A program made the position numbers and the translations under genes. Shown here piece after piece: positions 1 through 64,000 of a DNA stretch of 64,000 bases. The notes below the pieces were generated by a model. That model ran no database searches, was not told the origin of the DNA, and saw only the letters and a list, made by a program, of their open reading frames with translations. The stretch comes from Rhizobium indicum (GTDB taxonomy: Bacteria > Pseudomonadota > Alphaproteobacteria > Rhizobiales > Rhizobiaceae): positions 434,001 to 498,000 of the forward strand of contig NZ_CP054021.1 of assembly GCF_005862305.2 (NCBI RefSeq). The letters run 5' to 3'. The first letter of the stretch is position 1; each line of letters starts with the position of its first letter.

Positions 1-1
1 G

Positions 2-180
2 CCTATCGAAAAGGCGGTGCCCGAAGTAGCCTCGATCTTTCGCGCGCCCGCCATGTTCCGTTGGCCCGGCAAGGTGCCTCCCTGCAGTCTGCAAAGCGGA
101 TCATGACCGGCCTCGAATGGTTCCCCACATTCGTGGCCGCCGCCGGCGATCCCAACATCATTCATGAGCTTAACCTCAAT
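2..180 (+). pseudogene. Arylsulfatase remnant, frameshifted
   Basis: A decayed piece of an arylsulfatase gene cut by the window edge. Frame 2 reads FRAPAMFRWPGKVP and then hits a stop near base 105. Frame 1 then carries MTGLEWFPTFVAAAGDPNI from base 103. The two pieces together match, in order, the FRAPAMVRWPGHVP and LMSGLDWFPTLAAAAG stretch of the intact sulfatase at 18734-20392, so a frameshift has broken the reading frame. Similarity fades after about base 165-180. The upstream part lies outside the window, so I cannot say how much of the gene survives. Homology is seen directly by comparison within the window; loss of function is inferred from the frameshift. Confidence 0.75.
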
Positions 181-257
181 GCGTCGTCTCCGAAACCACG
201 GCACGTCAAGGAACCGCTGGCGACCGCCAAGGTTTAGCCTCGAGACCATCAGCGCAG

Positions 258-362
258 ATGAGTTCAATGGAAAACGCAACGAAAGACTTGGGCGAACAAC
301 GTCGACGGCTCGATGGCCGTCGCGTCGCGGCAATCGACGACTACCTTGGGAATTCAGCATGA
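258..362 (+). CDS. Possible 34-aa ORF overlapping the cupin start
   Basis: A short reading frame begins MSSMENATKDLGEQ and ends ...DDYLGNSA, with its TGA overlapping the ATG of the cupin gene (ATGA arrangement at 359-362). The overlap is the kind used for translational coupling, and the charged EQRRRLDGRRVAAIDD stretch looks protein-like. I do not recognise a family. It may equally be the tail of a decayed gene next to the sulfatase remnant, or chance. Confidence 0.25.
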   Translation: MSSMENATKDLGEQRRRLDGRRVAAIDDYLGNSA

Positions 363-847
363 ACATCGAGACGATAATTTTCGGGCCGAGCGACTGGGTC
401 CCGAACAACCCGCATCTTCCTGTATTGCTTTACAGAGGGCTGTTTGCCGACGGCGGACCGACCGATTTCGAACGTCGCTTCGCAGCAAACGGTTGGACAG
501 GCATCTGGACAAACGGTGTCTTCGATTATCAGCACTACCATTCCGGTGCCCATGAAGTGCTGGGAATTGCACTTGGTAGCGCCAAGCTGCTGATTGGTGG
601 TCCCGGCGGTCAAGCAATAGCGGTGGCGGCCGGAGACTGTCTGGTGCTTCCAGCCGGGACAGGGCATCAGAATCTCGGCTGCACGTCGAACTTCCAGGTC
701 ATCGGCGCTTATCCTAAGGGACAGCATGCCGACATTCAGACTTCGGCTGCTTCTAGCGAAACGCTGACGAAAATCTCGTCAGTACCCTTACCCCACACCG
801 ATCCCGTTCAAGGACCATCGGGATTTCTCATCGAGAAATGGCGGTAG
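359..847 (+). CDS. Cupin-domain protein (YjlB-like)
   Basis: A 162-residue single-domain cupin, probably cytoplasmic since no signal peptide is visible. The start at 359 (MNIETIIFG) is chosen because recognisable protein begins there; the longer frame upstream is arginine-rich and runs over the sulfatase remnant. The first cupin motif is seen in DYQHYHSGAHEVLGI, with metal-ligand-type histidines and a glutamate, and the second in AAGDCLVLPAGTGHQNLG. The FGPSDWVPNNPHLPVLLY opening is typical of the YjlB-type cupins. The substrate of these proteins is not established; many cupins are small-molecule isomerases, dioxygenases or sensors. It lies just upstream of an MBL-fold hydrolase on the same strand, but 209 bases separate them. 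Confidence 0.75.
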   Translation: MNIETIIFGPSDWVPNNPHLPVLLYRGLFADGGPTDFERRFAANGWTGIWTNGVFDYQHYHSGAHEVLGIALGSAKLLIGGPGGQAIAVAAGDCLVLPAGTGHQNLGCTSNFQVIGAYPKGQHADIQTSAASSETLTKISSVPLPHTDPVQGPSGFLIEKWR

Positions 848-1056
848 CAGGGCTTGCCGTGTTCGCCAATCTGATCGACGCCGCCGCCATCAGCACCACG
901 CCGGCAGCAAAAAGCGAGGCCTGCACCTATGCCGAGGTATGGCTCGGCCTGTCCCTCGACCCACTCGCCCTTATCCCTCGACCCAATCGATCGCAAACAC
1001 GCCTCCATGTAGCGTCGTCGATGCCGCGCATAGGCGGCGGTCAGAAGGAGACAGAC

Positions 1057-1992
1057 ATGAGCCTCGAGACAAGCATGAGCCAGGAAAACACATTTCACCC
1101 CGGTAGACCCCCGCTCGACGAGTTGGTTCCGTCGCGCTATGCGCTGAATATCGGCGAGATTGAGGTGCTGGTGGTCAGCGATGGAGTGCTACCGCTCCCA
1201 ACCGCGATGCTGGGACACAACATCGATCCCGCCGTCCGAGCGGCCTGGCTGAAAGACATGTTCCTGCCGCCGGACGCTTTGGATTGGGCGCTGAACGTGG
1301 TCGTGGTGCGCAGCGGCGACCAGACCATGCTCCTCGACGCCGGGCTGGGGCTCGACCCGGACTTGCACCTGCCGAAGGCCGGGCAGCTGATCAAGCGACT
1401 GGAGGCCGCCGGCATCGATCTTGCGTCGGTGACCGACGTGGTGCTGACCCACATGCATATGGACCACATTGGCGGGCTGCTCGTCGACGGGGTGAAGGAC
1501 CAGCTGCGTCCGGACCTGCGGATCCACGTGGCGGCCGCCGAGGTCAAGTTCTGGGAGGCGCCCGATTTCTCCCGGGTCTCCATGCCGCCGGGCTTCCCGG
1601 ACGCGCTTCGGGCGACCGCTAAGCGGTTCGCCAAAGAGTATCGCAGCCATTTCAGGTTGTTCGATGACGAGTACGAGGTGGCGCCGGGCGTGGTCGTCCA
1701 TCGCACCGGCGGCCACACCCCCGGGCACAGCGTGATCCGCCTGGCGTCCGGCGGCGACCGGCTGATGTTTGCCGGCGACGCCGTGTTCGCGGTGGGGTTT
1801 GAGCACCCCGACTGGTTCAACGGCTTCGAACATGACCCCGAGGAGGCGGCGCGCGTTCGGATCCGTCTTTTGCGGGAGCTGGCGGAGACCGGCGAGCAGC
1901 TGGTGGCCACTCACCTGCCGTTCCCGTCCGTCGGCCGGGTGGCGGTCGACGGCGATGCCTTTCGTTGGGTGGCGGCCTTCTGGGACTATTAA
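1057..1992 (+). CDS. MBL-fold metallo-hydrolase
   Basis: A 311-residue metallo-beta-lactamase-fold hydrolase. The zinc motif HxHxDH is at residues 132-137 (THMHMDHIGG), with further ligand-type residues in GGHTPGHS and the GDAVF aspartate downstream. The start at 1057 is preceded by AGAAGGAGA, a good ribosome-binding site; the frame remains open upstream to 838 but that segment looks non-coding. The organisation resembles the subgroup containing AHL lactonases and methyl parathion hydrolase-like enzymes, so lactone or ester hydrolysis is plausible, but the substrate cannot be read from the sequence. There is no signal peptide. The 209-bp stretch before it (848-1056) holds nothing I recognise. 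Confidence 0.85.
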   Translation: MSLETSMSQENTFHPGRPPLDELVPSRYALNIGEIEVLVVSDGVLPLPTAMLGHNIDPAVRAAWLKDMFLPPDALDWALNVVVVRSGDQTMLLDAGLGLDPDLHLPKAGQLIKRLEAAGIDLASVTDVVLTHMHMDHIGGLLVDGVKDQLRPDLRIHVAAAEVKFWEAPDFSRVSMPPGFPDALRATAKRFAKEYRSHFRLFDDEYEVAPGVVVHRTGGHTPGHSVIRLASGGDRLMFAGDAVFAVGFEHPDWFNGFEHDPEEAARVRIRLLRELAETGEQLVATHLPFPSVGRVAVDGDAFRWVAAFWDY

Positions 1993-2062
1993 TCGCTTGT
2001 TGGGGGTCGTAGAGCGTGTGCTCATCGCGTGAATGAGTCCACGCTCTACTGGTTTGTTTTTT

Positions 2063-2165
2063 GAGCAATTCCGAACGCTAAACCACTACACATTTTCACT
2101 CGGAATTGCTCTTGTTTCTGTGCAATTCCGGACGAAAACCGCTACACACTTTTGCTGGAATTGCT
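2063..2165. repeat. Two tandem rhizobial intergenic palindromes
   Basis: Two related units of 46-49 bp lie side by side at 2063-2111 and 2120-2165. Each starts with GCAATTCCG or GCAATTCCGG and ends with the inverse GGAATTGC, and both contain an ACC(A/G)CTACACA core, so each can fold as a hairpin. The arrangement is like short palindromic elements scattered between genes in Rhizobium. Together with flanking unique sequence they fill the 221-bp gap between the MBL hydrolase and the AEC transporter. Confidence 0.7.
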
Positions 2166-2213
2166 TAAGTCAGATCCTGACCCGCCCATCATCCCCGCGC
2201 CCTGGAAGACCTC

Positions 2214-3176
2214 TTGGCCGATATTGTCAGCCTGCTATTGCCGTTCTTCGGCCTGATCCTGATCGGTTACATCGCCGCCAAGGCGACGAAGCAGCCGGCC
2301 GAAGCGCTCGGCTGGCTGAATACCTTCATCATCTATGCCGCCCTGCCCGCTCTGTTCTTCAAGCTCGTCTCGCGTACGCCGATCGAGGAGCTGACGCGGG
2401 TCGATTTCATCGTCACCGATATCGCGGCGACCTATGCGGTCTTCATCCTGCTTTTCGTCATCGGCCGCGTCGTGCGCGGCAATTCGCTGGCCGATTGCAC
2501 CATCCAGTCCTTTGCCGGCGCCTATGGCAATATCGGATATATGGGGCCGGGCTTGGCACTCTTGGCGCTCGGCGAAGGCGCGGCCGTGCCGGTGGCGCTG
2601 ATCATCTGCTTCGAGAACGCGCTGCATTTCATCGTGGCGCCGGCGCTGATGGCCGCGGCCGGCGACGACAAGCGTTCAACAGGCCAACTCGCCGCCGATA
2701 TCGTGCGGAAGGTCGCGCTGCATCCCTTCATCCTGTCGACGGCGCTGGGCTTTGCTGTGGCCGCCTTGCACATCGACCAGCCGACGGCGTTTCAGCGCTT
2801 GGTCGACTATCTCGCCCAGGCGGCAGCTCCCTGCGCGCTCTTTGCCATGGGCGTGACGCTGGCGCTCCGGCCGCTGAAACGGATCCCGGCTGAGATCTCC
2901 TATATCGTGCCGGCGAAGCTGATCCTGCATCCGATCGCGGTTTTCATTGCGCTGACAGCGGTTGGTGGTTTCGAGCCGGTCTGGATCCAGGCGGCCGTGC
3001 TGCTTGCCTCACTGCCGACGGCGACCAATGTCTTCGTCATCGGCCAGCAATATGGCGTCTGGCAGGAGCGTGCCTCGGCGACGATCCTGATCACCACCGT
3101 GTTTTCGGTGGTGACTGTCTCGCTCTGGCTGATCGTGATCCGATCAGGCCTTCTTCCGCTTCAGCTTTTCCCGTAG
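2214..3176 (+). CDS. AEC family transporter
   Basis: A 320-residue inner-membrane protein of the auxin efflux carrier (AEC/PIN-like) family, with about ten hydrophobic segments in the usual 5+5 arrangement. The opening LLLPFFGLILIGYIAAK, the FIIYAALPALFFKLV segment and the C-terminal SLPTATNVFVIGQQYG are characteristic. The start is a TTG at 2214 preceded by GGAAGA. Family members export organic anions or malonate-like acids; the substrate here is unknown. The gene converges on the UbiH-like gene and the two coding regions overlap by 33 bp at their 3' ends. Confidence 0.85.
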   Translation: MADIVSLLLPFFGLILIGYIAAKATKQPAEALGWLNTFIIYAALPALFFKLVSRTPIEELTRVDFIVTDIAATYAVFILLFVIGRVVRGNSLADCTIQSFAGAYGNIGYMGPGLALLALGEGAAVPVALIICFENALHFIVAPALMAAAGDDKRSTGQLAADIVRKVALHPFILSTALGFAVAALHIDQPTAFQRLVDYLAQAAAPCALFAMGVTLALRPLKRIPAEISYIVPAKLILHPIAVFIALTAVGGFEPVWIQAAVLLASLPTATNVFVIGQQYGVWQERASATILITTVFSVVTVSLWLIVIRSGLLPLQLFP

Positions 3177-4355
3177 CGCATCCGGAATATCGCGAAAGCC
3201 GCGGCCGGGCTCGATGCCCTCGCGCATGACGATGTTGCGCAGCGGGTGTATGGACGAGAGGATATGCAGGCCGGCGGCCCGCAGCATCTGGACGGGCAGG
3301 AAATCCGAAAGCAGCGAGCGGTTGAGGATATCGACGCTTGCCGTGCGCGTCATGATGTCGGCGCGGCGCCTGCGGTCGAAGCTTTCGCCGGCATCGGCCG
3401 GCACCGGCAATTCCGCCCTGTCGCACAGGATATCGGCAAGCGCCATGATATCGCGCAGGCTGAGGTTCAGCCCCTGCGCCCCGATCGGCGGGAAGACATG
3501 GGCGGCCTCGCCGATCAGCGCGATCCGTCCCTTGCCGAAACGATGCGCCATCATGCCGGAGAGCGGCCAGACCTGGACGCCCTCTTCGACATCAACCTTG
3601 CCGAGCATGGATTGCATGCGCGCCTCGACAAGGGCGCTGAGATCGGCAAGCGGCAATTCCATCCGGCTCGCCGCCTCGGCCGGATCCTGCACCCAGACCA
3701 GGCTGGAGCGGCTTCCCGGCAGCGGAACCTGGGTGAAGGGGCCATGTTTGGTGTGGAATTCGGTCGAGATATTCTGGTGCGGCAGCGAATGGGCGAAATT
3801 CAGCACCATGGCCGATTGCGGATAGGACCAGTTGCGCACGGTGATGCCTGAGGTCTCGCGCAGCTTCGAGCCGCGGCCATCGGCGCCGACGGCAAAATCA
3901 GCCGACAGCGTCTCGCCGCCGGCAAGCGTGATCGAGACGGCCTCGACCGATACTTCGATCGATTCGGCCATATCGGTGAAGCGGGTAATATTGCCCTCGC
4001 CGGCCGCGGCCTCTTCGAGAATGCCGGTCAACGCCTTGTTGGGGAAATTGTAGCCAAAGGCATCGAGGCCGACCTCGGCCGCACGGAAAGTCGTGGTCGG
4101 GGCGCGCAGCAGCCGATCGGTACCGTCGACGATGCGCATGCTGGTGAGAGGGGCTGCTGCGGGGCGGAGCTTTTCCCAGAGCGCCAGGCGGTCGAGGAAG
4201 CGGATCGATTGATCCATCAGCGCCGTGGTGCGCCGATCCTCCTTCGGAGCGAGGGGTGCCACCAGCGCGACATTGCGACCGCCGCGCGCCAGCGCGATTG
4301 CGGCGATCATGCCGGCGAGACCGCCACCGATCACCGCCACTTCGAATCTCTTCAT
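3144..4355 (-). CDS. UbiH/UbiF-type FAD hydroxylase
   Basis: A 403-residue FAD-dependent aromatic hydroxylase. The N-terminal Rossmann motif GGGLAG (residues 10-15), the GADGRGSKLR motif in the middle and the FAD-ribityl motif GRIALIGEAAHVFPPIG near residue 280 are all present and in order. Family members hydroxylate the ubiquinone ring. It is the last gene on the strand of the cysG-cysI operon, 38 bp after the DUF934 gene, so it may be cotranscribed with it, although its role need not be related. Which ring position is hydroxylated cannot be told from sequence. Confidence 0.85.
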   Translation of the reverse strand: MKRFEVAVIGGGLAGMIAAIALARGGRNVALVAPLAPKEDRRTTALMDQSIRFLDRLALWEKLRPAAAPLTSMRIVDGTDRLLRAPTTTFRAAEVGLDAFGYNFPNKALTGILEEAAAGEGNITRFTDMAESIEVSVEAVSITLAGGETLSADFAVGADGRGSKLRETSGITVRNWSYPQSAMVLNFAHSLPHQNISTEFHTKHGPFTQVPLPGSRSSLVWVQDPAEAASRMELPLADLSALVEARMQSMLGKVDVEEGVQVWPLSGMMAHRFGKGRIALIGEAAHVFPPIGAQGLNLSLRDIMALADILCDRAELPVPADAGESFDRRRRADIMTRTASVDILNRSLLSDFLPVQMLRAAGLHILSSIHPLRNIVMREGIEPGRGFRDIPDALREKLKRKKA

Positions 4356-4393
4356 GCTACCGTTCCGTCAAGGTAAAACGGCTGACCAGCCGC

Positions 4394-4909
4394 TTATGCG
4401 GCCGGCTTCGCCTGACGGCGCCAACTATAGCCCTTGCCGGCGTCGGCGTCACGCACCGCCGGCTGATAATGATGGGGAATGGCGGGAAGACGGTTTTCGG
4501 AAAGCCGCTTCAGCGCCGTGGCGTTGGTGACGGAAAAGCTGTCGATGCCGACGCGCAGCATCAGCGGCACCTGATCGATCAGCACGTCGCCGACGGCACG
4601 CAGCTCATTGATGTAGCCGAGGCGCTGGCGGAGCAGCGAGGCATGGCTGAAGGCGCGGCCGTCGTTGAAAGCCGGAAAGGCGACAGCGACAATTTCGAGG
4701 CGATCGAGATAGGGCTCCAGCCGGCGCACGTCGTCGGCCGGCTTGATCAGCACGCCGAGGCCGCCATCGTTGCTTTCGTCGGCCCTGGCGATCAATTCGT
4801 CGAGACCGAGCAGCGGCTTCTGCTCCTCGGTCGCCTTCACCTCGTCGGTTTCGATCACCCAGGGATCGTTTTCGACAAAACCGGTTTCTCTCCAGATCTT
4901 CGTCATCAT
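4394..4909 (-). CDS. DUF934 protein, sulfite reduction partner
   Basis: A 171-residue DUF934 protein. It begins MMTKIWRETGF and contains the family's FPAFNDGRAFSHASLLRQR and AVGDVLIDQ stretches. Genes of this family nearly always follow cysI in bacteria that lack a classical CysJ flavoprotein, and it does so here with a 7-bp gap. The family is assumed to help supply electrons to or assemble the sulfite reductase; this is inference from context. No membrane segment is visible. Confidence 0.85.
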   Translation of the reverse strand: MMTKIWRETGFVENDPWVIETDEVKATEEQKPLLGLDELIARADESNDGGLGVLIKPADDVRRLEPYLDRLEIVAVAFPAFNDGRAFSHASLLRQRLGYINELRAVGDVLIDQVPLMLRVGIDSFSVTNATALKRLSENRLPAIPHHYQPAVRDADAGKGYSWRRQAKPAA

Positions 4910-4916
4910 CCCCTCC

Positions 4917-6587
<1,671 letters not shown>

Positions 6588-6595
6588 CGTCTTCC

Positions 6596-6910
6596 TCAGA
6601 CTGCAATGAATTCGGGATCGGCAGGAGCGTAGCCCGGGGCATATTCCATGGTCGGGCCTTGTGCGCGGATGCGCTCACGAAGGCGAAGCGGCCAGAGAAT
6701 GCCGTTGGTTTCCTGAACGTCGACGACGGCGACGTCAACGACCTCGTTGTCGGCATAGGATTTCTTGCCGATCGCCTCCAGCGCCGCAACGGCCTCGGCA
6801 TGACGGGCAACGAGCGCCTCCTGCAACGACGTGGACCACTTGCCGTTCGCATCCAGCCAGACGGCAATGCCGTCCGTCAGCCGGTTGGCGGTCAGAACCT
6901 TGTCACCCAT
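6596..6910 (-). CDS. DUF2849 protein
   Basis: A 104-residue soluble protein of the DUF2849 family, starting MGDKVLTANRLTDG and ending in a PGYAPADPEF stretch. The family is found almost only between cysG and cysI in alphaproteobacteria, as here (gaps of 2 and 8 bp). Its biochemical role is unknown; an accessory role in sulfite reduction is inferred only from the conserved position. No cysteines or metal motifs are visible. Confidence 0.85.
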   Translation of the reverse strand: MGDKVLTANRLTDGIAVWLDANGKWSTSLQEALVARHAEAVAALEAIGKKSYADNEVVDVAVVDVQETNGILWPLRLRERIRAQGPTMEYAPGYAPADPEFIAV

Positions 6911-6912
6911 AT

Positions 6913-8352
<1,440 letters not shown>

Positions 8353-8380
8353 CAATCCACTTCGAGGTTGCCGGAATATG

Positions 8381-8397
8381 CCCTTGATCGACAAGGG
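8381..8397. promoter_or_regulatory. Palindrome upstream of cysG
   Basis: CCCTTGATCGACAAGGG, a 6-bp inverted repeat with a 5-base centre, lies 29 bp upstream of the cysG start within the 266-bp divergent gap before the deaminase gene. The position would suit an operator or a leader hairpin for the sulfite-reduction operon. No regulator is identified and a chance palindrome cannot be excluded. Confidence 0.3.
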
Positions 8398-8618
8398 ATT
8401 GAAGGAACAGAAATTCGAAAGCCCAAGCAAGCAGGTATTCTTTTGCTCGTGCTGTCAGTGATTTGAGAAAAGTCACCCGTGCGGCCAAAAAGCCGCATAT
8501 TCCCCAGCCCGCTTGCTGCGGTGCAGTATAAAGCCTGTGACAAAAGACGTCCACCGGTGCTTGACGCATTTCACTCGCGCCGCCAAGGCGATAGACTGAG
8601 GAAAACTGGAGTGTCCTC

Positions 8619-9206
8619 ATGCCTGATAAGACCATTGCCTCCCGCCTGCTTCAGGTCATGGAAGACGATATCCTGCCGCTGACGGAGCGTGGCGTTTCGC
8701 TTGGCAACAAGGTGTTCGGTGCGGCGATCTTAAGGAAATCCGATCTTTCGCTCGTCGTCGCCGAGACCAATAACGAGCTGGAAAATCCGCTCTGGCACGG
8801 CGAAGTGCATACGCTGAAGCGTTTCTACGAGCTTGGCGACAAGCCGCCGACCAAGGATCTGATCTTCCTGTCGACGCACGAACCCTGCACCATGTGCATG
8901 TCGGCGATCACCTGGGCCGGCTTCGACAATTTCTACTATTTTTTCAGCCATGAGGATTCGCGCGACGCCTTCGCCATTCCGCACGACCTGAAGATCCTGA
9001 AGGAGGTCTTCGGGCTTGAACCCGGCGGCTACCGCAGGCAAAACGCCTTCTGGAACAGCTTTGCCATCGCCGATCTTGTCGAGACCGAAGAGGCTCAGCT
9101 GAAGACCGCGCTGAAGACGCAGACCGCCGGCATCAAGGCGCGCTACGACGCGCTGTCGTCCAGCTACCAATCGTCGAAGAGCGCCAACGATATTCCCCTG
9201 AATTGA
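8619..9206 (+). CDS. Cytidine/deoxycytidylate deaminase-family protein
   Basis: A 195-residue zinc-dependent nucleoside deaminase-like protein. The catalytic HxE motif is seen in LWHGEVHTLKRF and the two zinc cysteines in HEPCTMCMSAI (PCxxC). The fold therefore resembles CMP/dCMP or guanine deaminases. The substrate is unknown; the tail after residue 120 (YYFFSHEDSRDAF onward) differs from the well-studied members. It stands alone, divergent from cysG and 49 bp ahead of mazG, so it may share a transcript with mazG, which would fit nucleotide-pool housekeeping. Confidence 0.8.
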   Translation: MPDKTIASRLLQVMEDDILPLTERGVSLGNKVFGAAILRKSDLSLVVAETNNELENPLWHGEVHTLKRFYELGDKPPTKDLIFLSTHEPCTMCMSAITWAGFDNFYYFFSHEDSRDAFAIPHDLKILKEVFGLEPGGYRRQNAFWNSFAIADLVETEEAQLKTALKTQTAGIKARYDALSSSYQSSKSANDIPLN

Positions 9207-9255
9207 GGGCCGCTGAACTGGCCCACCGAACTGAAGCCCGCTGAACCGAGGCAAC

Positions 9256-10101
9256 ATGGAACCTTCCAAAGACATTTCGCGGCTGATCGAGATCATGGCG
9301 GCGCTGCGCCATCCCGAAACCGGCTGCCCCTGGGACATCGTGCAGAACTTCGAGACGATCAAGCCCTATACGATCGAGGAGGCCTATGAGGTCTCCGATG
9401 CGATCGAGCGCGGCGATATGGACGATCTCTGCGACGAGCTGGGCGACCTGCTGCTGCAGGTGGTCTTTCACGCCCGCATGGCCGAGGAGGCCGGCGAATT
9501 TTCCTTCGGCGACGTGGTCAACGCCATCACCGCCAAGATGATCCGCCGCCACCCGCACGTCTTTGCCCGCTCGGCGGCGGATACACCGGACGCGGTGAAG
9601 ATACAATGGGACGAGATCAAGCAGGCGGAGAAACGCGAGCGCGCCGAGCGGCGGTCACGGCGCGGCATCACCGAGGACTTCAACAGCGGCTTCCTCGGCT
9701 CCGTGCAGCGCAGCTTCCCGGCCTTGACGGAAGCCCTGAAGCTGCAGGAACGCGCAGCCAAGGTCGGCTTCGATTGGTCAGCGCCGGAGCCGATCCTCGA
9801 CAAGATCGAGGAGGAGATCGGCGAATTGCGGGCAGCCCTTCGCGAAGGCGATCAGGCAAAGGTCAGCGACGAACTCGGCGACCTGATCTTCGCGGTCGTT
9901 AATATCGGCCGGCATGTCAAGGCGGATCCGGAACAGGCAGTGCGCGGTACGAATATGAAATTCCGTCGTCGGTTCAGCCATATAGAACAGGTTCTTGAAG
10001 CAGAAGGCGAGACGCTGAAAGACGCGACGCTGGAGCGGATGGAGGAAATCTGGCAGGCGGCGAAGGCGATCGAGCGGGCTGTGACGTCGGGGGCTGAGTG
10101 A
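9256..10101 (+). CDS. mazG: Nucleoside triphosphate pyrophosphohydrolase MazG
   Basis: A 281-residue tandem-domain MazG that hydrolyses NTPs and dNTPs to the monophosphate and pyrophosphate, cleaning the nucleotide pool. The first domain has the family opening HPETGCPWDIVQNFETI and the metal-binding EExxE...ExxD pattern (IEEAYEVSDAI, DELGDLLLQVVFHARMA). The second domain repeats it (IEEEIGELRAAL, DELGDLIFAVVNIGRH). Length and both acidic motifs are intact. Confidence 0.92.
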   Translation: MEPSKDISRLIEIMAALRHPETGCPWDIVQNFETIKPYTIEEAYEVSDAIERGDMDDLCDELGDLLLQVVFHARMAEEAGEFSFGDVVNAITAKMIRRHPHVFARSAADTPDAVKIQWDEIKQAEKRERAERRSRRGITEDFNSGFLGSVQRSFPALTEALKLQERAAKVGFDWSAPEPILDKIEEEIGELRAALREGDQAKVSDELGDLIFAVVNIGRHVKADPEQAVRGTNMKFRRRFSHIEQVLEAEGETLKDATLERMEEIWQAAKAIERAVTSGAE

Positions 10102-10132
10102 GTTATCGCCTGTCCGGTTCGTGCAGATGGCT

Positions 10133-10270
10133 GCCCCTCACCCTAACCCTCTCCCCGTAAACGGGTAGAGGGGACGTGCCCATACCAGAAATGCGCGGGA
10201 GCCGAGACATTGCGGCTTGTCCCTTCGCCCCGTTTACGGGGAGAAGGTGGCGGCAGCCGGATGAGGGGCT
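10133..10270. repeat. Rhizobial intergenic repeat with inverted arms
   Basis: The element begins GCCCCTCACCCTAACC and ends with the inverse-type GCCGGATGAGGGGC. Its inner arms are CCCCGTAAACGGG and CCCGTTTACGGGG. This large imperfect palindrome is a familiar dispersed intergenic element of rhizobia. It fills the gap between the convergent mazG and hflX genes, where it could also act in 3'-end formation of their transcripts. Confidence 0.75.
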
Positions 10271-10283
10271 GGTCTCGCCGACC

Positions 10284-11609
10284 TTACCGCTCCCAATCTT
10301 CCTTTGAAGACTTCTGGCCATTGCCGATGCGGCGCTCGAGTTCGGTCGCCTCGGTTTCGGACAGGCGCAGATCGAGGGTGATCGTGCCGTCTTCATTGTC
10401 CTCACGGCCGTCGACGATCGCGTGATCGTAAAGCCAGGGCAGCAGCGCCAGCTTGTCGACCGGAAGGCGGATCGTCGCCACGGTCATTACGCCGGACAGC
10501 CTGCGGCTGATCTCTTCCATCAGCGTATCGACGCCCTCGCCGCTGACGGCGGAAACCGCCACCACGTTGCTGGCGCCGGCCGATTTCTGCACCATGGTGT
10601 CGTGCACCTCGGGCTCCAGCCGGTCGATCTTGTTCCAGACCTCGATCAGACGCTTTTCGGCTTCGGCCTCGTCGATGCCGAGATCGTTCAGGATGCGCAT
10701 CACGTCGGAGCTCTGCGCCTGGTTGTCGGCATCGGACATATCGCGGACATGCAGGATGAGATCGGCTTCCAGCACCTCTTCCAGCGTCGCCCGGAAGGCG
10801 GCGACCAGATGGGTCGGCAGGTCGGAGATGAAGCCGACGGTGTCGGACAGGATGACGGTGCGGCCGTGCGGCAGTTTCATGCGCCGAAGCGTCGGGTCGA
10901 GCGTGGCAAAGAGCATGTCTTCAGCCAGCACGCCGGCGCCGGTGATACGGTTGAACAGCGTCGACTTGCCGGCATTGGTGTAGCCGACCAGCGCCACGAT
11001 CGGATGCGGCACCTTGCGGCGCTTGGCGCGGTGGAGCTGGCGGGTGCGCACGACCTGCTCCAGCTCGCGTTCAAGCTTGATGATGCGGTCCTGCAGCATC
11101 CGCCGGTCGGCTTCGATCTGGGTTTCGCCGGGGCCGCCCATGAAGCCGCCGCCGCCGCGCTGGCGTTCAAGGTGGGTCCAGCTTCGCACCAGACGGCCCT
11201 TCTGATAATTCAGATGGGCGAGATCGACCTGCAGCGTGCCTTCCTTGGTGGAGGCGCGGCGGCCGAAGATTTCGAGGATGAGGCCCGTCCGGTCGATGAC
11301 CTTGGCGTTCCATACCTTTTCGAGGTTGCGCTGCTGCACCGGCGTCAACGGATGATCGACGATGACGAGCCCGGAATCGCGCTCGTCGAGCAGCGCCTTG
11401 ATCTCCTCGATCTTGCCGGTGCCGAGCAGTGTGGCCGGTCTCGGATCGTTGACCGGGACGATAGAGCCGTTGACGACATCGAGGTCGATCGCCTGGGCAA
11501 GGCCCGTCGCCTCTTCGAGCCGGCTTTCCGGTGTGCGGGTCGAGGCCGATTCGCCCTGGCCGCCGCGACTGCGCGATTTCAGAACCGGCACGACGACAGT
11601 CGCGCGCAT
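10284..11609 (-). CDS. hflX: GTPase HflX
   Basis: A 441-residue ribosome-associated GTPase. The HflX N-terminal domain (PRPATLLGTGKIEEIKALL) is followed by a glycine-rich linker (RQRGGGGFMGGPGETQIE) and the GTPase domain with G1 GYTNAGKSTLFN, G3 DTVGFI and G4 NKID. HflX splits or rescues stalled ribosomes under stress. It lies downstream of hfq on the same strand with a gap of 77 bp, the usual hfq-hflX order. Confidence 0.93.
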   Translation of the reverse strand: MRATVVVPVLKSRSRGGQGESASTRTPESRLEEATGLAQAIDLDVVNGSIVPVNDPRPATLLGTGKIEEIKALLDERDSGLVIVDHPLTPVQQRNLEKVWNAKVIDRTGLILEIFGRRASTKEGTLQVDLAHLNYQKGRLVRSWTHLERQRGGGGFMGGPGETQIEADRRMLQDRIIKLERELEQVVRTRQLHRAKRRKVPHPIVALVGYTNAGKSTLFNRITGAGVLAEDMLFATLDPTLRRMKLPHGRTVILSDTVGFISDLPTHLVAAFRATLEEVLEADLILHVRDMSDADNQAQSSDVMRILNDLGIDEAEAEKRLIEVWNKIDRLEPEVHDTMVQKSAGASNVVAVSAVSGEGVDTLMEEISRRLSGVMTVATIRLPVDKLALLPWLYDHAIVDGREDNEDGTITLDLRLSETEATELERRIGNGQKSSKEDWER

Positions 11610-11686
11610 GTCGTCCCTGTGCTTGGCGGCCTCAGGGATGATCGAATCGTTCTTGGTATCGCGTGTCGAAATGACGGCTGATCCTG

Positions 11687-11929
11687 TTAGGACGCTGCTT
11701 CTTCGCTCTCGAACATCTGCATGGGCTGGCCCGGCATGATCGTCGAGATCGCATGCTTATACACGAGCTGCGAATGGCCGTCACGGCGAAGAAGAACACA
11801 GAAATTGTCAAAAGACGTAACAACGCCCGTGAGTTTCACGCCGTTGATCAGAAAGATTGTCAGGGAAATCTTTTGCTTGCGAACAGTATTGAGAAATAAG
11901 TCCTGAAGATTCTGAGAACGTTCCGCCAT
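11687..11929 (-). CDS. hfq: RNA chaperone Hfq
   Basis: An 80-residue Hfq, of standard alphaproteobacterial length. It starts [18 protein letters not shown]; the start at 11929 is chosen because the frame upstream to 11980 is not Hfq-like. The Sm1 segment ([20 protein letters not shown]) and the Sm2 YKHAIST motif are present. It pairs small RNAs with mRNAs and, in rhizobia, affects nitrogen regulation. It sits between the aminotransferase/ntrX group and hflX. Confidence 0.95.
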
Positions 11930-12041
11930 CGCGCCGCTTCTTTCTTTATTGCCGACCTGATCTGGCCGGTAGAATATCAATCAACCTCACCATGCAAAGA
12001 CCGGTGGCATCCTCATTCCACCTGTCCAGCAAATCTTGGTA

Positions 12042-12905
12042 TCAAATCGCAATCTTTTCCGCAACGTCGAAAAAGGCCTCGCGGACTTTCTGCGAAACGC
12101 TGCCCGGATGGCCGTTGGCAATGGCCTGGCCATCGACGGAAACGACCGGAAAACAAATGCTTGTGGCTGCAGTGAGGAAGACCTCGCGGGCTGCGAGCAT
12201 CTCCGAAACGGAGAAGTTCCGCTCGGCGATCGTCAACCCCAGCTTGGCTCCGACATCGATCAGAGTGGTGCGGGTAATGCCGCGCAGAATGCCGTGTTCG
12301 GCCGGGCGTGTGACCAGCGTTCCGTCCGGATCGACGATCCAGACATTGGTCGCCGCCCCTTCCTTCACCATGCCGTCGCCGTCGACATAGATCGCTTCCT
12401 GGGCGCCGGCCTCCTTGGCCTGCTGGCGGGCCATGGCATTCGGCAGCAGGCCGATGGACTTGATATCGACGCGGTCCCAGCGATTGTCGACAAGGGTGAT
12501 AGCCTTGATGCCGTTGGCGTTCTTGGCGGCGATGATCTTGGCATCGGTGCTCTTGGCGGTGATGACAAGCGAGGGCGGCGTTCCCTCGGCCGGGAAGACA
12601 TGATCGCGGCGGGCCACACCGCGCGTCACCTGCATGTAGAAAAGCCCGTTGCGGACGTGGTTGCGGCGCAGCGTCTCGCGAATGACCTGCGTCAGCGCCG
12701 CCCGGCCCATCGGCCAGGCGATGCGCAACTCACCAAGCGATCGGTCGAGACGGTTCAGATGGCGCGTGAGGTCGACGATATAGCCGTGGCGCACTTCGCA
12801 GACCTCGTAGACGCCATCGGCGAACTGGTAGCCGCGATCCTCGATATGCACGCTGGCATCGGAATGCTTGACGTAGCGGCCATTCACATAGGCAATTCTC
12901 GGCAT
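12042..12905 (-). CDS. dat: D-amino-acid aminotransferase (class IV)
   Basis: A 287-residue PLP enzyme of the class IV aminotransferase fold. The start at 12905 (MPRIAYVNGRYVKHSD) matches the family; a longer open frame upstream runs into ntrX. Visible markers are EDRGYQFADGVYEV, the lysine region (SIGLLPNAMARQQAKEAGA), EGAATNVWIV and the LRGITRTTL tail motif. It is likely to interconvert D-alanine and D-glutamate with 2-oxo acids. It follows ntrX with a 65-bp gap, the conserved rhizobial order ntrX-dat-hfq-hflX. Confidence 0.85.
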   Translation of the reverse strand: MPRIAYVNGRYVKHSDASVHIEDRGYQFADGVYEVCEVRHGYIVDLTRHLNRLDRSLGELRIAWPMGRAALTQVIRETLRRNHVRNGLFYMQVTRGVARRDHVFPAEGTPPSLVITAKSTDAKIIAAKNANGIKAITLVDNRWDRVDIKSIGLLPNAMARQQAKEAGAQEAIYVDGDGMVKEGAATNVWIVDPDGTLVTRPAEHGILRGITRTTLIDVGAKLGLTIAERNFSVSEMLAAREVFLTAATSICFPVVSVDGQAIANGHPGSVSQKVREAFFDVAEKIAI

Positions 12906-12970
12906 GGGAAACCTGGTCTTCCGGGAAGCAATAGGGGACGCGGCGCGGCGTCGGGCCGCGCCGGATGCAC

Positions 12971-14335
12971 TTAGACGCCGAGCGACTTCAGCTTGCGGTG
13001 CAGCGCCGAACGCTCCATGCCGACGAATTCCGCGGTGCGCGAGATATTGCCGCCGAAGCGGTTGATCTGGGCGATCAGATAGTCCTTCTCGAACATCTCG
13101 CGGGCTTCGCGCAGCGGCAACGTCATGATGTGATAGTCGTTCTTGGCGGACACCTTCGGCAGCATGTCGCCGAGATCGGTCGGCAGCATGTCGGCGGTGA
13201 TCGGCGCATCCGGGCCGTCGGTGCGGGCAAGGATCATCAGCCGCTCGATATTGTTGCGCAGCTGACGGATGTTGCCGGGCCAATCATGCGCCTGCAGCAC
13301 GGCCATGGCGTCGTCGCCGATGCGGCGCGGACGGATGCCGGCCTGCTCGGAAATCTGGCGCATCAGCTGGTCGACAAGGAAGGGAATGTCCTCGCGCCGT
13401 TCGGCAAGTGCGGGCACACGCACCGGCACGACGGCAAGGCGATGGTAGAGATCCTCGCGGAACCAGCCCTCGGCGATGCGGCTCTCGAGATTATAGGCCG
13501 TCGAGGAGATGATGCGAACATCGACCTTGACACGCTTGGAACCGCCGACGCGCTCGAACTGCTGGTCGACCAGGACGCGGAGGATCTTGTTCTGCGTCTC
13601 GCGCGGCATTTCGCCGACTTCGTCGAGATAGAGGATGCCGCGATGGGCTTCCTCGAGCGCGCCGATCTTGCGCGCCTGGCCGGGCGTGCCCTCGGTGCCG
13701 AACAGCGCCACTTCCATGCGTTCGGGCGTGATGTTGGCGGCGTTGATCGCAACGAAGGGGCCGTTGGCGCGAGCCGACTTCTTGTGGATCATCCGCGCCA
13801 CCAGCTCCTTGCCGGAGCCCGACGCGCCGAGGATCATGATGCGGCTGTTGGTCGGTGCAACCTTCTCGATCGTCTGGCGCAGCTGCGAAACGGCAACCGA
13901 TGTGCCGATCAGCTCCAGCGCGTCCCCGGTGCGGCGCTTCAGATCTGAGACCTCGCGCTTCAGCTTGGAATTCTCCAGCGCGCGTTCGGCGATCAGGATC
14001 AGCCGGTCGGCCTTGAAGGGCTTTTCGATGAAATCGAAGGCGCCGCGCTTGATCGCCGAGACGGCGGTCTCGATGTTGCCATGGCCTGATATCATCACGA
14101 CGGGCAATTCCGGATGGCGGGTCCTGATCTCGTCGAGCAGTGACAGACCATCGAGCTTGCTGCCCTGCATCCAGATATCGAGGAAGATCAGCCGCGGCAC
14201 GCGATCGGAAATCGCCGCCAGTGCGCTGTCGCTGTCGTGGGCCGTGCGCGTCTCGTGCCCTTCATCCGAGAGAATGCCGGAAACGATCTCGCGAATATCG
14301 TGCTCATCGTCGACGACGAGAATATCAGAGGCCAT
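12971..14335 (-). CDS. ntrX: Response regulator NtrX
   Basis: A 454-residue regulator with a receiver domain (ILVVDDEHD; phosphoacceptor aspartate in FLDIWMQG), an AAA+ domain (Walker A GASGSGKELVARM; Walker B ILYLDEVGEMP) and a C-terminal Fis-type helix-turn-helix (SRTAEFVGMERSALHRKL). The stretch that holds GAFTGA in sigma54 activators reads FGTEGTPGQARKIG here, so the motif is missing. The start at 14335 (MASDILVVDD) overlaps the end of ntrY by 11 bp. With NtrY it responds to nitrogen or redox state and envelope conditions in alphaproteobacteria. Confidence 0.93.
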   Translation of the reverse strand: MASDILVVDDEHDIREIVSGILSDEGHETRTAHDSDSALAAISDRVPRLIFLDIWMQGSKLDGLSLLDEIRTRHPELPVVMISGHGNIETAVSAIKRGAFDFIEKPFKADRLILIAERALENSKLKREVSDLKRRTGDALELIGTSVAVSQLRQTIEKVAPTNSRIMILGASGSGKELVARMIHKKSARANGPFVAINAANITPERMEVALFGTEGTPGQARKIGALEEAHRGILYLDEVGEMPRETQNKILRVLVDQQFERVGGSKRVKVDVRIISSTAYNLESRIAEGWFREDLYHRLAVVPVRVPALAERREDIPFLVDQLMRQISEQAGIRPRRIGDDAMAVLQAHDWPGNIRQLRNNIERLMILARTDGPDAPITADMLPTDLGDMLPKVSAKNDYHIMTLPLREAREMFEKDYLIAQINRFGGNISRTAEFVGMERSALHRKLKSLGV

Positions 14336-16595
14336 AAACGCTTTCCTTGTCATTGGCTGCGGGGGCAGAAGACGTCGGATCCAGGCGTGGCAGATGCACG
14401 CGGATCATGGCTCCTCTTCCCCGGTCAAAATCGGCGGGCGCATCATGCAGCTCGAGCTGCCCGCCATGTTCCTCGATGATCTTCTTGACGATGGCGAGGC
14501 CGAGGCCGGTGCCCTTCTCGCGCATCGTCATATAGGGTTCCAGAATGCTGTGGCGGTTCTCCACCGGCAGGCCGCGGCCATTGTCGATCACGTCGACGGT
14601 GAAGCGGTCGCGGCCGGTATCGAGTGCGGCGCGGACGAGAATCTTGCGTTCGTCCCGCTCGTCGCTCGGAACGGCCTCGATCGATTCGACGGCATTCTTG
14701 ATGAGATTTCCGAAGGCCTGGCCGAGCATGCGGCTGTCGAACAGGCCCTCCAGCGGCTGGTCGCCGAAATCCTGCTCGAAGGTGACGTGATGGTTGCCCA
14801 TCTCACGCAGGAAGATCGCGTCGCGCAGGATATTGCGCAGGTCGCTCGGCTCCTTGGTCGGCTTCGGCATGCGGGCAAAGGCGGAGAATTCGTCGACCAT
14901 GCGGCCGATATCGCCGACTTGGCGGATGATGGTATCCGTGCACTGGTCGAAGACGGTCCGGTCACCCGGGTCGATCTGCTTGCCGTAGCGGCGCTGGATG
15001 CGCTCGGCGGAAAGCTGGATCGGCGTCAGCGGGTTCTTGATCTCATGGGCGATGCGCCTTGCCACGTCGCCCCAGGCGGTCGAGCGCTGGGCGATGACGA
15101 GATCGGTGATGTCGTCGAGCGTGATCACGTAGGATTCGCTCATGTCGCGCACTTCCTCGCGGGTAACCTGCACGCTCAGCGTCCTCACCGTACCGCCGCG
15201 CACGAGGGCGATCTGCTTGCGGAAATCGCCGCGATAACGCACCGCCGCCTCGGTCAGCACGTGATCGACCTCTGGCGCGATGTCGACCAGCTGCTTTCCG
15301 AGCATCTCGTCGGCCGACAGCGACATCAGCGTTTCGGCCGAACTATTGACGATGGCGATGCGGCGGTCCTGCTCGACGCCGATGACGGCGGCGGTGACGC
15401 CCGACAGCACCGCCTCGATGAAGCGACGGCGGTCATCGACCTCGTCCTTGGCCTCGAGGATCTCGTCGCGCTGGGTGCGGATTTCCGAGATCATCTTGTT
15501 GAAGGTGCGCGAGAGATTGGCGACGTCGCCATCGACGGCATGCACCGGCACGACGATATCCATATTGCCCGATGCAACGCTGTCGGCGGCGGTGATCAGC
15601 AGGCGGATCGGCCGGACGATGCGGTCGGCGACGGCGATTGCGGTCCAGATCGCCGCCAGGAGCACGATCAGCGCGAAGCCGATATAGAGCACGGCAAAGG
15701 CGACCTGCAGCGAGAAGCGGTTGGCCTCCATCGAGCGGTATTCGGTGGCGTTCTCCTCCATCATCCGCATGGCGCCCATGACCTTGGGATCAACGGCGCG
15801 CACCGTATAGAGGAAGGTGCCCTGGATGGCGTCGAGCTTGATGATGGCGCCGACGAGATTGGTAACGCCGGGCGGGATCAGCGTCGGCTGGCCGGCGGCG
15901 GCCTTTTCCAATGCGTCCTGCGGAATGGCCGGCAGCGGCTTTTCGGTGGCGATATCGGCCTGGACGATCACCGAGCCGTCGCGCTCCACGAGGAAGGCGC
16001 CGAGCAGGCCGCGCCCCCTCGCCTGGCGGGTCATCAGGTCGGCAAAACCCGTCCTGTCGAGGCTGTAGAGCGCGCGGTTGCGCTCCAGGTCGTTGGCCAT
16101 GGAGACCGTCTGCCCCTGCAGGTAGCTGGCATTCTCCATCATATAAGCCTGGCCGATATTGCGCGACGAGCTGACGATCGACTGGGTGCGCAGGGCAAAC
16201 CAGCGGTCAAGACCGGCATTCAGCGTGATGCTGGCAAAGATGGCGACGAGGATCGCCGGCGTGATCGCCACGATCGAAAAGAGCACGACGATGCGGATAT
16301 GCAGGCGGGCTGCCGCACGGCCGCGGGTGCGCGCCTTGAGCAGCCTTGCCACCTCGCGGCCGATCAAGGCGAGCAGCGTCAGGACAAAGAAGGAATTGAC
16401 GATCACCGAGGTGATGACGACATGCGAGGTCGGGGCGATCGGCGTCAGACCGAGCAGCACGAACAACGTCGCCGTGGCGCAGAGAAGCGCGCCGCCGGCG
16501 AGCACGAGGCCGGGCACGGCAAAAAGGGCGCGGCGGTCGGTCACCGTCGTCACCGTCTCGCCCGCCGCCGCCGGCGATACCCCATCCTGCGTCAT
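14325..16595 (-). CDS. ntrY: Sensor histidine kinase NtrY
   Basis: A 756-residue membrane histidine kinase. The N-terminal part has several transmembrane segments around a periplasmic region, followed by a HAMP domain, a PAS domain (SGVTAAVIGVEQDRRI), a HisKA box ([16 protein letters not shown], phosphorylated histidine) and an ATPase domain (NLIKNAVESI, DNGRGLP, GTGLGLAIVKKI). The ATG at 16595 is preceded by AGAGAGG; the longer open frame upstream lacks membrane-protein character. It phosphorylates NtrX. In relatives ntrC lies immediately upstream; here an island, the sRNA candidate and an aldo-keto reductase intervene. Confidence 0.93.
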   Translation of the reverse strand: MTQDGVSPAAAGETVTTVTDRRALFAVPGLVLAGGALLCATATLFVLLGLTPIAPTSHVVITSVIVNSFFVLTLLALIGREVARLLKARTRGRAAARLHIRIVVLFSIVAITPAILVAIFASITLNAGLDRWFALRTQSIVSSSRNIGQAYMMENASYLQGQTVSMANDLERNRALYSLDRTGFADLMTRQARGRGLLGAFLVERDGSVIVQADIATEKPLPAIPQDALEKAAAGQPTLIPPGVTNLVGAIIKLDAIQGTFLYTVRAVDPKVMGAMRMMEENATEYRSMEANRFSLQVAFAVLYIGFALIVLLAAIWTAIAVADRIVRPIRLLITAADSVASGNMDIVVPVHAVDGDVANLSRTFNKMISEIRTQRDEILEAKDEVDDRRRFIEAVLSGVTAAVIGVEQDRRIAIVNSSAETLMSLSADEMLGKQLVDIAPEVDHVLTEAAVRYRGDFRKQIALVRGGTVRTLSVQVTREEVRDMSESYVITLDDITDLVIAQRSTAWGDVARRIAHEIKNPLTPIQLSAERIQRRYGKQIDPGDRTVFDQCTDTIIRQVGDIGRMVDEFSAFARMPKPTKEPSDLRNILRDAIFLREMGNHHVTFEQDFGDQPLEGLFDSRMLGQAFGNLIKNAVESIEAVPSDERDERKILVRAALDTGRDRFTVDVIDNGRGLPVENRHSILEPYMTMREKGTGLGLAIVKKIIEEHGGQLELHDAPADFDRGRGAMIRVHLPRLDPTSSAPAANDKESVYGL

Positions 16596-16831
16596 TCGGC
16601 CTCTCTTCAGGCGGCACCCGCCGCCCTCGCCATCCGATCGAAAACCAAGCAACGCCGGCTTAAAAAAGCCAGCGCCGTAACGACTCGATCGGGAGCGAAT
16701 GTCCAAAACCCTTGCGTGACCTTTAAGCAACGCATTGTGGCGAAAATGCAACGCGTGTCGTCACATTGTCAAGCCGTGCTTCCCTCGGCGAGCCTTAATC
16801 TGACCCGTCGAGGGAAGTTGTTTCACCTGAA

Positions 16832-16909
16832 GCGCGTCGCAATCTTTCAGATCGCTCCTCGCGCTTAGGTCTTTGTTTTTACGCATGTCGTTATCGCGCG
16901 ACATGCTTT
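16832..16909. repeat. Rhizobial intergenic repeat
   Basis: The sequence GCGTCGCAATCTTTCAGATCGCTCC, followed by GCATGTCGTTATCGCGCGACATGC, is of a type dispersed between genes in rhizobia. The second part is a hairpin with 8-bp arms (GCATGTCG / CGACATGC). It ends at the stop codon of the aldo-keto reductase and occupies the right side of the 312-bp gap upstream of ntrY. The remaining 236 bp (16596-16831) should hold the ntrY promoter, but I see no clear boxes. Confidence 0.6.
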
Positions 16910-17900
16910 AGAAGCGACGTGGTCCTTCCGGTTTATTTCCGACGATCGTGTCGATCCGGTCCAGCACGTCAGACGTCATCTTCTCTCGGTGTGAGAGGGC
17001 TGCGAGATTGTCCTGCAGTTGGCTGGCGCGCGAGGCTCCAAGAATGACGGTCGAGACGTTGCGGTTGGCGAGGCACCACAAAAGGGCGAGATGCGTGATC
17101 GATATCCCGATCTCGTCCGCCAGCTTTGCAAGCTCGCCGACTTGTTTGAGCTGGGCGCGGCCGGCATCGCTGGACCATTTTTCCTTCAGCCATTCATAGC
17201 CCGGCAGGTTCATACGGCTGTCGGCCGGCACGCCGTCATTGTATTTGCCGGTCAGGACGCCCGAGGCGAGCGGTGACCAGATCGTGGTGCCAAGGCCGAT
17301 CAGGTCATACAGCGGCAGATAGTCAGACTCGACCTTCTGGCGTTCGAAGATGTTGTACTGCGGCTGCTCCATGGTCGGCGGCGTGATGCGCAGGTCGCGG
17401 GCAACGGCGTAGGCTTCCGTCAACTGCTGCGCCGACCATTCCGACGTGCCCCAATAGAGCACCTTGCCCTGGGCGACGAGATCGTGCATCGCCCGGACCG
17501 TTTCCTCGATCGGCGTGTCGATATCCGGGCGGTGGCAGAAGTAAAGGTCGAGGTAGTCGACCTGAAGCCGCTTGAGTGCTGCGTGGCAGGCGTCGGTCAC
17601 ATGCTTGCGCGACAGGCCGCGCTGCGTCGGCTTCTGGCCTCCCCAGAAGACCTTGCTGGAGACGACGAAGCTGTCACGACTCCAGCCGAGCCTGCTGAGC
17701 GCCTCGCCCATCACGATCTCGGATTTGCCGCTTTCATATCCTTCGGCATTGTCGAAGAAGTTCACCCCGTTGTCATAGGCAAGCTTCATGAGGTCGACGG
17801 CGTCGCCTCCATTGACCTGCTTGCCGAACGTCACCCATGAGCCGAAGGAGAACTCGCTCACTTTCAGGCCCGACTTTCCCAAACGTCGATATTCCATCAT
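16908..17900 (-). CDS. Aldo/keto reductase (Kv-beta/YghZ-like)
   Basis: A 330-residue NADPH-dependent aldo/keto reductase with a TIM-barrel sequence. It starts MMEYRRLGKSGLKVS, with the catalytic aspartate-tyrosine pair in NFFDNAEGYESGKSE, the lysine in VVSSKVFWG and the histidine in YFCHRPDID. The KTQRGLSRKH-like region and C-terminal VSTVILGASRASQL match the Kv-channel beta subunit/YghZ subgroup. The start could be 17900 or 17897. It stands alone between ntrY and the island, on the same strand as ntrY, so whether it is native or acquired cannot be decided here. Confidence 0.88.
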   Translation of the reverse strand: MMEYRRLGKSGLKVSEFSFGSWVTFGKQVNGGDAVDLMKLAYDNGVNFFDNAEGYESGKSEIVMGEALSRLGWSRDSFVVSSKVFWGGQKPTQRGLSRKHVTDACHAALKRLQVDYLDLYFCHRPDIDTPIEETVRAMHDLVAQGKVLYWGTSEWSAQQLTEAYAVARDLRITPPTMEQPQYNIFERQKVESDYLPLYDLIGLGTTIWSPLASGVLTGKYNDGVPADSRMNLPGYEWLKEKWSSDAGRAQLKQVGELAKLADEIGISITHLALLWCLANRNVSTVILGASRASQLQDNLAALSHREKMTSDVLDRIDTIVGNKPEGPRRF

Positions 17901-18248
17901 GCAACTCCCGCAAATTATGAATATGTACCGGCCTGTCACCGGGGTCGGCGTCGCCCGATTGATCGACGACCGATTCGCGTAATCTATGGCATGCGCAACG
18001 ATATGCGAGGCTCAGCCCGCCAAGTTCACCGGCATAGAACAAGATGTCGCAGTTCCCGTCAGCCCCCGACCGTAAAGAAAATGGGCGCTCCACGACATCA
18101 GTCGGAGCGCCCGTGGCATGCGATCGACGACGTTTGCGGCGGAGGTCGACGGCAGCAACGGCAGAATGATGAGATTCGGAACGGATAGGCAACATGCGAT
18201 TGGAATCTGCGACATTATCGACCGCTGATTGATCCTGTCGTCCACCGG

Positions 18249-18268
18249 ATATCCACAGCTTATCCACA
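18249..18268. other. Two adjacent DnaA-box-like 9-mers
   Basis: ATATCCACA (18249-18257) and TTATCCACA (18260-18268) lie 2 bp apart in direct orientation. The second is a perfect match to the canonical DnaA box. They lie in the gap of about 600 bp (17901-18501) between the aldo-keto reductase and the left repeat of the island. There is no AT-rich unwinding region or initiator gene beside them, so this is reported only as a site, not an origin. Confidence 0.3.
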
Positions 18269-18411
18269 GGCACGGCGACGACGACCGCAGCAACTTCAAT
18301 GACATTCGCCTAGCGTCAAATCACTCCTCACAAATGCTTATGTGACTGTTGAATGACACCGCATTTTTGTTTGTCTGCTTGGATATAAACCGCGACTTCG
18401 CTCAGATAGGC

Positions 18412-18492
18412 TCACCTCTCCTCCCGACCGTGGCGGCGGACGCCGGGAGGGGTGGGCGGTGGGCAACATGAGGGCCCGCCGCCTTCTTTTTT
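18412..18492 (+). ncRNA. Candidate small RNA
   Basis: The + strand carries two consecutive hairpins with no ORF that looks real. The first pairs CCTCCCG (18420-18426) with CGGGAGG (18444-18450). The second is a strong Rho-independent terminator ending in a T-tract at 18484-18492. A CTCCTCCC stretch just before the first stem is complementary to ribosome-binding sites, as in several alphaproteobacterial trans-acting sRNAs. The 5' end is a guess, placed after weak boxes near 18379 and 18403. No gene on the + strand upstream would need this terminator. Confidence 0.45.
18455..18492 (+). terminator. Intrinsic terminator
   Basis: A 10-bp stem, GGCGGTGGGC (18455-18464) with GCCCGCCGCC (18474-18483), has one G-U pair, a 9-base loop and a TTCTTTTTT tail. 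It is oriented for + strand transcription, whereas ntrC and ntrY both run on the - strand, so it most likely ends a separate small transcript. It lies 9 bp from the left copy of the ntrC-end repeat. Confidence 0.8.
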
Positions 18493-18501
18493 ATCGCGCC
18501 C

Positions 18502-18617
18502 CCCGAACACGCTCAGGCGGTGCGGGAACTCCTGTAGACCGAGACGCCAAGTTCCCTGATCTTCTTGCGCAAGGTGTTGCGGTAGAGACCGAGAAGATCG
18601 GCCGCCTTGATCTGGTT
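18502..18617 (-). repeat. Left copy of 116-bp ntrC 3'-end duplication
   Basis: This is a second copy of the last 116 bp or so of the ntrC locus, in the same orientation as the intact gene at 33429. It differs at two positions (C18510 versus G33426; A18584 versus T33500). Read on the - strand it encodes the Fis-type helix-turn-helix tail from [11 protein letters not shown] to VYRSSRTA and stop, with the recognition-helix asparagine changed to tyrosine (GLYRNTL). Upstream of it there is no further ntrC sequence, so it is a fragment. With the right copy it brackets the accessory region. Confidence 0.9.
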
Positions 18618-18733
18618 CCTAACGGCCGTACGTCATCCGCTCGCGCCTCGACAAAAGCTGGTTCAATGCGGCCGGAGGCAGAAAAGCCCTCCATCCGCAT
18701 TGACGTGCCGCGCCACGCGACGTGCAACTTGGC

Positions 18734-20392
<1,659 letters not shown>

Positions 20393-20771
20393 TTCTCCCT
20401 TTTTTGGTCAGGCGAAGCAAAGCTCAACACTGCAACGGATGCTGAATACGGTCCGACCGAGGTTCTCGAATGCTCTTGAGATAGCCGAGCGAAAGTGCAT
20501 GCCGCGTTGAGAATAACAGGGCCTGTCGGCTTGCCTGGACGCGTACATAAGGCATAACAAATATAAGGAGAGCAAGTATCTTACGGTAACCTACAGGCGA
20601 AACCGCCGATAGGCAGGAACCAATGTCCGGGCGACAGTCGTCCAGAAACACCGATAGCGTGAAGGCGACATCGCCCATATCGGAAATCGGTAGCTTGGCT
20701 TGTCGGGGTCGCCCCCGACGCGGCGAACTCAGTCATGGCGCAGGCCCTGCGAGGCCCGCGCCTGACGCTGA
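20393..20771. other. Intergenic region between the two sulfatases
   Basis: This 379-bp stretch carries the promoter region of the Tat sulfatase and the 3' end region of the larger sulfatase. Besides the motif at 20581-20594, a GC-rich inverted repeat (GGCGCGGGCC with GGCCTGCGCC on the - strand, about 20737-20763) follows the stop of the larger sulfatase gene and may aid transcript termination, but it has no T-tract. No ORF here looks real. Confidence 0.5.
20581..20594 (+). promoter_or_regulatory. Shared island motif, copy 1
   Basis: TTACGGTAACCTAC differs by one base from the copy at 23340. It lies 189 bp upstream of the start of the Tat sulfatase gene, which runs leftward. See the finding on the shared motif. 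Confidence 0.5.
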
Positions 20772-23171
20772 CTAGATTTGCGGCGGCCCAACCTTGACCG
20801 TCAGTTTGTCCAGCGTACCCGTAAACCGGAACGGCACCTGGTAGTCGCTGTCGTCGACAGGACTGCGGGTATCCACCCCCACGTCGAAGGACTCGTCGAC
20901 CGTCACCAGAAACGGGATGGTATGCGGGATCGACTGCTCGGCCACCATCGTGCCATCGACGCTAAGCACACCCTTGCCGCCCTTCCCGTAACCGGGTCCC
21001 TCGTAGGTAAAGTCGAAGACGACGCTGTGTTTGCCTGCTGTCAGCGCGGTCTCGCCGGCCCACCGGAAGCGCTCCAGTCCAAGCAGGTTATAGGTGAAGA
21101 CCGGCTTGCCCTTGAGGAGATAAAGGCCGTAGCCGCCGAAGCGGCCTCCAAGCGTCGCAAGCATTCCGTCTCCGCCGCCCTGCGGGACGTCGACTTCGGC
21201 GGTGATCGTGTAGGAGCGGGCCAGCGGATCGGGCGCCGAGGCCGGTGGCAGGCCCGAGAGTTCGCCTGAGTAGACGAACTCGGTTCGGCCAGCGGTGGCG
21301 CTTGGCCGCGGCGCGGTGGCACGCGAGATGACGGAGTTATCAAGCGGCAACACCTGGTATTTCGCGGCCTCCACGAGGAAGAGCTGCTGCATATCGCGCA
21401 GTTTGTCCGGCTCCTTGGCGGCGAGATCGTTGAACTGCGAGTAGTCCTCGGTCAGGTTGTAGAGTTCCCACTGATAGCCATCGACCACATCGGGCAGTTT
21501 GCCGAGTCCCATCAGCCAGGGCGCGGCGGGTGGGGTCGTGGAGGCGATCCAGCCCTCGTGGTAGATCGCGCGATTGCCGAACATCTCGAAATACTGTGTC
21601 GTGCGTGCAGAGGGGACGTCCTTGGCGCCCTTGGACCAGGTATAGGCCATGCTGACGCCTTCGATCGGCTTTTGGGCGATGCCGTTCACCGTGAGCGGCG
21701 CCTGGATGCCGGTGGCTTCGAGGATCGTCGGCACGATGTCGATCACATGGTGGAACTGGCTGCGGATGCCGCCCTTGTCGGTGATGTGACCCGGCCAAGA
21801 CATCGCCATGCCCTGTCGGGTGCCGCCGAAGTGGGAGGCGACCTGCTTGGTCCATTTGAACGGCGTGTCGAAAGCCCAGGACCAGGCGACTGACATATGT
21901 GGCTCCGTCGTCGGGTCGCCCCAGGCGTCGTAGAATTTCAGCTGGTCGGCGACCGGCATGCTGATGGCCTGGATCGCGGCCAGGTCGAAGGCCGTGCCGA
22001 TGGCCGTACCTTCGGCGCTGGTGCCGTTATCGCCCTCGATATAGATGATCAGGGTATCGTCGAGCTTGCCCTGCTTGCGAACCTCATCGACCACCCGGCC
22101 GATCTCGAAGTCGGCATAGGCGACAAAGGCGGCGTAGACCTCCGCCTGACGGGCGAACATCTTCTTGTCGTCTGCCGATAGCGTATCCCATTTCGGAAGG
22201 TCATCCGGCCACGGCGTCAGCTGGGTATTCTCCGGAACCACGCCGAGCCGTTTCTGGTTGGCGAGAATCTCGTCCCGCATGGCGTTCCAGCCGCCATCGA
22301 ACTTGCCTTTGAACTTCTCGATCCACTCCTTCGTCGGATGGTGCGGGGCATGGGTTGCGCCGGGAACATAGTACATGAAGAACGGCTTGTCCGGCGTCGC
22401 GGCATTCACCTTGCGCAGATAGTCGATGGCGTCATCGGCCATGCCGGTGACCAGATTGTAGTCGGGCTTGTCGAGCCACGGGTAGATCTGGTCGTGGTTG
22501 CGGAACAGCCAGGGCGTCCACTGGTTGGATTCGCCGCCCTGGAAGCCATAGAAATAGTCGAAGCCCATGCCGGAGGGCCACTGGTCGAACGGTCCCGAGG
22601 CGGATAGCGCGTAGGTCGGGGTATTGTGGTTCTTGCCGAGCCATGAGGTGGCATAACCGTGATCCCTGAGTATCGAACCGATCGTGCCGTTGTTCGGGCC
22701 AATAATCGCATCATAGCCGGGATAGCCGGTGGATTGCTCGGCGATCACCCCGAAGCCCGCCGAATGGTGGTTTCGCCCGGTGATGAGAGCGGCGCGCGTG
22801 GGCGAGCACAGCGCGGTGGAGTGGAACTGCGTGAAGCGCAGTCCATTGGCTGCGATCTGATCGAGCGTCGGTGTCGGGATAACGCCGCCGAAGGTGCTGG
22901 AGACGCCATAGCCGGCGTCGTCGGTCATGATCAGCAGTATATTCGGCGCGCCCTTCGGCGGCACCACCTTGGGTGGCCACCACGGAGTCGAGTCCTTGGC
23001 GTCCAGGTTGATGGTTCCGCCGAACGCCGGAGGTGCTGCCGGCAGCGACTGGCCGTTGATCGTCGACGTAGCGCTGGGTGAACCGGTTGCTCCGGTGAGA
23101 TCCTGGGCGGCGGCGGGAAATGCTGAAAAACAACTGGCGGCGAGAACGGCTAGATAAACGCGCGTATTCAT
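20772..23171 (-). CDS. Large exported arylsulfatase
   Basis: A 799-residue sulfatase. The start at 23171 (MNTRVYLAVLAASCFSAFPAAAQ) gives a Sec-type signal peptide and has AAAAGGGAG as ribosome-binding site. The formylglycine motif is Cys122-Ser-Pro-Thr-Arg in ALCSPTRAALITGR; the metal-binding DD is in LLIMTDDAGYG and the later metal site in EGDNGTSAEG. The extra C-terminal domain (about 650-799) is beta-rich (VVFDFTYEGPGYGKGG) and ends in VDDSDYQVPFRFTGTL, as in long PAS-type arylsulfatases. It runs divergently from the formylglycine-generating enzyme, sharing a 275-bp promoter region. Confidence 0.93.
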   Translation of the reverse strand: MNTRVYLAVLAASCFSAFPAAAQDLTGATGSPSATSTINGQSLPAAPPAFGGTINLDAKDSTPWWPPKVVPPKGAPNILLIMTDDAGYGVSSTFGGVIPTPTLDQIAANGLRFTQFHSTALCSPTRAALITGRNHHSAGFGVIAEQSTGYPGYDAIIGPNNGTIGSILRDHGYATSWLGKNHNTPTYALSASGPFDQWPSGMGFDYFYGFQGGESNQWTPWLFRNHDQIYPWLDKPDYNLVTGMADDAIDYLRKVNAATPDKPFFMYYVPGATHAPHHPTKEWIEKFKGKFDGGWNAMRDEILANQKRLGVVPENTQLTPWPDDLPKWDTLSADDKKMFARQAEVYAAFVAYADFEIGRVVDEVRKQGKLDDTLIIYIEGDNGTSAEGTAIGTAFDLAAIQAISMPVADQLKFYDAWGDPTTEPHMSVAWSWAFDTPFKWTKQVASHFGGTRQGMAMSWPGHITDKGGIRSQFHHVIDIVPTILEATGIQAPLTVNGIAQKPIEGVSMAYTWSKGAKDVPSARTTQYFEMFGNRAIYHEGWIASTTPPAAPWLMGLGKLPDVVDGYQWELYNLTEDYSQFNDLAAKEPDKLRDMQQLFLVEAAKYQVLPLDNSVISRATAPRPSATAGRTEFVYSGELSGLPPASAPDPLARSYTITAEVDVPQGGGDGMLATLGGRFGGYGLYLLKGKPVFTYNLLGLERFRWAGETALTAGKHSVVFDFTYEGPGYGKGGKGVLSVDGTMVAEQSIPHTIPFLVTVDESFDVGVDTRSPVDDSDYQVPFRFTGTLDKLTVKVGPPQI

Positions 23172-23339
23172 TGTTGATTGCTCCCTTTTGGACCCAAGGT
23201 AGAAAGGCAGAGCGAGCAATACTTTCCCGCTCTCAATGATGCTCGCATGCGCCGGCGAGAGTCAGATCGGCTGACATAGCCATCAGCTTAGCGATGACAT
23301 TGCAGAGAGTGGCAGATTGCTACCAACGCGTCGCGTATA

Positions 23340-23353
23340 TTACTGTAACCTAC
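23340..23353 (+). promoter_or_regulatory. Shared island motif, copy 2
   Basis: TTACTGTAACCTAC sits 93 bp upstream of the formylglycine-generating enzyme start and 168 bp upstream of the divergent sulfatase start, so one site could control both. Confidence 0.6.
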
Positions 23354-23446
23354 TATAAGAACTGCGGCTCCGAGGGGTAGTTATATAGGTGAATGGGCGG
23401 GGCACGCACCCGTACGTGAACGGCAATAACCTGCGGGAATGACAAA

Positions 23447-24400
23447 ATGACATCCGACGTGCGCGCGACCGACGACGCGGGATTTTCAGGCCTGGTCTGG
23501 GTGGCCGGACGAACCTTCACCATGGGATCGAACGAGCATTATCCGGAGGAAGCGCCTGCTCATCCGGTAGCCGTCGACGGCTTCTGGATCGACGCCACCC
23601 CCGTCACCAACCGCCAGTTCGCTTCGTTCGTCAAAGCCACCGGACATGTGACCGTCGCCGAAAGGGCACCCCGTGCCGCCGACTATCCTGGAGCGCTTCC
23701 TAAAATGCTGCGAGCCGGATCTCTGGTGTTCACGCCGCCGAAAGCCATAGTCGGCCCCGACATTACCCAGTGGTGGTCGTTCAAGTTCGGCGCGGACTGG
23801 CGACACCCTTACGGCGGCCGCACCGACATCCGCGGCAAGCTCGATCATCCCGTCGTCCATGTCGCCTATAGCGACGCCATGGCCTATGCGCTCTGGGCGG
23901 AAAAAGATCTGCCGACCGAGGCAGAGTGGGAACTGGCGGCGTGCGGCGGCCTTGATGATGCGGAATTTGCCTGGGGCGACGAGTTGAACCCGGAAGGAAA
24001 GCTCATGGCCAACACTTGGCAGGGCACCTTCCCTACGCTGAGCACAAAGCCAGCCGGTGCGGACAGAACGTCCCCGGTCGGATCCTTTCCATCAAACGGC
24101 TACGGAATCTACGACATGATCGGCAATGTCTGGGAATGGACCTCTGACTTCTGGTCGACACGCCATCCCGAGCCTGCCAGCCATTCATGCTGCATCCCCA
24201 GCAATCCCCGCGGAGGCGACGCCGACGCCAGCTATGATCCGCGGCTGCCTGACATCAGGATCCCGCGGCGCGTGCTCAAGGGCGGATCCCACCTCTGCGC
24301 GCCGAACTACTGCAAGCGCTATCGTCCCGCCGCCAGACATGCAGAGCCTGAGGACACGTCCACAAGTCATGTCGGCTTCAGATGTGTCAAGCGCGTGTGA
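23447..24400 (+). CDS. Formylglycine-generating enzyme
   Basis: A 317-residue SUMF1/FGE-type sulfatase-modifying enzyme. It oxidises the active-site cysteine of sulfatases to C-alpha-formylglycine in the cytoplasm before export, consistent with no signal peptide here. The family opening (VAGRTFTMGSNEHYPEEAPAH) and the LPTEAEWELAA, NVWEWTSDFW and GFRCVK motifs are present. The two copper/active-site cysteines of true FGEs are at Cys284 and Cys289 in GGSHLCAPNYCKRYR, so this is a catalytic FGE and not one of the many related domains lacking them. Both neighbouring sulfatases carry the C-x-(P/A)-x-R substrate motif. Confidence 0.93.
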   Translation: MTSDVRATDDAGFSGLVWVAGRTFTMGSNEHYPEEAPAHPVAVDGFWIDATPVTNRQFASFVKATGHVTVAERAPRAADYPGALPKMLRAGSLVFTPPKAIVGPDITQWWSFKFGADWRHPYGGRTDIRGKLDHPVVHVAYSDAMAYALWAEKDLPTEAEWELAACGGLDDAEFAWGDELNPEGKLMANTWQGTFPTLSTKPAGADRTSPVGSFPSNGYGIYDMIGNVWEWTSDFWSTRHPEPASHSCCIPSNPRGGDADASYDPRLPDIRIPRRVLKGGSHLCAPNYCKRYRPAARHAEPEDTSTSHVGFRCVKRV

Positions 24401-24597
24401 GGCGGTGTCATGGTCACATGTCGCGTCGGCGGAACAAAAGCCACCGATTGTGACAAGACCTTTCATGACATATCCTTCGTGGTCCGCAGGTTATGGGCGT
24501 ACTCCCGTCGATTGCGGTTAGCAGCGGCAGCGCGAAACTGGAGTTCAAGCGTGTCGGACATGCTCTGAACGGCGAATTCCGCTTTCGTTCCCGTTCC

Positions 24598-24611
24598 TTA
24601 CTGTAAACTAC
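24598..24611 (+). promoter_or_regulatory. Shared island motif, copy 3
   Basis: TTACTGTAAACTAC is located 91 bp upstream of the 24702 gene in the 301-bp gap after the formylglycine-generating enzyme gene. That gap holds no ORF that looks real. Confidence 0.55.
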
Positions 24612-24701
24612 GTTGCTTCCGCCCTATTCCGGATCATCATGCACCACTTATAACGCGATGCGGCCGCCGGACTTGCAGAGGCCGCCTTGGAGGTAGGATG
24701 G

Positions 24702-24974
24702 ATGGATTACGACACACGGTTCGCCAAGCGCATCTTTCCAGCCAGCGCCAAAACCATCGATACATTGGCCGCCCGTGACGATAACTTCCGTGAACTCTGT
24801 GCCGACTTCTCCGTTGCAGATGAATTGCGGAGAAAATGGGAAACATCCTCCGCCGCAGAGCGAAATGAGCGCCACGCGGAATGCGTCGAACTCGTGGAAA
24901 CGCTGCGCAGCGAGATCGAAGCCGCTCTGGAAAGCGCCAGTGTGATCGTGATCAAGCTTCTCCCTCGCCGTTGA
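24702..24974 (+). CDS. Conserved-looking 90-aa protein
   Basis: A small acidic, mostly helical cytoplasmic protein starting MDYDTRFAKRIFPASAKTIDTL. The ATG at 24702 is preceded by GGAGGTAGG, a strong ribosome-binding site. It has no signal peptide or membrane segment and no cysteine pair. I recall similar short proteins in rhizobia, but no named domain. The shared motif 91 bp upstream makes it a probable member of the island regulon. It converges on the HAD hydrolase gene with a 26-bp gap. Confidence 0.65.
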   Translation: MDYDTRFAKRIFPASAKTIDTLAARDDNFRELCADFSVADELRRKWETSSAAERNERHAECVELVETLRSEIEAALESASVIVIKLLPRR

Positions 24975-25000
24975 GGACCAGACTCCGGCATCAAAGACGG

Positions 25001-26005
25001 TTACTTCTGATCGGTCAGATAGATGGTCTTCCAGTCGTCCTTCATGTTGACAACTGTCCACCCCTGAGCCTGTGCTTCGTCCAGGCCCTTGTCGAGCTGG
25101 CCGATGCTGGACTTCCTGTCATAGGCAAATTCGCGCTTGGCGTCGGTGTGATGCACATAGAGGCAGAAGCGTGCACCAGGACCGCTACACGTCCATTGAA
25201 GCATCTGCAGGTCGCCGTCGGAATTGCCAAATGCAGCGATGGGTCGGCGACCGATGAAAGTCTGGATGGCGATCGGTTTGGCCTCCTTGTCGTCATAGAA
25301 AAACAGTTCGGGCTGCTTCACAAGCGCGGGCTTTCCGTCGCGCAGCTCGAACTGCAGCTTGCCGCTGCTGCCGATCACCTGTTCGGGTGGAATGCCATAG
25401 GTCTTGTCGGCGAAGGTGCGCATGAATTCGTTGCCGCCACCGGAAACGATGAAGGTCTTGAAGCCGTTGGCACGCAAATAGTCGAGAAGCTCCACCATCG
25501 GCTGATACGCCATCTCGGTGAACAGCTTGTCCGTCTTGGGGTTCTTGGCTGTCGCAAGCCATTCCTTGACGACCGTTGCGTATTCGTCGGTCGTCAGACC
25601 CGCCTGCGTCTCTCCGACGATTGCAAGCAGCGCCGGAGCGCCGCCCGCAAGCGCACTCTTCAGATCGCCTTTCAATACGGACGCGAAAGGTTCCTTCGTC
25701 TTCCATTCCGGATGCTCGGGTGCGAGAACCTTGACCTGCTCCAGCGCAAAGAAAAGCTGGAAATAGAGCGGCTGCTCGGCCCAGAGCGTCCCATCATTGT
25801 CAAAGGTGGCGATGCGCTCTGCGGGCGGGACGAATTCCGGCGAGCTTTCCTTGGTCACCTTGGCGACGAAGTCGAGGATCGATTGTCTGGTCTTGCCATC
25901 GTTCCAGGATGGCAGCGGCTCCGCCGCCTGGACGATCGTGGCCGCGAAAAATGTGGTGCTGACCAACACCGCCGTGAGATAGGCCAGCTTTGGATTGGTG
26001 TTCAT
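25001..26005 (-). CDS. Exported HAD-family hydrolase
   Basis: A 334-residue haloacid dehalogenase-fold protein with a Sec signal peptide (MNTNPKLAYLTAVLVSTTFF, then AATIVQAAEP). The start at 26005 is chosen because it gives this signal peptide. Motif I is FDNDGT with nucleophile Asp69 and Asp71, motif II is IVSGGGNEF, and the C-terminal acidic motif is GNSDGDLQML. It is therefore a likely periplasmic phosphatase; the substrate is unknown. Its place among sulfatases suggests release of inorganic nutrients from organic esters outside the cytoplasm. Confidence 0.85.
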   Translation of the reverse strand: MNTNPKLAYLTAVLVSTTFFAATIVQAAEPLPSWNDGKTRQSILDFVAKVTKESSPEFVPPAERIATFDNDGTLWAEQPLYFQLFFALEQVKVLAPEHPEWKTKEPFASVLKGDLKSALAGGAPALLAIVGETQAGLTTDEYATVVKEWLATAKNPKTDKLFTEMAYQPMVELLDYLRANGFKTFIVSGGGNEFMRTFADKTYGIPPEQVIGSSGKLQFELRDGKPALVKQPELFFYDDKEAKPIAIQTFIGRRPIAAFGNSDGDLQMLQWTCSGPGARFCLYVHHTDAKREFAYDRKSSIGQLDKGLDEAQAQGWTVVNMKDDWKTIYLTDQK

Positions 26006-26110
26006 GATGAACCCTCTGTCGGAAACATGGACCGGCAGGCGAAGCGACGTTCGGCCCAGACCAACGCCCGTCCGCAACAATATTCGCTCCAAGAGGGCTT
26101 TGCGCGTATC

Positions 26111-26122
26111 ATACTGTAGTAT
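26111..26122. promoter_or_regulatory. ATACTGTAGTAT palindrome, possible motif variant
   Basis: A perfect 12-bp palindrome containing the ACTGTA core of the island motif, 105 bp upstream of the HAD hydrolase start. Read on the - strand it keeps TACAGTA of the motif complement but not the outer TAC. The distance matches that seen for other copies. Confidence 0.35.
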
Positions 26123-26236
26123 CTGTCAGTCCGAGGCAGCGGCAGCGGGCGACCACTCGTTCGGCCGTTGACCGGAAATCCGGCCCGCAACGCGGTCTCC
26201 AATGTGACTGTTGGAACGAACGCGGATCAACAGTGC

Positions 26237-26250
26237 ATACTGTATGTTAC
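26237..26250 (+). promoter_or_regulatory. Shared island motif, variant copy
   Basis: ATACTGTATGTTAC keeps TACTGTA and the final TAC of the motif. It lies 235 bp upstream of the membrane protein gene at 26486 and just before a sulfatase remnant, so it may be a leftover from the lost gene. Confidence 0.35.
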
Positions 26251-26306
26251 TGGCGCGCTCGCGATACGCGCCATACCCTCCCCAAATAAAGCGGTCCACA
26301 TCACAC

Positions 26307-26385
26307 GGAACCGGTGTCGACGATAACGACCACCAGGCACCGTTCGCCTTCGACGGCAAGCTGAACAGCTTGAAAATAGAAACTT
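26307..26385 (+). pseudogene. Sulfatase C-terminal tail remnant
   Basis: Translated in frame, the segment reads GTGVDDNDHQAPFAFDGKLN followed by SLKIE. This lines up without gaps with the end of the large sulfatase at 20772 (VDDSDYQVPFRFTGTLDKLTV). No matching upstream sulfatase sequence or signal peptide is found between it and the HAD gene, so only the last 25 residues or so of a third sulfatase remain. It lies in the 480-bp gap 26006-26485, which otherwise holds only the two motif variants. Confidence 0.6.
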
Positions 26386-26485
26386 CAGCCGCAACCCTGA
26401 GGCAAGAGGGCCAGCGCAGAGCGGTCCGTCACCAGGGCGGCCCGTGCCGAAAGTGACGTTGACCTGGGCACGGGGATTCTGCGCC

Positions 26486-27043
26486 ATGAACACAGCTCAC
26501 CGACGCACACTTCTGACCCTGTTTGCGATCGCCGAGGGTGCGACGGGACTGGGGCTTATCGTGGCGCCGTCGATGCTCTTTGTTCTGCTGTTTGAGACAA
26601 GGCAGGTCGTTTCGGAGGCACCACTGATCGGGCGGATCTGCGGTGCGGCGCTGCTCGCTCTTGCCGCAGCAAGCTGGGGTGCGCGTGACGCCGAAGACAG
26701 GCAAGGCACCCTGGGGCTCCTCGTCGGAGTGACGCTCTACAATTGCCTGACCACGGCCGTCTTGACCTATTCCGCCCTCGTTCTGGAGATGATCGGCATC
26801 CTGTTGTGGCCCGCGATCCTCTATCACGCGGCGACTTCCCTGTGGTGCTTGCTCGCTATCTGGCGGGCGCGTTGGGCCGAGTCGTCGTGGCTCCTTGGGT
26901 GGTCATTTACGGCTTTGGCCGCTTTGGCCGCGGACTGCTACGAGGCGGCGAAGACGCGATCTCCGCTTCTGCGGTTCACTCGCCTGGCGTCCCCTTCCCT
27001 CGATCTGCGAAGCAGTCGAACGGGGCCACATACGGTGCCTTGA
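26486..27043 (+). CDS. Small integral membrane protein
   Basis: A 185-residue hydrophobic protein starting MNTAHRRTLLTLFAIAEGA. About four membrane segments are visible in the first 130 residues (GLGLIVAPSMLFVLLF, ALLALAAASWGA, LGLLVGVTLYNCLTTAVLTY, LLWPAILYHAATSLWCLLAI). The last 40-50 residues (SPLLRFTRLASPSLDLRSS) look unlike a membrane protein and may be a read-through after a frameshift. The start at 26486 is preferred over 26444. No function is known to me. It is followed 94 bp later by the regulator-like gene. Confidence 0.6.
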   Translation: MNTAHRRTLLTLFAIAEGATGLGLIVAPSMLFVLLFETRQVVSEAPLIGRICGAALLALAAASWGARDAEDRQGTLGLLVGVTLYNCLTTAVLTYSALVLEMIGILLWPAILYHAATSLWCLLAIWRARWAESSWLLGWSFTALAALAADCYEAAKTRSPLLRFTRLASPSLDLRSSRTGPHTVP

Positions 27044-27062
27044 TGGACGAGGATCAGTTTCT

Positions 27063-27076
27063 GCGCTAGGTTACAA
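27063..27076 (-). promoter_or_regulatory. Shared island motif, reverse partial copy
   Basis: On the - strand this reads CTTTTGTAACCTAG, matching TGTAACCTA of the motif (10 of 14 positions). It is 61 bp upstream of the regulator-like gene at 27138, which would suit autoregulation. Confidence 0.35.
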
Positions 27077-27137
27077 AAGAGATAGTTAATAAAATCTCTG
27101 GTAGTCACGTACCTCAAGAGCGGGTGAGGAGCGAACC

Positions 27138-28976
27138 GTGCAACATTTATTGCCATCGAGGCGCGACACTGCGCCGGATTCGACGCGACCACCTCCGACC
27201 CACGATGATGTTCGGGCTCAGCTCAAGCGAATCGTTACCAGCTCGCAATTTCCGCATATCGGTCGGAGTGCTGCATTTCTTATCTATGCCGTGGAGGAGA
27301 CGCTTGCAGGCCGCGCAGATCGGATCAAGGGCTACTCTATCGCAGTCGAGGTTTTCAAGCGCTCCAACGGCTTCACGCAGGATGATCCGGTTGTGCGGAT
27401 CGAGGCCGGAAGGCTCAGGCGGGTGCTCGAGCGCTATTATTTTACAGCGGGTCAACGCGATCCGATCCGAATAGACATTCCGAAAGGCGGTTACGTGCCG
27501 ACCTTTGCCTGGAATAATCCGAGTGCTGACAATTTAGATGCTGAAGACCAAAGTCTGCCGTCGGAGCGCGCCTATTCCCTTTTTCCCGGCTTAAGACGGC
27601 ATATGTGGGCAGTGGCCCTTGGGTTGATCGTGATCGTGGGCGGCGCTGCAGCCCTGGCTGGCTTGACCTCCATTCGATTTGGCTCGATCTGGCCCTTGCC
27701 GACTGCCGACATTACAGGATCTGATGGACCGACATTGGTGATCGCTCCATTTGCTAATCTCGGTGATGGTCCTCAGGCGGAACTCTATACGACAGGCCTC
27801 ACCGAGGAACTCCTCACCGCCCTTCCCCGCTTCAAGGAGATCAAAGTCTTCGGTCGCGAGACATCCAGATCGTTGCCGCCAGAGGTGGAGGCATCGCGGA
27901 TTCGCGGAGAACTTGGCGCACGCTTCCTGCTGGCAGGCGGTGTTCGCGTCTCCGGAAGCCGAGTGCGTGTGACGGCACGTCTGCTCGACACGCAGACCGA
28001 TGAGATCCTCTGGTCGCAGACCTACGACGACAACATCGGCGTCCGCGACCTGTTCACCATCCAGTCCGACGTCGCAAACAAGGTTGCGACCGCCGTGGCG
28101 CAGCCCTATGGCATCATGGCCCAGGCCGATGTCTCCAACCCGCCGCCTGATGATCTTGGCATCTACGGCTGCACGCTGAGCTTTTACACTTACCGTGCCG
28201 AGTTGAGCATCGAGCGGCACGAAGAGGTTCGAAACTGCCTCGAAAGCGCTGTCGCCCGCTATCCGTCCTTTGCGACCACCTGGGCGATGTTGTCCATCCT
28301 CTATCTCGACGAGGATCGTTTCAGGTTCAATCGGAAGCCCATTTCGTCCGCGCCGATAGATCGCAGCTTTCAGGCCGCCCGCCGTGCCATTCAACTGGAT
28401 CCCGGCAACACCCGCGCCCTTCAGGCGTTGATGACGGCGTTGTTTTTCAGCCAGCGGGTTCCGGAGGCACTTCAGATCGGCGAACGGGCACTGGCGACCA
28501 ATCCGAACGACACCGAATTGCTAGGAGAGTTTGGTACCCGGGTGGCGATGAGCGGGGAATGGCAGCGCGGGGCAGCGCTGCTGGATCGTGCCATTGCTCT
28601 CAACCCTGCCGGCGGCGGCTACTATCGCGGAACGCGCGCACTTGCAGCCTACATGCTGCACGACGACAAGACCGCGGTCATCGAGATCAGGCAGGCGGAC
28701 CTGCAGAAGTTCCCGCTATTCCATGCGGTGGCTGCCGTCATCTACGTCGACGCCGGAATGATCGAGGACGCCCGCAACGAGGCCTCGCGGTTCAACGAAA
28801 TGAGACCCGACTTCATTCCGAGCATCGTGGCCGAACTCAAGGCGCGCAATTTCCAGCCACAGGATCGGGCACGGATGATTGCCGATCTGCGAACGGCCGG
28901 GCTTCCTGCGATGGACGAGGTGCAGGCGACGATGTCGCTGCCGATCGACGGTTCCAAGGCCCTTCAGCCGCGGTAG
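27138..28976 (+). CDS. Membrane regulator-like protein with TolB-like and TPR domains
   Basis: A 612-residue protein. Residues 24-125 form a conserved region seen at the start of many TPR proteins annotated as adenylate cyclase-like (RAQLKRIVTSSQF, VEETLAGRADRIKGYSIAVE, DPVVRIEAGRLRRVLERYY, IPKGGYVPTF) that looks like a winged-helix DNA-binding domain. A single membrane segment follows at 156-178. A TolB-like domain (VIAPFANLGDG to YDDNIGVRDLFTIQSD) spans about 199-325, and TPR-like helices about 360-600. No cyclase catalytic domain is present. This layout resembles ToxR/CadC-type one-component regulators. It is the only candidate regulator in the island. DNA binding is inferred. Confidence 0.7.
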   Translation: MQHLLPSRRDTAPDSTRPPPTHDDVRAQLKRIVTSSQFPHIGRSAAFLIYAVEETLAGRADRIKGYSIAVEVFKRSNGFTQDDPVVRIEAGRLRRVLERYYFTAGQRDPIRIDIPKGGYVPTFAWNNPSADNLDAEDQSLPSERAYSLFPGLRRHMWAVALGLIVIVGGAAALAGLTSIRFGSIWPLPTADITGSDGPTLVIAPFANLGDGPQAELYTTGLTEELLTALPRFKEIKVFGRETSRSLPPEVEASRIRGELGARFLLAGGVRVSGSRVRVTARLLDTQTDEILWSQTYDDNIGVRDLFTIQSDVANKVATAVAQPYGIMAQADVSNPPPDDLGIYGCTLSFYTYRAELSIERHEEVRNCLESAVARYPSFATTWAMLSILYLDEDRFRFNRKPISSAPIDRSFQAARRAIQLDPGNTRALQALMTALFFSQRVPEALQIGERALATNPNDTELLGEFGTRVAMSGEWQRGAALLDRAIALNPAGGGYYRGTRALAAYMLHDDKTAVIEIRQADLQKFPLFHAVAAVIYVDAGMIEDARNEASRFNEMRPDFIPSIVAELKARNFQPQDRARMIADLRTAGLPAMDEVQATMSLPIDGSKALQPR

Positions 28977-29135
28977 CGCTGCTGTCAGGACAACTAGCAC
29001 AGAACATACCCGATGGTTACACGCGCACGCCGTCGTCTCCGTGTAGGCTGTGGTCGCTGATAATCGTTCTTTCATGGCCGAGACCCAGGGAGCGACCTCA
29101 GTCGTCCGACCAAACCATTTAGAAGGGATTCGTCG

Positions 29136-29882
29136 ATGACCAAAGCACCGCAGCGAGCCTTGCACCCTGCCGTGGCGGCGGTGTCGTCCGCGGCACGCGG
29201 CTTGATGATCATCTTGGGATGTGGATCGGCCGCAAGCGCTGCCGACGCAGACGCCAAGAAGCTGGTGAAAACCATGTCCGACTACCTGGCCGCAGAAAAG
29301 GCGATCTCCTTTTCGTATGACACCAACCTGGAGGTGGTCACCGTCGACCATCAGAAGCTTCTGCTGGCAAGTTCCGGCAAGATCGAAATGGGCCGACCGG
29401 ATAAACTCCGGGTTACCCGGTTTGGTGGGTTCGCCAACGTTGAGGTCACATTCGACGGCAAGACGCTCTCGCTGCTCGGCCAGAACGCCAACCTCTATGC
29501 CCTTGCAGAAGTCCCAGGCACCATAAATCACCTGATCGACGAATTGCGGGACAAGCTCCATAGACCCATACCGGGTGCCGATCTTCTGCTCCCGGATGCC
29601 TATGACGAGCTGATGCGCGACGTGGTCGACGTCAAGGACCTCGGCAGCGGTGTCATCGGCGGCGTCGAATGCGACCACCTTGCATTCCGCACCAAGGAAG
29701 TCGACTGGCAGATATGGATCGCTCAAGGCGAGCATCCGTATCCCTGTCGATATGTCATTACCGCAAGCCAGGTGGATCAAGGCCCACAATACAGCATCCA
29801 GATCAGTGACTGGAAGACAGGCACCGATGTCGTTGCCAACGATTTCGGTTTCAAAAACACCACGAACGCCAAGTCGACCTGA
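29136..29882 (+). CDS. DUF2092 periplasmic protein
   Basis: A 248-residue DUF2092 protein. An N-terminal hydrophobic stretch with AASAADADAKK suggests export. The body has the LolA/LppX-like pattern of the family: KLVKTMSDYLAAEKAISFSYD, then SSGKIEMGRPDKLRV and FDGKTLSLLGQNANLYA. The fold is a half-barrel that binds lipids in relatives; the ligand here is unknown. It is the first gene of a rightward group with the 70-aa peptide gene 55 bp downstream. It lies 159 bp after the regulator-like gene. Confidence 0.8.
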   Translation: MTKAPQRALHPAVAAVSSAARGLMIILGCGSAASAADADAKKLVKTMSDYLAAEKAISFSYDTNLEVVTVDHQKLLLASSGKIEMGRPDKLRVTRFGGFANVEVTFDGKTLSLLGQNANLYALAEVPGTINHLIDELRDKLHRPIPGADLLLPDAYDELMRDVVDVKDLGSGVIGGVECDHLAFRTKEVDWQIWIAQGEHPYPCRYVITASQVDQGPQYSIQISDWKTGTDVVANDFGFKNTTNAKST

Positions 29883-29937
29883 CGAAGCTTGCCGATATTG
29901 ACGAGCTTCCTGATCACTTTGCCATGGGAGGCACCAA

Positions 29938-30150
29938 ATGACCGTCGTCAGAAAACTGAAACTCCTGCTGCTTGCTGCGGCGATCGGCGTGTCCGGCCTC
30001 GAACTTGGAAACGGACTTTCGATTCCGGGACTGAATGGCGTCTTCACGCCGGCAGAGGCCAGGATCGGCCGCCCGCTGACGCCGGTGAGTGTCGCTGGAG
30101 TTGCGCGCCGCACGGTCCGGCGTTGCGCCGTCGGCGTCTATTATTGCTAG
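29938..30150 (+). CDS. Short exported protein ending in Tyr-Tyr-Cys
   Basis: A 70-residue protein starting MTVVRKLKLLLLAAAIGVSG, a Sec-type signal, with probable cleavage after AEA near residue 42. The mature part would be under 30 residues, basic (VARRTVRRC) and ending VYYC with two cysteines. The gene lies between the DUF2092 and lipoprotein-hydrolase genes on the same strand, with a ribosome-binding site (GGGAGG) before the ATG. I do not recognise a family, but I recall short proteins of this type next to DUF2092 genes. Confidence 0.6.
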   Translation: MTVVRKLKLLLLAAAIGVSGLELGNGLSIPGLNGVFTPAEARIGRPLTPVSVAGVARRTVRRCAVGVYYC

Positions 30151-30202
30151 AAAAACAGGCCCGGCGAACGCATTCGACAAGCGCCCAGCATGAGGGAAAT
30201 CG

Positions 30203-31510
30203 GTGGGAAGCAAAAACAACACGGGAATAGGGTCGATAGTTGCCGGGTATGTTCGGTGGCTTCTGCTGTGCGCATTGATCGTCATTCTGCCTGGGTGCGG
30301 CGGTCATCCGAAGGATGTGATGACGCCTGTTGCAGACACGTCTCCGAAGTCGACCAAGGTCAACTTGCTGATCGCCACGACACGCAGCAGGTCTCCGGTG
30401 CCAGGAGAGATGTTCAACGGAGAACGGGCGCGGACCCCGGCATTCGCCGATATCACCGTGTCCATCCCACCGAACACGATCCGCAAGGAGGGAGAGGTCG
30501 CCTGGCCAAAGAGGCTTCCCTCCAATCCGGCGACAGATTTCGCGACTTTAAAGGCCGACGATCTCAATATCGATGAGGCCAAACGCTGGCTGAGCGCCAG
30601 CGTCCGCAAGAGCCCCGACCACAGTGTCCTGGTGTTCATCCATGGTTTCAACAACCGGTTCGAAGACTCCGTCTACCGCTTCGCCCAGATCGTTCAGGAC
30701 TCAGGTCTGCACAGCGCTCCCGTGCTGGTGACCTGGCCGTCGCGTGGCAGCCTTCTCGCCTACGGCTATGATCGGGAGAGCACGAACTATACGCGAAATG
30801 CTCTGGAGACACTCTTCCAGTATCTCGCAAAGGATCCGGAAGTGAAGGAGGTGTCCATCCTCGCTCATTCCATGGGGAACTGGCTGGCGTTGGAATCGCT
30901 GCGCCAGATGGCCATTCGTAACGGCCGACTGCCCGCCAAGTTCAAGAATGTCATGCTCGCGGCTCCGGACGTCGATGTCGACGTGTTCCGCCAGCAGATC
31001 GGCGACATGGGCAAACAGCATCCGCAGTTCACCTTGTTCGTATCCCGTGACGACCGTGCACTGGCGTTCTCGCGTCGGGTCTGGGGTGACGTATCCCGAC
31101 TTGGAGCCATCGATCCCGAACAGGCGCCCTACAAGGCGGAGTTCGAGGCCAACAAGATCGTGGTGATCGATCTCACCAAGATCAAATCTGGCGATCGGAT
31201 GAACCACGGCAAATTCGCGGAATCGCCGCAGATCGTTCAGCTCATCGGATCACGCATCTCGGAGGGGCAGACGCTCACCGACAGCAGGATTGGACTTGGC
31301 GACCAGATTCTGGTGGCGACAACCGGAACGGCGGCGGCAGCCGGGAACGTTGCTGGACTGATCCTTGCCGCTCCCGTCGCTGCTGTCGATCAGGACACGC
31401 GGGACAATTACGCCGGCCAGGTCAGTGGCCTGATGGGCACTGCCAAACCGCAGCCAGCAATGTTGAAAAACTGCGACGAGGTACGGCCAACGCCGAGCTG
31501 CAAGCCCTAA
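30203..31510 (+). CDS. Lipoprotein alpha/beta hydrolase (DUF900-like)
   Basis: A 435-residue alpha/beta hydrolase of the DUF900 type. It starts at a GTG preceded by GAGGGA. The N-terminal signal ends in a lipobox ILPGC (Cys32), so it is likely a membrane-anchored lipoprotein. The oxyanion-hole region is VLVFIHGFNNRFEDS and the nucleophile elbow is AHSMGNW with Ser223; the catalytic histidine is probably that of MNHGKF near residue 335. Substrate unknown; lipases and esterases are the usual guess. It belongs to the rightward group 29136-31510. Confidence 0.8.
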   Translation: MGSKNNTGIGSIVAGYVRWLLLCALIVILPGCGGHPKDVMTPVADTSPKSTKVNLLIATTRSRSPVPGEMFNGERARTPAFADITVSIPPNTIRKEGEVAWPKRLPSNPATDFATLKADDLNIDEAKRWLSASVRKSPDHSVLVFIHGFNNRFEDSVYRFAQIVQDSGLHSAPVLVTWPSRGSLLAYGYDRESTNYTRNALETLFQYLAKDPEVKEVSILAHSMGNWLALESLRQMAIRNGRLPAKFKNVMLAAPDVDVDVFRQQIGDMGKQHPQFTLFVSRDDRALAFSRRVWGDVSRLGAIDPEQAPYKAEFEANKIVVIDLTKIKSGDRMNHGKFAESPQIVQLIGSRISEGQTLTDSRIGLGDQILVATTGTAAAAGNVAGLILAAPVAAVDQDTRDNYAGQVSGLMGTAKPQPAMLKNCDEVRPTPSCKP

Positions 31511-31558
31511 CTCCGACATCGGCAGGACGAGCGCGGCAATGCCGCAGACAGACAGATA

Positions 31559-31572
31559 TTACTGTAACATAC
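31559..31572 (+). promoter_or_regulatory. Shared island motif, copy 4
   Basis: TTACTGTAACATAC lies 100 bp upstream of the outer-membrane protein gene at 31673, nearly the same distance as the copies before 23447 and 24702. Confidence 0.6.
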
Positions 31573-31672
31573 TTATCCGCAGGCGGGTGTTGCGCCAGAG
31601 TTGAGCGGAGATCGATGATATGTTCGATTCGTCGGCGACCACGATGGAGACCGACAACGCAGGGGGAGTTTC

Positions 31673-32461
31673 ATGACGGCTTTTCTTCTACGCGCGGCAG
31701 TCCTTTGCGCGGGTCTCGTAGCCTCCTCGCCCGCCTGGGCAGCCGATCCGACGCCGCTGACACCCGATGCCAAAGTGGTCGAGAGCCCGAGCGGTTGGAC
31801 GTTCACCGTCGCGCCGTATTTCTGGATGGCGGGGATATCCGGAGACATTGCACAGTTCGGATTGCCGGAGGTTCATATCGACTCCGATTTCGACGACATC
31901 CTGCAGAACCTCGATTTCGCCTTCATGGCCGCGGGTGAAGCGCGGTACGACCGGTTCAGCATCTTCGGCGACATCATCTACACCAAGCTTGGCGCAGACG
32001 CGAATACGCCGCTTGGCATCCTCGCCGACAGCGTCGACGTCACCTCAAAGACCTTCGCCGGACTTCTCGGGGTCGGCTACTCGGTGCTGGAGGACCAGTC
32101 GGGACACCTCGATGTCGTCGGCGGCATCCGGGTGTGGTCGGTCGACACCAACATCTCCTTCAATGGCGGGATCCTCGGTGGCGTCGAGCAAGATGACAGC
32201 GCGACCTGGGTCGACGGTCTGGTGGGCGTCCGAGGCAACTACTTCTTCACGCCGGAGATCTATCTGACAGGATGGGGTCTCGTCGGCGCCGGCGGCGCGG
32301 ATCTCGACTGGGATGTGGCGCTCGCACTCGGCTACAAGTTCACCGACACGATCTCAGCCGTTGCGGGATACCGCGCACTCGGCGTCGACTACGACAACGA
32401 CGGCTTCGTCTTCGACGTCGTCGAGCAGGGTCCGATCCTCGGCGTCGTCATCCACTTCTGA
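31673..32461 (+). CDS. Outer-membrane beta-barrel protein
   Basis: A 262-residue protein with a signal peptide (MTAFLLRAAVLCAGLVASSP, AWAADP), then alternating hydrophobic strands (WTFTVAPYFWMAGISG, RFSIFGDIIYTKLG, GLVGVRGNYFFTPEIYLTG) and a terminal aromatic pair (VVIHF) as in outer-membrane barrels sorted by BamA. The predicted product is a small eight-stranded barrel. Its closest family is not certain. It precedes the second outer-membrane gene by 48 bp and the pair probably forms a transcript under the motif at 31559. Confidence 0.75.
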   Translation: MTAFLLRAAVLCAGLVASSPAWAADPTPLTPDAKVVESPSGWTFTVAPYFWMAGISGDIAQFGLPEVHIDSDFDDILQNLDFAFMAAGEARYDRFSIFGDIIYTKLGADANTPLGILADSVDVTSKTFAGLLGVGYSVLEDQSGHLDVVGGIRVWSVDTNISFNGGILGGVEQDDSATWVDGLVGVRGNYFFTPEIYLTGWGLVGAGGADLDWDVALALGYKFTDTISAVAGYRALGVDYDNDGFVFDVVEQGPILGVVIHF

Positions 32462-32509
32462 GAACGACGTCTGGGACAGCAGATCGAGTTTTGTACGGTG
32501 GAGACGTCA

Positions 32510-33313
32510 ATGAAGCTCATGATTTTTCGGCTGATGCAGCTTGCCGCGGCGCTGGTTCTGTCATCAGGTGCAGCCAACGCCCAGTCGAGCGAAGAACTCG
32601 CGAAGAAGCTGTCGAATCCGATCGCTTCGCTGATCAGCGTCCCGTTCCAGTTCAACTATGACCACGGCTACGGTCCCGAAGATGGTGACAAGGCAACGCT
32701 GAACATCCAGCCTGTCATTCCATTCTCTCTGAACGAGGACTGGAACCTCATATCGAGGACCATCCTCCCGGTCACATGGCAGAACGACATCGCCGGGCCA
32801 TCAGGAACGCAGTTCGGTCTCGGCGACACGTTGCAGAGTTTCTTTCTCTCCCCTGCTAAACCGACGGAGACCGGTATCGTCTGGGGTGCCGGACCGGTGT
32901 TCCTCCTTCCCACCGCGACCGACGAGCTCCTCGGTGGCGGCAAATGGGGCGCTGGACCGACAGCAGTCGTTCTCAAACAGGACGGCCCCTGGACTTACGG
33001 CATTCTTGGGAACCACATCTGGTCGTTCGCTGGTCAAAGCGACCGCGAAGATGTGAGTTCGACGTTCCTCCAGCCGTTCATCTCCTACACGACCAAGGAC
33101 GCCTGGACGTTCTCGCTGAATACGGAGTCCACCTATAACTGGGAAACGAACAATTGGTCGGTTCCAATCAACTTCGCAGTCGCCAAGCTGATCACCATCG
33201 ATAAGCAGCCGATCAGCCTGACGGCAGGTATCCGCTATTGGGCAGACGCTCCGGAGAACGGCCCGGAAGGAGTTGGCTTCCGGCTCGCGCTCACGTTCCT
33301 CTTTCCAAAGTGA
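32510..33313 (+). CDS. Outer-membrane transporter-like protein
   Basis: A 267-residue protein starting MKLMIFRLMQLAAALVLSSG (signal peptide, cleaved after ANA). The body (NPIASLISVPFQFNYDHGYG, NIQPVIPFSLNEDWNLISRT) matches a group of uncharacterised outer-membrane proteins annotated as transporters or neuromedin U-like. It ends ALTFLFPK. The ATG at 32510 is preceded by GGTGGAG; a GTG at 32498 is in frame but overlaps that site. It is the last island gene; the 105 bp between it and the right repeat hold nothing I recognise. Confidence 0.75.
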   Translation: MKLMIFRLMQLAAALVLSSGAANAQSSEELAKKLSNPIASLISVPFQFNYDHGYGPEDGDKATLNIQPVIPFSLNEDWNLISRTILPVTWQNDIAGPSGTQFGLGDTLQSFFLSPAKPTETGIVWGAGPVFLLPTATDELLGGGKWGAGPTAVVLKQDGPWTYGILGNHIWSFAGQSDREDVSSTFLQPFISYTTKDAWTFSLNTESTYNWETNNWSVPINFAVAKLITIDKQPISLTAGIRYWADAPENGPEGVGFRLALTFLFPK

Positions 33314-33417
33314 ATTCGCAGATCGACGATGCGCTCGGCCGAACGGTATTGCGTGGAACGCTGATGGATGAGGATCAAAGAGCGATCTTCTCAGACCTCA
33401 CTGCAGCACCGTGCAAG

Positions 33418-33533
33418 CCCGAACAGGCTCAGGCGGTGCGGGAACTCCTGTAGACCGAGACGCCAAGTTCCCTGATCTTCTTGCGCAAGGTGTTGCGGTT
33501 GAGACCGAGAAGATCGGCCGCCTTGATCTGGTT
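33418..33533 (-). repeat. Right copy of 116-bp repeat, within ntrC 3' end
   Basis: This copy is part of the intact ntrC gene (its last 35 codons) plus 11 bp beyond the stop. It matches 18502-18617 at 114 of 116 positions. The pair is in direct orientation, 14.9 kb apart, and marks the borders of the accessory region. Confidence 0.9.
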
Positions 33534-34880
33534 GCCGCGCGTCGCCGTCAGGGCGGCGAGGATCAGCGGATATTCCATTTCGGTCAGCACACGATCATAG
33601 AGGCCGGGCGGCGGCAGATTGTCCCCGAAGCCTGCGAAATAGCTGCGCATGTTCTCCTCGACGGCTTGCGCGATCGTCATCGAGCCGCTGCGCATCGGCC
33701 CCTTGTCGATCGGGCTGTCGGGCACGTCGGAACGCAGCTCCGCGTCGATGATCTCACGGGTGATCACATCCTGTGGGTAAAGCGCCATCAGACGGCGGAT
33801 GAGGTTTTCCAGCTCGCGGACGTTGCCCGGCCAGGCATAGGCCTTCATCAGTTCGAGCGCTTCCTGATCGAAACGCTTGGAGCCGAGACCTTCCTTTTCC
33901 GCCTGCTGGATGAAATGGCGCACCAGATCGGGGATGTCCTCGGCGCGGTCGCGCAGCGGCGGCAGGCGCAGCGGCACGACATTGAGGCGGTAATAGAGAT
34001 CCTCGCGGAAGAGGCCCTGGTTGATCGCCTGCTTCAGGTCCTTATTGGTAGCGGCAACGATGCGCACATCGGTGCGGATCGGCGTGCGGCCACCAACGGT
34101 GGTGTATTCGCCCTGCTGCAGGACGCGTAAGAGCCGTGTCTGGGCGTCCATCGGCATGTCGCCGATCTCGTCGAGGAAGAGCGTGCCGCCTTCGGCCTGC
34201 TCGAAGCGGCCGGTCGAGCGCGTCTGCGCGCCGGTGAAGGCGCCCTTCTCATGGCCGAAGAGTTCGGATTCGATCAGGTCGCGCGGGATCGCCGCCATGT
34301 TGATTGCGACGAACGGGCCGTTGCGGCGCTTGCCGTAATCATGCAGCGCGCGGGCGACGAGTTCCTTGCCGGTGCCGGATTCGCCGGTGATCATCAGCGT
34401 CAGGTCCGTCTGCATCAGGCGGGCGAGCACGCGGTAGATTTCCTGCATCGCCGCCGACCGGCCAACGAGCGGCATGCCGTCCTGCATGTCGTCTTCAAGC
34501 TTGGCGGGCTTGCGCTTCGGCTCGGCCAGCGCACGGCCGATGATGCCGATCAGCTCGGTGAGATCGAAGGGCTTCGGCAGATAGTCGTAGGCGCCCTTTT
34601 CCGAGGCCTTGATGGCAGTCATGAAGGTGTTCTGGGCGCTCATGACGAGGACCGGCAGGTCGGGCCGCGCCTTCTTGATGCGCGGCAGCAGATCGAAGGC
34701 GTTCTCGTCGGGCATCACCACATCGGTGACGACCAGATCGCCCTCGCCTGCCGAAATCCAGCGCCAGAGGGTAGCGGCGTTGGAGGTGATGCGAACGTCA
34801 TAACCGGCGCGGCTCAAAGCCTGGTTGAGCACGGTCCGGATGGCCGCATCATCATCTGCAACGAGGATCGTGGCTGTCAT
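33429..34880 (-). CDS. ntrC: Nitrogen regulator NtrC
   Basis: A 483-residue sigma54-dependent activator. The receiver domain ([11 protein letters not shown]; phosphoacceptor in [10 protein letters not shown]) is followed by the AAA+ domain with Walker [14 protein letters not shown], intact GAFTGA ([13 protein letters not shown]) and Walker [11 protein letters not shown], and by a Fis-type helix-turn-helix ([17 protein letters not shown]). It controls nitrogen assimilation genes. Its start overlaps ntrB by 4 bp (ATGA). The reading frame is complete although an island begins at its 3' end, so function should be kept; cotranscription into ntrYX is likely lost. Confidence 0.95.
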
Positions 34881-36031
34881 CGAGAAGGTCCTGTCGAGCT
34901 TGCTATAGAGGCGTCTTCGAGCGAGGCGTCCTTCGACGCCGGCATGAGAACGCGGAATGTCGTGCGGCTGTTCTGGCTATCGCATTCGATGATGCCGCCG
35001 TGATCGCCGATGATCTTGGCGACCAGCGCCAGGCCGAGGCCGCTGCCGTTCGGCTTGGTGGTGATGAAGGGATCGAAGAGGTGCGGCAACAGATCGAGGG
35101 GAACGCCGGGGCCGTTGTCGTGGACGCAGAATTCCAGCGGCAGCGAGATCTTTTCGCGCGTGCCGGCGACCGAAAGACGGATGCCGGGGCGATAGGCCGT
35201 CGTCAGCATGATCTCGCCGTCCGACCGATCGCCGACCGCTTCGGCGGCGTTCTTCACCAGATTGAGAAAGACCTGAACGAGCTGGTCGCGATTGGCATAG
35301 ACGGCTGGCAGCGACGGGTCGTAACTCTCGGTGACCCGGATGTTGCGAGCAAAACCCGCCTTGGCGACGGCCTTCACATGATCGAGCACGGAATGGATGT
35401 TGACCGGCATGCGGTCGACAGGGCGTTCGTCGGAAAAGACTTCCATCCGGTCGACCAGCGAGACAATGCGATCGGTCTCGTCGCAGATCAGCCGGGTCAG
35501 CGCCCGATCGTCGTCGTCCGCAGATTGTTCGAGCAGCTGGGCGGCGCCGCGGATGCCGGAGAGCGGGTTCTTGATCTCGTGCGCCAGCATCGAGGCAAGG
35601 CCGGTCACCGAGCGGGCGGCGGCGCGATGCGTCAGCTGCCGGTCGATCTTGTCGGCCATCGACCGTTCCTGAAAGACGATGACGACGGCGCCGGGCTCGC
35701 TGAGCACAGGGGCGACGTAGAGATCGACGAGCTTATCCTGGCCCAGGCGAGGCGAACTCAGGTCGACGCGATATTCGTTGACCGGCGCCTTGCGCTCGCG
35801 CACCTGGTCGATCAGGGCAAGCAGCGGGCTGCCGAAGGGAATGAAGGTCGAGATGCGGTAACGTGCCAGATGCGAGGCGCTGGCGCCGAAAAAGGCCTCC
35901 GCCTCCCAATTGGCGAAAACGACGAAGCCGGATTCGTCGACCATGACGACGGGGTTCTGGATGGCGTTCAACACGGCCATGGCGACGGTCCCGCCGGTGT
36001 GATCGGACGGAGATGTCATATCCTTCTTCAT
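34877..36031 (-). CDS. ntrB: Nitrogen sensor kinase NtrB
   Basis: A 384-residue soluble histidine kinase/phosphatase that controls NtrC phosphorylation according to PII status. An N-terminal PAS domain ([20 protein letters not shown]) is followed by the HisKA box ([17 protein letters not shown]) and ATPase motifs ([29 protein letters not shown]). It overlaps dusB and ntrC by 4 bp each (ATGA), so the three genes are translationally coupled. Confidence 0.95.
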
Positions 36032-37044
36032 GCCGCCTCCCGGCTGTCGACAACACTGGTTGCCAATGCATCGTAAAGACGCGCGGCCACCTCGCGCGGA
36101 TCGCGCGAGGTCATAATCTCCGCCTTTTCAGCGCCCAACAGAGCCGGCGCGAAACGCTGGAGATACCAGCCAAGATGCTTGCGGGCGTGGCGGATTGCCA
36201 CCGCTTCGCCGTAGAAATCCAGCATCATCCGGTAATGCTCGACGGCGATATCGGCGATCTCCTGCGGTAGCGGCTCGGGCGCCCCTGATATGACGCCGGC
36301 ATGCCATGGCCTGCCCTGGCAGCCCCTGCCGATCATCACGGCATCGGCGCCGGAGCGGCGCAATATTTCCTGCGCATCGCCTGCGGTTTCGACATCGCCA
36401 TTGGCGATCAGCGGAATGGAGATCACCTCGCGGACGGCGCGGATCGCATCCCAATCGGCCCGGCCTTCATAGAATTGCATGCGGGTGCGCCCATGAATGG
36501 TGACAAGCTGGATGCCGGCCGCCTCGGCGCGGTGCGCAATGTCAGGCGCGTTGATCGAATTCTCGTCCCAGCCGAGGCGCATCTTCAGCGTCACAGGAAT
36601 GTCGACGGCCTTGACCGTCGCCTCGATGAGACCGAGCGCGTGATCGGGATCGCGCATCAGCGCCGAGCCGGAATAACCGCCGATCACCTTCTTTGCCGGG
36701 CAACCCATGTTGATGTCGATGATATCGGCGCCGTGATCGGCGGCGATCTTGGCTGCCTCCGCCATCCAATGCGCCTCGCGCCCGGCAAGCTGCACCATAT
36801 GCGGCCGGAAGCCCGCAGCCCTCAGCCGCGACCAGGATTCGGCCGTGTCATTGACCAGCTCGCGGCTCGCCACCATTTCGGTGACGACGAGGCCGGCGCC
36901 GAAGCGCCAGGCAAGCTCGCGGAAGGGCATATCCGTGACGCCGGACATCGGCGCCAGTACAACGCGGTTCCGCACGGACACGGGTCCGATTTGGAAAGGC
37001 GCTGCGAGGTCCTTGGAAATCAAATGATTATCTTTCGGGCACAC
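36028..37044 (-). CDS. dusB: tRNA-dihydrouridine synthase (NifR3)
   Basis: A 338-residue FMN-dependent enzyme that reduces uridines in tRNA. Markers are the [14 protein letters not shown] opening, NMGCPAKKV with the catalytic cysteine, [20 protein letters not shown] and ANGDV / [11 protein letters not shown]. It is the first gene of the dusB-ntrB-ntrC operon (the old name nifR3 comes from this location). The start is taken as GTG at 37044; a TTG at 37020 is possible. The 145-bp gap to ispDF should hold the divergent promoters. Confidence 0.92.
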
Positions 37045-37189
37045 AATAGAACTGCATTATTTTTAGCCACTATTCCCTGGCTTGCCAAGGGGGCTGGAAC
37101 CGGAATTGATATTTTTCGGGCAGATGCTGGAAAAGGCCAAAGCAAGACGTTAGAGCACTCCGGTCAATTCCGCATAATTTAGGGGATTT

Positions 37190-38407
37190 ATGCTGCAAAT
37201 GCCTTCTAAGCAACCGATATCGGCTGGAATTGTCATTGTTGCCGCCGGCCGCGGCGAGCGCGCGGGATCATCCAAGGAAGGCCCGAAGCAATATCGCATG
37301 ATCGGCGGCAAGCCGGTTATCGTGCATACGCTTGAAAACTTCATGACATGGGAAGCGGCAACTGAGATCGTCGTCGTCATCCATCCCGATGACGAGGCGC
37401 TGTTTGCGAGAGCCTTTCGCCACATCATCTCGGCAACGCCGATCGAAACGGTGCATGGGGGTGCGACCAGGCAGCAATCCGTGCTTGCAGGCCTCAGATA
37501 CCTCAAGGACAAGCAAATCAGCCATGTGCTGATCCATGATGCCGTGCGGCCGTTCTTCGATCATGCGCTTCTCGATCGCATCGCCGAGAGCCTTGATGCC
37601 GGCGCGCAGGCGGTCCTGCCAGCGATCCCGGTCACAGATACGCTGAAACGCGCCGACAGCGCCGGCACCGTGCTGACGACGGTTTCACGCGAGCATCTCT
37701 ACGCGGCGCAGACGCCGCAATCCTTCGCCTTCGAAACGATCCTCGATGCGCATGAGAAGGCGGCGGCAAGCGGACGAAGCGATTTCACCGACGATGCCTC
37801 GATCGCCGAATGGCTGGGCATTCCGGTGACGATCGTCGAGGGCACGGCCGACAACGTCAAGCTGACGGTCAAAGACGATATCGCCATGGCCGACGACAAG
37901 CTCTCGTCTTCGCTGCTTCCAGACGTGCGCACGGGCAACGGCTACGACGTGCACCAGCTCGTGGCGGGCGATGGCGTAACGCTCTGCGGCGTGTTCATTC
38001 CGCATGACCAGAAGCTGAAAGGTCACTCCGATGCCGACGTTGCGCTGCATGCGCTGACGGACGCGCTGCTCGCCACCTGCGGCGCCGGCGATATCGGCGA
38101 TCATTTCCCGCCGTCCGACCCGCAATGGAAGGGCGCGCCTTCGCGGATCTTCATCGAGCATGCCGCCCGGATCGTGCGCGAGCGCGGCGGCACGATCATG
38201 AATGCCGACGTCTCGTTGATCGCCGAGGCACCGAAGGTCGGCCCGCATCGCGACGCCATGCGGACGAAACTGTCGGATTATCTCGGCATCGATATCGAGC
38301 GTTGCTCGGTCAAGGCGACGACCAACGAGACGATCGGCTTCGTCGGCCGGCGCGAAGGCATCGCGGCGATCGCCACGGCGACCGTCGTCTATCGCGGGAG
38401 GAAATGA
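37190..38407 (+). CDS. ispDF: Bifunctional IspD/IspF isoprenoid enzyme
   Basis: A 405-residue fusion of two non-mevalonate pathway enzymes. The IspD part (residues 12-230) has the CTP-binding [19 protein letters not shown] and the DAVRPFF motif. The IspF part (240-405) has GYDVHQL and [17 protein letters not shown], with zinc ligands Asp and His. The fusion is usual in alphaproteobacteria. The start could be 37190 or 37199 (MPSKQPIS). It overlaps the cinA gene by 4 bp. Confidence 0.94.
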
Positions 38408-38907
38408 TGAGCCTTTTTCCCGACGATATCCTTTCGACGGCGGAGACGATCATCCGTGACTTTACGGCTGCAGGGCTGATGATCTCGACCGCCGAATCCT
38501 GCACCGGCGGGCTGATCGCCGGGGCGCTGACGGAGATTTCGGGTTCGTCAGCCGTCGTCGACCGCGGCTTCGTCACCTATACGAATAGCGCAAAGATCGA
38601 GATGCTCGGTGTGCAGGCGGAAACGCTGCTGCGCTTCGGGGCGGTCTCCGAGGAAACGGCGCGGCAGATGGTGCATGGCGCCCTCTTCCGCTCACGCGCC
38701 GGGATCGCCGTTGCCGTCACGGGCATTGCCGGCCCCGGCGGCGGATCGGCGGAAAAGCCGGTCGGCCTCGTGCATCTCGCCGCCAAATCGCGTTCCGGCG
38801 CGCTCATCCATCGGAAAATGCTTTATGGCGATATCGGCCGCAGCGAGGTCCGGGTGGCGACGATCAGGACGGCGCTGGAGATGGTGCGCTCGCTCCTTGC
38901 TGCCTGA
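38404..38907 (+). CDS. CinA C-terminal domain protein (NMN amidohydrolase)
   Basis: A 167-residue stand-alone PncC/CinA-C domain, which deamidates nicotinamide mononucleotide in NAD recycling. Motifs include [31 protein letters not shown] residues 80-90 and [13 protein letters not shown]. The N-terminal CinA half is absent, as in most proteobacterial single-domain forms. The start at 38404 gives an ATGA overlap with ispDF and is preferred over the longer open frame. Confidence 0.88.
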
Positions 38908-38921
38908 CGCGGGTTCGCGCA

Positions 38922-39374
38922 TCAAACCGGCGTGTAGATCCTGTTTGCCCTGGTCTCGAAGGCTTCGGTGAACATGCGGAAGGCGCGGTCGAACATCGAG
39001 CCCATCAGCGCGCCCAAGATACGGCTCTTGAACTCGTAGTCGATGAAGAAATCGACGGTGCAGCCGCCGGACGGGATCTCGGCGAAGTGCCAGCGATTGT
39101 CGAGATATTTGAACGGGCCATCGATATATTTGACCTCGATGACGTGTTCGGCCCGGTTGAGCAGCACCTGTGTCGTGAAGGTCTCGCGGATCGCCTTATA
39201 GCCGACCGTCATGTCGGCGACGAGCAGGATCTTGCCGTCGCGCTCCTTGCGGCTCCTGATGGCGAGCGCTTCGCAGAGCGGCAGGAATTCCGGATAACGC
39301 TCGACATCGGCGACGAGATCGAACATCTGCTCGGGCGTGTGCGGGACGGGACGGTGCGTTTCGAATTGCGGCAT
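38922..39374 (-). CDS. RatA/Coq10-type START-like protein
   Basis: A 150-residue polyketide-cyclase/START-fold protein starting MPQFETHRPVPHTPEQMFDLV with the family's VERYPEFLPLCEA and ANRIYTP ends. Members bind ubiquinone (Coq10) or, in E. coli, act on ribosomes (RatA). A role in quinone handling is more likely here. The TTG at 39383 is also in frame. In many rhizobia this gene follows lipA directly; here two P-loop kinase-like genes intervene. It converges on cinA with a 14-bp gap. Confidence 0.82.
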   Translation of the reverse strand: MPQFETHRPVPHTPEQMFDLVADVERYPEFLPLCEALAIRSRKERDGKILLVADMTVGYKAIRETFTTQVLLNRAEHVIEVKYIDGPFKYLDNRWHFAEIPSGGCTVDFFIDYEFKSRILGALMGSMFDRAFRMFTEAFETRANRIYTPV

Positions 39375-39383
39375 AAGCGGCAA

Positions 39384-39980
39384 TTAATCGGGCCGGCCGA
39401 GAAGATCAAGAAGCTCGCGCATCTGGCGGCGGGATTTTAGCTGAAGAACCGGCACGTCGGGGCCATGTGCGGCGATGCCGGCAACGAGGCGCGGCGCGAA
39501 TTTCTCCTCGAAGGTCCAGATGAAGCGGAGGAATTCAAAATCGACCTTCTCGATACAGCTAGGCGCCATTTCCGGTCGGGTGCGGCCGATCCATTTCGCC
39601 CATCGGCTGATTGCGCCCCAGATGCAGAGAAGTCGCGGCATGCGGACCCAGACGACGAAATCGGTGCGCGGCAGCCGGATGTCCAAGGAAGACGGGTTCG
39701 TGCCGTCCATGATCCAACGTTCTTCGAGGATCCGGCTGGCGATGATATTTCTCTGCTCGACCCTGTCGCGCACCACCCAGCCGGGAAGCCAGAAAACATC
39801 GCGGTCGAGCGAAATATAGGAAAGCCCGAAGCGCTTGGCGATCTTCAGCGACAGCGTCGATTTACCGCCGCCCGAGCAACCCATCACGAGGATGCGGCGG
39901 GCTGTACGGATATGCTCCGCAGCCTGTTCGAGATCGGCGATCTGCTGACGCGGCGGCAGCTCAGCTCTCTGATCCATCAT
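39384..39980 (-). CDS. P-loop adenylate kinase-like (FlaR-type) protein
   Basis: A 198-residue P-loop NTPase with Walker A MGCSGGGKSTLS, then YISLDRDVFWLPGW and RILEERWIMDGT, typical of the group annotated as DNA topology modulation protein FlaR or adenylate kinase-like. The C-terminus (FIWTFEEKFAPRLV, VLQLKSRRQMRELL) is complete. The true substrate is unknown. It has a frameshifted paralogue just upstream at 40022-40578 and sits 9 bp before the RatA-like gene. Confidence 0.8.
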   Translation of the reverse strand: MMDQRAELPPRQQIADLEQAAEHIRTARRILVMGCSGGGKSTLSLKIAKRFGLSYISLDRDVFWLPGWVVRDRVEQRNIIASRILEERWIMDGTNPSSLDIRLPRTDFVVWVRMPRLLCIWGAISRWAKWIGRTRPEMAPSCIEKVDFEFLRFIWTFEEKFAPRLVAGIAAHGPDVPVLQLKSRRQMRELLDLLGRPD

Positions 39981-40021
39981 GCAACCCCCTCGAGCCAGAC
40001 ATGCGTTTCGCCAGCACGAAC

Positions 40022-40578
40022 TTAAGCGCCAAGAGCGGCGAACCGGTTAGCTGCTTTGCGCGATCTTATGACGATGGTGGAATTTGCAAGGCCGAATTCA
40101 TGTAATGCAGCCTCGATCTTCGGGGCGGCACGCCTTTCGAAATTCCAGATATAGCCGACCATGTCGGAAACGTCAGCCGCTCCGGGCAGCCTTCGGGCAT
40201 TTCAGGGCGGCTACGACCGAAATACCGAATCGCGCGCGCGATCGCTCCCAACAGGCAGGCCGTTCTTGGAAGCCTGAGCCAGATCACCAGATCCGCCCTC
40301 GGAAGACGCAGACGAAACGAGCCGAGGCCAGTTCCATCCATGATCCACCTCTCCTGCGCCACGACCTCCAATATCAGCCGATCGATGTCGCTGCGATCTC
40401 GCTTCCTCCAGCCAGGAAGCCAATAGAAATCGCGATCCATCGAGATATAGGGAAGATCGAGCGAGGTCGACAGCGCCCGTGCAAGCACGCTCTTTCCACC
40501 ACCGGGGCAGCCAATCACCAGAATGCGTTTGGCATGCCGGAGCATTGCTCTGTCGACGGGCATGGCCGCAACTCCCAT
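40022..40578 (-). pseudogene. Frameshifted paralogue of the P-loop kinase-like gene
   Basis: The first 130 residues or so match the neighbour (IGCPGGGKSVLARAL, YISMDRDFYWLPGW, VAQERWIMDGT). After GCPERL the frame changes near 40165-40185: the annotated frame runs on to a stop at 40066 with unrelated residues, while another frame continues the family with VSDMVGYIWNFERRAAPKIE and ends ANRFAALGA at 40022. One inserted or lost base explains this. Either the gene is a recent pseudogene or the sequence has an error there. Confidence 0.75.
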
Positions 40579-40639
40579 GAAAAACCGCTGCGAACATCCC
40601 CGCGGCTCAGACTGCTGATAAAATCGGCCATTCCTCTTT

Positions 40640-40711
40640 CGTCATGCTCGGGCTTGTCCCGAGCATCTGCAACCGGCGCAGCAGATCCTCGGCACAAGGC
40701 CGAGGATGACG
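40640..40711. repeat. Alphaproteobacterial inverted-repeat element
   Basis: CGTCATGCTCGGG...CCCGAGCATCTGC (40640-40670) and GCAGATCCTCGG...CCGAGGATGACG (40681-40711) form a large inverted repeat, each arm also able to fold on itself. This type of element recurs between genes in alphaproteobacteria. It lies in the gap between the lipA 3' end and the kinase-like pseudogene. Confidence 0.65.
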
Positions 40712-40792
40712 TCGAGTAAAGATCGAGGTTTGTCAACAAACTGAACTGCGACGAAAATCGCCGCGGTTCGATCAAAAAGCAAGTACCGGCTC

Positions 40793-41764
40793 TTACTCGG
40801 CTGCGATCAGCAACTTCTTTTCGCGCGCCGCTCTCAGCCGGGCAAAGTCATCGCCGGCATGGTGAGAGGAGCGGGTCAGCGGGCTGGAGGCGACCATCAG
40901 GAAGCCCTTGCTGTAGGCGACGGTCTCATAAGACTTGAACTCGTCTGGTGTGACGAAGCTTTCGACCTTGTGGTGCTTGCGGGTCGGCTGCAGATACTGG
41001 CCAATCGTCAGGAAGTCGACATCGGCGGTGCGCAGATCGTCCATCAGTTGCAGGACTTCGTTTCGCTCTTCGCCAAGGCCCACCATGATGCCCGATTTGG
41101 TGAACATCGTCGGATCGAGTTCCTTCACCCGCTGCAGCAGGCGAACGGAATGGAAGTAGCGGGCGCCGGGGCGAACCGTCAGATAGTTGCCGGGCACCGT
41201 TTCCATATTGTGGTTGAAGACGTCGGGCTTGGCGGCGACGACGCGTTCCAGCGCACCGGGTTTCTTCAGGAAGTCGGGTGTCAGGATCTCGATCGTCGTC
41301 AGCGGCGAGGCCGCACGGATTGCCCAGATCACCTTTTCGAAGTGTTCGGCGCCGCCGTCCTCCAGGTCGTCACGGTCGACCGAGGTGATGACGACGTGGG
41401 ATAGGCCCATCTCCTTGACCGCCTTGGCGACATTCTCCGGCTCGGCCATGTCGAGCGCATTCGGCTTGCCGGTGGCGACGTTGCAGAAGGCGCAGGCGCG
41501 GGTACAGATCTCGCCCATGATCATGAAGGTCGCGTGCTTCTTGTCCCAGCACTCGCCGATATTCGGGCAGCCGGCCTCCTCGCAGACGGTGACGAGCTTG
41601 TGCTCCTTCACGATCGCGCGGGTCTCGGCATAACCCTTGGAGGTCGGCGCCTTGACGCGAATCCAGTCCGGCTTGCGCATGACTTCCGTATCCGGCCGAT
41701 GCGCCTTCTCCGGATGCCGCACGCGCTTGGCGTCGGGATTGATCGTATCGAGGATGGTCACCAT
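40793..41764 (-). CDS. lipA: Lipoyl synthase
   Basis: A 323-residue radical SAM enzyme that inserts sulfur into octanoyl groups on the lipoyl domains of PdhB, PdhC and other carriers. The auxiliary cluster cysteines are in [13 protein letters not shown] and the radical SAM CxxxCxxC is CTRACAFC. Its position at the end of the pyruvate dehydrogenase cluster matches its role in maturing those proteins. Confidence 0.95.
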
Positions 41765-41812
41765 TGCAGTTTCAGCCTTCTACCGCCCCTATGCGGCAAA
41801 TCTCATTCGGAT

Positions 41813-42061
41813 CTAGCGCCGCACCAGCCGCGCAAGGAATATCAACAAGCAGGCGCCGAGGAAACCCGTCACGAAATAACCGAGCCGCCCGCCGACCACC
41901 TCGAGATGAAACTGCGCGAGGATGGCGCTTGCGACGACCGAGCCGACAATGCCGAGCACGATATTCAGGAAAATCCCGTATCGCGCTTCCATCAGCTTGC
42001 CGGCGAGCCAGCCCGCAAGCCCGCCGATAATGATTGCCGAAATCCAGCCGACGCTTTCCAT
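41813..42061 (-). CDS. GlsB/YeaQ/YmgE family membrane protein
   Basis: An 82-residue small membrane protein with three hydrophobic segments (ISAIIIGGLAGWLAGKLM, GIFLNIVLGIVGSVVASAIL, YFVTGFLGACLLIFLA). The start MESVGW at 42061 is preferred to 42079. The family is stress-associated in several bacteria; the function is unknown. It is the second of two adjacent relatives. Confidence 0.85.
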   Translation of the reverse strand: MESVGWISAIIIGGLAGWLAGKLMEARYGIFLNIVLGIVGSVVASAILAQFHLEVVGGRLGYFVTGFLGACLLIFLARLVRR

Positions 42062-42098
42062 GCCTTCCCCTACCCTCAAGTTGGCCCTCAGTTACGCC

Positions 42099-42353
42099 TC
42101 AAGCGACCGCTCTTGCGATCAGAACCACAATGATGGCGCCGACGGTGGCGTGGATGATCTGCACGACCAGCGCGTTTTCAATGCCCAGCGAAATGCCGAG
42201 CGCGCTAAACAGATAGCCGCCGACGAAGGCGCCGATGATGCCGCTCAGCAGGCATCTTATCAGCCCGCCGCCACCGACGACCAGGCTTGCGAGGAAGCCT
42301 GCAACCAGGCCGATCAGCAAAAACACCAGCAACGCCTGCGTCTCCATAGACAT
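42099..42353 (-). CDS. Second GlsB/YeaQ/YmgE family membrane protein
   Basis: An 84-residue relative of the next gene, starting MSMETQALLVFLLIGLVAGF, again with three hydrophobic segments (GLIRCLLSGIIGAFVGGYL, IIHATVGAIIVVLIARA). It lies 97 bp downstream of lpdA; that gap includes short GC-rich hairpin sequences (AGCGGAGTGG...CCACTCC and related). The pair appears to be a tandem duplication or two paralogues in one operon. Confidence 0.82.
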   Translation of the reverse strand: MSMETQALLVFLLIGLVAGFLASLVVGGGGLIRCLLSGIIGAFVGGYLFSALGISLGIENALVVQIIHATVGAIIVVLIARAVA

Positions 42354-42450
42354 GATGATTTCCTTTCTTGTTTTCCACCCCAGCGGAGTGGCTTTCCACT
42401 CCGGGGGGATGGCTTTGCCACCCCGTGATACAGGGCGGATTTGGAAATTA

Positions 42451-43899
42451 TCAAGCGTTCAGCACGCGGCCGTAAGCATCGAGCACCGCTTCCTTCATCG
42501 ATTCCGACACGGTCGGATGCGGGAAGATCGTGTGCATCAGCTCTTCCTCGGTCGTTTCGAGGTTCATCGCGACGACGAAGCCCTGAATGAGCTCGGTGAC
42601 TTCGGCGCCGACCATATGGGCGCCGAGCAGTTCGCCGGTCTTCTTGTCGAAGATCACCTTCACCATGCCCTGGTCTTCGCCGAGCGCGATCGCCTTGCCG
42701 TTCGCTGCGAAGGAGAAGCGGCCGACGCGGATGTCGCGGCCGAGTTCCTTGGCCCTCGCTTCGGTGATGCCGACGGAGGCGACCTGCGGATTGCAATAGG
42801 TGCAGCCCGGGACCTTGCCCTTGTCGGTCGGATGGACATTGGGAAGGCCGGCGATCTTTTCGACGCAGACGACGCCCTCATGCTCTGCCTTGTGCGCCAG
42901 CATCGGCGGGCCGGCGACATCGCCGATCGCATAGATGCCGGCGATATTGGTCTTGCCGTAGCCATCGATGACGACGCAGCCGCGGTCGGTCTTGACGCCG
43001 AGCGCTTCGAGGCCGAGGTTTTCGATATTGCCCTGAACGCCGACGGCCGAAATCAACCGGTCGGCAGTGATCTGCTGCACCTTGCCATCGGCCGTCTCGA
43101 CATGAGCGGTGACGCTGCCGGCACCCTTCTCAACCTTCGAAACCTTGGCGCTGGTGAAGATCTTGAGGCCACGCTTTTCAAGCTGCTTGCGGGCGATCGC
43201 CGTGATCTCGGCATCCTCGACCGGCATGATGGTCGGCATGACTTCGACGACCGTGACGTCGACGCCCATCGAGCGATAGAAGCTGGCGAATTCGATGCCG
43301 ATCGCGCCCGAGCCCATGACGATCAGCGACTTCGGCAGAACATCCGGCTTCAGCGCCTCGAAATAGGTCCAGATCAGCTTGCCATCCGGCTCGATGCCGG
43401 GCAGCGCGCGCGGACGGGCGCCTGTGGCGATGATGATATGCTTGGCGGTATAGGTACCCTCGCCGCTCTTGACGTTCTTCGGCAGCGGGTGCTGCGGCTC
43501 GACGACGGGCTTCGACGACTTGCCGACGACGACCTCTCCGGGCTTGGTGATCTTTGCCTCGCCCCAGATGATGTCGATCTTGTTCTTCTTCATCAGGAAG
43601 CCGACGCCGGCATTCAGACGGGCGGAGACGGCGCGCGAGCGGCCGACGACGGCCTTGGCATCCGGCTTGACCGTGCCTTCGAGAACGAGGCCGAAATCCT
43701 TGAAGTGATTTGCGTGGTCGAGCACCTCGGCCGAGCGCAGCAGCGCCTTGGTCGGGATGCAGCCCCAGTTCAGGCAGATGCCGCCCATATGCTCGCGCTC
43801 GACGATCGCGGTCTTGAGGCCGAGCTGGCTGGCACGGATGGCAGCGACATAGCCGCCAGGACCCGAACCGATGATGATGACGTCGTAGGATTCAGCCAT
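42451..43899 (-). CDS. lpdA: Dihydrolipoamide dehydrogenase (E3)
   Basis: A 482-residue FAD-dependent disulfide oxidoreductase. The FAD motif IIIGSGPGGYVAAIRA, the redox disulfide GGICLNWGCIPTKALL, the second nucleotide motif VMGSGAIGIEFASF and the C-terminal HTIFPHPTVSE (catalytic histidine) are present. It reoxidises lipoamide on the pyruvate dehydrogenase E2. Its place in the pdh cluster marks it as the pyruvate-dehydrogenase E3. Confidence 0.95.
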   Translation of the reverse strand: MAESYDVIIIGSGPGGYVAAIRASQLGLKTAIVEREHMGGICLNWGCIPTKALLRSAEVLDHANHFKDFGLVLEGTVKPDAKAVVGRSRAVSARLNAGVGFLMKKNKIDIIWGEAKITKPGEVVVGKSSKPVVEPQHPLPKNVKSGEGTYTAKHIIIATGARPRALPGIEPDGKLIWTYFEALKPDVLPKSLIVMGSGAIGIEFASFYRSMGVDVTVVEVMPTIMPVEDAEITAIARKQLEKRGLKIFTSAKVSKVEKGAGSVTAHVETADGKVQQITADRLISAVGVQGNIENLGLEALGVKTDRGCVVIDGYGKTNIAGIYAIGDVAGPPMLAHKAEHEGVVCVEKIAGLPNVHPTDKGKVPGCTYCNPQVASVGITEARAKELGRDIRVGRFSFAANGKAIALGEDQGMVKVIFDKKTGELLGAHMVGAEVTELIQGFVVAMNLETTEEELMHTIFPHPTVSESMKEAVLDAYGRVLNA

Positions 43900-43915
43900 G
43901 TGTTTCCTGCCTTTG

Positions 43916-44497
43916 TTACGCTGCGCTGCGGGTCATGAGCACCCACGCATGTCTCTTGCTGTTTTCGAAGAGCGGCACGGCATCGGCGCGCGCAGCCTCC
44001 AGGAATCCGTTTCTTCCATAAAGCGACAAAGCCGCTTCGTTGTCGCTGGCGGTGATCAGGCTGACGGGCCGCCGATCGGCCCTTTCGATCTGATCGTCCA
44101 GCAGCCTGCGTCCGATGCCGATGCCGCGCAGATGGCGATAGACGCCGAGACTGCCGATGAACCAGCTTCCGACCACCGTCTTCTGCAAGACAAGCATCGG
44201 TGCGGTTGCCGGAATAGTCGCCTCGATATCGCCTATCCCCTCACCCAGCGCATGGCCGATCGCCACACCCGCGACCTCGCCATAGGCCTCGGCAATGACG
44301 GCATCCCGCCAGCCGCCGACAGCCTCCTCCTCGCCCATCTTCAGCCGGCCCTGCTCCAGCGGCGTGTCGCTCACGCCGTTTTCCACACCGGCAAACCAGA
44401 GCCAGGAGGCAAAACCGCGCGATGCGATATCCGCCAGAATCGCCAGCTCCGAGGCATCCCGCCGTGAGGCCTGCCGGAGGGCGATGAAGGAGGTCAT
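43916..44497 (-). CDS. GNAT family N-acetyltransferase
   Basis: A 193-residue GCN5-type acetyltransferase. The acetyl-CoA motif is SLGVYRHLRGIGIGRRLL, followed by LITASDNEAALSLYGRNGF. The start at 44497 is chosen because it leaves only 2 bp from the SGNH gene and the family similarity begins there. The substrate is unknown; its presence in the pdh cluster does not by itself imply PDH acetylation. Confidence 0.85.
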   Translation of the reverse strand: MTSFIALRQASRRDASELAILADIASRGFASWLWFAGVENGVSDTPLEQGRLKMGEEEAVGGWRDAVIAEAYGEVAGVAIGHALGEGIGDIEATIPATAPMLVLQKTVVGSWFIGSLGVYRHLRGIGIGRRLLDDQIERADRRPVSLITASDNEAALSLYGRNGFLEAARADAVPLFENSKRHAWVLMTRSAA

Positions 44498-44499
44498 GC

Positions 44500-45141
44500 T
44501 CAGATCCCCAGCATCATCCGCACGATCGATTCCAGCCCGCGTCCAAGCGCACGCGTATTCTCCGCATCGAGGTGAATGCCGTCGATCGGTGTGGTCTTGG
44601 CGACCGAATTGCCGTCGAAGAAGCCACAACCGAGTTCGTCGGCAAGATCACGATAAAGCGTTGCAAGCTTTGCCGATTCCTCGATGCCGCCGGGAAACGA
44701 TGCGGCGAAGGGCACATTGCCCGTCGCGCGGATCGCCGGCGGCGCCACGATCAAAATCTCCGGCCCATCGAATTCGAAGGGCCAGGCATGATTGCGGATC
44801 AGCCGCACGAGCCGGCTGATGCCCTGGCATGCGGCAAAGGCCGAGCCTGCCACGACCGGCTTCATGTCATTGGTGCCGAGCAGAAGGATGACGAGGTCGA
44901 GCGGTGCATGCGTTTGCAGGATCGTCGGCAGGATGCGCGCACCGTTGCGGTCGCAATCGGCGAGATGGTCGTCGAAAGCGGTGGTGCGACCGTTCAAGCC
45001 TTCGGCGATGATACGCGCGTCACCGCCGAGCGCTGCCTGAAGCACGCTCGGCCAGCGATTCTTGTAATCATGACGGCCGATCGTCTCGGCGTCATAACCC
45101 CAGGTCAGCGAGTCACCATAGCAAAGAACGGTCTTGGTCAT
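44500..45141 (-). CDS. SGNH/GDSL hydrolase
   Basis: A 213-residue SGNH-type esterase. The nucleophile block is YGDSLTWGYD near the N-terminus, the oxyanion blocks are GLNGRTT and GTNDMK, and the catalytic Asp-His block is DGIHLD near the C-terminus. No signal peptide is visible, so it is probably cytoplasmic. It is 19 bp after pdhC and tightly linked to the GNAT gene. Confidence 0.88.
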   Translation of the reverse strand: MTKTVLCYGDSLTWGYDAETIGRHDYKNRWPSVLQAALGGDARIIAEGLNGRTTAFDDHLADCDRNGARILPTILQTHAPLDLVILLLGTNDMKPVVAGSAFAACQGISRLVRLIRNHAWPFEFDGPEILIVAPPAIRATGNVPFAASFPGGIEESAKLATLYRDLADELGCGFFDGNSVAKTTPIDGIHLDAENTRALGRGLESIVRMMLGI

Positions 45142-45160
45142 TTCCGCCTCCGCGACGCTA

Positions 45161-46504
45161 TCAGACAAGCATGCCCATCGGGTTCTCGATGTAGCCCTTG
45201 AAGGCCTGGAGCAGCTCGGCGCCGAGCGCGCCATCGACGCAGCGATGGTCGGTCGAGAGCGTGACTGACATCACGGTGGCAATCGCCATTTCGCCCTTCT
45301 TGACGACGACCCGCTGTTCGCCGGCGCCGACCGCGAGGATCGTCGCATGCGGCGGATTGACGACGGCTGTGAAGTTCTTCACGCCCATCATGCCCATGTT
45401 CGAGACCGAACTGGTGCCGCCCTGATATTCCTCAGGCTTCAGCTTGCGGTCCTTGGCCCGCTTGCCGAGATCGCGCATCTCGTTGGAGATCGTCGACAGG
45501 GTCTTTTCCTCGGCCTTGCGGATGATCGGGGTGATCAGGCCGCCGGGGATCGAGACAGCAACGCCGACATCGGCGTGCTTGTGCTTGACCATGTTGCTGT
45601 CGGTCCAGGAGACATTGGCATCCGGAACGTCGCGCAGCGACAGCGCCATGGCCTTGATGACCATGTCGTTGACCGAGAGCTTGTAGGCCGGAGCGTTGTC
45701 CTTGCGCGGAGCCGCATCGTTCAGCTGGGCGCGCAGCGCCAGCAACGCATCGAGCTCGCAATCGACGCTGACGTAGAAATGCGGGATCGTCTGCTTGGAT
45801 TCGACCAGGCGCCTGGCGATCGTCTTGCGCATACCGTCATGCGGCACGAGCTCGTAAGAGCCCGGCTCGAAAAGCTTGAGCACGGCTTCCTCGGACGCGC
45901 CCTTCGGTGCGGCAGCGGCCGGAGCCTGCGCGGCGGCAGCGGGTGCGGGCGCCGCAGCAGCCTTGGCGCCGCCACCGGCAACGGCGGCCTCGATGTCGCT
46001 CTTGACGACGCGGCCGTGCGGGCCGGAGCCTGCGACTGCCGAAAGATCGATACCGGCTTCCTTGGCCAGCCTGCGGGCAAGCGGCGAAGAGAAGGCGCGG
46101 CTGCCATCAGATGAAGCTGAGGCGGTTGCGGCTACAGGTGCCGCAGCCGGAGTAGACTGGGCCGGAGCCGGTGCAGCTTCGGCCTTCGGCGCCGCTGCGC
46201 CGTCAGCTTTCGGTGCCGGAGCGGCCGAACCCGCACTGCTTGCGGCAGCGGAGACATCCTCGCCATCGGCGGCAAGAACCGCAATCAGCGCATTAACCTT
46301 GACGCCTTCGGTGCCGGCGGCAACGACGAGCTTGGCGACCGTGCCTTCATCGACGGCTTCGACTTCCATCGTCGCCTTGTCGGTCTCGATCTCGGCGATC
46401 ACATCGCCGGACTTGACCTTGTCGCCTTCCTTGACCAGCCATTTGGAAAGATTGCCTTCCTCCATGGTCGGAGAGAGGGCGGGCATCGTGATATTGATCG
46501 GCAT
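45161..46504 (-). CDS. pdhC: Pyruvate dehydrogenase E2 (acetyltransferase)
   Basis: A 447-residue dihydrolipoyllysine acetyltransferase. One N-terminal lipoyl domain (lysine in [17 protein letters not shown]), an Ala/Pro-rich linker, an E3-binding domain ([20 protein letters not shown]) and the catalytic domain with the HxxxDG motif in [12 protein letters not shown]. It forms the core of the complex. It lies 15 bp after pdhB. Confidence 0.95.
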
Positions 46505-46519
46505 CGAAACACCCTCCCC

Positions 46520-47905
46520 TTATTTGTAGCAAACAGCCTTCACCGCATCGACCACTTCGCCGACGTTCGGAAGGGCGAGCTTTTCGAGATTGGCGGCGTA
46601 AGGCATCGGAACGTCCTTGCCTGCGATCGTCAAGATCGGCGCATCGAGATAGTCGAAAGCCTGCTGCATGACGCGGGTGGCGATTTCAGTGCCGACGGAG
46701 GATTGCGGATACCCTTCCTCGACGGTCACCAGGCGACCGGTCTTCTTCACCGATTCGATGACAGTCGGCAGGTCCATCGGGCGGATGGTGCGAAGGTCGA
46801 TCAGTTCGACGTCGATGCCGATCTTCTCGAGTTCGGCGACCGCCTTGGTCGCATAGCTCATGCCGATGCCGAAGGAGACCACGGTGACGTCCTTGCCCGG
46901 ACGATGGATGCGGGCCTTGCCGATCGGGAGAACGAAATTATCGAGCTTCGGCACATCGAAGTGCTGGCCGTAGAGAATTTCGTTTTCGAGGAAGATGACC
47001 GGGTTCGGATCGCGGATAGCAGCCTTCAGCAGGCCCTTGGCGTCGGATGCCGTATAGGGCATGACGACCTTCAGGCCGGGAATGGCGCTGTACCAGGCTG
47101 CATAATCCTGGCTGTGCTGGGCGCCGACGCGGGCCGCTGCACCATTCGGGCCGCGGAAGACGATCGGAGCCCCCATCTGGCCGCCGGACATATAAAGCGT
47201 CTTGGCAGCGGAGTTGATGATCTGGTCGATCGCCTGCATGGCGAAGTTGAAGGTCATGAATTCGACGATCGGGCGAAGGCCGGCCATGGCGGCACCGACG
47301 CCGACGCCGGCAAAGCCATGCTCGGTAATCGGCGTATCGACGACGCGGCGGGGGCCGAATTCCTGCAGCAGCCCCTGCGTGACCTTGTAGGCGCCCTGAT
47401 ATTCGGCGACTTCCTCACCCATGACGAAGACGTTTTCGTCGGCGCGCATTTCCTCGGCCATGGCGTCGCGGAGCGCTTCGCGCACGGTCGTCGACACCAT
47501 TTCGGTGCCGGCCGGGATTTCGGGGTCGTTCGGAACGACGGCCTTCGGCTCGGCCGGAAGCGGTGCGGAGGCAGAACCGGTGTTGGTCGGCTTATCTTCC
47601 TGGGCAACTTCCGGAGCTGGTGCGGCGGCCGGCTTGGCGACGGAAAGATCCGAGGCCGATTCGCCGTCCTGCAGCAGCACGGCGATCTTGGTGTTGACCT
47701 TGACGCCTTCGGTGCCGGCATCGACGAGCAGCTTGCCGATGACGCCTTCGTCGACGGCTTCGACTTCCATCGTCGCCTTGTCGGTTTCGATTTCGGCGAT
47801 CACATCGCCTGAGGTGACCTTGTCACCTTCCTGTTTCAGCCATTTGGACAGTGTGCCTTCTTCCATGGTCGGAGAGAGGGCGGGCATGAGGATATCGATA
47901 GGCAT
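46520..47905 (-). CDS. pdhB: Pyruvate dehydrogenase E1 beta, lipoyl-fused
   Basis: A 461-residue E1 beta subunit with an additional N-terminal lipoyl domain ([17 protein letters not shown]) and linker before the transketolase-like body ([40 protein letters not shown]). This lipoyl fusion is typical of rhizobial and other alphaproteobacterial PDH. It binds thiamine diphosphate together with PdhA. Confidence 0.95.
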
Positions 47906-47920
47906 GGGTTCCCTCCCCGA

Positions 47921-48967
47921 TTAGAGCAGAATGTCGGTATAGAGCTCGGATGCATCCGGCTCCGGATCGGCCTGGGCGAAGTCGGCGCTGTCGGCGACGA
48001 TGTCGCGAACATCCTTGTCGATCGCCTTCAGATCGTCTTCGGAAGCCCAGCCCTTTTCGACGAGGCGTGCCTTCACCTGTTCGATCGGATCCTGCTCGGA
48101 GCGCATCTTCTGCACTTCCTCCTTGGAGCGATACTTCGCCGGATCGGACATCGAGTGACCGCGATAACGATAGGTCAGCATTTCGAGGATGATCGGGCCT
48201 TTGCCGGAGCGGCAATGTTCGAGCGCCTCGTCGGCCGCCGCCTTGACGGCGCGAACGTCCATGCCGTCGACCTGAATGCCCGGGATGCCGAAGCCGGATC
48301 CGCGAAGCGAGTAGTTCGACTGCGCGGTGGCGCGGGCGGTCGAGGTACCCATGGCGTAACGGTTGTTCTCGACGATATAGACGATCGGCAGCTTCCAGAG
48401 AGCAGCCATGTTGAAGCTCTCGTAGACCTGGCCCTGGTTGGCAGCGCCGTCGCCGAAATAGGCGATGGAGACATTGTCATTGCCGCGGTAGCGGTTTGCA
48501 AAGGCAAGACCCGTTCCGAGCGAGACCTGGGCGCCGACAATACCGTGACCGCCGTAGAAATGCTTCTCCTTCGAGAACATGTGCATCGAGCCGCCCTTGC
48601 CGTGGGAATAGCCGCTGCGACGTCCGGTCAGTTCCGCCATGACGCCACGCGCTTCCATGCCGGTTGCCAGCATATGGCCGTGGTCGCGATAGGCGGTGAT
48701 GACCTGGTCGCCTTCCTTCTGCGCCATCTGCATGCCGACGACGACAGCTTCCTGACCGATGTAGAGGTGACAAAAGCCGCCGATGAACCCCATGCCGTAA
48801 AGCTGACCGGCCTTCTCCTCGAAGCGGCGGATCAGCAGCATCTCGCGATAGGCCTTCAGCTCTTCATTGCGATCGAAGTCGGCTACCGGGCCTCCATTCG
48901 ATGCTTTGGCTGCCGGTTTTGCTGCAGTTTTGCGGCTGGAAACGGTCGCGGTCTTTCGCGGCGCCAT
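47921..48967 (-). CDS. pdhA: Pyruvate dehydrogenase E1 alpha
   Basis: A 348-residue E1 alpha subunit that decarboxylates pyruvate with thiamine diphosphate. The ThDP/magnesium motif is FGDGAANQGQVYESFNMA, with HGIVGAQVSLGTGLAFA upstream and the loop TYRYRGHSMSDPAKYRSKEE with conserved serines. It is the first gene of the pdh operon. The N-terminal 20-25 residues are basic and variable. Confidence 0.95.
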   Translation of the reverse strand: MAPRKTATVSSRKTAAKPAAKASNGGPVADFDRNEELKAYREMLLIRRFEEKAGQLYGMGFIGGFCHLYIGQEAVVVGMQMAQKEGDQVITAYRDHGHMLATGMEARGVMAELTGRRSGYSHGKGGSMHMFSKEKHFYGGHGIVGAQVSLGTGLAFANRYRGNDNVSIAYFGDGAANQGQVYESFNMAALWKLPIVYIVENNRYAMGTSTARATAQSNYSLRGSGFGIPGIQVDGMDVRAVKAAADEALEHCRSGKGPIILEMLTYRYRGHSMSDPAKYRSKEEVQKMRSEQDPIEQVKARLVEKGWASEDDLKAIDKDVRDIVADSADFAQADPEPDASELYTDILL

Positions 48968-49112
48968 TCAACCCTCCCTATGGGTTTGTCGTTTCTTGGT
49001 GGCGCGTACCATAGGGAAGAAAATTGACCACAGCAATGCCATAATTGCATGGCTCGTATTCGGTCCTAAATTATTGGAAAAACTACTAAAATTCCAATTA
49101 ACCTGTTTCCGG

Positions 49113-49433
49113 TTAATTGGAATAGTGGTTGAATACGACGATCTCGTCCGCGCGCGACATATTGAGCTGATAACGCGCTTTTTCGTCCAACATGTCCTTG
49201 TCGAGCGACCCGTCACTCAAGAGCGCGACCTGATTTTCCAGATGTTCGCGCTTCGCCTTCAAGATCGCAAGCTCTTTTTCACGCGCGACACGCTGATGCT
49301 CGAACGTCTCCGTCGCGCGCAGGCCGTAATCGCCATGAATGCAATGATAACCGAAATAGGAGAGGAAGGCGACCGTCATGGCCGGAATGACGAAGCGACC
49401 GATCTTTCTCTTCTTATGATGCTTTGTCCACAT
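49113..49433 (-). CDS. Septum formation initiator (FtsB/DivIC-like)
   Basis: A 106-residue single-pass membrane protein. A basic N-terminus (WTKHHKKRKIGR) is followed by a membrane segment (FVIPAMTVAFLSYFGYHCIHG) and a coiled coil (EKELAILKAKREHLENQV). The position between eno and pdhA is the usual location of the alphaproteobacterial FtsB-like divisome protein. Confidence 0.85.
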   Translation of the reverse strand: MWTKHHKKRKIGRFVIPAMTVAFLSYFGYHCIHGDYGLRATETFEHQRVAREKELAILKAKREHLENQVALLSDGSLDKDMLDEKARYQLNMSRADEIVVFNHYSN

Positions 49434-49518
49434 ACACGCATGCTCTTGAACGCATTACCAATTCGTTCAATCTAACGCGCAGAGATTAACCGTTCGTTGA
49501 CTCTAAAAAACGGGCAAC

Positions 49519-49545
49519 AAAAAACCCGCGCCGGGAGGCGCGGGT
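49519..49545 (-). terminator. Intrinsic terminator of eno
   Basis: On the - strand, ACCCGCGCC and GGCGCGGGT form a 9-bp stem with a 4-base loop followed by TTTTTT. It lies 25 bp after the eno stop codon. Confidence 0.88.
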
Positions 49546-49569
49546 CAAGCCATTGGAAATCAGATCCGA

Positions 49570-50907
<1,338 letters not shown>

Positions 50908-50993
50908 TTACAATGCTGCAATAGCCTTCGGACCAGCGTTCGGATGTGGCCTATAGCACGATCATGTCAGACTGTTGAACGTCAAGCTGAACC

Positions 50994-51839
50994 TTAGGCC
51001 TTGGCGACCGCATCGAAGGCAAGCAGCTTTTCGAGAAGCCGCGGCATGTCCTTGAGATAGACCATGTTCGGGCCGTCGGAAGGGGCATTGTCGGGGTCCT
51101 GATGGGTTTCGACGAAGACACCAGCAATACCGGCAGCCACAGCGGCGCGCGCCAGGGTTTCCACGAATTCCCGCTGACCGCCGGAGGATTCGCCCTGGCC
51201 GCCCGGCTGCGCCACGGAATGGGTCGCATCGAAGATAACGGGCGCGCCCATCGCCGCCATGATCGGCAACGAACGCATGTCGGAAATCAGCGTATTGTAG
51301 CCGAATGAGGCGCCGCGCTCGCACAGCAGCACGTTCGGATTGCCGCTGGCATTGAGCTTCTTCAGGACGTTCTTCATATCCCAGGGAGCGAGGAACTGGC
51401 CCTTCTTGACATTGACGACGCGGCCGGTCTTGGCGGCGGCGATAAGAAGGTCGGTCTGGCGGCAAAGGAAGGCCGGGATCTGCAGGACATCGACGACCTT
51501 TGCCACCTCCCCGCATTGCTCGGCGGTATGAACGTCGGTCAGGACGGGAAAGCCGAATTCCTTCTTGAGGTCGGCAAAGACCTCCATGCCCTTTTCGATC
51601 CCGATACCGCGTTCGGCCGAAAGCGAGGTCCGGTTCGCCTTGTCGAAGGAGCTCTTGTAGACGAGGCCGATGCCGAGCTTTCCGCAAAGCTCTTTCAGCG
51701 TGCCGGCAACCATGAAGGCGTGGTCGCGGCTCTCCATCTGGCAGGGACCGGCAATCAGCGACAGGCGGCCGGTATTGGAAAAAGTGACCTGGCCTTGGCC
51801 TTCGCCGATCCTGACTTCGGAATTCGTATCAGTGCTCAT
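50994..51839 (-). CDS. kdsA: KDO-8-phosphate synthase
   Basis: A 281-residue enzyme that condenses PEP with arabinose 5-phosphate to make KDO-8-P for the lipopolysaccharide inner core. Visible are [30 protein letters not shown] and [13 protein letters not shown]. It overlaps the VOC-protein gene by 4 bp (ATGA). Enolase, next downstream, produces its substrate PEP. Confidence 0.95.
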
Positions 51840-52729
51840 CGTGTTTCCTCGAAGGCGAAGAGCGTGCCCTGCCCGGGCGCGCGCTTCACCAGAATGCGAT
51901 TGTTCTTGCGCGTGTATGTCACCCCGTTAGCAGCCAAATGCGCTTCTGTCACGGCAAGATCGGCGACAGTGAAGAGGATTGCCCGGCCGCGCAGGCCGCG
52001 ATCTGCGGATGAGCCGGCGATGTCGAAATAGGCCTCCAGCCCTTCCGGCGTCATCAGGCTGATTTTCGCATTCGATGCTGCGATATTGACGCCGAACCCG
52101 GTCTTCTCGACTGCCGATTGCGCCACGGCAAGGCTGACGAAGGCAGCGAAGGCGGCCGGCTCCGGCGTGCAAAGCGCGATCTCGATTAGGCCGGTGACGC
52201 CATTGGCATGCGTCTCCAGCGCGGCGCGGTCAGCCGGCAGCGTGACGCGCTCGACGGTGAAGAGCAGGAGATCAGGCGCGCGCAGGTCGCCGGCGAAAGC
52301 CAGCTTGAAGCCGGCAATCGTCTCGGAACCGTCCGGCATCGTCATCGGCCGGGTGAACTGCAGCATCTCGCCGGCGCTCGATCCGTTGCCGACGAAATTC
52401 TGATGATCGATGCCGGCATCCTTGCTGCCGAAAGCCAGCCCCGAAAGCCCCTCCTCGCCACAGCGGAAGCGAAAGGCCTGGTTGCGGGCGGTGAAGACAT
52501 TGCCTTGCCGCGCTGATGCCTCGCTCTCCTCGACGCTCGCAATTCCGAGCGGCTCCAGATAGGTCTTGTCGGCAAAGAAGACGCAGGCATTCTCCGTTCC
52601 GAAGGGATGGCGCGCATCGGCGGCAACGGTGAAGCCGAGCTTGCCGAGCCTCTCGCGCGCCAGATCGATATTGACGACCGGCAGCACGACATGATCCAGC
52701 GGGTGCGGTTTGGCGGAGTGCTCGTTCAT
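51836..52729 (-). CDS. VOC/glyoxalase-like protein
   Basis: A 297-residue vicinal-oxygen-chelate-fold protein. It begins [20 protein letters not shown], typical of the glyoxalase-like domain that is often found beside kdsA in rhizobia. A second related domain follows ([18 protein letters not shown]). The start at 52729 is chosen for similarity; the longer frame extends to 52783. The substrate is unknown. Confidence 0.8.
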
Positions 52730-52864
52730 GATATCCCCCTCTCCTAACACGGCAGAGATGTGTGAGAGTGCCGCCCAAGGCAAGACTTGTGTGCCAATCC
52801 GGCGAATGAAAATAAAAATCTCAACGAGTTGGCGCCAAGTTTTACGGAAATTTAGCTACTTGCG

Positions 52865-52879
52865 GAACACATATGGAAC
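52865..52879. promoter_or_regulatory. SOS box (LexA operator)
   Basis: GAAC-ACATATG-GAAC is a perfect alphaproteobacterial GAAC-N7-GAAC direct repeat, 48 bp upstream of the lexA start. It indicates autoregulation of lexA, in the 198-bp divergent gap with the VOC gene. Confidence 0.9.
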
Positions 52880-52927
52880 ATATAGTGTCTGTTCTGGATT
52901 TGTTTCAATCACGAGGTCACAACGTCG

Positions 52928-53647
52928 ATGCTCACGCGCAAACAACAGGAGCTTCTCCTTTTCATTCATGAGCGCATGAAGGAATCCGGCGTTCCGCCAT
53001 CTTTCGACGAAATGAAGGATGCCCTGGACCTCGCCTCCAAGTCCGGGATTCATCGCTTGATTACGGCGCTGGAGGAGCGAGGCTTCATTCGCCGCCTACC
53101 GAACCGCGCCCGCGCGCTTGAGGTCATCAAGCTTCCGGAGGCCTACAGCCCCAGCATTCAGCCCCGGCGCGGCTTTTCGCCGAGCGTCATCGAGGGCAGC
53201 CTCGGCAAACCTCAGCCGGTCACCGCCCCTGCTCCCGCAAAGCCCGTCGCCGACAACGGCAACTCGGTCTCCGTGCCGGTCATGGGCCGAATCGCTGCCG
53301 GTGTGCCGATCTCGGCGATCCAGAACAATACCCACGACATCGTCGTTCCGGCCGACATGCTCGGCTCCGGTGAACATTATGCGCTGGAGGTCAAGGGCGA
53401 TTCGATGATCGACGCAGGCATCTTCGACGGCGACACCGTGATCATTCGCAACGGCAGCACCGCAAGTCCTGGCGACATCGTCGTTGCTCTCGTCGACGAC
53501 GAAGAAGCGACACTCAAGCGCTTCCGCCGCAAGGGCGCCTCGATCGCGCTGGAGGCCGCCAACCCGGCTTACGAGACCCGGATTTTCGGGCCGGACCGTG
53601 TCAAGGTTCAGGGTAAACTCGTCGGTCTCATTCGCCGCTATCACTGA
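52928..53647 (+). CDS. lexA: SOS repressor LexA
   Basis: A 239-residue repressor/autoprotease. The winged-helix DNA-binding region ([21 protein letters not shown]) is N-terminal. The self-cleavage site is the Ala-Gly in GRIAAGVP, the catalytic serine is in [10 protein letters not shown] and the lysine in [10 protein letters not shown]. Its 3' end overlaps that of comEC by 20 bp. Confidence 0.96.
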
Positions 53648-56060
53648 CATTGGCTAGGCCCGATTCGGTAAAGCTGTTGCTGCGCCAGTCATAGGCGCGA
53701 TGGCGCATCCATGGCCGCGACAATGCATCGAATGCGGTTGCGACCTCCAGGCCGGCGTCCGTGAAGCGCAACTCGATGGATCCGGTCCTGCGCAGCGTCT
53801 CACCGGTGAAGAGCGTCGCACCCGAGCGGCAGCTGTTGAAGCGAAGGCGGACCGAGGTCACGACGATATCGGCCGCGTCGCATGCCGGACCGAGATAGGC
53901 GGCATTGTCGATGACGGTTACCACCTGACCATTGGCGAGCCTTGATGTGCACCAGGCCTTCTTGACGCAGGAAAAGCGGTTTGCGTCTCCGCCCGCTGTG
54001 GCCGCCCGCATCGCGGTCCTTGCTTCGTTCTGCTGATCGCGGGAAAGCCTGACGCGGCGGTCTTCTCCCTCAGGCGGGATAGCAGGACCATCCAGCATCT
54101 TCGGCGGATCATGCCTCGGCAGGACCAGCGCTCTCTGCCACTGGTCGAAGATGAAATCCGGCGGTCTTTCACGGTTGGACGCCATGGCCGCCGCCTCGAC
54201 GATTGCGACGAGACTGCCATCCTCCGAAATCACCAAATCCGGCGGACGGGGACCCGGCAGAAGCAGCAGGATGAGCGTTGCGACCGCGATGATCGATGTG
54301 CCGACATGGCGCAATCGGGTGCGGAGCAGCGTCAGCAGCAGAAAGCCTGCCACGGCGACGGCGAAATACCAGGCGGGCAAGCGGCCGACGTCTATATTGC
54401 CATCCCAGCCGGACACCGTCTTTGCGACCGCGATCACCAGATCGAGGCCGAATCCCACCACCTTCCAAGGCAAAACGTCCAGGCCGAAAGGCATGAGCAG
54501 CATCGCCAGCAGGCCGGCCGGCATGATGATGAAGGAGATGATCGGCATTGTCGCGAGGTTTGCCGGCAGGCCGTAGGCGGTCAGGCGATGAAAATGCTCG
54601 ATCGAAAACAGCGCGGTGGAAAAACCGCCGATCAGCGAGGTCAGGAAGATGCCGCCGAAGAAGCCCGCAACCGTAACGAATGGCCTGATGATCGGCAGCT
54701 TCAGGAAGGCGTTTTCGCGGACGCGCCGGTCCTTCCACAGCTGATAGCCCGAGACCAGCGCCAATGTCGCTGCAAAAGACATCTGGAAGCTCGGACCCAA
54801 AACCTCGGACGGCGAAATGACGACGATGACGAGCGCGGAGAGAGCGACATTGCGCAGGCTGATCGACGGCCGGTCGAAGAAGACGGCAACCAACATGATG
54901 GCCATCATGATGAAAGCGCGTTCGGCAGAGACCGCAAAGCCCGAAATCAGGAAATAGGCGGTGACAGCGATGAGCGCGCCGGCGGCAGCGATCTTCTTCG
55001 TCGGGTAGGCCTCAGCAATGCCGGGAAAGAGGCTGAGCAGCATCCGGAAGCCGACGAAAAAGATGCCGGCCGACAGCGCCATGTTGAGACCGGAGATGGC
55101 GATGATATGAGCCAGGCCGGACTGGCGCAGCGCCTCCGTCGTTTCATTCGAGATGGCACGCCGCTCGTCCGTCACCAGAGCAGCGGCGAAAGCGCCGGTG
55201 TCGCCGGGCAGGATCGACCTTATGCGGTCACCAATGCCGCTGCGCAGCCGGTAGAGCCCTTCGAGCAGCGTTTCAGCCGTCGATCTGGCAGCCTGGGGAC
55301 CAGCCTGCGCATCGACCTTCGTCGGTGCACCGTAGAAGAAGCCGTTGGCGCCGATGCCATCGAAATAGGCACCGAAGGAGAAGTCGTTGAGTTCGGGAAG
55401 TGCCGGACCTGCCGGCGGCGTCAGCCGCGCCCTGCCGGTAATGATATCGCCGATCTCGAAGGCCGCGTCCGCGCCGCGGGCGATGGCGGTGATGCGTTCC
55501 GGCCGCCGCTTCAGCTCCGGTGCCTTAGTGCCGGTGACCGCAAGAATGTAGCGCCACCGCCCGCGACCATCGCCTTCGCGCCGCTCGACACGGCCGGTCA
55601 CCGTGGTCGTCACTGATGAATCGAGGATCACGGTCGAAGCCCGCCGGCTCTCGAACTGCGCCGTGACCATGCCGCAGACCACGAGCGAGAGCGCCAGCAG
55701 CGTTGCCCGCACTGCCGCCCGGCTGCGGCTGGCGATGAGAACCGCCACTGTCACCGCCGACAGGCAGAGCAGTGATGCAACGAGGGAAAAATCCGATGCC
55801 GCGAGAAACCAGACGGCTGACCCAGCGCCGAGGAAGACCGGCGAAAACAGCAGCAGGCGGCCGTGGTCCGCCTCTTCGCCCAGCATGCGCATGCCGGCAC
55901 GCAGCAATTGCGAGGCTGCGGCCGGCAGCCGGTGGCGCAATGGTGTCGCCGACTGCGTCCGTGTCGGCCGCGTCACCACGACAGGTGGTGAAAAACTGGA
56001 GGAGTCGGCAAGGCCTTCGCCTGCTTCCGGCCGCAATTCGACTGTCGTCAACTCCTGCAT
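53628..56060 (-). CDS. comEC: ComEC/Rec2-type DNA uptake channel protein
   Basis: An 810-residue membrane protein. Several transmembrane segments surround a DUF4131-type extracellular domain ([12 protein letters not shown] onward) and the Competence domain ([20 protein letters not shown]). The C-terminal region aligns in position with the metallo-beta-lactamase domain of ComEC but lacks a visible HxHxDH motif. The ATG at 56060 is chosen; a TTG at 56120 is also in frame. It is predicted to move single-stranded DNA across the inner membrane. The lexA/comEC convergent pair is common in rhizobia. Confidence 0.88.
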
Positions 56061-56350
56061 GAACCGCCCAAGCCCGGCTGCGAAGGCGGCCAGAATGCAA
56101 CCTCCAATCAAATCCGGCAAGAATAATCGATTGAAATATGAGGGAAAATCGCGAGCGCCAAAAGACCAGTCGAATCATCAGCTTCCGATATGCGTGCGGC
56201 TCATCGCTGCAGTGCCTAAAAGGTGATACCGCAATGCACAAAATGCCATCACGGTAACTTGGCATTAGCTTCGCGATCATATAGCTATCGGTGAGGACGC
56301 TTAACCCCTATGGCGCTTTTATGGCGCCACCGCCATTTCGGAGGATCAGC

Positions 56351-57640
56351 ATGACGGATCAAAGCGCTACAATAAAAATCGGTGACAAGTCTGTCGACCT
56401 TGCTGTCAAAAGCGGCACGATCGGCCCGAGCGTCATCGATATCGGTGCCCTCTACAAGAACACAGCTTCCTTCACCTACGATCCGGGTTTTACCTCGACC
56501 GCATCCTGTGAATCGAAAATCACCTACATCGACGGCGACGAAGGTGTCCTGCTGCATCGCGGCTATCCGATCGAGCAACTCGCCGAGCACGGCGACTTCC
56601 TCGAAGTCTGCTACCTCCTGCTTTACGGCGAACTGCCGACCACCGTGCAGAAGAAGGATTTCGATTACCGCGTCACGCACCACACCATGGTGCACGAGCA
56701 GATGAGCCGCTTCTTCACCGGCTTCCGCCGCGATGCGCATCCGATGGCCGTCATGTGCGGCTGTGTCGGCGCGCTGTCGGCCTTCTATCACGACTCCACC
56801 GACATCACCGATCCGCACCAGCGCATGGTCGCCAGCCTGCGCATGATCGCCAAGATGCCGACGCTTGCCGCCATGGCCTACAAGTACCATATCGGCCAGC
56901 CCTTCGTTTATCCGAAGAACGACCTCGACTACGCCTCGAACTTCCTGCGCATGTGCTTTGCCGTGCCTTGCGAGGAATATGTGGTCAATCCGGTGCTTGC
57001 CCGCGCCATGGACCGCATTTTCATCCTGCATGCCGATCATGAGCAGAACGCCTCGACCTCGACCGTCCGTCTCGCCGGTTCGTCGGGTGCCAACCCGTTC
57101 GCCTGCATCGCCGCCGGCATCGCCTGCCTCTGGGGGCCCGCGCATGGCGGCGCCAACGAAGCAGCGCTCAACATGCTGAACGAAATCGGCACGGTCGATC
57201 GCATTCCGGAATATGTCGCCCGCGCCAAGGATAAGAACGATCCGTTCCGCCTGATGGGCTTCGGTCATCGCGTCTACAAGAACTACGATCCGCGCGCCAA
57301 GATCATGCAGAAGACGACGCATGAAGTGCTCGGCGAACTCGGCATCAAGGACGATCCGTTGCTCGAAGTGGCGATGGAGCTGGAGCGTATCGCGCTCACC
57401 GACGAATATTTCATCGAGAAGAAGCTCTATCCGAACATCGACTTCTATTCCGGCATCACGCTGAAGGCGCTGGGCTTCCCCACGACCATGTTCACCGTGC
57501 TCTTCGCGCTTGCCCGCACCGTCGGCTGGATCGCGCAGTGGAACGAGATGATCGAGGATCCGGAACAGCGCATCGGCCGTCCGCGCCAGCTCTATGTCGG
57601 CGAACCGAAGCGCGATTACATCCCGGTTTCGAAGCGCTGA
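56351..57640 (+). CDS. gltA: Citrate synthase
   Basis: A 429-residue type II citrate synthase. The start at 56351 ([13 protein letters not shown]) follows GGAGGATCAGC. The motifs [31 protein letters not shown] and [14 protein letters not shown] carry the catalytic His, His and Asp. It makes citrate from oxaloacetate and acetyl-CoA, the product of the pyruvate dehydrogenase encoded in this window. Confidence 0.97.
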
Positions 57641-57661
57641 TCGCTTCCAACGACCCAAAAG

Positions 57662-57693
57662 AAAACCCGGTCAGAAACGACCGGGTTTTTTCT
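57662..57693. terminator. Bidirectional terminator between gltA and lpxB
   Basis: AAACCCGGTC (57663-57672) pairs with GACCGGGTTT (57679-57688) around a 6-base loop, with T-rich sequence on both strands. It lies 22 bp after gltA and overlaps the last codons and stop of lpxB, serving both convergent genes. Confidence 0.85.
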
Positions 57694-58849
57694 TTTTCAG
57701 CACGTCGAGAAGGATCTCGGCGGCGTGCTCGCCGGGCGGCTTTTCTGTCTGCATGCGTTGCCAGACGAGATCGTAGCCCTCGTTCATCGCCTTCAATTGG
57801 AACGTGTCGGCCGACAGCCGCTCCATCCAGCGCGCCAGGCTGGCGCCGCGGACGATCTCGTTCAGATATTCCGGCACGACGGCATAATCGGCGATGATAT
57901 TGGGCAATGCGCCCGTCCATACCTTGATGCGCCGGGCGAGCAGGCGGATAATCCAATCCGTCTTGTAAACGGACACCGTCGGCACGCCGGCAAGGGCGAG
58001 TTCGAGGATCACCGTGCCGGAAGCTGCCATCGCCGCATCCGCCTCGGCAAGGGCCTTCCATTTCTGCGCCGGCCCGACCGCCACCTCCGGCGGCGTGGCC
58101 CAGCCGGCGACGAGCCCCTTCACCAGCGCTTCGTTGTGCGGCACGGTCGGCAGCAGGAATCGCATCGGGCCGTTGCGGGCGACAAGTTCCTTGGCCGCAT
58201 CCTCGAAGAACGGCAGCAGTTTGGCGATTTCGGAGGATCTAGATCCAGGAAGCATCAGGATCGCCTTGCCGGCTCCCTCGACGGGTGCGCGCATGGCGCG
58301 CTGCCGCCGCGCTTCGAGCAGCGCCGGATCGGCGGTCAGGCGATGGCCGACATAGGTGGTCTCAGGCCCGCCGAGCGCACGCATTGTTGCCGGCTCGAAG
58401 GGCAGGACGGCGAGCACATGATCGACATAGGCGAGCATGCGCGTGGCGCGATATTCCTTCCAGGCCCAGACGCTCGGACAGACATAATTGACAACCGGCA
58501 GATCCGGCAGCGCGGTGCGGACACGCTTGGCGACGCGATGGGTGAAATCCGGGCTGTCGATGATCAGAAGAATATCCGGCCTTGCGGCGATGATGGCAGC
58601 CGTTGTCTGGCGGATCAGGGTATAGAGCCTTGGCAGCCGGCTCAGCACCTGGGTGATGCCCATAATCGACAGCTCGGAGAAATCGAACAGGGATCTCAAG
58701 CCTTCGGCCTGGAGCCCCTCACCGCCGACGCCGACGAGTTCCACCGGTCCGCTGTGAACCCGCTTCAGGGCGGCGATGAGATCGGCACCGAGCAGATCCC
58801 CCGACACCTCACCGGCAATGACGGCGATCTTCAACGGCGCCCCGTTCAT
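57671..58849 (-). CDS. lpxB: Lipid-A-disaccharide synthase
   Basis: A 392-residue glycosyltransferase (GT19) that joins lipid X and UDP-diacylglucosamine. Visible are AGEVSGDLLGADLI, DSPDFTHRVAKRVR, YVCPSVWAWKEYRA and LPGSRSSEIAKLLP. The start at 58849 gives an ATGA overlap with lpxI; 58861 is an alternative. Its stop lies within the terminator stem. It is the last gene of the bamA-lpxD-fabZ-lpxA-lpxI-lpxB group. Confidence 0.95.
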   Translation of the reverse strand: MNGAPLKIAVIAGEVSGDLLGADLIAALKRVHSGPVELVGVGGEGLQAEGLRSLFDFSELSIMGITQVLSRLPRLYTLIRQTTAAIIAARPDILLIIDSPDFTHRVAKRVRTALPDLPVVNYVCPSVWAWKEYRATRMLAYVDHVLAVLPFEPATMRALGGPETTYVGHRLTADPALLEARRQRAMRAPVEGAGKAILMLPGSRSSEIAKLLPFFEDAAKELVARNGPMRFLLPTVPHNEALVKGLVAGWATPPEVAVGPAQKWKALAEADAAMAASGTVILELALAGVPTVSVYKTDWIIRLLARRIKVWTGALPNIIADYAVVPEYLNEIVRGASLARWMERLSADTFQLKAMNEGYDLVWQRMQTEKPPGEHAAEILLDVLKKKKPGRF

Positions 58850-59727
58850 TCGAGCCCCCATGCCGGCAGGCCGCGATCGATGCCGCAGACGAAAAGCCCG
58901 GCCTCATCGGCGGCTTTGATGACGGCGGCGCGATCGAGCACCAGCGAGCGGCCGGCCTCGACGGCGACGCCGGCAAGGCCGGCTTTCCTTGCGTTCAGGA
59001 CCGTGGAAACGCCGATCGCCGGCAGGTCGGCGCGAATATCCTGCTGCGGTTTGCAGAGCTTGACCAGCGCGCCGCGGCGGCGCGGCGAGATGCGCCCGGC
59101 GGCTCTAAGATCCGCGACACGCTCCAGCATCTCGTCCGTGCCCTCAAGACCCTCCAGCGCGACGATACGCCCGCCGATGGCGACGGCGCCCTGCCCGACA
59201 TCGAGCCGGCCGAGCATTTCGGCGGCTTCCGCCGCGCGGTTGATATCGCGCCGGTCTTCTTCGCCCGGTATCGCCGTGCCGAGCGGGCCGACGGCGGCAA
59301 GAAGGTCGGGGGCGATCTCATGGGCACCGACGACACGCCGGCCGTTTCCCTCGATCAGCCGGATCACCATCTGCAGCACCCTATCGTCGCCGCCGGACAG
59401 CAAGGTGCGGATCGTGGCCGGCATCTTCATCAGAGTGCGCAGCGTCGGGCGCACCTCGCGCCATTCCGGCCGGCGCCGCACGCTGCCGGACATGACGACA
59501 CGGCCGATGCCGTAGCGGTTCAAGAGGCCCTCGAGAGCTGCAAAATCGCCGACGCCGATGACGGCATGGTCATACCCTTCCCAGCGCCGGTCGCTTTCGT
59601 CCTTCAGCGCGACGATGACGGGATTTTCGCCCGCCGCGCGCGCAGCTTCGGCAACATAGGAAGGCAGAAGGCCGCCGCCGGCGATGATCGCCAGCCGGCC
59701 CGCAGCGGTATCGCCGGAAAGAGTCAC
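58846..59727 (-). CDS. lpxI: UDP-2,3-diacylglucosamine pyrophosphatase LpxI
   Basis: A 293-residue LpxI (DUF1009) hydrolase, replacing LpxH in alphaproteobacteria. It begins LAIIAGGGLLPSYVAEAAR and has VMSGSVRRRPEW and VSTVLNARKAGLAGVAVEAG. It releases UMP from UDP-diacylglucosamine to form lipid X for LpxB, whose gene overlaps its 3' end by 4 bp. Confidence 0.94.
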   Translation of the reverse strand: MTLSGDTAAGRLAIIAGGGLLPSYVAEAARAAGENPVIVALKDESDRRWEGYDHAVIGVGDFAALEGLLNRYGIGRVVMSGSVRRRPEWREVRPTLRTLMKMPATIRTLLSGGDDRVLQMVIRLIEGNGRRVVGAHEIAPDLLAAVGPLGTAIPGEEDRRDINRAAEAAEMLGRLDVGQGAVAIGGRIVALEGLEGTDEMLERVADLRAAGRISPRRRGALVKLCKPQQDIRADLPAIGVSTVLNARKAGLAGVAVEAGRSLVLDRAAVIKAADEAGLFVCGIDRGLPAWGLE

Positions 59728-59730
59728 GGA

Positions 59731-60549
59731 CTAGCCCTTCTGCCCCCGGGTTGGCGAGGACAAGGCGCGGTCGCTGTCGGCGGCGATGAAGTCGAGGATG
59801 TGGACCGCCTGCTCGCAATCAGCATATTCTTCGCGGATGGCGGCGGCGTTTTCGCGGACGGAGCCCGGTCCTTCGAAGATCGACTTGTAGGCGCGCCGCA
59901 CCCTGTGAATGACGGCGCGGTCGACGCCGGCGCGCGTCATGCCGACGACGTTGAGGCCGCTCAGCAGCCCGGGATTGCCGTTCAGCATGCCGTAGGGAAT
60001 GACGTCGTAACTGACTGCCGAGAGCCCGCCGACGAAGGCCTGACGGCCGACGCGGGTGAACTGGTGAACGGCCGAGCCGCCGCCCAGGATGACGCGATCT
60101 TCGATGACGACATGGCCGGCGAGCATGACGTTGTTCGACATGATCACATGGTTGCCCACCCGGCAGTCATGCGCGACATGCGAATTGGCAAGGAAGAGAT
60201 TGTTGTCGCCGACGATCGTCTGGCCGCCGAAATCGGCCGTGCCGGTGTTCATCGTCACGCCTTCGCGGATCGTGCAGTTGGCGCCGACCGTCAGCGTCGT
60301 CTCCTCGCCGCCGTGATGCACGCTCTGCGGATCGCCGCCAACGACCGCCATCGGGAAGATGCGTGTGCCCTTGCCGACCACGGTGCGGCCGGTCACGACC
60401 GCATGCGACAAAAGCTCGACATTCGCATGCAGGACGACGTGCGACCCGACATGGCAGAAGGGACCGATCTTGACGCCCTCACCGATGGTCGCGCCGTCTT
60501 CGACGACAGCCATCGGATGAATGCGAGCGCTTTCGGCGATAGTGCTCAT
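59731..60549 (-). CDS. lpxA: UDP-N-acetylglucosamine acyltransferase
   Basis: A 272-residue left-handed beta-helix enzyme catalysing the first lipid A step. Hexapeptide repeats run through residues 1-190 ([20 protein letters not shown]), and the [14 protein letters not shown] and catalytic histidine region ([13 protein letters not shown]) are present. It overlaps fabZ by 4 bp (ATGA) and precedes lpxI by 3 bp. Confidence 0.95.
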
Positions 60550-61013
60550 GCCTGATCCTTACGAACGATCATCGCGCCGATATCGGCTTCGGCGACAAGT
60601 GCGCCGTCGACCTTGGCGTCGCAATGGAATTTCCAGATATTGCCGCGCTGCTTGTGCTTCCTGACATGGAATTCAACACGATCGCCGGGTACGACGGGCT
60701 TGCGGAAGCGCGCATTCTCGATGGTCATGAAATAGACGAGGTTGCCTGGCTGGCCATCCTTCTTGGCACAGATCGCACCCGCGGTCTGGGCCATGCCCTC
60801 GATCAAGAGAACGCCGGGCATGATCGGAGATTCCGGGAAATGACCGGTGAAATGCGGTTCGTTCACCGTGACGTTCTTGATGCCGATCGCCGTGTTGTCG
60901 CCGTCAATCTCGATGATCTTGTCGACCATGAGAAACGGGTAGCGATGCGGCAGCAGTTTCATGATCTCGATGATGTCAGCCGAAGAAAGCGTTGTCGTGG
61001 CTTCCTCAGTCAT
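60546..61013 (-). CDS. fabZ: 3-hydroxyacyl-ACP dehydratase FabZ
   Basis: A 155-residue hot-dog-fold dehydratase in fatty acid elongation. The [13 protein letters not shown] motif and the catalytic His and Glu in [20 protein letters not shown] are present. The start at 61013 (MTEEATTTL) is chosen for similarity. It competes with LpxA/LpxD for 3-hydroxyacyl-ACP, hence its conserved place in this operon; it overlaps lpxD by 8 bp. Confidence 0.95.
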
Positions 61014-62070
61014 TTTGCTTGCCTCCAGGTTTCGTCCCGCGCAGCTTCGTCCTTGACATCTGTTGCGCGACATCTCTCAGATAGTCATTCAGCGGGCGCC
61101 CAGGTGTACCACCATATTGTCCGCCGGCGGCAAGATCGGTCATGATACCGCTTTGGGCGGCGATCTGCACGCCGTCACCGATCGTCACATGCCCCTTGAT
61201 ACCGACCTGGCCGCCGATCTGAACGCCATTGCCGATCTTCGCGCTGCCGGCTATGCCGACCTGCGCTACGATGGCGCAATGGCGGCCGATCTGAACGTTG
61301 TGGCCGATCTGTACCTGGTTGTCGATCTTGGTGCCTTCGCCGATGACCGTATCGTCCATGGTGCCACGGTCGATCGAGGTGTTGGCGCCGATCTCGACAT
61401 TATCCTGGATGATCACTCGGCCGATCTGGACGATCTTGATCATGCCGCGCGGGCCCGGCGCATAACCGAAACCATCCTGGCCGATGCGGGCGCCGTTGTG
61501 GATGATGACGCCATTGCCGAGCAGCGCGCAGAGAATGCTGGCGCCGGCCGCAATCGAACAATCCCGGCCAATCTTGACATTCGGACCGATGATGCTGTGG
61601 GCGCCGATGCGCGTCCCTTCGCCGATCTCGGCATGCGCTCCGATGACGGCCAGCGGCTCGACGATCACGCCCTTTTCAAGCTTGGCGCTCGGATCGATCA
61701 CCGCACTTGGCGCGATGTCGCTTTCACCGGAAAAGACGACCGGGCGCAATGCCGCGGGATAAAACAGGCCGCCCGCCATCGCGAAAGCCGCATGTGGATT
61801 GGACGACAGGATGACCGGGATATGGGGGGGTACGAGATCGACGAGCGCCTTGTCGCAGATCACTGCCGAGGCTTCGCATGTCGCCAGTTCATCGCGGTTA
61901 CGACGCGACAGGATATAACAGACATCGCCCGCCCGGGCCCGGCTGATGGGGGCAACGGACCTGACGATAACATCGGCATAGTCGGAATTGGCGAGTTCCG
62001 CCCCAAGAAACTCTGCCAGCTCAGCGAGCTTCAGACCTTCATGGGGCAGAAAAAAAACGTTTTGCTCCAT
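61006..62070 (-). CDS. lpxD: UDP-3-O-acylglucosamine N-acyltransferase
   Basis: A 354-residue beta-helix acyltransferase, third step of lipid A synthesis. It starts [20 protein letters not shown] at 62070; the longer frame upstream is not family-like. Hexapeptide repeats ([38 protein letters not shown]) follow the N-terminal uridine-binding domain, and the catalytic histidine lies in [12 protein letters not shown]. Confidence 0.95.
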
Positions 62071-62120
62071 CGGCAATGCTCCAGAACGGAATTGAGTCTT
62101 ACAGTTCCGGACTGCCGATA

Positions 62121-64000
62121 TCAGAATTGGTTGTTGATGCCAAACTTGAAGTTCTGCGTCTTGTCGAAGTCTTCCTTGAGGACAGGGATCGCGTAATCCA
62201 GACGCAATGCACCGAAGGGAGACTGCCATACGACGCCGACACCGACGGAGGCGCGTAGCGAAGCGCTGGTACCGTCGGCCTGGTCTGACCCAAGAAGCTC
62301 GACGTCATTGCCGAACAGCGTACCGGCATCGGCAAAGACTGCGCCGCGCAGGTTGAAGTCACGCGGGAAGCCCGGCATCGGGAAGGTGGCTTCCGCAGAC
62401 GCCGTGAAATAGGTCGTGCCACCGAGCGGGTCATCGTGATCCCCGCGAATGCGCGGGCCGATACCCTTGTTCTCGAAGCCGCGAATATCGCCGTTGGTCA
62501 GCGTGAACTGGTCGAAGACGTTCAGATGGTCGCCCAAGGGAACGACATAACCAGCCGAAGCGGAGACCGAGCCGATGATATCGGCATCGTCAGCGAGCAG
62601 GTGATAATAACGGGCTTTGCCGTAGATCTTGTAGAACTGCGAGTCGCCGCCGAGGCCGGCAAGTTCGTGCGTCGCCGTCGCATAGATGCCTTCACGCGGC
62701 AGGACGGTGTCGTCAAGAGTGTTGTAGGTCAGCGTCTGCGAGACGGAAGAACGCGTCCACGGGCTCTCGTCGACCAGATTGGCGTAGGTCGCCGAAAGAT
62801 CAGAGGTATCGCCGTCATACTTCATCTGCTTGTAGTTATAACGGAAGGTCGTCGCCAGATCTTCGGTGATCGGCGCAGTCACACGCAGGACGACGCTGGT
62901 TTCTTCGTAATCGTAGTCGTCGTTGCTCGACGTTTCGCTGCGGTTGACGTCGAAGCCTGCCGCCAGACGGTAGCCGAGGAAATAGGGTTCAGTGAAGCTG
63001 ACGCCGTAGGCGCGCGAGCCTTCCTGGCCGCCACCGGCCGAGATGCGGATGTACTGACCACGACCGAGGAAGTTCTTTTCCTCGATCGAGGCTTCGAGCA
63101 GCAGACCGTCGCCGCCGGCGGCATAACCCGCGCCGACACCGAACGAACCGGTCGACTGATCCTGCACGTCGACGACCACCACGACGCGGTCCGGCGAGCT
63201 GCCCGGCTGGGTGGAAATGTTGACCGAGGAGAAGTAACCGAGCGCTTCGAGGCGGCGCTTGGCCTTGGTGATCATCTGCTGATTGAAGGCGTCGCCTTCG
63301 CTCATGTCGAATTCGCGGCGAATGACGTAGTCGCGCGTGCGGCTGTTGCCGCGGATCTCGATGCGCTCGACATAGGCGCGCTCGCCCTGGTCGACCAGAT
63401 ATTCGACACCGATCGTGTTGTTGTTGAGGTCGCGGTTACCGCGCGGCGTGACGCGCGCAAAGGGATAACCGGCAGACGCCACCTGATCGGAGATCGCCTC
63501 GATCGACTTCTGCACTTCTTTGGCGTTGTAGACTTGGCCTTCGCGGGTGCGCACCAGCGGCTGCAGCTGCTCTGAGCCGACGCCTTCGACGGTCGACTGG
63601 ACGGTCACCGGTCCGAAGTCGTAACGCTGGCCTTCCTCGATGTTGAAGGTGAGCGTGTATTTGTTGGTCGCGTCGTCGAAGGTGGCATCGGAAGAGACGA
63701 TGCGCATGTCGGCATAGCCGCGATTGTAATAGAACTGGCGCAGCGCTTCTTCGTCGGCGTGGAGCTTGTCTTCGTTGTAGACGTCCTTGCGAGTCAGGAA
63801 CGACAGGAAGTTCGAACGCTTGGTGGCGATGACGGCAGCCAAGCGGCCGGCGCTGTAGGCATTATTACCGACGAAGTTTATCGAATCGATCTTGGTGCGA
63901 TCGCCCTCGTTGATGACGAAGGCGAGGTTGACACGGCCTTCGCCGAGCGGCACCACCTGCGTCGTGACCTCGACCTCGCTGCGGCCGGTGGCAGCGTAAG
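62121..64000 (-). CDS. bamA: Outer membrane assembly factor BamA, partial
   Basis: The C-terminal 626 residues of BamA (Omp85), its 5' end cut by the window edge. POTRA domains are visible ([40 protein letters not shown]), followed by the 16-stranded barrel including the loop-6 region ([20 protein letters not shown]) and the terminal aromatic residue (GINNQF). It inserts barrel proteins, such as the two island outer-membrane proteins, into the outer membrane. The frame stays open from 63956 to the edge. Confidence 0.96.

Follow-up and report, generated by a model that had tools for sequence, protein, structure and literature searches.

A conserved two-half-site operator associated with a candidate membrane-anchored winged-helix regulator family in Rhizobium indicum and related genera

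PhoB activates transcription from an operator that abuts the -35 position, and HilA/EilA-type regulators combine a winged helix with TPRs. In ToxR/CadC-like regulators a cytoplasmic N-terminal winged helix is joined by one membrane helix to a large C-terminal region, and each operator consists of two half-sites. One account of E. coli CadC describes an AT-rich quasi-palindromic site on which two DNA-binding domains (DBDs) are modelled head to head, with the Cad1 site at -153 to -113 (PMC5430869); for V. cholerae ToxR the site is given as TNAAA-N5-TNAAA (PMC8517210), and the title of a reference cited there terms it a direct repeat.

The island described here, in a 64-kb stretch of the R. indicum genome (the window), carries repeated copies of a sequence motif that is most likely read by a little-studied membrane-anchored regulator, encoded beside many of the copies. 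In the window the candidate is the protein encoded at 27138 (Table 1). Its predicted layout and the two half-sites per operator are ToxR/CadC-like, but the half-sites are of the form GTAN3TAC instead of AT-rich, the DBD has no Pfam match, the C-terminal part is TPR/FlgO-like, and the regulon comprises many genes on several replicons together with a candidate partner, the 90-aa protein p90. The operator also abuts the -35 position, in contrast to Cad1, for which the account cited above gives a position farther upstream.

Table 1. Features of the island (window positions) and positions of the 19-mer in the source genome
Feature	Position	Strand	Remarks
Sulfatase 1	18734..20392	-	PF00884; C-x-A-x-R (CTAGR) active-site motif
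Operator 1, GTATCTTACGGTAACCTAC (plus-strand letters)	20576..20594	-	0 mismatches; upstream of sulfatase 1
Sulfatase 2	20772..23219	-	PF00884; C-x-P-x-R (CSPTR) active-site motif; start probably ~23171
Operator 2, GTATATTACTGTAACCTAC	23335..23353		0 mismatches; between divergent sulfatase 2 (-) and FGE (+)
Formylglycine-generating (sulfatase-activating) enzyme, FGE	23447..24400	+	PF03781, E 8e-77
Operator 3, GTTCCTTACTGTAAACTAC	24593..24611	+	1 mismatch; upstream of 90-aa gene
p90, 90-aa helical protein	24702..24974	+	no known family
HAD-type phosphatase, signal-like N-terminus	25001..26005	-	PF12710
Weak operator, AGATACTACAGTATGATAC (minus strand)	26106..26124	-	2 mismatches to GTAN3TAC-N-GTAN3TAC
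Proposed regulator	27138..28976	+	predicted winged helix, membrane segment, weak FlgO-like and clear TPR matches
DUF2092 periplasmic protein, downstream of regulator gene	29136..29882	+	PF09865
DUF900 alpha/beta hydrolase	30203..31510	+	PF05990
Operator 4, AGATATTACTGTAACATAC	31554..31572	+	2 mismatches; upstream of outer-membrane gene pair
Outer-membrane-like protein, first gene behind operator 4	31673..32461	+	weak DUF481
Second outer-membrane-like protein	32498..33313	+	assigned by reading, no Pfam match; probably co-transcribed
19-mer copies, C1	156961; 454576, 457335, 458593, 465554 (= window); 4854753, 4855149, 4861470		
19-mer copies, C2	963430, 986037, 987469		
19-mer copies, C5	309468, 300513		

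A winged helix is predicted at about residues 22-125 of the 27138 protein and a membrane segment at 155-182, the TPR and FlgO-like matches all lying C-terminal to the latter. The DBD of this type is predicted with a pLDDT of 92.5, and in a VIA-align comparison of the predicted fold the first 18 rows are all response-regulator DBDs, although a Pfam scan of residues 15-130 is empty up to E 1 and, among PDB sequences, only an RNA polymerase chain is matched (E 0.76). The protein would resemble PhoB/OmpR response regulators in predicted fold and in an operator abutting the -35 position, but Pfam scans of its full length find no receiver domain, and its operator is mostly an inverted and not a direct repeat, with a 1-bp spacer and a 10-bp period. 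Hydropathy indicates one membrane segment in each of four regulators of the source genome; among six other relatives there is one in three, a second, weaker one in two, and none in the sixth. Winged helix and TPRs together are also found in HilA/EilA-type regulators, from which the 27138 type differs by the membrane segment between them; the TPR part of the cluster-B regulator weakly matches NCBIfam HilA/EilA (E 3.9e-4; 18.9 bits, the family cut-off being 589), and this match leaves the DBD uncovered. Relatives of the 27138 protein carry the label 'adenylate cyclase' in many (plasmid) records. Unlike adenylate cyclases, the 27138 regulator has no cyclase domain in Pfam or NCBIfam, and judged by its domains the label looks wrong; it presumably stems from TolB-like/TPR sequence common to some cyclases.

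The earlier note had described a 14-bp motif in the intergenic regions of the island, with strong copies at 20581, 23340, 24598 and 31559, and a pattern scan finds all four there. The repeated element is real, but the 14 bp are only most of the operator, whose complete unit has 19 bp and two half-sites, GTANNNTAC-N-GTANNNTAC, mostly near-palindromic with the typical form GTAtgTTACnGTAAcaTAC. If 3 mismatches are allowed, the window contains six matches to the 14-mer, all within the island as the note had held; shuffled sequence gives 0.5 on average and never more than 3. Two of the six are the same places read in reverse, which makes the 14-bp motif part of a palindrome. At up to 2 mismatches, GTANNTTACNGTAANNTAC has four matches in the window against none in 100 Markov shuffles, and GTANNNTACNGTANNNTAC five against a shuffle mean of 0.09.

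Three of the copies had been placed 91-100 bp from a start codon; measured from the end of the motif the distances are 93 bp (23447), 90 bp (24702) and 100 bp (31673), so that the range was correct to within one base. Sulfatase 1 starts about 190 bp downstream of the copy at 20581. The weaker copies fared unevenly: that at 26111 is part of the 2-mismatch site at 26106-26124, about 100 bp upstream of the minus-strand HAD gene, that at 26237 (one good half and a TAC, 3 mismatches) is a half-site only, and the reversed copy at 27063, a half-site at best, was dropped. A 412-aa plus-strand ORF opposite the HAD gene (24881-26119) has no Pfam match and is probably spurious. Since FGE converts the C-x-P/A-x-R motif of sulfatases and both sulfatases carry it, joint control of the sulfatases and FGE makes sense.

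A genome-wide scan upholds the element and extends it. The 7.53-Mb genome contains 13 copies of the 19-mer with up to 2 mismatches (five with 0, six with 1, two with 2), 10 of which adjoin a paralogue or remnant of the 27138 protein, the exceptions being C1:156961, C5:309468 and C5:300513. Full-length close paralogues are encoded at C1:4852939 (65% identity) and C2:963520 (59%), and a truncated DBD remnant at C2:989566 (63%); a remoter relative at C2:448161 (26%) lies near 3-mismatch sites at C2:442465 and C2:447621. The reversed pattern is absent from the genome at up to 1 mismatch, but at 3 mismatches it has 128 occurrences and the motif 36, so that a site with 3 mismatches is no evidence by itself. 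Operator-bearing clusters have paralogous families in common (among them DUF900, DUF2092, DUF1254, MscS channels, outer-membrane proteins and the 90-aa family), and the regulon reaches clusters on other replicons. The note's proposal of a single regulator holds insofar as the sulfatases, FGE, the 90-aa gene and the outer-membrane genes share an operator; because three full-length close paralogues, that at 27138 included, share this operator too, the 'one regulator' may be a family.

Homologous loci conserve the operator. Among the best 80 of 344 relatives of the source-genome regulators in named genomes, some of them at overlapping loci and drawn from Rhizobium, Ensifer, Phyllobacterium, Mesorhizobium, Microvirga, Bosea, Methylocella, Aurantimonas and others, 71 have an operator with up to 1 mismatch within 10 kb and 77 one with up to 2. 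These 80 loci (1.65 Mb) hold 48, 81 and 31 sites with 0, 1 and 2 mismatches; Markov shuffles yield none. R. johnstonii 3841 has regulator relatives of 92% and 59% identity, at about 2.38 and 3.04 Mb of NC_008380. The spacer is fixed at 1 bp, with 96 exact matches against 0 for spacers of 0 and 2-7 bp in the 80 loci, the window and seven stretches of the source genome, overlapping loci being counted. At least 63 of 161 distinct sites (up to 1 mismatch) have the inner triplets KGT and ACM and thus form an inverted repeat, which is perfect at the inner triplets in only 32; a direct-repeat form, GTATGTTACnGTAGGTTAC, lies upstream of the regulator in five of seven Microvirga regulators. The earlier note had allowed that the regulator gene itself might be among the targets, which finds no support in this window: there is no site with up to 4 mismatches at 26601-27140. 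Despite this siteless upstream region, 57 of 83 related regulators have a site (up to 2 mismatches) within 450 bp upstream, compared with 4.3% of 3,915 background windows; the other 26 include the orthologues of the window regulator and S. meliloti pSymA.

Operator and regulator also co-occur. A relative of the 27138 regulator (E <= 1e-80) is present in 44 of 60 Rhizobium genomes, and the motif (up to 1 mismatch) in 35 of these 44 and in none of the 16 others (Fisher 1.4e-8, ignoring phylogeny). In the nine regulator-bearing genomes that lack the motif the regulators are merely 35-39% identical; four other genomes have the motif, yet their regulators are no better than 35-39% identical. The reversed control is present in 26 of the 60 same-genus genomes. 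Across 247 genomes of the family there are 68 exact sites, 39 of the GTACnGTAC type and 29 others. Among the DBD matches listed, at least 21 of the 29 lie within 15 kb of a DBD gene; this split was set after inspection of the site list, and unsplit the count is at least 21 of 68. The exact GTACCGTACnGTACGGTAC-like sites of many Rhizobiaceae, none of the 39 being within 20 kb of a DBD gene among the matches listed, were treated as a separate element. In other families of the order the motif (up to 1 mismatch) occurs in 4 of 40 genomes against 18 of 40 for the reversed control, and as the control is the commoner of the two there is no evidence for the operator there.

The genes that the operators face were counted on mechanically picked ORFs, the cluster-B 90-aa query, read out of frame, contributing no label. 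At 131 distinct sites in the 80 loci the regulator is faced 43 times and the 90-aa family 36 times, followed by HlyD (14), DUF900 (13), DUF1254 (10), FGE (7), DUF3300 (6), outer-membrane protein (6) and others; 11 sites have no facing gene and 20 facing-gene calls are unlabelled. Judged by family, much of the remaining regulon is envelope-facing, and homologues of the second outer-membrane-like protein of the window are targets at other loci. Although the picked ORFs cover 88% of the DNA in the 80 loci, 94 of the 131 sites lie outside them or within 30 bp of an ORF end, and 37 lie inside.

Anchored on the operator centre and with ORFs again picked mechanically, 26 of 37 non-redundant target-facing sequences have a -10 hexamer at +33 to +38 (A at +34, T at +38), whereas the same A/T pair at other offsets averages 4.5%, with a maximum of 16%. 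The offset was derived from largely the same rows on which it was tested; split halves, used as a check, recovered it five times out of five. With p90 targets removed the -10 is at this offset in 9 of 19, and in 17 of 19 when it may be displaced by one base in either direction (control with the same tolerance: mean 14%, maximum 37%). Sides without a labelled gene have it in 26 of 85. On regulator-facing sides it is found in 0 of 16 whose start lies 30-80 bp away and in 1 of 11 beyond 150 bp, 27 of the 29 rows being counted as two fall in neither distance class. In the source genome, by our reading of the geometry, 10 of the 34 sides of 17 sites (the 13 and four weaker ones) have the -10 at the offset, and all 10 face a gene. 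Within the window these, each with a -10-like hexamer, are the sides from 23335 to sulfatase 2 (CACTCT), from 24593 to p90 (CATCAT), from 26106 to the HAD gene (TATTGT) and from 31554 to the outer-membrane gene (CAGAGT); the HAD gene is likely to be a target that the earlier note overlooked. Operator 1 matches partially toward sulfatase 1 (T at +28 and +38, no A at +34), operator 2 has no -10 at the exact offset toward FGE, and around 26237 the A at +34 and T at +38 are matched partially on either side and never fully in place. Conservation at the -35 position is partial, with T at +10 in 24 of the 37 target-facing sites. From these offsets we infer that a -35 element would start right behind the operator and that the start site would lie about 45 bp from its centre; an operator directly upstream of the -35 position suggests an activator-type layout.

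The p90 family occurs in exactly the 44 of 60 Rhizobium genomes that have the regulator, and at many loci the p90 gene is divergent from the regulator gene with the operator between them. The predicted structure of the protein is a helix bundle that closes with a long hairpin and contains no winged helix. Pfam and NCBIfam scans place it in no known family, its fold has no confident PDB match (best E 1.9), and a protein search gave five matches, none with a family or functional name. It may be a partner of the regulator or, alternatively, the most basic of the regulator's outputs.

The copies in the source genome, those in other genera, the promoter geometry and the co-occurrence with the 27138 protein together give strong support to a shared operator. 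As to what reads it, the same regulator family could bind as a repressor that is relieved by a signal, and many palindromic operators are indeed repressor sites; a regulator-facing site often about 50 bp from the start codon, with no -10, would suit auto-repression there. We nevertheless consider repression unlikely: the target operators lie wholly upstream of the -35 at a fixed spacing to the conserved -10 and, together with a -35 of partial conservation, this is how a site is placed for an activator in contact with polymerase. Binding by p90 or another cluster protein in place of the winged-helix protein would account for the shared distribution of p90 and regulator and for the rank of p90 as second commonest facing gene, but a protein of no family and with no predicted winged helix is a poor candidate, no scanned island protein matches a known DNA-binding family, and a DNA-binding fold is predicted in the 27138 protein only; we regard this as very improbable.

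Near-palindromic sites are typical of TetR, GntR and similar families, and an unlinked standard regulator of such a kind might bind the operator while the clusters merely travel together. We give this little credence, given that the motif is missing from all 16 genomes without a 27138-type regulator, that sites adjoin DBD genes in several genera and that some sites are direct repeats. That the copies are non-regulatory sequence spread by duplication of the clusters, which are paralogous, is hardly credible: they precede unrelated gene families, keep a fixed spacing to the -10, and mostly avoid ORFs that take up most of the DNA.

We therefore favour, with a probability of about 0.83, the reading that the motif serves as operator for membrane-anchored one-component activators of a family that includes the 27138 protein. 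The operator, the regulon, their linkage and co-occurrence with the regulator and the fixed promoter geometry are computed results, whereas binding by the regulator, activation, topology and signal are inferred, the first two from linkage and geometry. On this reading a cytoplasmic OmpR/PhoB-like winged helix would be joined through a single transmembrane helix to FlgO/TolB-like and TPR sequence in the periplasm. A dimer of the regulator (or two DBDs) would bind the two GTAN3TAC half-sites one base apart, on an operator that abuts the -35 position with its centre at about -45 from the putative start site. The periplasmic part may sense an envelope or extracellular signal, upon which RNA polymerase would be recruited to the weak promoters of envelope genes, namely those for the sulfatases, FGE, the HAD phosphatase, outer-membrane proteins, DUF900 and DUF1254 proteins, a HlyD exporter and the putative partner p90. 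More tentatively, and at less than even odds, the system could be an undescribed Rhizobiales module of a Pfam-less winged-helix membrane activator, an obligate cytoplasmic co-regulator (p90) and the shared GTAN3TAC-N-GTAN3TAC operator, duplicated several times within a genome, in which chromosomal and plasmid copies would cross-talk in one envelope/sulfate-ester network and one branch would have two fused DBDs and a rearranged operator.

Among the titles and abstract openings listed from the open-licence PMC literature, none describes the regulator or operator, and the letters of the motif lead to nothing on rhizobia there. A 2015 paper singled out the DUF3300/DUF2950 pair, predicted to be secreted and induced in each of the two RNA-seq studies on which it drew, and gave no further hint of its function (PMC4653623). 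In the source genome this pair starts about 190 bp from the operator at C1:4861470, whose -10 geometry faces a divergent glycoside-hydrolase gene and not the pair. The operator links DUF1254, DUF900, DUF2092, p90 and other proteins of unknown function, and the sulfatases, all dispersed among several replicons, as a single regulon open to testing, for which both an operator sequence and a candidate regulator, now often labelled 'adenylate cyclase', are at hand. Its inverted, direct and rearranged half-sites, together with single and fused DBDs, offer a natural series on how pairs of winged helices may read half-sites.

Many plasmid records name relatives of the regulator encoded at 27138-28976 of the window 'adenylate cyclase'; no cyclase domain was found for the regulator type so labelled. 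Some regulators carry two of the predicted N-terminal winged-helix DNA-binding domains (DBDs) in tandem within one chain, as is the case at loci L046, L066, L073 and L091. None of these four has an upstream copy of the 19-bp candidate operator with one mismatch or fewer from its consensus, and at three of the loci (L066, L073 and L091) a site with rearranged inner triplets lies immediately 3' of the regulator gene. By eye, the S. meliloti pSymA regulators (L107 and L108) look similar to the tandem-DBD regulators.

Elsewhere in the Rhizobiaceae, GTACCGTACnGTACGGTAC constitutes a separate element, mostly present in one copy per genome, and among the matches listed no typed DBD genes lie near its copies in these other genomes. 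Within the window, a 412-aa plus-strand ORF, for which the Pfam scan gave no match, lies opposite a minus-strand gene whose product is a HAD phosphatase, signal-like at its N-terminus.

Coordinates of the features discussed
Feature	Position	Strand
Tandem-DBD regulator	L046 10004-10771	
Tandem-DBD regulator	L066 10001-10696	
Tandem-DBD regulator	L073 10001-10759	
Tandem-DBD regulator	L091 10001-10732	
GTACCGTACnGTACGGTAC element (examples)	G136 C7:88053; G144 C1:2664175	
412-aa ORF	window 24881-26119	+
HAD phosphatase gene	window 25001-26005	-
Truncated regulator DBD (boundaries approximate)	L020 12567-13413 = C2:989566-990412	
Broken p90 copy	C2:963092-963338	
DUF900 hydrolase, apparently two ORFs	L021 9578-10117 + 10193-10888	

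On replicon C2 of the R. indicum genome, a truncated regulator DBD (L020) passes, with a change of frame, into the 3' portion of a gene for an outer-membrane protein, as if the rest of the regulator had been lost by deletion. The same replicon carries, adjoining the cluster-C regulator, a broken copy of p90, the 90-aa helical protein family that co-occurs with the regulator, in two overlapping pieces, one of them containing a stop codon. On C5 (L021), the DUF900 alpha/beta hydrolase appears on reading to be divided between two ORFs, possibly through a frameshift.
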